Source: Desulfovirgula sp. (lineage in GTDB: Bacteria; Bacillota; Desulfotomaculia; Desulfotomaculales; Nap2-2B). From it: a stretch of DNA of 38,609 nt. The notes below the pieces were generated by a model, which was not told the origin of the DNA, searched no databases, and saw nothing but the letters and a program-made list of their open reading frames with translations. The position numbers were made by a program, and so were the translations under genes. Shown here piece by piece: positions 1-38,609 of the stretch; the stretch's first letter is position 1, and every line of letters starts with the position of its first letter. Location of the stretch: assembly GCA_020725585.1 (NCBI GenBank), contig DYES01000012.1:1-38609 (forward strand), written 5' to 3'.

Positions 1-107
1 ACGTGGTTTTTCATCCTCCAAAAATTTGGGGGTGAAAAAAATAACGGGGCGCTTAACCCCGTGGATGGCAAGTAGTTGGAGTTTCCGAGAGACTATTTCA
101 ACAGATT
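1..107. other. Leader region with small hairpins, no gene seen
   Basis: No coding region is visible. A short perfect hairpin (ACGGGG at 44-49 with CCCCGT at 57-62) and an imperfect inverted repeat of a T-rich and an A-rich arm (about 8-40) lie upstream of the Shine-Dalgarno site of the small gene at 122. The second hairpin has no T-run after it, so it is not an obvious terminator. It may belong to the 5' leader of the small gene or to the end of a gene outside the window. Confidence 0.3.
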
Positions 108-121
108 AAGGAGGTGACCAG

Positions 122-286
122 ATGGCTTTCGACCCAAAATCAAAAGAAGCGAAGAAAGGCGCCGGCCAATGCTGCCCGGATGAAGATGCCCAGTTGACCT
201 CGGCCGACGACAGTTGCCCGGAAGACGACATTTGCCTGGAAGACGAGGAAGACGAAGATAGTGGATGTCCCACGTGTTTGATATAA
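122..286 (+). CDS. Small acidic Cys-rich protein, unknown function (54 aa)
   Basis: I do not recognise this gene. The ATG at 122 has a near-perfect Shine-Dalgarno (AAGGAGGTGA at 108-117), and the frame runs 54 residues to TAA. The product starts with a basic stretch (KSKEAKK). It then turns very acidic, with an EDEEDED run near residues 40-46. It has six cysteines (17, 18, 32, 38, 49, 52) including a CC pair and a C-terminal CPTC. There is no signal peptide or membrane segment. A hairpin terminator follows directly, so it is probably a monocistronic unit just ahead of feoAB. Metal binding is plausible from composition and neighbourhood but is inference only. It is too short to date by homology; the strong ribosome site and terminator are the main support that it is expressed. 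Confidence 0.65.
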   Translation: MAFDPKSKEAKKGAGQCCPDEDAQLTSADDSCPEDDICLEDEEDEDSGCPTCLI

Positions 287-301
287 GAAAGTTTTTTCAG
301 C

Positions 302-332
302 GGGGGTCCTGAAAGGATCCCCTTTAATTTTG
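302..332 (+). terminator. Rho-independent terminator after the small Cys-rich gene
   Basis: GGGGGTCC (302-309) pairs with GGATCCCC (315-322) through one G-T wobble, and a T-rich tract (TTTAATTTT) follows. It lies between the small gene and the feoAB promoter. Confidence 0.65.
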
Positions 333-349
333 TATTTCCCAAAAAACTC

Positions 350-378
350 TTGACAAAGTCTTCCCAGGATAATAAAAT
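350..378 (+). promoter_or_regulatory. Sigma-A promoter of feoAB
   Basis: TTGACA at 350-355 and TAAAAT at 373-378 are separated by exactly 17 bases, a near-consensus housekeeping promoter. It lies about 80 bases before the feoA start, and both Fur-like palindromes are immediately downstream. Confidence 0.8.
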
Positions 379-383
379 GAATT

Positions 384-398
384 TGAGAATCAATCTCA
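384..398. promoter_or_regulatory. Fur-box-like operator 1
   Basis: TGAGAATCAATCTCA is a 7-1-7 palindrome that matches the TGATAATNATTATCA Fur-box core at 11 of 14 defined positions. It begins six bases after the -10 element, so a bound repressor would cover the transcription start. Assignment to Fur is inference from motif and from the feoAB target. Confidence 0.6.
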
Positions 399-417
399 CT
401 TTAGTACAGAAACAATA

Positions 418-432
418 TGATAACGATTTTCA
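418..432. promoter_or_regulatory. Fur-box-like operator 2
   Basis: TGATAACGATTTTCA matches the 7-1-7 Fur core at 12 of 14 defined positions. Its centre is 34 bases downstream of the centre of operator 1, in the untranslated leader of feoA. Confidence 0.6.
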
Positions 433-458
433 CTTAGCCTTAAGAGGGGGTATTTGTT

Positions 459-752
459 ATGATCATGGGCGGGTTAAAGAAAAGGCAACACTGCCAGGAC
501 TGCCCGTGCTCCAGCCGGCAATTGCCCACAACCCTGGACGGACTGAAAAGGGGACAGTGCTGCCGAATTATATCCATTCCCTCGGAAATAATCCGCGCCC
601 AGGCGCTGCGCTTCGGAATAGCAGAAGGAGAAATCGTCACCTGCCAGGAGAAAATACCTTCCGGTCCCGTTGTCATCGCCAAAAACAGGCAGGAAATTGC
701 TGTCGGACGCAGGTTGGCGCAGCAGATTCAGGTGCAGCAAATATATTCCTGA
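459..752 (+). CDS. feoA: FeoA family protein with Cys-rich N-terminus
   Basis: FeoA is a small SH3-like cytoplasmic partner of the FeoB ferrous iron transporter. The C-terminal half has the family pattern (LKRGQ..RI, ALRFGI.EGE.V, and the closing GRRLAQQIQV). At 97 residues it is longer than the usual 75-80. The extra part is an N-terminal extension with HCQDCPCSS and a later CC pair, which could bind metal or an iron-sulfur cluster. The ATG at 459 follows a purine-rich AAGAGGGGG site (442-450); a second ATG two codons later is possible. It ends two bases before the feoB start, so translation is probably coupled. Expression should be iron-repressed through the two palindromes upstream. Confidence 0.85.
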   Translation: MIMGGLKKRQHCQDCPCSSRQLPTTLDGLKRGQCCRIISIPSEIIRAQALRFGIAEGEIVTCQEKIPSGPVVIAKNRQEIAVGRRLAQQIQVQQIYS

Positions 753-754
753 GG

Positions 755-2737
755 ATGGCGGAGTTTATGCCGGCTGACCATAATTGTCACGTTCAGCTAA
801 ATATTCCCCCGGGAGCGCGCAAAATAGTTTTGGCCGGCAATCCGAATACGGGTAAGTCGGTTTTCTTTAATTATTTGACGGGCATGTATGTCGACGTGTC
901 CAATTACCCCGGAACTACGCTGGAAGTGTACAGCGGACGTTTTGGCTCCGACGTGGTTATTGATACGCCTGGCGTTTACGGTATTTCTTCTTTTAACGAT
1001 GAAGAAAGCATTGCCCGGGACATCATTCTTTCCGCTGACCTGGTTTTGAATATCGTTTCCGCCGTCCATCTGGAACGCGATCTTTTCCTTACCCAACAGA
1101 TCATTGACACCGGGGTGCCGGTAATCGTTGCCCTCAACATGATGGACGATGCCCGCAGAGCGGGTATTCAAGTCGATGTGGACCGCTTGAGCGAATTGCT
1201 CGGGGTGCCGGTAATACCTACCGTGGCCGTAAAAAAGGAAGGGTTTGACCGGGTGAAAAGGGAGCTTTGGAGCGCCCGTCCAGGGCACGCCACGCCGGGT
1301 CTGGAAGGGGAACTTGCCCGCTTGCTCGACCGCGTCGGTACCCAGGGGGAAGCGCTCCTCCTCTTGGAGGGAGACCCGGTGATCGCCGCGCGCCACGGCT
1401 GCGCGCCGGGGACCAGGAGGGAGGAAATTTACCGCCGCCGGCGCGAGAGAGTAAACGAGATTTACCGGGAAGTGGTGCGGGAAACCTCCCTGGGGGACAG
1501 TTTTGCCGCCGTTCTCGGCCGCCTGATGATTAAACCGAGCACAGGAATTCCCATGCTCTTGCTCGCCTTGTGGGCAATGTATAAAGCAATCGGGGTCTTT
1601 ATTGCCGGTACCGTGGTGGGGGTTACCGAGGGAACCATCATGCAGGGTATATATGAGCCCGCGGTGCGCCAGTTCGTTGGACAATTTATCCCCCCGTCCT
1701 CCGCCCCAGGCGCCATTCTCATTGGGGAATTTGGTTTGCTCACCATGACGGTGACTTATCTTTTGGGTTTACTAATGCCTCTGGTGGTAGGATTTTACTT
1801 CTTTCTGTCTTTATTTGAAGACTCCGGCTACCTGCCCAGGATCGCCACCCTGGTTGACCGCCTGCTTACCTCCATCGGCTTAAACGGCCGGGGAGTAATC
1901 CCCCTTATTTTGGGGTTCGGCTGCGTGACCATGGCCACCATCACCACCCGGCTCTTGTCTTCAGACCGGGAGAAAATAATCGCCATCTTTCTTTTGGGAT
2001 TAACGATTCCTTGCTCCGCTCAGCTGGGAGTAATTGCCGGCATGCTGGCCGGCCTGGGGCCGCAGTATGTAACTCTCTACGTCCTGGTGATTTTCAGCGT
2101 GCTGGTCATGGCCGGCACGCTTTTGTCTACCCTCTTGCCGGGCAGATCGGCGGATCTGCTCATTGACCTGCCTCCCCTCCGGCTGCCGCGCCTGGACAAC
2201 GTTTTAAAAAAGACCGGCGTCAAATCATACCACTTCTTGAAGGAAGCCGCGCCGCTTTTTGCTCTGGGGGCGCTAATCATCAGTACTTTTCAGGTGGCGG
2301 GGATTCTGGAACATTTGCAAAAGCTCCTGGCGCCCCTGACCGCAGGCTGGCTGAACCTCCCCCGCGAAACGGCCACTGCCTTTATTATGGGGATTGTACG
2401 GCGGGACTTCGGTGCCGCCGGATTAACCAGCCTGAACTTAAACCCGCTGCAGACCGTTGTGGCCCTGGTCACCATTACGCTGTTTGTGCCCTGCATTGCT
2501 TCCATCCTGGTTATTTTCAAGGAGCGGAGCAAAAAAGAGGCGGCCCTCATCTGGGGGAGCAGTTGCGCAACGGCTTTTTTAATTGGCGGTCTGATTGCCC
2601 AGTTGACCCGGCTCTTCAGCCCTGACGGGGCAAGTTTCCAGCTGGTGCCGGTAATGCTGGTTTTTGCCATGCTCACGCTGGCCGTCGTTGGTCTGTGCCG
2701 CCTTTTCCGCCGCTTTAGGCCGTCGGCCGATACTTAA
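755..2737 (+). CDS. feoB: Ferrous iron transport protein B (FeoB)
   Basis: This is the GTPase-coupled inner-membrane Fe(II) importer. Residues 28-35 form the G1 P-loop (GNPNTGKS), a YPGTT switch follows, DTPG (70-73) is G3 and NMMD (128-131) is G4. After a helical spacer, the C-terminal two thirds contain hydrophobic segments of the two gate domains. The open frame runs upstream of 755 through feoA in another frame, but the ATG at 755, two bases after the feoA stop, gives the normal N-terminus; an ATG at 767 is an alternative. At 660 residues it is slightly shorter than many FeoB proteins. No FeoC gene follows; the convergent rnhA lies six bases beyond the stop. Confidence 0.93.
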   Translation: MAEFMPADHNCHVQLNIPPGARKIVLAGNPNTGKSVFFNYLTGMYVDVSNYPGTTLEVYSGRFGSDVVIDTPGVYGISSFNDEESIARDIILSADLVLNIVSAVHLERDLFLTQQIIDTGVPVIVALNMMDDARRAGIQVDVDRLSELLGVPVIPTVAVKKEGFDRVKRELWSARPGHATPGLEGELARLLDRVGTQGEALLLLEGDPVIAARHGCAPGTRREEIYRRRRERVNEIYREVVRETSLGDSFAAVLGRLMIKPSTGIPMLLLALWAMYKAIGVFIAGTVVGVTEGTIMQGIYEPAVRQFVGQFIPPSSAPGAILIGEFGLLTMTVTYLLGLLMPLVVGFYFFLSLFEDSGYLPRIATLVDRLLTSIGLNGRGVIPLILGFGCVTMATITTRLLSSDREKIIAIFLLGLTIPCSAQLGVIAGMLAGLGPQYVTLYVLVIFSVLVMAGTLLSTLLPGRSADLLIDLPPLRLPRLDNVLKKTGVKSYHFLKEAAPLFALGALIISTFQVAGILEHLQKLLAPLTAGWLNLPRETATAFIMGIVRRDFGAAGLTSLNLNPLQTVVALVTITLFVPCIASILVIFKERSKKEAALIWGSSCATAFLIGGLIAQLTRLFSPDGASFQLVPVMLVFAMLTLAVVGLCRLFRRFRPSADT

Positions 2738-2743
2738 AAAAAC

Positions 2744-3292
2744 TCACGGCTCTTTTTGAAAGCCTTCGTCCGCCGGCAAGGGCGTTTTTTTGCTGGCTTC
2801 CACCGCCAGCCGGTCGCAGCGGTTATTGTATTTATTGCTCTGGTGTCCCTTCACCCAAACCCAGGTGATTTCGTGCCTGGCAGCAAGGGAGAGGAGCTTC
2901 TCCCAGAGATCGGCATTTTTCGCCGGACATTTATTGGCCCGGCGCCACCCGCTGGCCCTCCATTTCTCAACCCACCCCCGGGTGAGAGCGTTGATTACAT
3001 ACTGGCTGTCGCTGTAAAGAATGACCCGGCAGGGCCTGGTTAACGCTTCCAGGCCTTTAATAACAGCCATGAGCTCCATTCTGTTATTGGTTGTGCAGAC
3101 AAATCCCCCCGAGAGTTCTTTTAAGGCATCCCTGTATTTTAAAATTACTCCGTAGCCTCCGGGGCCGGGGTTCCCGCTGCAGGCTCCATCGGTGTAAATT
3201 TCAACCAGGGGAAGTTCTTTCTCCAGGCCGCTCCTTGCCCCGGCTTCTCCTTTCCCGTTGTTAGCGGACCTTTCTCTTCGTTCTTTCGCCAA
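2744..3292 (-). CDS. rnhA: Ribonuclease HI
   Basis: RNase HI cleaves the RNA strand of RNA-DNA hybrids. The catalytic DEDD set is visible: D35 in VEIYTDGACSGNPG, E in NNRMELMAV, D in LYSDSQYVI and D in NNRCDRLAVE. The frame is open up to an ATG at 3394, but that extension is unlike the family and has no ribosome site. I chose the TTG at 3292, which has GGAG six bases upstream and gives 182 residues. About 30 residues of basic, low-complexity sequence precede the catalytic domain in this version. The gene converges on feoB and is divergent from the stress-protein gene. Confidence 0.85.
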   Translation of the reverse strand: MAKERRERSANNGKGEAGARSGLEKELPLVEIYTDGACSGNPGPGGYGVILKYRDALKELSGGFVCTTNNRMELMAVIKGLEALTRPCRVILYSDSQYVINALTRGWVEKWRASGWRRANKCPAKNADLWEKLLSLAARHEITWVWVKGHQSNKYNNRCDRLAVEASKKTPLPADEGFQKEP

Positions 3293-3451
3293 GCGGCGCT
3301 CCCCACCCAAAAAGTATTTTCTTTTGCTTATTATACAAAATTTGTACTTAACATTAAATGCGAAACCAGGCACAAATAAAAATATACCCACCATAATAGT
3401 GAAAAAAGGAACATTTTAAGCGTATATTGCTCAAATTATCACAAGCAAATA

Positions 3452-3464
3452 ATTGCAGTGCAAT
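3452..3464. repeat. Palindrome ATTGCA-G-TGCAAT (possible operator)
   Basis: This is a perfect 6-1-6 palindrome in the divergent rnhA/stress-protein intergenic region. It shares the core TGCA-N-TGCA with a second palindrome at 3518-3530, 66 bases away centre to centre. No regulator is known; the operator role is inference. Confidence 0.4.
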
Positions 3465-3489
3465 ATTTCACAAGCCTTCGTAAAAATTC

Positions 3490-3514
3490 TTTAAACGTGC
3501 GGAAACCGTTTAAA
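3490..3514. repeat. Inverted repeat TTTAAACG / CGTTTAAA
   Basis: Eight-base arms (3490-3497 and 3507-3514) flank a nine-base spacer. It sits just upstream of the stress-protein promoter, between the two TGCA-N-TGCA palindromes. Confidence 0.35.
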
Positions 3515-3517
3515 CTG

Positions 3518-3530
3518 GCTGCATTGCAGC
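3518..3530. repeat. Palindrome GCTGCA-T-TGCAGC abutting the -35 element
   Basis: This perfect 6-1-6 palindrome ends one base before the -35 box of the stress-protein promoter. It is the second copy of the TGCA-N-TGCA core in this intergenic region. Confidence 0.4.
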
Positions 3531-3559
3531 TTGTTATCCCTATTTACCTGTGTTATTAT
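3531..3559 (+). promoter_or_regulatory. Promoter of the universal stress protein gene
   Basis: TTGTTA (3531-3536) and TATTAT (3554-3559) are 17 bases apart. A TG dinucleotide one base before the -10 makes it an extended -10 promoter. The predicted start leaves a leader of about 20 bases before the ATG at 3588. Confidence 0.65.
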
Positions 3560-3587
3560 GTTTAAAAAATGGCAAGGAGGAAAGAAA

Positions 3588-4022
3588 ATGTACGAAAACA
3601 TTTTGGTTCCCATCGACGGATCGGAAAGTTCAGCGCGGGCCCTCCAGCATGCGCAAAAAATAGCTGAACTGACGGGCGGAAAGATAACGCTCTTCCACGT
3701 CATGCATTTTCCAGCTCAACTGGAAACGTACAGCGGCAAACTGGGGGAAGCCTACTATTTAATGAAAGACAGGATTAAAGAACACGCCCAGGAAATCTTA
3801 GAAAAAGCAAAAGAAAATCTCTCGGCCGGCAGCATCGCTTTTACGGAAAAAACCGTGTGGGGCGAACCGGCAAACGAAATTATCCAGGAAGCCGAGCAGG
3901 GTAACTACGATTTAATTGTTATCGGCAGCCGGGGGCTGGGGGAAATCAAGAGCTGGCTGTTGGGAAGCGTCAGCCAAAGAGTAGTCCGGCACTGCAAGCG
4001 TCCCGTCCTATTGGTCAGGTAA
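3588..4022 (+). CDS. Universal stress protein (UspA family)
   Basis: This is a 144-residue cytoplasmic single-domain UspA protein. N-terminal ILVPIDGSESS carries the nucleotide-contacting Asp10. The C-terminal G113-SR-G116 followed nine residues later by G126-S127 is the ATP-binding type signature, so it is likely a nucleotide-binding member. The frame is open to 3531, but the ATG at 3588 has AAGGAGG seven bases upstream and starts exactly at the family N-terminus. It is monocistronic, with its own promoter and a strong terminator. The physiological stress it answers cannot be read from sequence. Confidence 0.9.
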   Translation: MYENILVPIDGSESSARALQHAQKIAELTGGKITLFHVMHFPAQLETYSGKLGEAYYLMKDRIKEHAQEILEKAKENLSAGSIAFTEKTVWGEPANEIIQEAEQGNYDLIVIGSRGLGEIKSWLLGSVSQRVVRHCKRPVLLVR

Positions 4023-4046
4023 TTCGCCTGCTAAAAATTCCCCTTT

Positions 4047-4093
4047 AAACCGGCGCCCGAACGGTTATGCTATTCTTGTGGCGCCGGTTTTTC
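4047..4093 (+). terminator. Rho-independent terminator of the stress-protein gene
   Basis: A perfect 11-bp stem (AAACCGGCGCC at 4047-4057 with GGCGCCGGTTT at 4080-4090) runs directly into a T-tract. Confidence 0.85.
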
Positions 4094-4147
4094 CTTTGAA
4101 GAATATTCTTTTGTTTTCTTTTTCAACTGAAATCTCATCCATAATAT

Positions 4148-4178
4148 GCGGGTTTGAAATACCCGCGGTTGTTTTTTT
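4148..4178 (+). terminator. Second hairpin with T-run upstream of purL
   Basis: GCGGGT (4148-4153) pairs with ACCCGC (4161-4166) and is followed by a run of seven T (4172-4178). It is either a back-up terminator for the gene upstream or part of a purL leader. The candidate purL -35 box overlaps its T-run, which favours the first reading. Confidence 0.5.
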
Positions 4179-4197
4179 AAAAGCAATGTACTAAAAT
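4169..4197 (+). promoter_or_regulatory. Candidate promoter of the purL operon
   Basis: TTGTTT (4169-4174) and TAAAAT (4192-4197) are spaced by 17 bases, which would place the start of transcription a few bases before the purL ribosome site. No purine riboswitch signature is seen between it and purL. Confidence 0.45.
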
Positions 4198-4229
4198 TAT
4201 TTACGTAAGACGTGGGAGGTGGCCTGAAC

Positions 4230-7058
4230 TTGATACAAGAGGTGCGGGTGATGAACCGCCCGGAAGTACCCGATCCCGCAGGCAAGGAAACACTCTATGA
4301 AATACAGCAGGCTTTGGGGATAAAAAGCATAAGAAAAATTCGTACGGCAAAAGTCTACCGTTTTGAGGGGATCAACGAAAAAGACGCGCACCTGCTGGCC
4401 CAAAAACTGCTGGCCGAGGATGTGTTTCAAATATACACTTTAAACGCCCCCATCATTGAGGACGCACAGGGAGTTGTCGAGGTGGCCTATAAGCCCGGCG
4501 TAATGAATCCGGAAGCCGCTTCTTTAATGAAGGCAGCCCGCGACCTGGGCGTGTCATCTTTGCTGGCCGCCGATTCCAGCCGGGAATACGGTTTTTACGG
4601 TGAGGGCATAAGCAGTGAAGAGATCCAGATCATTGTTGATCGCCTGCTGGTTAACCCGACAGTGGAACAGGTAGTCAGCCAGAAGCCGGCCACCCTGATC
4701 ATCCACGGCCGGCCTGGGCAAACGCAAATCATTCCCCTCACGAAGATGGATGATCAAGAACTGCTGACCCTCAGCCGGGACAAGCTCTTTTTGAACCTGG
4801 AAGAAATGCGGGCAATCCAGCATTATTTCCAGAGCATCGGGAGGGACCCCACCGATTGCGAACTGGAAACCATCGCCCAGACCTGGTCTGAACATTGCGT
4901 GCACAAGACCTTTAAAGCCAGAGTCATCGTCAACGGAAAGGAAAAAGCGCCGTTTTTAAAGAGATTGCAGCAGGCCACGGCGGAAATAAACCACCCTCTG
5001 GTATTGTCTGCCTTTGTGGATAATTCCGGGGTGATGGAATTTTACCACGGCTGGGCAATCTGCGGGAAAGTGGAAACGCACAATTCACCCTCGGCCATCG
5101 AACCGTACGGAGGAGCCATGACGGGGAGCGGGGGAGTTTTTCGGGATATCATGGGTACCGGGCAGGGCGCCCGCGTAATCGCCTCCACCGACATGTTTTG
5201 CTTCGCCCCTCCCGACACCCCCCGGGAAGAAATCCCGCCCGGCTGCCTTCACCCGCACTACCTGCTCCGCCGGGTGGTCGCCGGCGTCAGGGATTACGGA
5301 AACCGCATGGGCATCCCGACCAACAACGGGTCGGTGCATTTTCACCGGGACTTCCGCGCGAAGCCAACGGTTATCGTCGGGGCTTACGGAATTTTGCCCA
5401 AAGACAGGTGCCAAAAGGGCAAACCACGGCCCGGCGATCTCGCCCTGGTGATCGGCGGCAGGACGGGGCGCGACGGAATTCACGGGGCCACCTTCTCCAG
5501 CGGCGAAATGACGGAAAGAACCATGGAAGTAAACGCCAGCGCCGTGCAGATCGGCCACCCCATCGAAGAAAAAAGAATGAGCGACGCGATCATAGAGGCC
5601 AGCGCGGCCGGGCTTATCCGGGCCATTACCGATTGCGGGGCGGGGGGCTTCAGCTCCGCCCTGGGCGAAATGGGCGCCGAGACGGGCGTGCGGGTCTGGC
5701 TGGAGCGCGCGCCGCTGAAATACCCGGGCTTAAAGCCCTGGGAAATCTGGCAGTCGGAGAGCCAGGAAAGGATGGTTCTGGCCGTGGCCCCGGAAAACCT
5801 GGAAGAAGTATTGAAAATTTGCCGGGGGCTGAACGTGGAGGCTACCGTTCTGGGAGAATTTACTAATGATCGGCGCCTGCTGGTAACTTACCAGGGAGAA
5901 AAAGTCTGCGATCTGGATATGGAGTTCCTCCATCACGGCCTGCCGCAAAGAATTCTGCGGGCTTCCTGGAAAAACCCGGATTACGAGGAGCCCGCCCTTC
6001 CCCTGCCGGATGACTGGGTGGATCTATACTGCCGGGTGATGGGTCATTTAAACGTATGTTCGAAGGAGCCGATTGTGCGCATGTACGACCACGGGGTGCA
6101 GGGTTCAAATGCTCTCCCCCCTTACGGTGGCGTGGACGGCGACGCCCCTAACGACGCGGTTTTGCTCACGCCGCTGTACGGGCAGGAATGCGCGGTGGTC
6201 ATCAGCCACGGGCTCAACCCCGTTTTAAATATCATCGATCCCTATTACGGCAGCCTGTGGGCCGCCGCCGAAGCCGTGGCCAATGCGGTCGCTGCCGGTG
6301 CGAACCCGAAAGAAACGGTGCTCATCGACAATTTTATCTGGCCCTTTCCGGACGAAGAGTCGCTGGGCGCCCTGGACAGGGCCGTTGACGCCTGCGTGGA
6401 TTTTGCGCGCGCCGCCGGCATGCCTTTTATTTCCGGCAAGGATAGTTTATCCAGCACCTACCGGAACAAAGACATGGTGCTTAAAATACCGCCGGTGCTG
6501 TGCGTATCTGCCTTCGGACGCCTGCCTGATATACGCAAAACGGTTTCCGCCGACTTCAAGCGCGCCGGGAGCTTCCTTTTCGTGGTGGGAAAGCGCGACC
6601 CCGCCGAGATGGGGGGATCTGTTTACTACGACCTGGCCGGATATCTTGGCAAAAATCTTCCCAAGATCGATCTCCAGGCGCTCCCGCTGGTGTTTCAGGC
6701 CGTCCACCGGGCCATTGCCGCCGGAAAAATTTTGGCCTGCCACGATATAAGCGAGGGGGGCCTGGCGGCCTGTCTGGCCGAAATGTGTTTTGGCGGGAAC
6801 GTAGGGGCCAAAATATTCCTTCCCGGCGGGGTAAGACCTGATTTCTTCTTATTTAACGAAACGGCCGGCTGTTTTCTGGTGGAGCTGGCGGAAGAAGGTG
6901 CCGCAGAGCTGTTTGCCGGGGTTCCCTTCTTAAAGATAGGGATTACCCAACAAGAGCGGCAAATCATCGCTTGCCAGGGAGAAAAAGAACTGTTTCGGGC
7001 GCCTCTGGAAAGGTTAAAAGAAGCGTGGAAAAAACCGATGCAGAAGGTTTTTGGTTAA
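4230..7058 (+). CDS. purL: Phosphoribosylformylglycinamidine synthase, PurL with PurS-like N-terminus
   Basis: It converts FGAR plus ATP and glutamine-derived ammonia to FGAM in purine synthesis. The first ~160 residues hold PurS-like alpha/beta sequence (VRVMNRPEV..., then VVEVAYKPGVMNPEA...). Next come the PurL signature THNSPSAIEPYGGAMTGSGG and two ATP-grasp-unrelated AIRS-type halves (DCGAGGFSSALGEMG near the middle, DISEGGLAACLAEM near the end). At 942 residues it lies between the ~740-aa PurL of Bacillus, which uses separate PurS, and the ~1300-aa fused enzymes. The glutaminase is supplied by purQ next door. I chose the TTG at 4230 (GGGAGGT nine bases upstream) over the GTG at 4212, because it puts the first beta strand at the usual place and the ribosome site in front. 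Confidence 0.92.
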   Translation: MIQEVRVMNRPEVPDPAGKETLYEIQQALGIKSIRKIRTAKVYRFEGINEKDAHLLAQKLLAEDVFQIYTLNAPIIEDAQGVVEVAYKPGVMNPEAASLMKAARDLGVSSLLAADSSREYGFYGEGISSEEIQIIVDRLLVNPTVEQVVSQKPATLIIHGRPGQTQIIPLTKMDDQELLTLSRDKLFLNLEEMRAIQHYFQSIGRDPTDCELETIAQTWSEHCVHKTFKARVIVNGKEKAPFLKRLQQATAEINHPLVLSAFVDNSGVMEFYHGWAICGKVETHNSPSAIEPYGGAMTGSGGVFRDIMGTGQGARVIASTDMFCFAPPDTPREEIPPGCLHPHYLLRRVVAGVRDYGNRMGIPTNNGSVHFHRDFRAKPTVIVGAYGILPKDRCQKGKPRPGDLALVIGGRTGRDGIHGATFSSGEMTERTMEVNASAVQIGHPIEEKRMSDAIIEASAAGLIRAITDCGAGGFSSALGEMGAETGVRVWLERAPLKYPGLKPWEIWQSESQERMVLAVAPENLEEVLKICRGLNVEATVLGEFTNDRRLLVTYQGEKVCDLDMEFLHHGLPQRILRASWKNPDYEEPALPLPDDWVDLYCRVMGHLNVCSKEPIVRMYDHGVQGSNALPPYGGVDGDAPNDAVLLTPLYGQECAVVISHGLNPVLNIIDPYYGSLWAAAEAVANAVAAGANPKETVLIDNFIWPFPDEESLGALDRAVDACVDFARAAGMPFISGKDSLSSTYRNKDMVLKIPPVLCVSAFGRLPDIRKTVSADFKRAGSFLFVVGKRDPAEMGGSVYYDLAGYLGKNLPKIDLQALPLVFQAVHRAIAAGKILACHDISEGGLAACLAEMCFGGNVGAKIFLPGGVRPDFFLFNETAGCFLVELAEEGAAELFAGVPFLKIGITQQERQIIACQGEKELFRAPLERLKEAWKKPMQKVFG

Positions 7059-7091
7059 CCGCGCAGGGGTAAGGCAAGGAGATGCTGTGAA

Positions 7092-7865
7092 ATGAAACCG
7101 AAGGTATGCGTCTTGCGCACGGACGGCACCAACTGCGATCTGGAAACTTTCTATGCCTTTGCAAAAGCGGGGGCAGAGTGCCGGCTGGTCCACGTAAACC
7201 GACTGCGCAATAAAGAAGAAAAACTAAATGCTTATCAGATCCTGGTTATCCCCGGGGGTTTTTCATACGGTGACGATGTTCATTCAGGAAAAATCCTGGC
7301 GGTGGAACTGACCTCTTTCTTAAAAGACCAGCTGGAGGAATTCCTTGCCGCCGGCAAACCCATCCTGGGCATTTGCAATGGTTTCCAGGTATTGGTGCGC
7401 ACCGGCATCCTGCCGGGGAGAAGAATCGGAGAGATCAGCGCTGCCCTGGTAAGCAACGACAGCGGCCGTTTTGAGTGCCGGTGGGTAAACCTGCGGGTGG
7501 AAAATACCCGTTGCATATTTACCGAAGGGCTTTTGGGGAAGTGTTTAAACCTTCCCGTGGCGCACGCGGAAGGCAAGTTTTTCACCGATCCGGACACCTT
7601 ACAAAGGATCGAGGGCCAGGTCGTTTTCCGGTACGCCGACGAAAATGGCCGACCTACCCAGAATTACCCGCTGAATCCAAACGGTTCGTTAAATGCCATT
7701 GCGGGTATCTGCGATCCCACCGGGCTGGTTTTGGGGTTGATGCCTCACCCGGAAAGGTTTGTGGAACCTGCCCAGCACCCGAACTGGCGGCGCTTTCCAT
7801 TTTGCAGCGAGCCGCACGGGCTGGCCATATTTCGCAACGCCGTACGCTACGCGAAAGAAAGGTGA
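7092..7865 (+). CDS. purQ: FGAM synthase glutaminase subunit PurQ
   Basis: This class I glutamine amidotransferase feeds ammonia to PurL. The nucleophile Cys95 lies in GICNGFQVL, and the catalytic His219 and Glu221 lie in MPHPERF. The PGGFSYGDD segment of the oxyanion region is intact. At 257 residues it is longer than the ~225-aa Bacillus PurQ, as expected for partners of ~940-aa PurL proteins. The ATG at 7092 follows AAGGAG about 11 bases upstream, 33 bases after the purL stop. The stop overlaps the start region of the acetyltransferase gene, so the genes are probably one transcript. No purS gene is present between them. Confidence 0.93.
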   Translation: MKPKVCVLRTDGTNCDLETFYAFAKAGAECRLVHVNRLRNKEEKLNAYQILVIPGGFSYGDDVHSGKILAVELTSFLKDQLEEFLAAGKPILGICNGFQVLVRTGILPGRRIGEISAALVSNDSGRFECRWVNLRVENTRCIFTEGLLGKCLNLPVAHAEGKFFTDPDTLQRIEGQVVFRYADENGRPTQNYPLNPNGSLNAIAGICDPTGLVLGLMPHPERFVEPAQHPNWRRFPFCSEPHGLAIFRNAVRYAKER

Positions 7866-7870
7866 GGCTA

Positions 7871-8326
7871 TTGAAAATACGTAAAGCCAGGTTGAGCGAC
7901 GTTGAAGCCATCCACGGCTTGATCAGCTATTACGCCGAAAGGGACTTGATGCTGGCCCGCCCCCGGGCCGTTCTTTACGAAGCGCTGCGCGAGTTTACCG
8001 TGGCCGAAGAAAACGGCCGCCTGGTGGCGGCGGGCTCGCTGCACATTATCTGGGAAGACCTGGGAGAAATTCGCGCCCTGGCGGTGCACCCCAGTTATAC
8101 CCTGCAGGGCATCGGCCGCACCCTGGTGAAAGCTTTTCTGGCGGAAGCCAGGGAACTGGAGCTGCCCAGGGTATTTGCCCTTACCTACCAGGAAGGGTTC
8201 TTTATCAAATGCGGCTTTTCGCCTATCCCCAAGGAGGAACTTCCCCAGAAGGTGTGGAAAGAATGTATTAACTGCCCCAAGTTCCCCAAATGCGAGGAAA
8301 CAGCGGTAATTATAGATTTAAAATAA
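7871..8326 (+). CDS. GNAT acetyltransferase, N-acetylglutamate synthase-like (short ArgA type)
   Basis: This 151-residue GNAT protein has the start KIRKARLSDVEAI, the acetyl-CoA loop region LAVHPSYTLQGIGRTLV, and the closing W.ECINCPKFPKCEE. That Cys-rich tail is typical of the short single-domain N-acetylglutamate synthase-like group, so a role in arginine synthesis is likely but not proven. The frame extends far upstream through purQ and is a shadow there. I chose the TTG at 7871, with AAGGTGA just upstream and the expected N-terminus; a GTG at 7862 overlapping the purQ stop is the alternative. The tail cysteines could bind zinc. Confidence 0.75.
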   Translation: MKIRKARLSDVEAIHGLISYYAERDLMLARPRAVLYEALREFTVAEENGRLVAAGSLHIIWEDLGEIRALAVHPSYTLQGIGRTLVKAFLAEARELELPRVFALTYQEGFFIKCGFSPIPKEELPQKVWKECINCPKFPKCEETAVIIDLK

Positions 8327-8426
8327 TTGAAAAACATCTGTGGATGCGTTCTCGCAGTCATGTTTTGGAATAAAAATATATTTTTTTGAGCATACCTCAA
8401 AGAAGTTAAGAAGAAAGAAGGTAATT

Positions 8427-8588
8427 GTGGTCATGCAATTAAGTCCTGTTCTGCAAATCATATTTCGTCTGGGCGGCCTGGGTTTAATTCTTTGGGGAGC
8501 AGTGGGCAAGCTCCCTGCGCCCTGGCCGATCATTGCCGTGCTGGCCGGGATCGTTCTCTTCCTGGTGGGCCGCAGAGGGCCTGGCTGA
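8427..8588 (+). CDS. Small hydrophobic membrane protein (53 aa)
   Basis: The function is unknown. The product is almost entirely two hydrophobic stretches (FRLGGLGLILWGAVG and IIAVLAGIVLFLVG) joined by KLPAPWP, so two membrane helices in a hairpin are likely. It ends in a short basic tail. The GTG at 8427 has AGAAGG five bases upstream; an ATG two codons later is also possible. It follows the acetyltransferase gene by about 100 bases and precedes the riboswitch promoter. Confidence 0.6.
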   Translation: MVMQLSPVLQIIFRLGGLGLILWGAVGKLPAPWPIIAVLAGIVLFLVGRRGPG

Positions 8589-8665
8589 GGGCTCCGTTGA
8601 CGATGAGGGTTGGTCAACCCAAGAACTTATCTTTGCTTAAAGAAAAAAATGATTTGAATTTCTAC

Positions 8666-8694
8666 TGGACAAGAAGTGAAAATTCTACTATAAT
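8666..8694 (+). promoter_or_regulatory. Promoter of the cobalamin-riboswitch operon
   Basis: TGGACA (8666-8671) and a perfect TATAAT (8689-8694) are 17 bases apart. Transcription would start around 8701, just before the riboswitch aptamer. Confidence 0.75.
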
Positions 8695-8719
8695 TGGCTT
8701 AACCAGACAACTGAATAAC

Positions 8720-8875
8720 TTAAAAATGGGTGAGGGAAGTCAGTGCAAATCTGACACGGTCCCGCCACTGTAATTGGGGAGCCAACCTGCATTTGGCCAC
8801 TGGGGATAAGAAAACCTGGGAAGGCGCAGGGAAGAGCGAAGATCCATAAGTCAGGAAACCTGCCCATTTTTCATC
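8720..8875 (+). ncRNA. Cobalamin (AdoCbl/B12) riboswitch aptamer
   Basis: The conserved blocks of the cobalamin family appear in order: the AGTCAGTGCAAATCTGACACGG stretch beginning near 8738 (read in two parts, GTGCAAATC and ACGGTCCCGCCACTGTA), the GCCACTG paired strand, GGGAAGGCG-type sequence near 8818, and GAAGATCCATAAGTCAGG followed by AAACCTGCC near 8840-8864. Downstream complementary loops (CACCGCATGACCTACGGCGG) probably form the kissing-loop part. The aptamer ends about 50 bases before a terminator, so the switch most likely works by premature termination when cobalamin is bound. It controls the six genes to 18672. Confidence 0.93.
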
Positions 8876-8920
8876 ACCGCATGACCTACGGCGGATAGGG
8901 AGGTGATTGAGTAAAGCGCC

Positions 8921-8957
8921 AAAAACCTCTGCATCTACCGGGCAGGGGTTTTTATTT
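8921..8957 (+). terminator. Riboswitch expression-platform terminator
   Basis: AAAACCTCTGC pairs with GCAGGGGTTTT (one G-T wobble) across an eight-base loop and continues into a T-rich tract. It sits between the aptamer and the ribosome site of the first operon gene at 9009, the expected place for a ligand-dependent terminator. Confidence 0.8.
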
Positions 8958-9008
8958 TGGATAAGCCGGGGGCAAAGAAATCACTTTTGAGGAAGGGAGG
9001 ATATTTTC

Positions 9009-12000
9009 TTGTTTAGGGTTAAATCATTGAAATATTTATCACTTTTTATTGCCTTGTTTTTTGTTTTGTCCCTCTTAGTGCAATTGGCGGCCCCTTTAAA
9101 TTTTATCTGGGCGGATGAACAAACCATCGTCGCTGCTGAAATAGTCGAAAAAACTGTAGAATTTATAAAAGAAAAATTTGATGAAGGAGAAAAATTAGAC
9201 GCCTATGCTGCTTATGTGCTCACATTGGCTCAAGAAGATTTAGGCACATGGAGCAGGAGCAGCAGTTTGAAGGCGGATATTCAAAACCTGAAAGAAGAAA
9301 TTAATGCTCTTGCCGATCTTTTGGGCAATGGGGTAACTATGGTTGATTATCTTGTAGCCACTCAAAACGCCGACGGCAGCTTCGGCCCCTACGCTACGTT
9401 AGGAGGAACGGCAGAAGGGCTTTTTGCTCTAGCAATGACCAGAAATGATTTAACTGTTGGAGAATCAGTTTACGAAAAAGCCCACGCCGCAATTAATAAG
9501 GCAATAATTAGTATTAAGGACAAGTACCAGAGAGGGCAGCTGGCTTACATAGCGGATCAATATGAATTAAATTACCGGGCAATCGAGGCTCTCTGTGCCT
9601 CAGGAGAAGATTTATCTGTTTCAGATTGGGTTTATCAGGGAAAAAGCCTGCGTGATTGCGTCGTGGAAGCGGCAATTGCTGCAGCAGAATCCTCTTCAGT
9701 TATAGATGCCGTTTACCTTGCCAAGCATTTAATCGCTCTTCACGCGGTCGATCCGGGCAACCCGGCGCTTGGTACCCTGGCCCAGAGAATTGTTGCACTC
9801 CGAGATGGTGATGGTGCCTTTCAGACGGTAAATTATTCCGGCGAGCGAGTAAAGGCAAACATTTACGGAGAAGTTCTGGTTTTGTACGCGCTCGGCAAAA
9901 CAGGACATATCCAGAACTTAGCTATTAATGATCAGGTAGCGGTTTTAAACTACATTAACCAATATTGTTTTGAGCAGAAGGATATGTTTGGTGACTTTAT
10001 AGGCTATGGTTGGGGAGGGTTTGGAAGTGCGGAGACGGATACGACCGCACAGGTAATTACTGCTCTGCGTTATTTCGATAACAGTGTGGGCGCAGCAGTT
10101 TATGTTGACGGCGGGACTGGTTACCTGCAGAGCGCTCAAGACCCGGATACGGCGGCAATTACACATCCGTGGGACAGCTCTTACGCGACGGCCGATACGC
10201 TAATTGCTTTAAAAACAATTGGCATGCCCTGGGACAGCGGTAATTGGGTTAAAAATTCCCGGACAAAAACAATCGCGCAGTGCCTGCTTGCCGTTAATGA
10301 GTGGGGTGACACCGAACGGGTAGAAAAACTGGTCGGTTTACTGATTGGAAGACAAAAAACAGAAAGCCCTGGTGCAGGCTCCTTTGACAACAGTGTATAT
10401 ACCGATATGCTGGCCTTTATTTCCCTGGGCGAGGCCGGGAAACTTAGTGGACTTCCCAGTGCGGACGGGGCCAAAAACTATATTTTATCCAAGCAAAATA
10501 TAAGCGTTGCCGAAGAGAGCTACGGCGCCTGGGGAGAAAGCTTTGGCGGCGTTTTCTATCCCGATTTTCTTTCCACCTGCCAGGCAATCAGAGCCCTTTC
10601 CTACTTTGGCCAGGATGAGGAAGTAAAAAACGCCATTGAGCGGGGCATTTCCTACCTGAAAACTTTACAAAAAGAAGATGGTGGGGTTTACTATAAAACA
10701 GAGTATTGGTCCGATGATCCAGTGGTTGACAATGCGGAACTAATTATCACTCTTTACGCAATCGGCGAGGATCCTTTGAGCGAAAGCTGGACGATAGTAG
10801 GTAATCGGGAACTCAATCCCGCCACTTATTTACTGGAGAAAACCTTTAACCCGGACGGTAGCCTTGCCGGTGTGGGGAATATCTTCACGGCCACCCAGGC
10901 TCTTTACGCCGCTTTATTATTGCCGGGAACAGTTACAGGAAAAATTGGTGAAAATGGAAACACTGGAACAGAGCGGCCCGATCAGACCACGGTGGGTGTT
11001 GCAGTAGTAGGAAAAGACGATGAAATTTTATATGGCCCCGGCTACGTAACATTATCTGACGAAAGTCAGTGGGGTACCACCGTGCTTGGCGCCCTGCACG
11101 CGACGGGTCTTCCCTATACCTTCAAGCAATATTCCTTTGGCGTGCTGGTCACTTCCATTGCCGGACAGACCAACGAAGGCATGCAGGGCTGGATGTACAA
11201 AATAAACACTCGGTCAGGCGGCGCAGCCGACCGGGAAGAAGTAAAAGATGGAGACAAAGTCATCTGGTGGTACAGCAAAGACATTAATTCCCCCGGTCCA
11301 AGCTGGGAAGAGCTAGTCCAGCTTGCTGCCTCTGGAAGTATGAAAACTGAACAGAAAGCTTTAGAAGTCCCCGAACGGTTCAAGCCTTCTCCGGAGGCCG
11401 AACAGGCCCTTTCAAAACTTGCCGAGCTTTTAGGTTTAAAGCAGGATACGGTTGAGCTCAGCGCTTTGGAGAAGGCGCCGAAGGCGACCGTCGTGGTGGG
11501 GAACGAAAAAATGCCCTCCTGGCAGCAGAGAATTGCCCGGAAAAAAGAATTCTTGGGCAGTTTAGTCGCGCTCAAGCAAAAGGTTTTGGCAAAAGAAGGG
11601 GCCGTAATGTCCGATCCTCAGGGCAGGCTTGTTTTGATTATTCCGCCGGGCGCGTTGAATCAAGATGCGGACATTACTGCCGAAGAACTTGCTTTTGCTG
11701 AGGACGGCGCGCGTGCAGGAAAGGGCGGCAGCGAAAAGGAGGCGACTTCCGGCAGCGCTGAAAGCAGCGAGCTCTGGGCGGGCGCACCGGAAGGGTTCCG
11801 CCGCATTACGCCCGTTTACCGTTTTGGCCCGGAGGGAACCAGTTTTGCCGAACCAGTGACCGTGTATTTGAGGGTAGACATCCCCTTTGTGGTCAGGCCG
11901 GAGAATCTGTACCTGGCCGGGTACAACAAAGCGGAAAAGAAGTGGGTGGCCGTGCCGGCGGTGGTGGATGCGGGCGCCGGGCAGGTCCTGGCCAGACTAT

Positions 12001-12578
12001 CCCACTTCTCGGAGTACGCCGTTTTTGCCCGCGTACCGAAAAAATCTTTTGCCGATCTCTCTTCCGCCGCCTACGACTGGGCGCGGGAGGCCGTGGAAAC
12101 TTTGGCCGGAGCCGGCATCGTGGGAGGCGTGGACGAAAAGCGCTTTGAACCGGAGCGGCCAATTACCCGCGCCGAACTGGTCAGCCTTTTGGCCAGGGCC
12201 TTGAGTTTGCCGGCGGCAGACGCTCCCGCGTCTTTCCGGGACGTGCGCGAAGGAGACTGGTACGCCGGGTGCGTGGCCTCCGCCGCGGCGGCAGGGTTGG
12301 TCAAGGGGTACGAAGACGGCACTTTCCGTCCCGGTGCGCCAATCAGCAGAGAGGAACTCATCGCCATTCTGGTAAGGGTGCTGGGCCTGCCCGCGGGCGC
12401 ATCGGAAAAAATTAATTTTGTCGATGCCGGGGAAGTTTCCTCCTGGGCTCAGGGGAGCATGGCGGCGGCGGTGGCCGAAGGATTGGTGGCCGGCTACCCC
12501 GACCAAACCATCCGGCCGCGTGCGCTGACCAGCAGGGTCCAAGGCGCCGTTTTTCTGGCCAGGCTGCTGGAAAAATAG
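9009..12578 (+). CDS. SLH-anchored surface protein with alpha/alpha-barrel repeats and transcobalamin-like (DUF4430) domain
   Basis: This 1189-residue exported protein starts at a TTG with GGAAGGGAGG eight bases upstream. Residues 1-36 are a signal peptide. About 40-640 hold prenyltransferase/squalene-cyclase-type helical repeats, with turns such as QNADGSFG (119), DGDGAF (265), WGGFGSAETDTTAQVITAL (334), GSFDNSVYTDMLAF (453) and QKEDGGVYY (554). About 658-760 is a DUF4430 domain (VLGALHATGLPY, GWMYKINT, DGDKVIWWY). About 870-1010 resembles a ZU5-like beta module (IIPPGAL, HFSEYAVF). About 1013-1189 are three SLH domains that attach to the cell wall. Barrel plus DUF4430 is the domain pair of animal intrinsic factor and transcobalamin. 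With a cobalamin riboswitch in front, I infer surface cobalamin/corrinoid binding. Alternatively it is a general surface adhesin. Confidence 0.82.
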   Translation: MFRVKSLKYLSLFIALFFVLSLLVQLAAPLNFIWADEQTIVAAEIVEKTVEFIKEKFDEGEKLDAYAAYVLTLAQEDLGTWSRSSSLKADIQNLKEEINALADLLGNGVTMVDYLVATQNADGSFGPYATLGGTAEGLFALAMTRNDLTVGESVYEKAHAAINKAIISIKDKYQRGQLAYIADQYELNYRAIEALCASGEDLSVSDWVYQGKSLRDCVVEAAIAAAESSSVIDAVYLAKHLIALHAVDPGNPALGTLAQRIVALRDGDGAFQTVNYSGERVKANIYGEVLVLYALGKTGHIQNLAINDQVAVLNYINQYCFEQKDMFGDFIGYGWGGFGSAETDTTAQVITALRYFDNSVGAAVYVDGGTGYLQSAQDPDTAAITHPWDSSYATADTLIALKTIGMPWDSGNWVKNSRTKTIAQCLLAVNEWGDTERVEKLVGLLIGRQKTESPGAGSFDNSVYTDMLAFISLGEAGKLSGLPSADGAKNYILSKQNISVAEESYGAWGESFGGVFYPDFLSTCQAIRALSYFGQDEEVKNAIERGISYLKTLQKEDGGVYYKTEYWSDDPVVDNAELIITLYAIGEDPLSESWTIVGNRELNPATYLLEKTFNPDGSLAGVGNIFTATQALYAALLLPGTVTGKIGENGNTGTERPDQTTVGVAVVGKDDEILYGPGYVTLSDESQWGTTVLGALHATGLPYTFKQYSFGVLVTSIAGQTNEGMQGWMYKINTRSGGAADREEVKDGDKVIWWYSKDINSPGPSWEELVQLAASGSMKTEQKALEVPERFKPSPEAEQALSKLAELLGLKQDTVELSALEKAPKATVVVGNEKMPSWQQRIARKKEFLGSLVALKQKVLAKEGAVMSDPQGRLVLIIPPGALNQDADITAEELAFAEDGARAGKGGSEKEATSGSAESSELWAGAPEGFRRITPVYRFGPEGTSFAEPVTVYLRVDIPFVVRPENLYLAGYNKAEKKWVAVPAVVDAGAGQVLARLSHFSEYAVFARVPKKSFADLSSAAYDWAREAVETLAGAGIVGGVDEKRFEPERPITRAELVSLLARALSLPAADAPASFRDVREGDWYAGCVASAAAAGLVKGYEDGTFRPGAPISREELIAILVRVLGLPAGASEKINFVDAGEVSSWAQGSMAAAVAEGLVAGYPDQTIRPRALTSRVQGAVFLARLLEK

Positions 12579-12666
12579 TGCCCAGCAAAATTTTAAAAAA
12601 AGAGACTGGCGAAGCGCGGATGGGGAAAATTGCCCCTTCGCGCTACGCCCCCCGGAGGGATTATCT

Positions 12667-13890
12667 TTGCCGAAAAGGTTGCCAATTGTCCTGGTGGTGC
12701 TCTTTTTAATCGCCGCCTTACTGGGGCCGGTTATTTACGCAAATACCAGGAGCGCCCAGGAGAACCGCAGCACGGCCGTTTCCCCCCAGGCGCAGGACGC
12801 TGCACCCCGGGTGGACAAGGGCGCCCCTCCGGATGCCGCCGACCCGGGCGCTGCTCCCCAAACCGGGCAAAAGGCCGGGGAAAACTCTTCGGAAGCTGCG
12901 GGAAGCGGAGATTTGAAAGTTGAAGAAGAAAAGGCAGGAAAAAGGGCAGGGGAAGCGGAAGAAAACAAAGCAGGGGACGACGGGACGGGCCGGAAAGCGC
13001 CCAGCACCACGGCTGCGGCCAAACCCGGCAACGGGGTGTCCCTGTGGGTAACTACAGATTTTGGACGCAATCACGTATGTATTTTAAACGTTCCCTGCCA
13101 GGAAGGAGATTCGGTTCTCGATCTCCTGAAAAGGCACTTGCGGGTGGGGACGACTTACGGGGGAGGCTTTGTCAACGAGATTGAAGGCATCGCCTCCGGT
13201 TATACCGGCCTGCCGGGAAAGGAGCGCAAAAAGCGCGACTGGTTTTATTGGGTAAACGGCGGGCAGCCTTCTTTTGGCGCGGCTCAATATAAGGTTTCCG
13301 GAGGGGATGTAGTCTGGTGGGATTACCACGACTGGAGCGCGACCATGTATGCGCCGGCCATCGTCGGCGCCTATCCGGAACCGTTTTTGCACGGTTTTGC
13401 CGGAGGGGGAAAGGGAGCGAAAATACTTTTTAGCCCCGGGTCGGATCGACTGGCCCAGGAGTTAAAAATAGGGATGGCCGCTTTGGGGATCGCGCCTGTC
13501 TCTGAAGAGGCCCTCAGGGAAGGCGCCATTACGGGCAGAACGTGTCCGGTGGTTGTTTTGGGAACCTGGGAAGAGATCGGTGAGAACAGTACCGTCGCCG
13601 CTCTTTTTGCCCGGGGAGTGAAAAGCGGCCTTTATGCGCGTTTTTCCGGCAGCGAGATCGAGCTGCTTTCGTCGCAAGGGACGGTGGTGGAAAAACGCGG
13701 TAAAGGGAGCGGCGTTGTCCTGGCCACCGGCACGGGGGACAACGTAAACCCCGTCTGGATTGTCGCCGGCGTGGATGAAGAAGGGGTGCGGCGGGCGGTT
13801 AAGTTACTAAGCAATCATCCGCTGAAAATAAAATTTTATTTCGGCGCCGCCGTCGACGCGGAAAAATTGACCCGCCTGCCGGTGGAATAA
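12667..13890 (+). CDS. Membrane-anchored transcobalamin-like (DUF4430) protein
   Basis: This protein has 407 residues. A TTG start with GGAGGG seven bases upstream is followed by a hydrophobic anchor (about 5-25). A long charged, Ala/Gly/Glu-rich linker follows (about 27-118), as expected for crossing the cell wall. A DUF4430 domain occupies about 120-230 (VLDLLKRHLRVG, DWFYWVNGG, GGDVVWWDYHDW). A C-terminal alpha/beta-looking region (230-407, with GAKILFSPGSDRLAQEL and VNPVWIVAGVDEEGVRRA) is not one I can name. The first domain has the fold known from the beta domain of transcobalamin. In the operon it could receive ligand from the SLH-anchored protein and hold it near the ECF transporter; this is inference. 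Confidence 0.75.
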   Translation: MPKRLPIVLVVLFLIAALLGPVIYANTRSAQENRSTAVSPQAQDAAPRVDKGAPPDAADPGAAPQTGQKAGENSSEAAGSGDLKVEEEKAGKRAGEAEENKAGDDGTGRKAPSTTAAAKPGNGVSLWVTTDFGRNHVCILNVPCQEGDSVLDLLKRHLRVGTTYGGGFVNEIEGIASGYTGLPGKERKKRDWFYWVNGGQPSFGAAQYKVSGGDVVWWDYHDWSATMYAPAIVGAYPEPFLHGFAGGGKGAKILFSPGSDRLAQELKIGMAALGIAPVSEEALREGAITGRTCPVVVLGTWEEIGENSTVAALFARGVKSGLYARFSGSEIELLSSQGTVVEKRGKGSGVVLATGTGDNVNPVWIVAGVDEEGVRRAVKLLSNHPLKIKFYFGAAVDAEKLTRLPVE

Positions 13891-13912
13891 AGCAAGCGAG
13901 GTGTTTGGACTT

Positions 13913-15325
13913 ATGCTTTTTTGGGAAAGGTCACGGGCCGGGAAAAATTTTTTCCGGGTCATCCTGGCGGTTTTGATTTTGTTGCTGGCGAGCCGCCCGG
14001 GTTATGGCTTAGCCCAAACTGGTGCCGTAGATGGGTCGGCTCTCAAGCGCGCCGCGGATTACCTTTATCGCCTGGAAAAAACCAGGGGAGTTTTGACTCC
14101 CTGGAGCTATATCGCCCTGGCGGCCGCCGGGGGAAATTTAGCCGGCACCTCCGTGGAGAAGGCCTGCCAGGCGCTCTTCAACGAATTAAAAAACGGCGCC
14201 ACCACCAGCTACGCCACGCTCATTTTAACCATTTTGAGCGCGGGCGGCGACCCTTTCAATTATCAGGGGCAAAACCTCGTGCAAAAACTCCAGGAGGCGC
14301 AGCTGCCCAGCGGCAAATTTGCCGATAACGTCATAAACGGCGGGGAAGAGCTGGTCAACGCGCACATCTGGGCGATGCTCGCCCTGCAGGCTGCGGGCGC
14401 CTCTATCCCCGACAAAGAAAAAGCACTGGCCTGGTTAGCGGCCCGGCAGCATGCGGACGGGGGCTTCCACTGGTACGCGGGGGAAAAAACAACAGCCGAC
14501 GTGGACTCTACGGGCATGGCTTTAATGGCCCTGGGAGCGCTGGGCGAGAAAGAAGACAGCCCGTCCGTTTCCAAGGCGCTTGCCTACTTGCAGGCTGTAC
14601 AAAACGATAACGGCGGATTTTCGTCCTGGGGAGTGGCCAACCCGGAGTCCTGCGCAGTGGTTATTCAGGGATTAATTTCCGTGGGGGCGCAGCCAACCGA
14701 TCCCCGGTGGCAAAGAACAGAGGGCAATCTAGTCACCGCCCTGCAAAAATTCCAGCTGGCCGACGGTTCTTTCGCACACGTAAAAGGCGGGGGCGCTGAC
14801 GAAATGGCCACCCAGCAGGCGCTGCTGGCGCTTTCGGCGCTAAATCATGGCCGCACCATCTACGATCTGTGGGGTGAAAAAAACAAGCTCAAAGGCAGGC
14901 CGGAGGCGGGCAAGGCGGAAGAGCGGGGAAGGCAAGTAGCCCAGTTCGTGATTGATCAGAAGCGTTACCTGGTTAACCTGGCCGGCGGGCAGCAAGCTGT
15001 CGATACTGATGCGGCACCGTTTATTGAGGACGGACGAACCTTTGTTCCTATCCGTTACCTGGCGCAGGCCCTGGGGATTTCCGGGGAAGGTATTCAATGG
15101 ACCGAAGCTACCCAAACAGTAACTTTAAAAAAAGGCGCGACTACCCTTGACCTGACGGTGGGCAAAAATATTTTTTACCTCAACGGGGCCCCGCAAACGA
15201 TTGACGTCGCCCCGGTGGTGAAAGAGGGGCGTACCTACCTTCCCGCCCGCTACGTGGCCGAAGCATTTGGCTACGCAGTAAGCTGGGACCCCGCCGGTCG
15301 GACCGTAAACATTTTAAGCAACTAG
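13913..15325 (+). CDS. Exported alpha/alpha-barrel protein with copper-amine-oxidase-N-like domain
   Basis: This protein has 470 residues. A signal or anchor segment (about 14-33) is followed by a single helical-repeat barrel (about 43-320) of the type in prenyltransferases and the alpha domain of intrinsic factor. Telling segments are ARQHADGGFHW..., DVDSTGMALMALGAL and VQNDNGGFSSWG. About 345-470 is a copper amine oxidase N-terminal-like domain with two typical repeats (VPIRYLAQALG and LPARYVAEAFG), a common Firmicute surface module thought to bind cell envelope. The ATG at 13913 follows GAGGTG; a GTG at 13901 is open but would overlap its own ribosome site. It has the barrel but no DUF4430 domain, the reverse of the preceding gene, so the two may form a split transcobalamin-like pair. 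Confidence 0.75.
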   Translation: MLFWERSRAGKNFFRVILAVLILLLASRPGYGLAQTGAVDGSALKRAADYLYRLEKTRGVLTPWSYIALAAAGGNLAGTSVEKACQALFNELKNGATTSYATLILTILSAGGDPFNYQGQNLVQKLQEAQLPSGKFADNVINGGEELVNAHIWAMLALQAAGASIPDKEKALAWLAARQHADGGFHWYAGEKTTADVDSTGMALMALGALGEKEDSPSVSKALAYLQAVQNDNGGFSSWGVANPESCAVVIQGLISVGAQPTDPRWQRTEGNLVTALQKFQLADGSFAHVKGGGADEMATQQALLALSALNHGRTIYDLWGEKNKLKGRPEAGKAEERGRQVAQFVIDQKRYLVNLAGGQQAVDTDAAPFIEDGRTFVPIRYLAQALGISGEGIQWTEATQTVTLKKGATTLDLTVGKNIFYLNGAPQTIDVAPVVKEGRTYLPARYVAEAFGYAVSWDPAGRTVNILSN

Positions 15326-15342
15326 AAGGGGATGTTTTACCG

Positions 15343-16272
15343 TTGTCTTACGGGTTTTTTTACCGGCCGAAGGGAGTTTTTTTGCAAACCTTACATCCGT
15401 CGGCGGCGCTGGTTTACCTGGGCGTACTTTTTTTGCTCACCCTGTTCTTTACCCACCCTTTGTACCTGCTGGCCATTTTCCTTGCTCTCGGCCTGGTCGC
15501 CTGGGCCGCGGAAGCTTTAGACGCCTGGGAAACCTGTTTAAAAGTGGGCCTGGGGATGGTTGTTTTGATCATGCTGATCAACCCCCTGGCGGTGCGCGCC
15601 GGCACAAGCATCATCTGGTCCGGGCCTGAAGTCCCGGTACTGGGCAGGCTGACCATCTCGCTGGAAAGCATCTGCTACGGAGCGGCCATGGGCCTGCGCC
15701 TGCTCAACGTGATCAGCGTTTTTTGCCTGTACAACTGCCTTGTTCATCCCGACAGGGCGCTCGGTATATTTTCCCGCTTCGCACCTAAATCGGCGTTGAT
15801 CATTTCCCTGGCTACCCGGATGCTTCCCACCTTAGCCCGAGAGTTAAGTGAAATAAAAGAAGCGCAGCAGACAAGAGGCGTGGATTTTGGGAGCGGAAGC
15901 TGGCGCGAGAGACTAAAAAGATACTCCACAATTTTCAATGTCCTGCTGTTTACCTCCATGGAAGGATCTCTGCAAGTCGCCGAGGCCATGCATGCCCGCG
16001 CCCTGGGGAGCGGACCGCGCACTTGCTACCAGCGCGAACCCTTTCGCCCCCGCGACGCAATCTGCCTTTTTGCCGGCGGAGGTGCGCTGGCGGCCGCCCT
16101 TTGCGCTAAATATACGGGGGCAGGCGATTATCACTATTATCCTCAACTGGGGCAGTTATTCAGCGGCTTTACAGATTTAATTTTCCTTGCGGCCGTGCTG
16201 GCCGGGGTTCTCGCGCCGGTCGTTTTGAGCTGGGGGTGGCAGAAGTGTTCCTCTTTAAGGTCGAAAATTTAA
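15343..16272 (+). CDS. ecfT: ECF transporter transmembrane component EcfT
   Basis: This is the scaffold subunit of an energy-coupling factor vitamin importer. It is a 309-residue membrane protein with several hydrophobic segments in the N-terminal third and at the C-terminus. The cytoplasmic coupling region has two Ala-Arg-Gly-type motifs, here EAQQTRG (about 171-177) and AMHARALG (about 214-221), which dock on the two ATPase domains. Both are slight variants of the usual ARG. The TTG at 15343 is 12 bases after GAAGGGG. The 3' end overlaps the next gene by 37 bases, so translation is coupled. Confidence 0.88.
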   Translation: MSYGFFYRPKGVFLQTLHPSAALVYLGVLFLLTLFFTHPLYLLAIFLALGLVAWAAEALDAWETCLKVGLGMVVLIMLINPLAVRAGTSIIWSGPEVPVLGRLTISLESICYGAAMGLRLLNVISVFCLYNCLVHPDRALGIFSRFAPKSALIISLATRMLPTLARELSEIKEAQQTRGVDFGSGSWRERLKRYSTIFNVLLFTSMEGSLQVAEAMHARALGSGPRTCYQREPFRPRDAICLFAGGGALAAALCAKYTGAGDYHYYPQLGQLFSGFTDLIFLAAVLAGVLAPVVLSWGWQKCSSLRSKI

Positions 16273-17963
16273 CCTACTATTATCCTGAAAGCGAAAGGCC
16301 CGCGCTCAACAACATTAATTTGACCGTGAAAGAAGGCGAGTTTTTGCTGGTCATCGGCGGTTCGGGCTCGGGCAAGTCTTCGCTGGCCAGGGCCCTGGCC
16401 GGTTTAGTACCCGACTTTTACGGAGGCAAATTTGGAGGGAAAGTTTTCTTTAACAGCCACGACTTGCGAAAAATGGACCGCCGTAATTTAGGAAAAGAAA
16501 TCGGAATTGTCTTTCAGGACCCTGAAAAGCAGCTGGTCATGCTTTCGGTAGAGGCCGAAATAGCCTTTGGCCTGGAAAATCTCGGCCTGCCCCCAGAAGA
16601 CATGCTTCGCCGCGTTGCGGAGGTAATGGGCTTCCTTAATCTCACGCCCGTAAAGAGCGAATTTACCACCAACCTTTCCGGCGGCCAGAAGCAAAAGCTG
16701 GCTCTGGCCGCCATTCTTGCCATGCAGCCGCGGGTGCTGATTTTAGATGAGCCCACTTCCCAGCTGGACCCGATGTCCGCGGAAGAGCTGCTCAATCTCG
16801 TCAAGCGCCTGAACGAAGAAATGGGTTACACAATTATTCTCATCGAACAGCGCCTGGAAAGATGCTTTCACCTGGCCGACCGCATCCTGGTTATGGAAAA
16901 CGGACGGATCGTTAAAGAAGGCCCGGCTGAAGAAGTGGCCAGGTGGGAAGTGGAAAATTCTCTTCCTTTTGTGCCGCCGGTGGCCAGGTTTTTTGCTTCC
17001 TTGCAACAGCCGCGCCTCCCCCTTACCATCAAGGAAGGGCGGCAGGCGCTCGGGCGGTATTTCTCAGTGTCCGGTCCACAAGGGGGGCACCAGCCATCAA
17101 GGCAGACGCTGCCCAACTTGCTGCGTAAGCCCGTGAAAAAGAAGAAAGTGCTCCTTGAGCCGGAGCCGGCAAGCCAGTTAAAAGATGTCTGGTTCACCTA
17201 CCCGAACGGCCGGGAGGCCTTGCGCGGCATAAACCTTTCGGTGAAAAAGAGCGAATTTGTAGTTGTTTTGGGCGAAAATGCCGCCGGTAAGTCAACCCTG
17301 CTCAAACAGATGGCCGGGCTTTTGCAGCCAGGGCGCGGGAGCGTGGTGGTGGCGGGAAAAGACACCCGGAAAATTTCCTCCCGGGAGCTGGCGCGCGAGG
17401 TGGGCTATCTGGCGCAAAATCCAAACAATTACCTTTTCTGCGACACCGTAGAGCAAGAACTGCTTTTTACGCTTAACAACCTGGGGCTCTCGTGCGAAGA
17501 CAGGGCGGTGGAAATTCTTCTGGAAAGGCTGGACATTGCCCGTTACCGGAAAGTTAACCCCCGCGATCTGAGTAGCGGCGAGCGCCAGCGGGTGGCTCTG
17601 GCGGCGGTGCTGGTTGCCAGGCCGAAAATCTTGCTTCTGGACGAACCCACCCGGGGCCTCGATTATCGCTTAAAAAACGAACTCGGGCTTCTTTTGCGGG
17701 AATTAGCCCAGGAGGGGCTGAGCGTAGTGCTGGTTACTCATGATGTGGAATTTTGCGCCGAACACGCCGCCAGGGTAATTATCATGTTCGACGGAAGGAT
17801 AATTGCGGATGGTCCGCCAGAAGAAATCCTGAACGGCTCCCTTTTTTATTCGCCGCAAATGAACAGATTGTTTAAGGGGTATGCACAAGGCGTGTTGACT
17901 GTCCAGGACGGCATCCGGGCGCTTGCCTTAAATGGGGATTTTCCGTATGTGGTGCAGGCATAA
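16236..17963 (+). CDS. ecfA: ECF transporter ATPase, fused A-A' (two ABC domains)
   Basis: This 575-residue protein carries both ATPase domains of an ECF module. Domain 1 has Walker A GGSGSGKSS (about 41-49), signature LSGGQKQ (about 147) and Walker B VLILDEPTSQ (about 168). Domain 2 has Walker A GENAAGKST (about 345), signature LSSGERQ (about 445) and Walker B ILLLDEPTRG (about 466). A linker with proline and basic residues joins them. All catalytic glutamates are present, so both sites should work. The GTG at 16236 lies inside ecfT; a GTG three codons later is an alternative. Most ECF systems use separate A and A' genes, so the fusion is a notable variant. Confidence 0.92.
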   Translation: MAEVFLFKVENLTYYYPESERPALNNINLTVKEGEFLLVIGGSGSGKSSLARALAGLVPDFYGGKFGGKVFFNSHDLRKMDRRNLGKEIGIVFQDPEKQLVMLSVEAEIAFGLENLGLPPEDMLRRVAEVMGFLNLTPVKSEFTTNLSGGQKQKLALAAILAMQPRVLILDEPTSQLDPMSAEELLNLVKRLNEEMGYTIILIEQRLERCFHLADRILVMENGRIVKEGPAEEVARWEVENSLPFVPPVARFFASLQQPRLPLTIKEGRQALGRYFSVSGPQGGHQPSRQTLPNLLRKPVKKKKVLLEPEPASQLKDVWFTYPNGREALRGINLSVKKSEFVVVLGENAAGKSTLLKQMAGLLQPGRGSVVVAGKDTRKISSRELAREVGYLAQNPNNYLFCDTVEQELLFTLNNLGLSCEDRAVEILLERLDIARYRKVNPRDLSSGERQRVALAAVLVARPKILLLDEPTRGLDYRLKNELGLLLRELAQEGLSVVLVTHDVEFCAEHAARVIIMFDGRIIADGPPEEILNGSLFYSPQMNRLFKGYAQGVLTVQDGIRALALNGDFPYVVQA

Positions 17964-18672
17964 GTTATTTTTAAAATTGATGCGTTTTTTTCTTTTCTTT
18001 TGCGCAGGCGCAATATTTATCTACGTTTTTGTTTGCAAAGAGGCCGCCGCGGAACAGAACTGGGGTCTCTTTTCAATCTTCCTGATCTTGCTGGTAATAC
18101 TATTATTTTACTGGGTTTTTGAACGAAGCGCGGCAACTTCCCGGGAAATCGCCGTTATCGCCGTCTTAAGCAGCATCGCGGGAATTGCGCGCCTGCCCTT
18201 TGCTGCTTTGCCAAACGTGCAGCCGACCACTTTTTTGATCATTATTTCCGGTTTTGTATTTGGCCCGCGCGTTGGTTTTATGGTGGGCACTACTGCCCTG
18301 GTAGTATCTAATTTTTTTCTTGGTCACGGACCGTGGACTCCCTGGCAGATGCTCGCCTGGGGACTGGCCGGAAGCTCCGCGGGATTAATGGGTATTTTGC
18401 ATCCCCGCCTGGGGCACAAGGGAATGACCATTTTTAATTTTCTTTGGGGTTATCTTTTTGGGTGGATCATGAATTTATGGTTTTGGCTTTCTTTTGTTTA
18501 CCCCTTGAACCCGAAGACATTTTTGCTGGCCTGCCTGGCCAGCTTCTGGCTGGATACTCTGCACGCCCTTGGGAATGCAGTTTTTTACATTTTATTGGGG
18601 CGGGATATAGTAAAGGTTCTTACCCGCTTTCGTCAAAAAATGGAAATCAGCTTTTTACTCCCTGCAAAGTAA
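17932..18672 (+). CDS. ECF transporter S component, probable cobalamin/corrinoid binder
   Basis: This is a 246-residue membrane protein with about six hydrophobic segments. It carries the S-component pattern in which a small soluble-looking loop follows the third segment: PNVQPTTFLIIISGFVFGPRVGF, then NFFLGHGPWTPWQMLAWGLAG. The S component binds the substrate. The riboswitch and partner genes point to cobalamin, which fits the CbrT-type group predicted for B12-regulated ECF systems; this identity is inference. The start is uncertain: the ATG at 17932 overlaps ecfA by 32 bases, the ATG at 17947 is equally open, and neither has a clear ribosome site, which suggests translational coupling. It is the last gene of the operon; no clear terminator was seen after it. 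Confidence 0.8.
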   Translation: MGIFRMWCRHKLFLKLMRFFLFFCAGAIFIYVFVCKEAAAEQNWGLFSIFLILLVILLFYWVFERSAATSREIAVIAVLSSIAGIARLPFAALPNVQPTTFLIIISGFVFGPRVGFMVGTTALVVSNFFLGHGPWTPWQMLAWGLAGSSAGLMGILHPRLGHKGMTIFNFLWGYLFGWIMNLWFWLSFVYPLNPKTFLLACLASFWLDTLHALGNAVFYILLGRDIVKVLTRFRQKMEISFLLPAK

Positions 18673-18751
18673 TAAGCCGGATACCTCTTCACTTTTATAA
18701 GACGATACCTTATTTATTTATAATGAGACTTTGGTCCCAGTTAAAATAGTG

Positions 18752-18860
18752 CTGAGGTACCTTATGTAAAAATCAATTATTCTGTAAAATTACACGACAA
18801 AAAGAAAAGAAGAAAAGAGAAAAAATAAAAAGGCGGAAATAAAAACCGTCCTGAGGTACC
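18752..18860 (+). repeat. Direct repeat CTGAGGTACC, two copies 99 bases apart
   Basis: CTGAGGTACC occurs at 18752-18761 and 18851-18860. The second copy provides the ribosome site of the small gene at 18865. The first copy is followed by ATG-TAA, a start codon directly followed by a stop. The stretch between them is A-rich with no other feature. Confidence 0.4.
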
Positions 18861-18864
18861 GGCG

Positions 18865-19044
18865 ATGACGCGTGAATTAAAAGAAGACGTAATCCGCACC
18901 AACCAGAAAATTGACTTCCTCAAAAAACAAATTGCCGAGGTTTCCGACCCCCGGGAAAAACACCAGTTGCAGGGTAAATTAAAGGAGCTGCGGTATTTAC
19001 AACTCTGGCATTTAAAAAGAATGGGGCGCCAGGAGGTAAGTTAA
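18865..19044 (+). CDS. Small charged helical protein, unknown (59 aa)
   Basis: The function is not recognised. The ATG has GAGGT seven bases upstream. The product is highly charged with heptad-like leucines (RTNQKIDFLKKQIAEVSDPREKHQLQGKLKELR, here read in pieces), so a short antiparallel coiled coil broken at SDPR is likely. There is no membrane segment and no cysteine. It ends shortly before a strong hairpin terminator. It might be a small regulatory or structural protein; nothing in the neighbourhood fixes its role. Confidence 0.55.
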   Translation: MTRELKEDVIRTNQKIDFLKKQIAEVSDPREKHQLQGKLKELRYLQLWHLKRMGRQEVS

Positions 19045-19065
19045 AGGCTGTACGCATACTACAGG

Positions 19066-19104
19066 CAAAGGCTCCGGGTTAAAACTCCGGAGCCTTTGCT
19101 TTTC
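19066..19104 (+). terminator. Terminator after the small helical protein gene
   Basis: A perfect 12-bp stem (CAAAGGCTCCGG at 19066-19077 with CCGGAGCCTTTG at 19087-19098) is followed by CTTTT on the plus strand. It may also stop the tRNA transcript from the other strand, though no T-run lies on that side. Confidence 0.7.
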
Positions 19105-19105
19105 C

Positions 19106-19181
<76 letters not shown>

Positions 19182-19198
19182 TTATGGCTTACAATTTA

Positions 19199-19227
19199 AT
19201 TATAAAATAGCGACTCATCCCTGTCAA
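19199..19227 (-). promoter_or_regulatory. Consensus sigma-A promoter of tRNA-Trp
   Basis: Read on the minus strand, TTGACA (19227-19222) and TATAAT (19204-19199) are both perfect and exactly 17 bases apart. The -10 element is 18 bases upstream of the tRNA 5' end. Confidence 0.9.
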
Positions 19228-19315
19228 GAAAATCTGGCAGAAAATCCTGCAGAATGGAGGATTTTTATACGTTTATATGGAATTCATAAAGTGTCAATTA
19301 TATGATATCACAAAT

Positions 19316-19332
19316 GTCAACATAAAGTTGAC
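19316..19332. repeat. Inverted repeat GTCAA-N7-TTGAC upstream of the GalT-like gene
   Basis: Five-base arms GTCAA (19316-19320) and TTGAC (19328-19332) flank CATAAAG. A related TGTCAA occurs about 25 bases further upstream. This could be an operator for the gene at 19368, but the arms are short. Confidence 0.3.
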
Positions 19333-19367
19333 CAGAAAAACTTTAGAAAAGAAAGGGTTGATCCTGT

Positions 19368-20402
19368 ATGGCGATTGAGTTTCAAATTACTCGCTACGAG
19401 ACAACCTTTCACAATCCCTTAAAAAACTTTGAGTTGACGAAAATTCCCTGCGAAATAAGGTACGATCCTTTAACCGGGCAGGCGGTCCGCCTTATCTCCA
19501 TAAGGAAGCCAAATTTGATTGCGCATGATTGGACGCCCTTTGTCGAGGAGTCCCGCCGCCGGTTTTGCCCCTTCTGCCCGGAAACGATAGAACAGGCTAC
19601 GCCTAGATTCCCGGACGACCTGATCCCCGGCGGCCGTTTCCGCCTGGGGGAAGTTGCCGTAGTTCCAAATTTAAATCCCTACGACAAGTACTCTGTGGTC
19701 GTTGTGGTTTCTCCCCGGCATTATTTGTCGATGCCGGAATTAACGCCGGAGGTGATCAGTAACAGCTTTGAAGCCGGCCTCGAGTTTTTAAAAATAGTTT
19801 CTTTAAAAGATCCGGGAGGGGCAAAATACTGTTCTATAAACTGGAATTATATGCCTTACGCGGGCGGTTCACTAATCCATCCCCACTTGCAGGTGCACGC
19901 CGGCCCGCAGCCCACCAGCCTGGTGGCCTTGATGCTGGACAAAGCCGCTCAATATTACGAGCAAAACAAGAGTGTTTACTGGACCGATCTGGTGGCTTCC
20001 GAAATGGAGAAAAATGAACGCTTCCTGGGACGTACCGGCAGTATTTACTGGTTGGCCGCGTTTGCACCGCGGGCGTTGTTTGACGTAATCGCCGTACTCC
20101 CCGACAGGGTAACAATCAACGACATAACCAGAGAAGATCTTGGCAACCTGGCTGATGGCCTCCACAGAGTGATTGATTTTTATAAAAACGCCAATGTCGC
20201 CAGTTTTAATGCCGGTTTTTATTTTGCACAAAAGGAAAATATCGGTTTTTGCGTCTCTGCCCGTATCGTCGCCCGTTTTACCATCTTCCCCCTGGTGGGC
20301 AGCGACTACAGCCACTTGCAGGTTTTACACGACGAGGCCTGGGCCATGTATTTACCTGAACAGCTTGCCCAGGATTTAAAACCATATTTTCAAACCAAAT
20401 AG
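19368..20402 (+). CDS. GalT-like nucleotidyltransferase (HIT superfamily)
   Basis: This 344-residue protein resembles galactose-1-phosphate uridylyltransferase. A zinc-type CPFC (Cys67, Cys70) lies early, and the active-site segment is HPHLQVHAG (171-179), in which the second His is the expected nucleotidylated residue. A mid-protein NLNPYDKYSVVVV strand also fits GalT. GalT-type enzymes transfer UMP or AMP between sugar or nucleotide phosphates. With no gal genes nearby, the substrate is open; it could be an ADP-glucose or diadenosine phosphorylase-type enzyme. The ATG at 19368 has only a weak purine-rich site (AAAGGG) upstream. It appears monocistronic. Confidence 0.8.
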   Translation: MAIEFQITRYETTFHNPLKNFELTKIPCEIRYDPLTGQAVRLISIRKPNLIAHDWTPFVEESRRRFCPFCPETIEQATPRFPDDLIPGGRFRLGEVAVVPNLNPYDKYSVVVVVSPRHYLSMPELTPEVISNSFEAGLEFLKIVSLKDPGGAKYCSINWNYMPYAGGSLIHPHLQVHAGPQPTSLVALMLDKAAQYYEQNKSVYWTDLVASEMEKNERFLGRTGSIYWLAAFAPRALFDVIAVLPDRVTINDITREDLGNLADGLHRVIDFYKNANVASFNAGFYFAQKENIGFCVSARIVARFTIFPLVGSDYSHLQVLHDEAWAMYLPEQLAQDLKPYFQTK

Positions 20403-20563
20403 TTCCCGGAAGGGTTGTTAATAAGAAAGAATAAAAAAGGAAATAAATCGAGTAATAAATTAAATAGCTCAGGTTAACTTCGTAAGGTAAAGATATTAAA
20501 ACCCAGGAAAAATCACTAAAAATCTCTGTTAAGTTTGCAATATCAATAGCGGGAGGTGTTTTT

Positions 20564-20740
20564 TTGAAAACAAGATGCATGTTGTGCGGACGGGTTATAG
20601 AAATTGAAGACCTTACCCCTGACCCGTACGAAGAGGAAGAAGATATGCCTAAAAAGCGCTCTTTGCAGGTATGTCAAATGTGCCAGGCAAAATTAAAACG
20701 CGAGGCCGACGAATCTCAAAAAATTCCTAAACCTATGTAA
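20564..20740 (+). CDS. Small zinc-ribbon protein, YlaI/DUF2197-like (58 aa)
   Basis: Two CxxC knuckles (CMLC at 5-8 and CQMC at 37-40) frame an acidic middle (PYEEEED), which suggests a single structural zinc site. This layout matches the YlaI-like family of unknown function in Firmicutes. The TTG at 20564 has GGAGGTG five bases upstream, which fixes the start. It is too short for most gene finders' default cut-off but well supported by its ribosome site. It may bind RNA or protein; the role is unknown. Confidence 0.7.
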   Translation: MKTRCMLCGRVIEIEDLTPDPYEEEEDMPKKRSLQVCQMCQAKLKREADESQKIPKPM

Positions 20741-20830
20741 TATTTGGCATTTCTATGTAATTATTTAGCACCGAATACTTAACACAAAAATTATTTAAAA
20801 CGAGCTACTAAAACCAAGGAGGTTTTTAAG

Positions 20831-23593
20831 CTGCAGAAAGGATTACGCTTTCTAACTCTAACAATCATCTTTATTGGTGTTATAATCTTAAGTTTAGCAG
20901 GCTGGGCGGCGCACCTGTATACTGACTGGTTGTGGTTCAAAGCTTTAAATTATCAGCAGGTTTTTATCACGGTCATCTTCTCCGAAATTGGCCTTCGCCT
21001 AGCCGTTGGAGTAGTTGCCTTTGCTTTCTTGTTTATAAATCTATTAATTACACGTAAAGCCCTGGTAAACGCAGCCAGGATCTCCCAACAGCTGGAAGAA
21101 GAAGGAGTAATTACCCTCTATCCCTCGCCAAAAAGCCAGTTTATCAATTACCGGACGCTGACCATCGCCTCCGCCCTGGTGAGCGCCTTGATGGCCTTTT
21201 TTCTCAGCCTGGCCGTGAGCGGCGACTGGGTGATTCTGCAAAAATTTTTAAACGCTACTCCGTTTGGAACGAGCGATCCTATTTTTCAAAAAGATATTGG
21301 TTTTTATTTCTTTACTCTGCCTTTTTACCAATATATTTATAAGTTGTGCAACTGGTTCGTCCTCCTTGCCGCCTTTTGGGTGGCTTTAGCCTATTTTTTG
21401 GCCGGTATGGTTACCGGAGATACCAGTAAATTATTCCAATCCATGGACGCCCGCTACCACCTTTCTGCGCTGGCGGCCCTCTTTTTCCTGATCCGGGCCT
21501 GGGGCTACCGTTTAGAGCAATATATGCTGCTCTATTCCGAACAGGGAGTGGTGTACGGGCCGGGATACACCGACATACATGCCAACTTGCTGGCCTATAA
21601 AATAATGTTTATCCTGGCCTTAGTAGTCAGCGCCGCAATCTTCGTGAACGCTTTTCTGAAGCGTTTTCGGCTGGTTCTCTACACAATCGGGTTTTTGGTA
21701 GCTGCTTCTCTGGTTTTAAATGGCGTTTATCCGGCCTTAATGCAAAAGCTGGTGGTGCTGCCCAACGAAATGGAACGGGAAAGGCCGTACATTGAAAACA
21801 ACATTCAAATGACGCGCCTCGCTTATAATCTGGAAAAGATTGAAAAAAAAGATTTTCCAGCCGGAAGGACGCTGACCGCTCAAGACATTCAGGAAAACCA
21901 GGACACCATTAAAAATATCCGTCTCTGGGACTACCGTCCTCTCCAGCAAACTTACAGCCAGCTCCAGGAAATGCGCACCTATTACGAGTTTAAAGATATT
22001 GACGTGGACCGCTACGTTATTAACGGGCGCTACCGGCAGGTGATGCTGGCCGCGCGCGAATTAAATGTCGATTCTTTGCCGGAGCAGTCCAAGACCTGGG
22101 TTAACCAGCACTTGCAGTACACGCACGGTTACGGAATAGCCATGAGCCCGGTAAATGAAGTAACCGGCGAAGGCCTGCCTCAATTTTTCATTAAAGATAT
22201 TCCGCCCGTAAGCCAGACTAACCTGGAGGTAGAAAGACCGGAAATATACTTTGGTGAATTGACCAATAAGTACGTAATTGTTAACACGCGAAGCCAGGAG
22301 TTCGACTATCCCGTCGGCGACGAAAACGCCCTGTGCACTTACGAGGGCAAAAACGGTGTGCCGGTCGGTTCCCTCTTCCGCCGCCTGCTTTTTGCCATCA
22401 ATTTCCGGGATTATAAAATGCTTCTTTCGGGAGATATCACTAACGAGAGCCAGGTTCTTTATTATCGAAACATCAAAGAGCGCGTGCTGAAAATTGCTCC
22501 TTTTCTGTTGTACGATCGGGATCCCTACATTGTCTTAAGCGGCGGCAAGCTTTACTGGCTGTGGGACGCATATACGGTCAGCGATATGTTTCCTTACGCG
22601 GAACCTTTTAAAGGCCGTTTAAACTACATTCGAAACGCCGTAAAGGTGGTCATCGATGCGTATACGGGGGAAGTCACCTTTTACGCGGCCGAACCGCAGG
22701 AGCCGGTGCTAAAAACCTTCCAAAAGATATTCCCTGGCATGTTTGTGCCCATTTCGGAAATGCCTCCGGATTTAAGGAGCCATATCCGTTACCCGGAAGA
22801 TTTGTTCATGATCCAGGCCAAGAAATATACCGTTTACCATATGGAAAATTACCGCGTGTTTTACAACAAAGAAGACAAATGGAATCTCCCGACGGAACTG
22901 TTCGGCACCAAAGAAGAGCCTATGGAATCGTATTACACAATTGTTCGGCTGCCGGGAGAAGAAAAGCCGGAGTTTATCCAAATCATGCCCTTCACGCCGC
23001 AAAATAAAAAGAACATGATTGCCTGGCTGGCCGGGCGCTCCGATGGCGATAATTACGGCAAGCTGCTGGTTTTTGAATTTCCGAAGCAAGAGCTGGTTTA
23101 CGGTCCGATGCAAATCGAGGCGCGGATCAATCAGGATACCCTAATTTCCCAGCAGATATCCCTTTGGGATCAGCGAGGTTCACAGGTAATCCGGGGCAAC
23201 CTCCTGGTGATTCCCATCAAAGATGCGTTGATTTACGTGGAGCCGCTATACCTGCAGGCGGAACAAAGCAAAATGCCCGAGCTGCGCCGCGTTATCGTGG
23301 CCCACGGGGACCAGGTGGTTATGGAACCTACTTTAGACCTGGCCTTGCAAAGAATATTCGGCAAGCAAGAAGTGGCCAGGCCGGCGCAGTCGGCAAGTCC
23401 TGGGCCGGAAGGGGAGCTGAAAACCCTCCCCAAAACCATCTCCGAACTGATCCAGGAAGCCAACAGACTGTACGATGAAGCCCAAAACAGACTCAAAGAA
23501 GGGGACTGGGCGGGCTACGGCAGCACGCTGCAAAAATTGAAGGCCGCGCTTGAACAGCTGGCCGCCCAGGCGAAGTTAAAGCAAGCGGAGTAA
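20831..23593 (+). CDS. UPF0182 (COG1615) large membrane protein, probable CTG start
   Basis: This is a 920-residue protein of the UPF0182 family, function unknown. About 300 N-terminal residues hold seven or so membrane segments; the first one is encoded between 20831 and 20930. A long extracytoplasmic region follows with family motifs such as YGPGYTDIHANLLAYK, RPYIENNIQMTRLAY, WDYRPLQQTYSQLQEMRTYYEF and KDALIYVEPLYLQ. The C-terminus is a short charged helical tail. The first standard start codon, a TTG at 20930, would delete the conserved first helix and its TDWLWF motif. A CTG at 20831 has AAGGAGG seven bases upstream and restores the normal family N-terminus, so I take CTG as the start. 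Confidence 0.85.
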   Translation: MQKGLRFLTLTIIFIGVIILSLAGWAAHLYTDWLWFKALNYQQVFITVIFSEIGLRLAVGVVAFAFLFINLLITRKALVNAARISQQLEEEGVITLYPSPKSQFINYRTLTIASALVSALMAFFLSLAVSGDWVILQKFLNATPFGTSDPIFQKDIGFYFFTLPFYQYIYKLCNWFVLLAAFWVALAYFLAGMVTGDTSKLFQSMDARYHLSALAALFFLIRAWGYRLEQYMLLYSEQGVVYGPGYTDIHANLLAYKIMFILALVVSAAIFVNAFLKRFRLVLYTIGFLVAASLVLNGVYPALMQKLVVLPNEMERERPYIENNIQMTRLAYNLEKIEKKDFPAGRTLTAQDIQENQDTIKNIRLWDYRPLQQTYSQLQEMRTYYEFKDIDVDRYVINGRYRQVMLAARELNVDSLPEQSKTWVNQHLQYTHGYGIAMSPVNEVTGEGLPQFFIKDIPPVSQTNLEVERPEIYFGELTNKYVIVNTRSQEFDYPVGDENALCTYEGKNGVPVGSLFRRLLFAINFRDYKMLLSGDITNESQVLYYRNIKERVLKIAPFLLYDRDPYIVLSGGKLYWLWDAYTVSDMFPYAEPFKGRLNYIRNAVKVVIDAYTGEVTFYAAEPQEPVLKTFQKIFPGMFVPISEMPPDLRSHIRYPEDLFMIQAKKYTVYHMENYRVFYNKEDKWNLPTELFGTKEEPMESYYTIVRLPGEEKPEFIQIMPFTPQNKKNMIAWLAGRSDGDNYGKLLVFEFPKQELVYGPMQIEARINQDTLISQQISLWDQRGSQVIRGNLLVIPIKDALIYVEPLYLQAEQSKMPELRRVIVAHGDQVVMEPTLDLALQRIFGKQEVARPAQSASPGPEGELKTLPKTISELIQEANRLYDEAQNRLKEGDWAGYGSTLQKLKAALEQLAAQAKLKQAE

Positions 23594-23655
23594 AGAAACC
23601 TGCTTTAAATTATTTAAAAAAGCCAATTACCCGCGCTGCCTCTATAAGTAATCTC

Positions 23656-23684
23656 TTTAGACAATCTTTTATATATGATATAAT
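23656..23684 (+). promoter_or_regulatory. Promoter of the small membrane protein / pfkA unit
   Basis: A perfect TATAAT (23679-23684) lies 17 bases after a weak -35 (TTTAGA, 23656-23661). It is about 30 bases before the start codon at 23714. Confidence 0.55.
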
Positions 23685-23713
23685 TTTAAAAAATCCAAAG
23701 GGGAGAGGTTGGT

Positions 23714-23866
23714 ATGTTTTTTGAAAGCTGGTGGCAGGGAATTGTTTTTGGCTTCTTTACCACGGTGGCCATGTTAATTATCGCTTACGCCTTTACCGCA
23801 CTGTGGAAAAAATATGAGGATAAACCAGAAAAGAAGCAGATCTGTCACGACGATGCCCATCATTAG
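23714..23866 (+). CDS. Small single-span membrane protein (50 aa)
   Basis: One hydrophobic segment (about 9-31) is followed by a charged tail that ends in CHDDAHH, a possible metal-binding end with one Cys, three His and two Asp. The ATG has GGGAGAGG five bases upstream and a promoter about 30 bases further. It precedes pfkA by 31 bases and is probably co-transcribed with it. No family is recognised. Confidence 0.6.
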   Translation: MFFESWWQGIVFGFFTTVAMLIIAYAFTALWKKYEDKPEKKQICHDDAHH

Positions 23867-23897
23867 AAGCAAGAAGAATTGATGGGGGAGGGCTGCG

Positions 23898-24989
23898 ATG
23901 GCCAGGGTGAAACGAATTGGACTGCTTACGGGAGGCGGAGACGCTCCCGGTTTAAATGCGGTAATCAGGGCGGTGGTGAAGACCGCCATTAAAGAATACG
24001 GCCTTGGTGTGGTAGGGTTTTTGAACGGCTTCGGAGGCCTCATTAAAAACCAGGCCCGGGAACTGACAGAAAAAGACGTGGTGGGAATCCTGCCGCGGGG
24101 AGGAACCATCCTGGGGACCACAAACCGTGATAACCCCTTTCACTACCCCGTGGTTAAAGAAGGAAAAAAGGTTTTTGTCGACGTTTCCGACCGGATTTTC
24201 GAAAACATAAGCATTCAGGAAGTGGACGCCTTGATTGTGATCGGGGGAGACGGCAGTTTAGCCATTGCCAGGGAATTGTATGAAAAAGGTTTACCGGTAG
24301 TGGGAGTGCCGAAGACCATCGACAACGATCTGGCGGCCACCGATCAGACCTTTGGCTTTGACACGGCGCTCACCACCGCCATGGAAGCGCTGGACAAACT
24401 GCACACCACCGCCGAATCCCACCACCGCGTGATGGTGCTGGAAGTAATGGGTCGCTATGCGGGATGGATCGCCCTCACCGCCGGAATAGCTGGAGGGGCC
24501 GACGTAATCTTAATCCCCGAAATACCTTACCAGATCGATAAAGTGGTAGAAAAAATTACAGAGCGCGGGAAGCAGGACAAAAAATTCAGCATTATCGTCG
24601 TTGCCGAAGGGGCAAAACCGGAGGGAGGAGAAATGGTGGTCCAGAAAACGGTCGAGGATAGTTACGATCCCATCCGTCTGGGCGGCATTGGCCACGTCGT
24701 CGCCCAGCAGGTGGAGGAGATGACCGGCAAGGAAACGCGGGTGACCATTTTGGGCCACCTGCAGCGGGGTGGCTCGCCAACGGCGTTCGACCGCATTCTG
24801 GCCACCCGTTACGGCACCATGGCCGTTAACCTGATCATGGAAGGCCGTTTTGGGGAAATGGTCTGTTTGTCGGGCACAAAAATCACTTCTGTTCCTCTTG
24901 GAGAAGGCGCGGGGAAAATGCGCCAGGTGCCCCTGGACAGCGACTTAATCCGCTCCGCCCGGCAACTGGGAATCAGCCTGGGAGATTAA
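23898..24989 (+). CDS. pfkA: 6-phosphofructokinase, mixed-type (group III)
   Basis: It phosphorylates fructose 6-phosphate to the 1,6-bisphosphate in glycolysis. The N-terminal GGGDAPGLNAVIRAVV and the catalytic PKTIDNDL (138-145) are intact. The donor-site pair is GGDGS with Gly119 and Lys139. Gly at the first site is typical of ATP enzymes and Lys at the second is typical of PPi enzymes, the combination seen in the mixed-substrate branch. The phosphoryl donor is therefore uncertain; an ATP enzyme is most likely by family. The ATG at 23898 has GGGGGAGGG upstream. A terminator follows at 25012. Confidence 0.93.
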   Translation: MARVKRIGLLTGGGDAPGLNAVIRAVVKTAIKEYGLGVVGFLNGFGGLIKNQARELTEKDVVGILPRGGTILGTTNRDNPFHYPVVKEGKKVFVDVSDRIFENISIQEVDALIVIGGDGSLAIARELYEKGLPVVGVPKTIDNDLAATDQTFGFDTALTTAMEALDKLHTTAESHHRVMVLEVMGRYAGWIALTAGIAGGADVILIPEIPYQIDKVVEKITERGKQDKKFSIIVVAEGAKPEGGEMVVQKTVEDSYDPIRLGGIGHVVAQQVEEMTGKETRVTILGHLQRGGSPTAFDRILATRYGTMAVNLIMEGRFGEMVCLSGTKITSVPLGEGAGKMRQVPLDSDLIRSARQLGISLGD

Positions 24990-25011
24990 AATTTTTAAAA
25001 AAGGATTCATT

Positions 25012-25056
25012 AAAACAGCCTGGTGCCACGGAAAAGAACACAGGCTGTTTTGTTCT
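25012..25056 (+). terminator. Rho-independent terminator after pfkA
   Basis: AAAACAGCCTG (25012-25022) pairs perfectly with CAGGCTGTTTT (25041-25051), and T-rich sequence follows. Confidence 0.75.
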
Positions 25057-25216
25057 TTGGAATTGTGAATTTTAACCCGTACGTGAAGGAACACTCCCCT
25101 TTTTTAGGAAAAATTATTTATTAAAAATAAAATTTAGGGAGAATTTGCCTATTTTCCTTTGCCGTTTTTTTGTATAATTGTAACGTAAGTAAATTTATTG
25201 AAAGGCGGGCTGTTGC

Positions 25217-25690
25217 ATGCTGACAATAGAAATTCCTGGACGAGGAGTGCTTGCCCTGGAGCATATCGTCCTTGACTTCAACGGCACGATGGCTCTGGAC
25301 GGAGTTCTTTTGCCGGGAGTGAAAGAGAGGCTGGATGTTTTGGCCGAAAAGCTGCAGGTGCATATTCTTACCGCCGATACTTTCGGCACCGGTAAAATGG
25401 CCTGCCGGGAGATCAAAGGACAGGTCCATATATTGGAGCAGGATAGGGAAGGGGCCTTATTAAAAAAGGAGTTCATTGCAGCCCTGGGAAAAGAAAAGAC
25501 AGTAGCGGTAGGGAATGGAACTAACGATACCCTCATGTTAAAAGACGCCGCCCTGGGAATTCTAGTGTTGGGACCAGAAGGCGCTTCCTGGAAAGCCTTG
25601 CAGGCCGCCGACGTGGTTGTTACCGACATTAACCAGGGGCTTGATCTCCTTTTAAATCCAAAGCGTTTGGTCGCCACTTTAAGGGCTTAA
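25217..25690 (+). CDS. HAD-family hydrolase, soluble P-type ATPase-like
   Basis: This 157-residue protein has the HAD core: motif I VLDFNGT (nucleophile Asp20), motif II TAD, the Lys of motif III in REGALLKKEF, and motif IV GNGTNDTLML. The second motif I residue is Asn22 instead of the usual Asp, as in the small COG4087-type proteins related to the phosphorylation domain of P-type ATPases. There is no cap domain and no membrane part. The substrate is unknown; a small-molecule or protein phosphatase role is a guess. The ATG at 25217 follows AAAGGCGGG. A TATAAT at 25173-25178 is a possible -10, but no good -35 was found. Confidence 0.75.
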   Translation: MLTIEIPGRGVLALEHIVLDFNGTMALDGVLLPGVKERLDVLAEKLQVHILTADTFGTGKMACREIKGQVHILEQDREGALLKKEFIAALGKEKTVAVGNGTNDTLMLKDAALGILVLGPEGASWKALQAADVVVTDINQGLDLLLNPKRLVATLRA

Positions 25691-25700
25691 ATTTTTGCTT

Positions 25701-25721
25701 CATTTTTAAAAAGTAAAAATG
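25701..25721. repeat. Inverted repeat CATTTTTA / TAAAAATG beside a ribosome site
   Basis: Eight-base arms (25701-25708 and 25714-25721) with a five-base loop end at the first base of the GAGGAGG site of the next gene. It could act as a weak terminator or affect translation of that gene. Confidence 0.3.
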
Positions 25722-25736
25722 AGGAGGCAAATCCAG

Positions 25737-26012
25737 ATGGTCTATAATTATACCGAGGAAGCGGTGAGGAGAATCCTGCCCGATATAATAAGAGATTATT
25801 TAAAAACCCACCCCCATATTTGCACCTGCGATTTGTGCAAAGATGATATTATGGCGCTTGCTTTAAATCAGCTGCCGCCGCATTACGTAGTCTCCGACAG
25901 AGGAACCATTTTTACGCAAGTCAGTTTCGACCAGATTGGCGGCAAGGCCCAGGTAGTTGCGGCCATCACCAGGGCTATCGAACAGGTTTCAAATAAGCCG
26001 AGACACCAGTAA
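25737..26012 (+). CDS. ComFB-family protein
   Basis: This 91-residue protein has the pattern of the late-competence ComFB family: NYTEEAVRRILPDIIRDY, a Cys pair region CTCDLCKDDIMALALNQLPPHYVV, and a glycine near the end. The cysteines (two CxC/CxxC) may hold zinc. The ATG at 25737 has GAGGAGG nine bases upstream and gives the family N-terminus; an in-frame ATG at 25719 precedes that ribosome site and is unlikely. Some ComFB proteins bind cyclic di-nucleotides; whether this one does cannot be told here. No com genes are nearby. Confidence 0.75.
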   Translation: MVYNYTEEAVRRILPDIIRDYLKTHPHICTCDLCKDDIMALALNQLPPHYVVSDRGTIFTQVSFDQIGGKAQVVAAITRAIEQVSNKPRHQ

Positions 26013-26049
26013 GTTCAATAACCCAAATAAAATACCAAGTTTTTACATA

Positions 26050-26077
26050 ATTTTACCATATTTTAACAAGGTAAAAT
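26050..26077. repeat. Inverted repeat ATTTTACC / GGTAAAAT
   Basis: Eight-base perfect arms with a 12-base spacer lie in the 135-base gap before the unknown exported-protein gene. No T-run follows, so it is not a clear terminator; it could be an operator. Confidence 0.3.
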
Positions 26078-26080
26078 CTG

Positions 26081-26138
26081 CCTCGCTGATGAATTATATT
26101 TTTTAAAGCTAATCTAAAAGCCTAATATAAAAGCGAGG
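26081..26138 (+). promoter_or_regulatory. Possible ribosome-site-sequestering structure
   Basis: CCTCGCT (26081-26087) is the exact complement of AGCGAGG (26132-26138), which is the ribosome site of the gene at 26148. Pairing extends by a G-T wobble. If it forms, it would hide the site. This is inference from complementarity only. Confidence 0.25.
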
Positions 26139-26147
26139 TAGAAAAAA

Positions 26148-26705
26148 ATGAATAGCCGTTCCGTAAAGAAAAGGCTCTTTTTTCTTTTCGCGAGTATTTT
26201 TTTGCCCGGTCTCTTGTTGGCCGCTTTTTTTGCAACGCACAGGGGCGAACCGGCTCAAAAAAATTTACATTTAGACTTAACCGAAGAAGACAGGCAGGAA
26301 ATAACCATGATAATCAAGGGTGCCGTGGAGGATAATAGCTGGTGGGAAGCCGCAAGCGAATGTGTATTAAGGCAATCTTTAGCACGATACTATACAGGTC
26401 CTATCCTGAACGAGATAAGCAGTGAAGCCTGGAAATTTATTTGTAAGCCAACCGATTGGTACTGGCCGGCCTTTGTCAAAGAAATTAAAATTTGCCGGTA
26501 TACCAGGAATGGGCTTTCGACCGCAGTTGAAATAGTTGAAGCGGAAGCGAAATTGGAGATAAAGGATCTGGTTTTGTGCCAAACGGAACAGGGAAAAGCC
26601 GTGTACGCATTGAAAAAGACAGGCGAAGGGTGGCGGATATTTTTTGTCCGTTACGATTGGAACACCACTGAAAAAAGCACTCGAACAGGAGATGAAACAG
26701 ATTAA
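26148..26705 (+). CDS. Unknown exported or membrane-anchored protein (185 aa)
   Basis: I do not recognise this protein. A basic start (KKR) and one hydrophobic segment (about 9-29) form a signal peptide or anchor. The rest is a soluble domain rich in Trp and aromatics (NSWWEAAS, PTDWYWPAFVKEI) and closing strands YALKKTGEGWRIFFVRYDW, which resembles small extracellular alpha+beta (NTF2-like) domains. The ATG has AAGCGAGGTA upstream. Its last 14 bases overlap the start of the glycosyltransferase gene, so the two are probably translationally coupled and may act together at the envelope. Confidence 0.65.
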   Translation: MNSRSVKKRLFFLFASIFLPGLLLAAFFATHRGEPAQKNLHLDLTEEDRQEITMIIKGAVEDNSWWEAASECVLRQSLARYYTGPILNEISSEAWKFICKPTDWYWPAFVKEIKICRYTRNGLSTAVEIVEAEAKLEIKDLVLCQTEQGKAVYALKKTGEGWRIFFVRYDWNTTEKSTRTGDETD

Positions 26706-27891
26706 AATCGCCGTTTTTTCAGACAGCTACTGTCCTTACACAAGCGGGGTGGTGCATTCGATAGAAACATTCAAGGCGGAATTGGAAGCGCTGGGCCACG
26801 ACATATATATCTTTGCCCCGTCTTATCCAAACTGGAAGGCATCCGAAGAAAAGGTCTTTCGTTTTTTCTCCGTGCCTGCTCCCACCAACCGGGATTTTTC
26901 GCTGGCGATACCTTTTGACCGGCGCCTAAAAAAAATATTTCGGATCTGGCAGCCGGATATCATACACGTTCACTCGCCATTTATCCTGGGACGCCTGGGC
27001 GCTAAATATGCCCGGGCGTTGAAAGTTCCCCTGGTTTTTACTTTTCACACCTTATACGAAGAATACGTCCATTATTTTCCTTTTGCACGCATGATTACAA
27101 AAAAATTCACCAGACTTATCGCCCGTAATTTTTGCAACCGCTGCGATCTGGTTATCGCCCCTACGGAGGCAATCAAAAAATATCTTCAGGAAATAGGTGT
27201 GCGCGTGCCAGTAGAAAGCATACCTACGGGAATAAAGATAGAGGAATTTTCTTTTTCAGACCGGAACTGGCTAAGGCGCCGCTACCAAATACCTGCTCAA
27301 GATAAGATTCTCCTTTTTGTCGGGCGTTTGGGGCAGGAGAAAAATATAGATTTTTTGCTGGAATCTTATTTCAAGGTGAATAAAGAATTGCCTGGCACTA
27401 GATTGATCCTCGTCGGCGGCGGCCCAGAAGAGCAATCGCTGAAAAAGCGGGTCACTCAGGAAGGCCTTTTGGAGAACGTGATTTTTACCGGCAAAATACC
27501 AAAAGAAGAAGTGGCTAAGTATTACGCGGGAGCAGATCTTTTTGTTTTTGCTTCGGTAACGGAAACGCAGGGCCTGGTGATCGCGGAGGCCAAGGCAGCG
27601 GGCCTGCCTGTCGTTGCGGTCAAGGCTTTTGGGGTAAGCGAAATGGTTGTAGACGGCAAAGACGGCCTTTTGACCCGCTTAAACCTAGAGGATTTTGCGC
27701 GAAAAATTTTGCTTTTGTTAAATAACGACGGCTTAAGAGAAAACTTCGCCCTTTGGGCCAGGAAAAACGCAAAAGAGAAGCTTTCCTCGCGGAACTGTGC
27801 AGTGCGCTTATTGGAAGGCTATCAAACGCTTCTTAAACTCCGCAGCCTGGATATGCAAATAACATTGCCGCCGGATCGTGAATTGAGTTGA
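26692..27891 (+). CDS. Glycosyltransferase family 4, glucosyl-diacylglycerol synthase-like
   Basis: This 399-residue GT-B enzyme has N-terminal MKQIKIAVFSDSYCPYTSGVV..., the acceptor-side HVHSPFILGRLG and FTFHTLYEEYVHYFP, and the donor-side LLFVGRLGQEKN, LVGGGPE and E-x7-E motif (TETQGLVIAEAKAAG). The sequence is closest in feel to Firmicute 1,2-diacylglycerol glucosyltransferases of GT4, so glycolipid synthesis at the membrane is likely. The frame opens at 26644 but the family start is the ATG at 26692. Its AGGAG sits directly against the ATG, so coupling to the upstream gene probably drives translation. Confidence 0.85.
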   Translation: MKQIKIAVFSDSYCPYTSGVVHSIETFKAELEALGHDIYIFAPSYPNWKASEEKVFRFFSVPAPTNRDFSLAIPFDRRLKKIFRIWQPDIIHVHSPFILGRLGAKYARALKVPLVFTFHTLYEEYVHYFPFARMITKKFTRLIARNFCNRCDLVIAPTEAIKKYLQEIGVRVPVESIPTGIKIEEFSFSDRNWLRRRYQIPAQDKILLFVGRLGQEKNIDFLLESYFKVNKELPGTRLILVGGGPEEQSLKKRVTQEGLLENVIFTGKIPKEEVAKYYAGADLFVFASVTETQGLVIAEAKAAGLPVVAVKAFGVSEMVVDGKDGLLTRLNLEDFARKILLLLNNDGLRENFALWARKNAKEKLSSRNCAVRLLEGYQTLLKLRSLDMQITLPPDRELS

Positions 27892-27940
27892 AGAGAGTGG
27901 TTGGGGAGGAGGTATTTTCGTTTTTTACCCTGAAATAATA

Positions 27941-28002
27941 AACTTGTTTACATAATATCTATTATAGGAACTTTCTTTAATTAAACAAGAACCCGTTTTT
28001 TA
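27941..28002 (+). terminator. Weak hairpin between convergent genes
   Basis: CTTGTTTA (27943-27950) pairs with TAAACAAG (27982-27989) across a 31-base AT-rich loop, and a T-run (27996-28001) follows a few bases later. This is a possible but weak terminator for the glycosyltransferase gene. Confidence 0.3.
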
Positions 28003-28017
28003 TTCTGCAAAGCCTGT

Positions 28018-28200
28018 TTAAACCTTAAGTTTATCTAAGCAAAGGATATTTTCAACGAGGCACTTGCCACAGTTATCGCACATCTTCTCTGGATCAACTC
28101 CACAAACAAAACACTCACAACAGTTATCGCAATCTTTGTTTTCTTCCAGGATACATATTTTAGGAACTTGCTTAAGTTTAGCTTTATTGATTTTAACCAT
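28018..28200 (-). CDS. Cys-rich mini-protein with duplicated CDNCxxC (60 aa)
   Basis: Unknown family. Ten of 60 residues are cysteine (16, 24, 27, 28, 30, 33, 41, 44, 47, 54). The core is two similar halves, KDCDNCCEC (22-30) and KMCDNCGKC (39-47), so an internal duplication is likely. The pattern suits zinc or an iron-sulfur cluster, but the ligand cannot be told by eye. A basic N-terminus (KINKAKLKQVPK) precedes it. The ATG at 28200 has AGAAGG upstream on the minus strand. The gene stands alone, convergent to the glycosyltransferase gene and downstream of the phospholipase terminator. Confidence 0.65.
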   Translation of the reverse strand: MVKINKAKLKQVPKICILEENKDCDNCCECFVCGVDPEKMCDNCGKCLVENILCLDKLKV

Positions 28201-28277
28201 TTTTAAAAACCTTCTTTTTAAGATAACTTAACTATTATTTTATTGCATCATTGTCTAAATTTCATTATTTCTTCCTT

Positions 28278-28317
28278 TAAATGGCTAATTTCGCGGGTAA
28301 ATGGCTAATTTCGCAGG
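28278..28317. repeat. Two-copy 20-bp tandem repeat
   Basis: TAAATGGCTAATTTCGCGGG (28278-28297) is followed directly by a second copy with one change (28298-28317). It lies in a 264-base gene-free stretch, upstream of the Cys-rich mini-protein. Confidence 0.7.
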
Positions 28318-28394
28318 CGAAAGGAAAAATAAGCAGGTAAAGTGCGCTATGTTTTCAAACGGCAAGTGCCAGTCAATTCCAAAGAAAGCCTGAG

Positions 28395-28434
28395 CCAAAA
28401 AAGAGGATTGACGGTTAATGCCCATCAATCCTTC
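28395..28434 (-). terminator. Terminator of the phospholipase-like gene
   Basis: On the minus strand AGGATTGA (28432-28425) pairs with TCAATCCT (28411-28404) and is followed closely by a run of six T. It lies about 30 bases after the stop of the gene at 28465. Confidence 0.75.
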
Positions 28435-28464
28435 AAGGTATATTATATAGAAGGAGGTAGTGGG

Positions 28465-29205
28465 TTAGTTTAATTGCGTTAGAAAATAATGCATAAACCC
28501 GGCCGTGGTCCTTTGCGCCAAGGGCAAGAGAATCCCCATTGCGTACCGTAAAAATTCTTCATTTGCTTTACTTCCTTTATTTTTATACCTATTTTTATTT
28601 CCGGCATTTCTACTTCCGGTGGGTTGATAAAATTGCTTGGCTACCCGCGCATTATGGTACACCCATTGCTCCGGTTCTTTACCCAGGCAGTAGAGGCCTT
28701 CTGATTTTATGGCAAAGGCGAAACGGTTAATTCGCGCCCAATTTTCAAAATCCTGATGACCGTCAAAAGCGACGCCATTGGCATGATGCGGGACACAAAG
28801 GTCTTGCACCAAGTGCAAAGATGCACCCATATAAAGGAAGGCAGCTGCTTTCTTGTCCTGTTTCCAAAGTCTTAGGGCCTGAGCAAAATAATACCTGCAT
28901 TCCTGGGCAGCGTTTGGCCAGGGGCCCAGCCCTTTATCTGTATCGGGATCCAGGTAATGAGCAAGACATTTCCATCCCTTGTCCGCCCAGCACGTTCCTT
29001 GATTAATAACCTCAAGATGCCTTTGCAATAAATCCGCCTCTTTATAAAAGCCATCATCAGAAAGAATTTTTATCGCCTGTTCATTGCAAAATTTGTGGGT
29101 AATTCCCTTGCTGTCCACCAGGCTATAGAGCGGATCGCCCAGAACCAGTATTTTTTTGACCACTGTCCAGGAACAATGGCTGCTCAGGAACACTTTATCG
29201 CTCAT
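28465..29205 (-). CDS. Zinc-dependent phospholipase C-like protein (246 aa)
   Basis: The sequence follows the alpha-toxin/Bacillus cereus PLC catalytic domain. Telling segments are GITHKFCNEQAIKIL, the middle GWKCLAHYLDPDTDKG, and the zinc-ligand helix GASLHLVQDLCVPHHANG followed by HQDFENWA. These enzymes hydrolyse phospholipid head groups at three zinc ions. Two things are odd. No signal peptide is visible, although relatives are secreted. The N-terminal Trp that normally becomes residue 1 and binds zinc is not found just before the first His. A Lys/Asn-rich insert (NKNRYKNKGSK) lies near the C-terminus. The ATG at 29205 has only a weak purine-rich site. It may be a cytoplasmic or non-classically exported relative. 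Confidence 0.75.
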   Translation of the reverse strand: MSDKVFLSSHCSWTVVKKILVLGDPLYSLVDSKGITHKFCNEQAIKILSDDGFYKEADLLQRHLEVINQGTCWADKGWKCLAHYLDPDTDKGLGPWPNAAQECRYYFAQALRLWKQDKKAAAFLYMGASLHLVQDLCVPHHANGVAFDGHQDFENWARINRFAFAIKSEGLYCLGKEPEQWVYHNARVAKQFYQPTGSRNAGNKNRYKNKGSKANEEFLRYAMGILLPLAQRTTAGFMHYFLTQLN

Positions 29206-29294
29206 CTTTTCTTTTAGTGCTTTTTTAGTGTTTTTTAGCTTCTGTTAATTTTCATCAAGCTATGATTGTCAGGCAAGGGGGGTTTTCGTTATCC

Positions 29295-29470
29295 CTATCC
29301 TGCTCTGTACCGCTTTTCTTTATGCGGGAGAAAACGCAAAATAACCGCCTTTTGCAAGCGAGAAATGACTTCCTTACGGCGGGCATTTAAGATCCTTACC
29401 CGGTAACCCATGCGCTGTAATTCAGCTATCGCCCTAAACAGCTGCTTTGCGCCGTTCGTATCGATAAAAT
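29295..29470 (-). pseudogene. Remnant of a STAS-like (anti-sigma antagonist) gene
   Basis: The minus-strand frame from about 29468 to the TAG at 29295 encodes FIDTNGAKQLFRAIAELQ and then MGYRVRILNARRKEVISRL, which looks like the second half of a STAS domain. There is no usable start codon in this frame and the N-terminal half is missing. A GGAGGTGA ribosome-type site lies just upstream (29509-29502) beside a GTG, but that frame reaches a stop after about 23 codons unless it shifts within the A7/T5 runs near 29471-29488. Decay or truncation is the simplest reading; a frameshifted or non-AUG gene is possible. Confidence 0.4.
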
Positions 29471-29510
29471 TTTTTTGAAAAATTTTTCTCTTCTCTCCCG
29501 TTCACCTCCA

Positions 29511-29532
29511 AGTTAACATAGTTATGTTAACT
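29511..29532. repeat. Perfect palindrome, 10-bp arms with 2-base centre
   Basis: AGTTAACATA (29511-29520) and TATGTTAACT (29523-29532) flank GT. It lies just before the ribosome-type site of the STAS-like remnant and about 40 bases after the pstA stop on the minus strand. The shape is that of an operator for a dimeric repressor. No T-run follows on either strand. Confidence 0.6.
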
Positions 29533-29570
29533 AAAGATTTTCTTTTCTTTAATGATCGGTTAATTTATCG

Positions 29571-30455
29571 TTATCCCGCAGTTAAGCGCCTGTATACGGA
29601 GCGGCCTACCCAGCGGGCGGAAAGGTTAAAGAGTAGCACGATGAGGACCAGCACTGCCGATGCCCCGTCGGCCACCCGCCGCACATCGGGAATTAAACTT
29701 TCCGAATTGATTTTCCAGATATGCACCGCCAGTGTTTCTGCAGGTCGGAAAGGATTTAACGGTGACGTAGGGCTGGTAATGTCCCAATGATGAAAATTTA
29801 AGTTGGGACTGCTCATTCCGGCTGTGTACAAAAGGGCGGCAGCTTCGCCAAACACTCTGCCCGAGGCGATAATTCCGCCGGTAATCAGCCCGGGAAGCGC
29901 GCAGGGCAAGACCACCCTCCAGATTGTTTGCCAGCGCGTGGCGCCCAGGGCCAGGCTGGCTTCCCGCAACTCGCTGGATACGCTCCGAATGGATTCTTCG
30001 GCAATGCGTACCATCAGGGGAAGGTTGATTACCGAAAGAGCCAGCGCTCCGGCCATCAACGAATAGCCCCAGCCGGTTTTGTTCACGAAAATCAAAAGGC
30101 CAAACAAACCAACGACTATGGAGGGCAAGGAAGTGAGAGTTTCGATGCAGAGACGGATCGTTTCGGTCACCCTGTTACGGCCGGCATATTCAGCCAGGTA
30201 GATACCGGCCAAAAGCCCGATCGGGAAAACAATAAGCATGGTTAAGAAGAGAAGGTAAAAGGAATTAAAAATTTGCGGCCCGATCCCTCCACCCGCCCTG
30301 ATTGTCTCCGGAGGAGAAGTTAAAAAGTGCCAGTCAATGGATTTAAAGCCGTGTAGCAAGATATAAGCCAGCAGTGAAATTAAAATGAGCAGGACAGTTC
30401 CCGCGCCCATCCAAAACATGATGGTCGCCAACCGGTCAGCCAAACGAGCGTTCAT
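29571..30455 (-). CDS. pstA: Phosphate ABC transporter permease PstA
   Basis: This is one of the two membrane subunits of the high-affinity phosphate importer. It has about six membrane segments and the permease-ATPase coupling (EAA) region EASLALGATRWQTIWRVVLPCALPGLITG. The frame extends upstream into pstC, but the ATG at 30455 overlaps the pstC stop in a TAATG junction and gives the normal N-terminus (294 residues). After the last segment the protein ends RRLTAG. The ATPase gene pstB, normally next, is not present. Confidence 0.92.
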   Translation of the reverse strand: MNARLADRLATIMFWMGAGTVLLILISLLAYILLHGFKSIDWHFLTSPPETIRAGGGIGPQIFNSFYLLFLTMLIVFPIGLLAGIYLAEYAGRNRVTETIRLCIETLTSLPSIVVGLFGLLIFVNKTGWGYSLMAGALALSVINLPLMVRIAEESIRSVSSELREASLALGATRWQTIWRVVLPCALPGLITGGIIASGRVFGEAAALLYTAGMSSPNLNFHHWDITSPTSPLNPFRPAETLAVHIWKINSESLIPDVRRVADGASAVLVLIVLLFNLSARWVGRSVYRRLTAG

Positions 30456-31339
30456 TACTGGATAACCCCCCTTCGACTTACCAGGCGGATCGTGAGGATA
30501 AAGAAAAAAGACATGAGCAGTAAAATCAAGGCCATCGACCACAGGGCATTATTCCACAGAGAACCCATGATGGTATAGCCCATGTCCATAGTAATGGCGC
30601 TGGTTAACGTGGTGACGGGGTCCAGGATCGAGGCAGGGATTTTCCGGACGTTGCCGATCACCATCTGCACTGCCAGCGCTTCGCCAAAAGCACGGGCCAA
30701 ACCCAGGACGACGCCGGTGATGATCCCCGAGCGAGCGGCCGGGACCAGGACCATCCGGATGGTTTGCCAGCGGGTTGAACCCAAAGCAAAAGCCGCGTGC
30801 TTCCACTGTTCCGGCAAGGCACGCAGGCTGTCGGTGGATACGCTGATGATGGTGGGTAAAATCATTACCGAAAGCACCAGAAAGCCGGCCATGATACTAA
30901 AGCCCTGCCCTCCCAAATGATTGCGGATGAAAGGAACGAGTACGCTTAACCCAATGTAACCGTAAACAACAGAAGGGATGCCGGCCAGCAACTCAATGGC
31001 CGGCTGAATCACCCTTTGCCCCCACCCGGGAGCAATTTCCGCAATGAAGACAGCTACGATTACACTTAAAGGGGCACTTAAGCAAACGGCTAAAAAGGAA
31101 ACAATGATGGAGCCCAGGATAAAAGGAAACGACCCCACTACTGGACCGCCCTGTTCGGAGGGGCGGTCTGGCCACCACAGGGTACCAAACAAAAACTCTT
31201 TGATGCTGACGCCGTTTACAAAAAAAGTGGAGAGTCCTTTCGTGCTGATAAAATAAATAATCGACAAAGTCAGCACGATGACCAGTCCCGCACACAGAAA
31301 GGAAAACCACTTGCCCAGCATCTCGCTGTATCTGTGCAT
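30455..31339 (-). CDS. pstC: Phosphate ABC transporter permease PstC
   Basis: This is the partner of PstA, with about six membrane segments. PstC features are the GTLWWPDRPSEQGGPVVGSFPFILGSI loop (two pieces) and the coupling region HAAFALGSTRWQTIRMVLVPAARSGIITG. Two starts are possible: the GTG at 31351 is only a base or two from GGAGG, while the ATG at 31339 has a better distance and follows a G-rich stretch, so I chose the ATG (294 residues). It overlaps pstA by one base and follows pstS by about 100 bases in the same operon. Confidence 0.92.
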   Translation of the reverse strand: MHRYSEMLGKWFSFLCAGLVIVLTLSIIYFISTKGLSTFFVNGVSIKEFLFGTLWWPDRPSEQGGPVVGSFPFILGSIIVSFLAVCLSAPLSVIVAVFIAEIAPGWGQRVIQPAIELLAGIPSVVYGYIGLSVLVPFIRNHLGGQGFSIMAGFLVLSVMILPTIISVSTDSLRALPEQWKHAAFALGSTRWQTIRMVLVPAARSGIITGVVLGLARAFGEALAVQMVIGNVRKIPASILDPVTTLTSAITMDMGYTIMGSLWNNALWSMALILLLMSFFFILTIRLVSRRGVIQ

Positions 31340-31442
31340 GTTTTCCCCCACTCCTCCTTCTTCCGTAGACTTTTAAAAAAGCCAGGTAGCCCGGTGATCC
31401 TTAGCTCACCAGGCGGCCCAGCCAGCACAACTAAAAGAGAAA

Positions 31443-32369
31443 CTATTTTTTGGTTAAATTACCTTTGGCGTCTCTTTCCACCTTCATTTTGGTCGCCGGG
31501 ATGTAACCCAGCTTGGGAACCAGTGTGTTCTGCACTTCTTCAGACATCATGTAGTCTAAAAATGCTTTTTTTAGACCAGCAGGCGGTCCTAGGGTATACA
31601 TGTGCTCGTAGGCCCAAACGGGGTATGTCCCGTTGCAGATGTTTTCTTCCGTAGGTGCAACGCCGTCTATTTTAATTGCCTTTATTGTGTTATCCAGATA
31701 AGAAAGAGCCAGGTAGGAAATAGCGCCGGGGGTTTCCGCAACAGTTTTCTTTACCTGCCCGGAGGAATCAATTTCCATCGCTCCGGCAGTTTCTTCCGCA
31801 CCGTCGAGAGCAAACTTTTTGAACGTCGCTCTGGTGCCGGAACCTTTTGCGCGGTTAATCAAAGCGATCTTTTGGTCGGGACCGCCAACTTCCTTCCAGT
31901 TCGTGATTTTTCCAGTAAAAATGTCAATTAGTTGTTGCTTGGTCAGGTTATCGACCGTTACTTTAGGGTTTACCACGCACGCCATGCCCACCACGCACAC
32001 CTTGTGGTCCACCAGCTTGGAGGCGTCAATGCCGCTCTTCTCTTCAGCGAAGATATCCGAATTGCCAATGTCCGCGGCCCCGGAAGATACCTGGGAGAGC
32101 CCCGTGCCGCTTCCCCCACCCTGGACGCCAATTTGCACTTTCGGGTATTTGGCCATGAATTGTTTGGCCGCCTCTTCCACCAGCGGAAGGAGAGCCGTTG
32201 ACCCTACAGCGGTAATTTTCCCGGAAAGTTCAGTTGCGGTTTGCCCGGCAGGTTTCTGTTCTTCTTTTGAAGATTGTGATTTTTCCTGGCCGCCGCACCC
32301 TGCCAACATGGTTGCAACAAAAACCAAAATTAATCCGGCCGCCAGCAACCATTTGACCTTTTTCGCCAA
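31443..32369 (-). CDS. pstS: Phosphate-binding lipoprotein PstS
   Basis: This is the extracytoplasmic phosphate receptor of the Pst importer. The signal peptide ends in the lipobox LAGC with Cys25 as the lipid anchor, and a Ser/Gln/Lys-rich linker follows. The binding domain has the family motifs ITAVGSTALLPL, GGGSGTGL, ADIGNSD, and NRAKGSGTRATF, whose Ser/Thr/Arg contact phosphate. The start is a TTG at 32369, eight bases after GGAGG on the minus strand; a nearby ATG is out of frame. Expression should rise in phosphate limitation through the Pho-box array upstream. Confidence 0.93.
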   Translation of the reverse strand: MAKKVKWLLAAGLILVFVATMLAGCGGQEKSQSSKEEQKPAGQTATELSGKITAVGSTALLPLVEEAAKQFMAKYPKVQIGVQGGGSGTGLSQVSSGAADIGNSDIFAEEKSGIDASKLVDHKVCVVGMACVVNPKVTVDNLTKQQLIDIFTGKITNWKEVGGPDQKIALINRAKGSGTRATFKKFALDGAEETAGAMEIDSSGQVKKTVAETPGAISYLALSYLDNTIKAIKIDGVAPTEENICNGTYPVWAYEHMYTLGPPAGLKKAFLDYMMSEEVQNTLVPKLGYIPATKMKVERDAKGNLTKK

Positions 32370-32419
32370 GACTTCATCCTCCTTTTTTGATTTTTTATTT
32401 TTCTTTCTTTCTATTTTAA

Positions 32420-32439
32420 GCGGCCTTTTTCAAGGCCGC
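32420..32439. other. Perfect 8-bp hairpin in the pstS leader
   Basis: GCGGCCTT (32420-32427) pairs with AAGGCCGC (32432-32439). On the minus strand it would sit at the very 5' end of the pstS mRNA, as 5'-stabilising hairpins do. On the plus strand a T-run follows, so it could also stop antisense transcripts. Confidence 0.45.
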
Positions 32440-32451
32440 ATTGTTTTTTTT

Positions 32452-32457
32452 ATTTTA
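32452..32457 (-). promoter_or_regulatory. -10 element of pstS
   Basis: TAAAAT on the minus strand lies nine bases downstream of the last Pho-box repeat. There is no good -35, as expected for an activator-dependent Pho promoter. Confidence 0.5.
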
Positions 32458-32466
32458 AAGCGGGTT

Positions 32467-32527
32467 TGTTAATAAAAAGTTAGTCGTGCGTTATTAGAAT
32501 GTTAATTAAGAGTTAATTTTATGTTAA
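32467..32527 (-). promoter_or_regulatory. Pho box: six TTAACA-type repeats at 11-bp spacing
   Basis: On the minus strand, going toward pstS, the hexamers are TTAACA, TTAACT, TTAACA, ATAACG, CTAACT and TTAACA. On the plus strand they start at 32522, 32511, 32500, 32489, 32478 and 32467, exactly 11 bases apart. This is the PhoP/PhoB direct-repeat design of Gram-positive Pho promoters, and the array occupies the usual position upstream of the -10. Confidence 0.85.
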
Positions 32528-32542
32528 ATGAATTTATAAAAC

Positions 32543-32574
32543 ATAAAAGAAGAGGCTTAACTGAAAAAGCCTCC
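32543..32574 (-). terminator. Terminator of the methylmalonyl-CoA operon
   Basis: On the minus strand GAGGCTT pairs with AAGCCTC across an eight-base loop and TTCTTTTA follows. It lies about 100 bases after the stop of the gene at 32667 and just before the Pho box. Confidence 0.7.
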
Positions 32575-32598
32575 TTAAAAAACCAGAAGCAGCTGGGG

Positions 32599-32626
32599 AT
32601 TATGTATTTTATATTATGTATTTTAT
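32599..32626. repeat. Exact 14-bp tandem repeat (two copies)
   Basis: ATTATGTATTTTAT occurs twice in a row, followed by more AT-rich sequence (ATATTGTATAC). It lies between the terminator and the last gene of the operon. Confidence 0.6.
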
Positions 32627-32666
32627 ATATTGTATACGTCTATTAGAAATAAAAATTGCCTGATCC

Positions 32667-34022
32667 CTAATCTTTATAATTCTTTTCCTTTCGCTTCTTT
32701 AGAAACTCCAGCGCTACTTCCGGGAAAATGGCCACGGAAAGAACGTCCTCTTCCTGCGTCAGGTAGGGCTCCGCCAGTTTGCGGGCCTCCTCTAAACCCG
32801 GCGGGAGCAGGTCTGCGGGCCGGCAGTTGATCGGCTCTTCGTCGCCGATGATCATCTTTTTGGCCTCCTCGTTGATGGGTCCCGGCGGCCGGCCGTAATA
32901 CCCGCGCACGTAATTAATGATCTCGTTGCTGTTGATTACCCAGCGCCCGAATAATACGTTAAAAACAGCCTGGATGCCGACAATCTGGCTGGTGGGCGTG
33001 ACCAGTGGAGGGTAGCCCAGATCTGCCCGGGTGCGCGGCAGCTCCTCCAAAACTTCCGCCAGTCTGTCTAAAGCGCCCTGTTCCCTAAGCTGAGAGATGA
33101 AATTAGACATCATCCCCCCTGGGATCTGATACATGAGCACGTTGACATCGACACTCTTTGGGGAAAGATCGAATTCCGCATAGTACTTTCTCCGCACTTC
33201 GGCAAAATATTCGGCGATTTCCGAGAGTAACTTCAAATCGAAGCCCGGATCATAAGGGGTTCCTTTTAGCGTCTCCACCATCGGCTCTACCGCCGGCTGA
33301 GAAGTCTGCAGGGCCATTGAAGAAATGGCGCAATCAATGATATCCACGCCGGCGTCGATGGCTCTTAAGTAGCACATCGAGGCCATCCCGCTAGTATAGT
33401 GGCAGTGCAGCTGGACGGGTATTTTCAGGTTTTCTTTCCACGCTTTAATAATCTCATACGCCGGCTGGGGTGCCAGTATGCCGGCCATATCTTTCAAGCA
33501 GATGGAGTCAGCCCCCATCTCTTCCAGGGTTTTGGCAAGATTTACAAAATACTCGACATTGTGCACCGGGCTGATGGTATAGCAGGCCACGGCCTGGACG
33601 TGGGCGCCCTCCTTTTTCGCTACCTCCATGGCCTTTTGCATGTTCCGGACATCATTTAAAGCGTCAAAAATACGGAAAATATCAAGCCCGTTATAAACTG
33701 TCTTCTTTATAAACTCGGTTAACACGTCGTCCGGGTAGTTCTTGTAGCCAACGATGTTCTGTCCTCTTAAAAGCATTTGAAGAGGGGTTTTGCAGTGCTT
33801 TCTGATTGTGCGCAGCCTTTCCCACGGATCTTCATCCAAAAAGCGCAAGCAAGTGTCGAAGGTAGCCCCTCCCCAAACTTCCAAAGAATGGTAACCAACC
33901 TGATCTATTTTCTCCAGTATGGGAATCATGTGTTCCGTGCGCATCCTGGTTGCCAACAGCGACTGGTGACCGTCTCGCAGGGTGGTGTCTGTGATTTTGA
34001 TCGGTCGCCTGGTCTCAGACAT
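32667..34022 (-). CDS. Carboxyltransferase 5S-type subunit (pyruvate/oxaloacetate; OadA/PycB-like)
   Basis: This 451-residue protein is the biotin-dependent carboxyltransferase acting on the pyruvate/oxaloacetate side. The TIM-barrel metal site is visible in TDTTLRDGHQSLLATRM (11-27), the carbamylated-Lys segment CLKDMAG (around 177) and HCHYTSGM (around 205-212). It lacks the C-terminal biotinyl domain of OadA-type proteins (no MKM motif), so it needs a separate carrier. In the propionate-oxidation pathway it would take oxaloacetate to pyruvate while carboxylating biotin for propionyl-CoA. It is the last gene of the minus-strand operon; its ribosome site is GGAGG just upstream of the ATG at 34022. 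Confidence 0.88.
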   Translation of the reverse strand: MSETRRPIKITDTTLRDGHQSLLATRMRTEHMIPILEKIDQVGYHSLEVWGGATFDTCLRFLDEDPWERLRTIRKHCKTPLQMLLRGQNIVGYKNYPDDVLTEFIKKTVYNGLDIFRIFDALNDVRNMQKAMEVAKKEGAHVQAVACYTISPVHNVEYFVNLAKTLEEMGADSICLKDMAGILAPQPAYEIIKAWKENLKIPVQLHCHYTSGMASMCYLRAIDAGVDIIDCAISSMALQTSQPAVEPMVETLKGTPYDPGFDLKLLSEIAEYFAEVRRKYYAEFDLSPKSVDVNVLMYQIPGGMMSNFISQLREQGALDRLAEVLEELPRTRADLGYPPLVTPTSQIVGIQAVFNVLFGRWVINSNEIINYVRGYYGRPPGPINEEAKKMIIGDEEPINCRPADLLPPGLEEARKLAEPYLTQEEDVLSVAIFPEVALEFLKKRKEKNYKD

Positions 34023-34107
34023 TTTTACCCCTCCTTACGAAAATTTCCATTTGAAAAAACTTAGCACTAAAAAATTTAGCAAACTTTAACCCCAACCTGG
34101 CATCAGC

Positions 34108-35109
<1,002 letters not shown>

Positions 35110-36639
35110 TTACACCGGAAAGTTCCCGTGTTTCTTTTGCGGCCTGGTTTCTCTTTTGCCGGCCAGCGCTTTTAAAGCCTCAATAATTTTTTTACGGGTG
35201 TCCGCCGGGTCAATCACGTCGTCCACGTAGCCCCGGGCGCAGGAAATGTAAGGGTTGGCGAACTTCGCGCGGTATTCCGCAATCAGTTTTTCCCTGACTT
35301 CTTGCGGATTTTCCGCTTTGGCAATTTCATTGCGGTAGATTATGTTTACTGCCCCTTCCGGTCCCATAACCGCCACTTCTGCCGTCGGCCAGGCGTAGGA
35401 CACGTCCGCCCGCAGGGAGCTGCCGCACATGGCGATATAGGCGCCTCCGTAAGCCTTGCGGAGGATAATGGTTACCTTGGGCACGGTTGCTTCCGAATAG
35501 GCGTAAAGTATCTTCGCACCGTGGCGAATAATCCCCCCGTACTCCTGCTCCGTTCCCGGCAGATAACCTGGAACGTCAGTAAAAGTAACGAGGGGCAGGT
35601 TGAAGCAATCGCAAAAACGAACGAAGCGGGCAATCTTATCGGACGCGTTGATGTCCAAACAGCCGGCCAAATAATTGGGCTGGTTGGCCACAATACCGAC
35701 TGCCTGGCCGGCAAAACGGGCAAAACCCACCACCGCGTTTACGGCGTAAAGGGGCTGCACTTCAAAGAAATCCCCGCCGTCGACGACGAGCTTAATCACG
35801 TCCTTAATATCGTAAGCAAGGTAAGATTCTGTAGGGACTATGTTCCTTAATTCAAGCGGGTCGCCGGGAGGTTCCTGGGGCGCAAACAAAGGAGGTTTCT
35901 CCAGGTAATTGGAAGGCAGGTACGACAACAGCTTTTTAATCATGGCCAGGCATTCTTCTTCGTCTTTAGCTATGAAATGGGCCACCCCGCTTTTTTGATT
36001 GTGCGTGTATGCCCCGCCCAGCTCTTCCATGCTTACCTCCTCACCGGTGACCGCCTTGATCACCTGCGGACCGGTAATAAACATCTGGCTGATTTTCTCC
36101 ACCATAAAAATAAAATCCGTTAAGGCCGGTGAATAAACGGCCCCTCCCGCACACGGGCCCATAATTACCGATATTTGCGGGATTACCCCGGAAGCCAGGG
36201 TATTCCGGAAGAAAATATTTCCGTACCCGTCCAGGGCGTCTACGCCTTCTTGAATCCGGGCGCCTCCGGAGTCGTTGAGGCCGATTACCGGGGCCCCGTT
36301 TTTCATGGCCAGATCTAAAACCTTGCAGATTTTTTCGGCGTGGATTTTTCCCAAAGAACCGCCGGCGACCGTGAAATCCTGGGCAAAAACGTAGACCAGG
36401 CGGCCGTCGATGGTGCCGTAGCCGGTAACCACTCCTTCCCCGGGGTATTGCAGGTTATCGAGATCAGGGCTGCCGGCAAAGGTGTTGATCTCTACGAAGG
36501 AATCCGGATCGAACAGCAGCGAAATCCGCTCCCTGGCCGTTTTTTTCCCCGCTTCGTGCTGTTTTTCTATTCTTTTCGGGCCGCCGCCGGCGATGATCTT
36601 ACTGCGGTATTGGGCCAGTTGCGCAAGTTTTTCTTGCAC
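35110..36639 (-). CDS. Acyl-CoA carboxyltransferase, 12S-type (methylmalonyl-CoA/propionyl-CoA)
   Basis: This 509-residue crotonase-fold carboxyltransferase moves the carboxyl group between methylmalonyl-CoA and biotin. Family motifs are GGGPKRIEKQHEAGKKTARERI, the N-terminal acyl-CoA half with DSGGARIQEGVDAL and MGPCAGGAVYSPAL, and the C-terminal biotin half with DVPGYLPG..QEYGGIIRHGAK and KAYGGAYIAM. The frame opens further upstream inside the epimerase gene, but GGAGG at 36656-36652 and the family N-terminus (QEKLAQLAQYRSKI) place the start at the GTG at 36639. The related decarboxylase subunit is called MmdA, but the neighbours favour transcarboxylation to pyruvate. It starts 21 bases after the epimerase stop. 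Confidence 0.9.
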   Translation of the reverse strand: MQEKLAQLAQYRSKIIAGGGPKRIEKQHEAGKKTARERISLLFDPDSFVEINTFAGSPDLDNLQYPGEGVVTGYGTIDGRLVYVFAQDFTVAGGSLGKIHAEKICKVLDLAMKNGAPVIGLNDSGGARIQEGVDALDGYGNIFFRNTLASGVIPQISVIMGPCAGGAVYSPALTDFIFMVEKISQMFITGPQVIKAVTGEEVSMEELGGAYTHNQKSGVAHFIAKDEEECLAMIKKLLSYLPSNYLEKPPLFAPQEPPGDPLELRNIVPTESYLAYDIKDVIKLVVDGGDFFEVQPLYAVNAVVGFARFAGQAVGIVANQPNYLAGCLDINASDKIARFVRFCDCFNLPLVTFTDVPGYLPGTEQEYGGIIRHGAKILYAYSEATVPKVTIILRKAYGGAYIAMCGSSLRADVSYAWPTAEVAVMGPEGAVNIIYRNEIAKAENPQEVREKLIAEYRAKFANPYISCARGYVDDVIDPADTRKKIIEALKALAGKRETRPQKKHGNFPV

Positions 36640-36659
36640 TAGTGAAAACAACCTCCTTT

Positions 36660-37070
36660 TTATCTGTGTTCCTTTCGTTCGCAAAGCTCAATCAAGGTTC
36701 CGTAAGTGGACTTGGGATGCAGAAAGGCAATTTTGGCGCCGCCCGCACCGTAGCGCGGCTTCTCGTCAATTAAACGGATGCCCTTATTCTTGAGTTCCGC
36801 GAGCTTTTCTTCCAGATTTTCCACGCGAAAGGCAATGTGCTGGATCCCTTCGCCGTTTTTTTCAATAAATCTGGCGATGGGGCCGTCCGGGGAGGTGGAT
36901 TCGAGCAATTCTACCTCGCTGTCCCCCGTAGGCAAAAAGGCAACCCTTACCTTTTGCTCTTCGACCACCTCCGTACCCGTCGCTTTGAGGCCCAGAATTT
37001 CTTCGTAAAACTTCATGGCCGCCGTCAGGTCCTTTACGGCAATGCCGATATGGTCTATTTTTTTAACCAT
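36660..37070 (-). CDS. mce: Methylmalonyl-CoA epimerase
   Basis: It interconverts (R)- and (S)-methylmalonyl-CoA. This is a 136-residue vicinal-oxygen-chelate protein with two beta-alpha-beta-beta-beta units. Metal-site residues are His7 in KIDHIGIAV, His78 in GIQHIAFRV and Glu128 in GTLIELCE. The ATG at 37070 has a GGTGGGA site on the minus strand; the frame upstream of it (to 37109) has no ribosome site. It sits between the B12-binding mutase subunit and the 12S carboxyltransferase, in pathway order. Confidence 0.95.
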
Positions 37071-37130
37071 CGTCCCACCTGCCTTTAAAGATAGAAATAG
37101 AAGAATCAAAAAATAAAAATCTAGAGATCG

Positions 37131-37541
37131 TTATTTCGAAACAACCTTTTCTTTAATAAAATCTATAACCGTAGAAGTAAGCGTCCCCGGGCCAAATATT
37201 TCTGTGATGCCGGCATCTTTTAAGACGGGAACATCTTCGTCCGGGATAATCCCTCCCCCCAGAACCAAAATATCGCCTGCCCCTTCTTTGCGCAACCCTT
37301 CCACCACCGCCGGAAAAAGATGCAAGTGCGCGCCCGAAAGGCTGCTTAAAGCGACCACCTGCACGTCTTCCTGCAGGGCTGCCTGAACAATCTGTTCAGG
37401 GGTCTGCCGCAGGCCTGTGTAAATTACTTCCATGCCTGCGTCGCGCAAGGCCTGAGCAATCACTTTGGCTCCCCGGTCGTGGCCGTCGAGGCCGGGCTTA
37501 GCCACTAAAACGCGGATGGGCCGGTCACTTTTTTCGCTCAT
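37131..37541 (-). CDS. Methylmalonyl-CoA mutase, B12-binding small subunit
   Basis: This is a separate cobalamin-binding domain of 136 residues. The cobalt-ligating motif DGHDRG (19-24) gives His21 as the lower axial ligand. The later SLSGAH and [10 protein letters not shown] segments hold the nucleotide tail of cobalamin. In most bacteria this domain is fused to the mutase large subunit; the split form is seen in Pelotomaculum-type and archaeal mutases. The ATG at 37541 follows a strong GGAGGTGGGG site. It is in the same operon, about 90 bases after the large subunit. Confidence 0.95.
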
Positions 37542-37628
37542 TACTTACCCCACCTCCTAAAAGATTTATGCTGGCGGCTCTTTTTAGTGCTTTTGTCAAT
37601 TAGCCCCCTTTGGAATACCCCTGCAGGG

Positions 37629-38609
37629 CTAAAAAACTATGTTTTGCTTGTACTCGCCAAAAACTCCCCGCAGCACGTCACAGATTTCTCCTAAGGTGGC
37701 GTATTCCCTTACGGCTTCGATAAAAAGAGGCATCAAGTTCTGGCTCGTGGCCGCGGCCTCGCGCAAGTCGCTGAGGATTTTGGCCACCCTGGCGTTGTCC
37801 CTTTCGCTCTTCAGTTTGTTTAGCCTGGCTATTTGCCGCTCGGCCACGGCGGGGTCTACCTTCAAAAGACCGGTCGGGCGCTTTTCGGGCATCTGGAATT
37901 TATTTAACCCGATCACAACCTTGCTTCCGCTTTCTATTTCTTTCTGGTAGGTATAGGAACTGTTTTGAATCTCCTTTTGCATATATTCAATCGCTTCCGG
38001 CGCCCCGCCCAGCTCGTCAATTTTTTGTATGTAAGCCATGGCCCGCTCTTCAATTTCGTTGGTGAGTTTTTCAACGAAATAAGATCCGGCCAGCGGATCG
38101 ACAGTATCGGCGACGCCAATTTCGTAGCCGATTACCTGCTGAGTGCGCAGGGCCAGCAAAACAGATTGTTCACTGGGCAGGGCCAGCGCTTCGTCCCAGG
38201 AATTAGTGTGCAATGATTGCGTCCCGCCTAAAACGGCGCTCAAGGCCTGGAAGGCCACCCGCATGATGTTTACCTGGGGCTGCTGGGCGGTAAGCGTGCA
38301 CCCGGCCGTTTGCGTATGGAAACGAAGCATTTGAGAACGCGGATTTTTGGCCCCGAACCGGTCGCGCATGATTTTGGCCCACAGGCGGCGTGCGGCGCGG
38401 AATTTGGCTATTTCTTCAAAGAAGTTCAGATGGGCATTGAAGAAAAAGGACAGCCGGGGTGCAAACTCGTCGACGTTGAGCCCCGCGTTGACCGCGGCCT
38501 GGACGTACGCTATCCCATCGGCCAGCGTAAAGGCCACCTCCTGTACCGCGGTAGAACCGGCTTCCCGGATGTGATAACCGCTGATGCTAATCGTGTTCCA
38601 GTTAGGCAC
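37629..38609 (-). CDS. Methylmalonyl-CoA mutase large (catalytic) subunit, 3' part
   Basis: The gene runs off the window, so only about 326 C-terminal codons are present. The frame continues open to the last base; the GTG there is an internal valine codon, not a start. Mutase motifs are [52 protein letters not shown] (substrate and cofactor contacts) and [14 protein letters not shown]. The end at [10 protein letters not shown] lacks a B12 domain, which is supplied by the next gene. It carries out the radical rearrangement of methylmalonyl-CoA to succinyl-CoA, or the reverse. Confidence 0.95.

Follow-up and report, generated by a model that had tools for sequence, protein, structure and literature searches.

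The riboswitch-headed operon

The window, meaning the whole 38,609-nucleotide stretch of Desulfovirgula sp. DNA analysed here, holds a cobalamin riboswitch and six packed genes that together span positions 8666–18672. The features are as follows.

8666..8694, + strand: sigma-70-type promoter, TGGACA-17-TATAAT (consensus scan, 11 of 12 positions matching)
8711..8881, + strand: cobalamin riboswitch aptamer RF00174 (105.9 bits, E 1e-25)
8919..8960, + strand: hairpin with a U tail, probably the terminator in the expression platform of the riboswitch (folding only)
9009..12578, + strand: P1, predicted surface captor, 1189 aa (Pfam, AlphaFold2 model, Foldseek, conservation)
12667..13890, + strand: P2, small DUF4430 protein, 407 aa (Pfam, model, Foldseek, alignment A3)
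13901..15325, + strand: P3, exported solo toroid with a C-terminal Cu_amine_oxidN1 domain, 474 aa (Pfam, ORF list)
15343..16272, + strand: EcfT (CbiQ family), transmembrane coupling protein (Pfam CbiQ 50 bits, cut-off 25)
16236..17963, + strand: fused double ECF ATPase (two ABC_tran in Pfam; NCBIfam)
17932..18672, + strand: CbrT-type S component, N-terminal extension with two hydrophobic segments (Pfam ECF_trnsprt, profile search)

Between the six same-strand reading frames (starts 9009, 12667, 13901, 15343, 16236 and 17932 in the ORF list) the spacing is, in order, 88, 10 and 17 nt, after which the frames overlap by 37 and 32 nt. The aptamer covers the whole RF00174 model (positions 1–189), with a score far above the gathering threshold of 31.5 bits, and the promoter scan saw 2 promoter-like sites in 501 bases, where 0.5 were expected. 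The initial annotation, which had read a promoter, a cobalamin aptamer and six tightly packed genes here, is thereby confirmed. It had also placed a terminator in the leader: a U-tailed hairpin does fold in 8905–8962 (−16.7 kcal/mol, z −1.88, 10 of 200 shuffles equally stable), but a consensus terminator scan found none at this site, which makes the terminator the weakest part of the leader. The whole 2.37-Mb genome contains three RF00174 matches, so the chance of one lying within 2.6 kb upstream on the correct strand is about 0.002.

The last three genes encode an ECF importer. The ATPases match CbiO, while the NCBIfam CbiQ model gives EcfT 45 bits, under its curated cut-off of 111.8. A profile of the S component found a single solved relative, 6fnp_A (E 2.1e-25; no other at E ≤ 1), which the window protein alone also matches (E 1.2e-10), and which we take to be the ECF-CbrT entry. 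A CbrT-homologous S component, EcfT and ECF ATPases, as in the ECF-CbrT type, are present, in agreement with the CbrT-type systems named in the initial annotation, and no CbiM-type S component was found in the operon by NCBIfam or profile search. The extra N-terminal segments of the S component have no counterpart in the solved CbrT chain. The homologous S component, EcfT, ECF ATPases and B12 context are shared with ECF-CbrT of Lactobacillus delbrueckii, where, in the accessible part of its description, several S components use one ECF module and the S component is the binding protein (PMC5997447). Here, by comparison, the module lies inside the operon, the ATPases are fused, the S component carries its extra segments and surface proteins are present.

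Architecture of the surface proteins

P1 comprises a signal peptide (judged by eye from the translation), two alpha/alpha toroids (residues ~42–325 and 343–640), a DUF4430 domain (659–757), a middle region with weak ZU5 resemblance, and three SLH domains. Pfam detects DUF4430 (35.1 bits) and the three SLH domains, with SQHop_cyclase_C at 25.3 bits falling under its cut-off of 26.1; PF14478 is above cut-off in both P1 and P2. In the AlphaFold2 model of residues 1–770 (pLDDT 90.4), the beta-grasp helix (692–698) is followed by strands 703–708 and 711–717, which form an inserted beta-hairpin, and then by strand 726–732. A hairpin inserted after this helix is the trait of the transcobalamin-like SLBB clade, and P1 is also exported or surface-anchored and toroid-fused, as is common in that clade. 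The first toroid was found in just 12 of 40 aligned rows, which disfavours it as a core part; the second is present in 39 of the 40 and DUF4430 in all, counts that are partly by construction, as the rows (window protein included) were taken from 54 proteins in which both a toroid and DUF4430 had been detected.

P2 begins with a helix (residues 5–32), followed by a low-confidence linker (~34–120), the DUF4430 domain (123–222; 51.9 bits in Pfam) and an extra C-terminal domain (~250–405). Its model (pLDDT 80.5) matches the beta domain of human transcobalamin (5no0) with E 8.2e-4 and a TM of 0.66 by target length, and its top Foldseek E-values are to BcsB. P3 has Prenyltrans (57.9 bits) and Cu_amine_oxidN1 matches in Pfam. 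Pfam thus upholds the initial reading of three exported toroid and/or DUF4430 proteins beside EcfT, a fused ATPase and an S component, the signal peptides of P1 and P3 having been judged by eye.

The proposed likeness to transcobalamin and intrinsic factor is supported by the Foldseek matches of the P1 and P2 models, although P1 as a whole superposes on the human carriers with low TM (0.31–0.35 by target length) and an rmsd above 20. The best E-values for the P1 model are to terpene cyclases, which share the toroid, while transcobalamin, haptocorrin or intrinsic factor account for 15 of the 50 matches listed (E 5.8e-7 to 1.5e-5). In PDB sequence searches, transcobalamin was neither among the best 60 of 81 matches of the P1 profile (alignment A2) nor found by the DUF4430 profile (alignment A4), and the likeness is therefore visible by fold comparison only. 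The human B12 carriers are soluble, contain one toroid and serve receptor-mediated uptake. Common to this system and to transcobalamin, haptocorrin and intrinsic factor is an alpha/alpha toroid with a DUF4430 beta-grasp domain behind it; the proteins of the operon differ in being wall- or membrane-anchored and, in P1, in having a second toroid. With its two toroids and SLH anchor, P1 is like the vertebrate transcobalamin/intrinsic factor family in fold only and is not a member of the family proper.

Recurrence of the operon and host B12 genes

The arrangement of riboswitch and genes exceeds chance, both by the single-genome odds and by its recurrence within the order and beyond. A same-strand cobalamin riboswitch lies upstream, by a 2.6-kb rule, at 55 of 71 loci of the order (median distance 222 nt); these loci were picked with a preference for two neighbouring DUF4430 matches, and the 71 leave out two own-genome riboswitch contigs (L104 and L105). 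As 33 riboswitches of the order loci went into building the riboswitch model, those match by construction, and 45 further loci were not used in it; these remain from 76 named loci after 31 that overlap the first set were left out. Among the 28 further loci with at least 1.5 kb of upstream DNA, 26 have a same-strand riboswitch; the other 17, with less, were left out of this count and have one in 6 cases. These cobalamin riboswitches on relatives support the initial reading, in locus counts that ignore kinship. The 2.6-kb rule leaves 16 order loci with no riboswitch, and nine of them begin at a contig end. Seven do not (L064, L066, L068, L082, L088, L089 and L103): L082, L088 and L089 have a riboswitch ~3 kb upstream, before an ATPase gene, and at L064, L066 and L068 the nearest one upstream is ~7 kb off. 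No non-cobalamin riboswitch was seen on the relatives, on which the cobalamin model alone was run.

Operons were counted as complete where riboswitch, EcfT, ATPase and S component follow in this order on the same strand, as they do at 65 of 116 loci. All 65 include a small solo DUF4430 gene (176–468 aa), in 47 cases immediately before EcfT, and none of the 116 loci has EcfT without such a gene. Where the only DUF4430 gene is large (fused to a toroid, or 520 aa or longer), EcfT is absent (0/17 loci, 10 with at least 3 kb downstream). In six genomes the large DUF4430 gene and the solo-DUF4430/ECF genes lie on separate contigs, each with its own riboswitch; four of the six showed a toroid. A solo toroid gene occurs in 45 of the 65 complete operons, too few for P2 and P3 to form an obligate split carrier.

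Across 113 genomes, counted by hand with an S-component cut-off of at least 100 bits (reached by 61 of the 66 matching genomes, the other 5 being uncounted), 57 have both the S component and DUF4430, 4 the S component only, 5 DUF4430 only and 47 neither. In three of the four S-only genomes a contig ends inside the ECF operon; in one of the four, G038, the match is weaker (120.7 bits) and its contig is not cut there. Species that are named and in culture, Moorella for example, have the module as well.

Separate from the operon, the host genome encodes CbiM-CbiQ-CbiO together with a series of corrin-ring genes, as well as CobS-CobT-CobU, and each set is headed by a cobalamin riboswitch of its own. 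The window also contains a gene for methylmalonyl-CoA mutase, a B12 enzyme, which we counted in favour of B12 uptake. In the accessible part of PMC1796856, key B12 enzymes are described as usually missing from hosts of transcobalamin-like SLBB proteins, a tendency rather than a strict rule; this host, with its corrin-ring and CobS/T/U genes, departs from it. DUF4430 showed no link with absence of CbiC (CbiC in 38 of 62 DUF4430 genomes and 37 of 51 others, p 0.23), leaving auxotrophy unsupported within the order as the reason for the system.

Proposed function and alternatives

Given the regulatory element, domains, modelled folds, gene order and conservation obtained here, we are confident that the operon is best explained as a system for cobalamin or corrinoid capture and ECF import, in which we infer ligand binding. 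Its surface proteins are very probably built like the B12 carriers of human blood and stomach, with a membrane pump added. The riboswitch would permit reading of the operon at low coenzyme B12, making this a cobalamin-repressed uptake system. P1, held at the wall by its SLH domains, would capture the corrinoid between its second toroid and DUF4430, as transcobalamin does. P2, which a single helix and a long, flexible linker would tether to the membrane, has the closest association with the pump of all the elements and is probably what hands the ligand over; the direction of this hand-over, the contact of P2 with the S component and the role of P3 are likewise inferred. P3, a toroid without DUF4430, would be accessory and may supply the missing half of P2, a split transcobalamin being one possibility. 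EcfT, the double ATPase and the CbrT-type S component would then import the corrinoid. In ECF transporters it is the S component in the membrane that serves as binding protein (PMC5997447, accessible part). Here the small DUF4430 gene is constant with the ECF genes and the large captor can lie elsewhere, and for this reason we tentatively suggest that the importer has an extracellular substrate-binding protein of its own, namely the small DUF4430 protein, a reading we consider plausible yet somewhat doubtful. The extra N-terminal segments of the S component could be its docking site.

Instead of complete B12, the main physiological substrate may be one of its precursors or variants (cobinamide, another cobamide or a lower-ligand base), salvaged by a cell with corrin-ring genes of its own. 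The riboswitch-headed corrin-ring and CobS-CobT-CobU sets of the host speak for this, as does the reported import of cobinamide as well as cobalamin by CbrT (PMC5997447). Sequence does not separate salvage from cobalamin uptake; CbrT and, in the accessible sources, the human carriers also take cobalamin, and whole cobamides would be the natural target in the 24 of 62 DUF4430 genomes without a CbiC match; we consider salvage as the main role rather unlikely. It seems very unlikely to us that the surface proteins have some other ligand, or attach to the wall itself, and simply share an operon with a B12 importer. The toroid is also the terpene cyclase fold, BcsB leads the P2 matches, and a reviewer of the 2007 paper discussed below cautioned that B12 may not be the ligand of all members (PMC1796856); against this, the large DUF4430 genes set apart from ECF genes in six genomes carry their own cobalamin riboswitches, and toroid plus DUF4430 is, in the accessible sources, the pair that sandwiches B12 in transcobalamin. 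Least probable is a CbiMNQO-like ECF transporter for cobalt or nickel to which surface proteins have been added. The CbiQ and CbiO matches would suit it, and cobalamin riboswitches control cobalt transporters in many bacteria (PMC3766115, accessible part), but the CbrT-like S component and the separate CbiM set, together with the sub-threshold NCBIfam CbiQ score, led us to reject it.

Bacteroides B12 capture, by a surface lipoprotein that we take to be BtuG, is a Gram-negative outer-membrane system that to our knowledge has no parts in common with this operon. In gut Bacteroides, too, surface lipoproteins capture B12 ahead of an importer (PMC6143338). The initial annotation knew of no described capture system of this architecture, but one had been described: in low-GC Gram-positives, Desulfotomaculum among them, Burroughs et al. 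2007 (PMC1796856) reported operons that combine surface proteins of the toroid-DUF4430 type with a second paralogue and CbiO/CbiQ genes. They suggested that these operons scavenge B12 and that animals acquired the fold by transfer. Shared with those proteins, as far as the accessible text goes, are an exported DUF4430/SLBB protein with a toroid, a second SLBB paralogue, a CbiO-like ATPase and a CbiQ-like membrane protein in one operon; the double toroid, SLH anchor, solo toroid protein and host corrin-ring genes differ from that description. The accessible text makes no mention that we found of the riboswitch or the CbrT-type S component. Besides these two, the present analysis adds the constant small DUF4430 gene, the large DUF4430 genes with their own riboswitch on separate contigs and the co-presence with corrin-ring genes. 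We found no report in the literature of an experimental test of the operon type predicted in 2007. If that proposal is right, the 'analogue' of the vertebrate B12 carrier initially suggested should read 'homologue'.

Capture of B12 outside the membrane seems little tested in Gram-positives, and it is from toroid-DUF4430 proteins of bacteria that the B12 carriers of animals are proposed to stem (PMC1796856, accessible part). As the operon is compact, riboswitch-controlled and present in cultured species, each step, from capture through hand-over to import, is open to separate testing. Should the S component be fed by the small DUF4430 protein, the view of ECF transporters as lacking extracellular binding proteins would need revision.

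Operon architecture and riboswitch linkage

The operon occupies 8666-18672 of the forward strand. Here, the initial annotation had placed a promoter, a cobalamin aptamer, a terminator and six packed genes, and all of these are present; the terminator is the weakest element, because a consensus terminator scan found none at the U-tailed hairpin, whose stability was equalled by 10 of 200 shuffled sequences.

Features of the operon
8666-18672 (+): whole operon on one strand, with promoter, full-length cobalamin aptamer, U-tailed hairpin and six ORFs
9009-12578 (+): P1, first ORF, 1189 aa; signal peptide (by eye), toroid (alpha/alpha-barrel) repeats, DUF4430 and three SLH domains
12667-13890 (+): P2, second ORF, 407 aa; N-terminal helix, DUF4430 and one more domain
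13414-13881 (+): C-terminal domain of P2, ~155 residues after DUF4430
13901-15325 (+): P3, third ORF, 474 aa; toroid and Cu_amine_oxidN1 domain
15343-16272, 16236-17963 and 17932-18672 (+): EcfT, double ATPase and S component, the last three ORFs, from domain searches

Convergent to the operon, a tRNA-Trp gene with a perfect TTGACA-17-TATAAT promoter lies at 19106-19227 (-).

DUF4430 occurs in 62 of the 113 genomes of the window's order. Each of the 61 other DUF4430 genomes contributed one or two regions (70 in total, places with two adjacent DUF4430 matches being favoured), which together with the window made up an order set of 71 loci. Using a covariance model built on 33 regex-found riboswitches of these loci, which match by construction, we found that 55 of the 71 have a riboswitch on the same strand no more than 2.6 kb upstream (median 222 nt). 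In named genomes, a scan identified 76 loci; 45 of these do not overlap the order set and were not used for the model, and 26 of the 28 among them with at least 1.5 kb upstream carry a riboswitch. Named loci outside the order set include Moorella, Thermovorax, Thermosediminibacter, Syntrophomonas and Dethiosulfatibacter. The arrangement of riboswitch, DUF4430 and ECF genes recurs in the order and beyond, and no homologous operon under a non-cobalamin riboswitch was seen among these loci, which were scanned with the cobalamin model only. PMC3766115 places B12 transporters in cobalamin riboswitch regulons.

Ten loci (L050, L052, L054, L063, L065, L067, L069, L074, L076 and L083) have at least two tandem cobalamin riboswitches ahead of one gene cluster. 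Locus L180, on a contig titled Methanoculleus, has a toroid gene behind a DUF4430 gene, with no EcfT seen within its 3.9 kb. The record titled Armatimonadetes bacterium HOT.MB2.58 (L106) overlaps L034 of G079, a genome of the window's genus with Desulfotomaculum-like order kin, and its title looks wrong.

Fold of the surface proteins

The transcobalamin/intrinsic-factor fold claimed initially is supported by Foldseek matches for the P1 and P2 models, though the whole P1 model reaches a TM of just 0.31-0.35 (by target length) against the human B12 carriers, perhaps because of its additional toroid and the way its domains are placed. For P1, residues 1-770 were modelled with AlphaFold2 (mean pLDDT 90.4); the model has helices that we read, from the secondary structure, as two toroids, followed by a beta-grasp domain with a hairpin insert. 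Haptocorrin, transcobalamin and intrinsic factor account for 15 of the 50 Foldseek matches listed (E 5.8e-7 to 1.5e-5), with terpene cyclases ranking above them. Among 40 P1 relatives, picked for possession of both toroid and DUF4430, only 12 retain the first toroid, so the common part is one toroid plus DUF4430, which is transcobalamin's architecture. Searches of the PDB set with sequence profiles gave no transcobalamin among the matches listed; ankyrin chains were also among the matches of the P1 profile, and P1 residues 859-891 (11583-11681) weakly resemble ZU5 (14.9 bits, below cut-off).

The P2 model (pLDDT 80.5) superposes on the beta domain of human transcobalamin (5no0) with a TM of 0.66 and on the bacterial structure 3u7z with 0.72, and its best Foldseek E-values are to BcsB of cellulose synthase. 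Its C-terminal domain, without a Pfam match at E≤0.1, was found at 19 order-set loci. Several P2 relatives have a lipobox (by eye, in the alignment), which would fit a membrane-side location.

The importer and its DUF4430 partner

The S component alone matched 6fnp_A, from what we take to be the ECF-CbrT entry, at E 1.2e-10; a profile of 41 relatives matched it at E 2.1e-25 and no other chain at E≤1. ECF-CbrT is characterised in the eLife report (PMC5997447), which gives its crystal structure. The profile alignment starts at position 58, chain residue 5, and two hydrophobic segments of the window's S component lie N-terminal to the CbrT-matching part. Columns of its residues 1-68 hold at least 50 residues in 33 of the 41 rows and 27-37 in the other 8, lengths being approximate because start codons were assigned mechanically. 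In L035, a single 940-aa frame (12824-15646) fuses ATPase and S component.

In complete operons (riboswitch, EcfT, ATPase and S component in order on one strand), a small, P2-type "solo" DUF4430 gene (176-468 aa) is present in 65 of 65 and lies immediately 5' of EcfT in 47; 56 of them have a toroid-DUF4430 fusion and 45 a solo toroid. Across all 116 loci, EcfT accompanies 87 of the 99 with a solo DUF4430 gene; it is absent from all 17 with a large DUF4430 gene (toroid fusion or at least 520 aa) alone, 10 of which have at least 3 kb downstream. Six genomes (G043, G045, G075, G078, G081 and G082) carry the large gene and the solo-DUF4430/ECF genes on different contigs, with a separate riboswitch at both places. 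A toroid was detected in the unlinked large gene of the first four; that of G081 and G082 has two DUF4430 and SLH, with no toroid detected. As all loci were selected for DUF4430, the reverse count matters: 57 genomes have both DUF4430 and an S-component match of at least 100 bits, 4 have the S component only (the contig ending within the ECF operon in 3), 5 have DUF4430 only and 47 neither. Together, these distributions argue that the P2-type protein goes with the pump and that the P1-type is a detachable captor.

Genome setting and prior prediction

The window's genome is a 2.37 Mb draft (92 contigs, 83% complete) with three RF00174 matches. Its order probably belongs with Desulfotomaculum, Pelotomaculum, Desulfofundulus and their relatives, judging from contigs that overlap named records. 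One heads the operon, another precedes CobS-CobT-CobU, and the third precedes CbiM-CbiQ-CbiO and a row of corrin-ring genes; besides a separate cobalt importer, the genome therefore has genes for the corrin ring and the nucleotide loop. Across the order, DUF4430 showed no trend with CbiC (38 of 62 DUF4430 genomes, 37 of 51 others; p 0.23). Methylmalonyl-CoA mutase is a B12-dependent enzyme, and a methylmalonyl-CoA pathway cluster at 32670-38609 (-), with mutase parts, epimerase, MmdA-type carboxyltransferase, malate dehydrogenase and an OadA/PycB-like protein, looks like propionate metabolism.

B12 or corrinoid capture and import is a well-supported function on four grounds, namely the regulation, the S component, the fold and the conserved linkage; the ligand, the hand-over and the role of P3 we infer. 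The view that no capture system of this architecture had been described gives way to the prediction of such systems by Burroughs, Balaji, Iyer and Aravind (2007, PMC1796856), to whose kind the operon belongs. That paper states a tendency of hosts towards a deficit in B12 synthesis, in contrast to the window's genome. The literature searched, with subscription journals thinly covered and hence weak evidence of absence, yielded no B12-binding experiment on a bacterial DUF4430 protein. What is new, and testable, is the apparent constant extracellular DUF4430 partner of an ECF importer.
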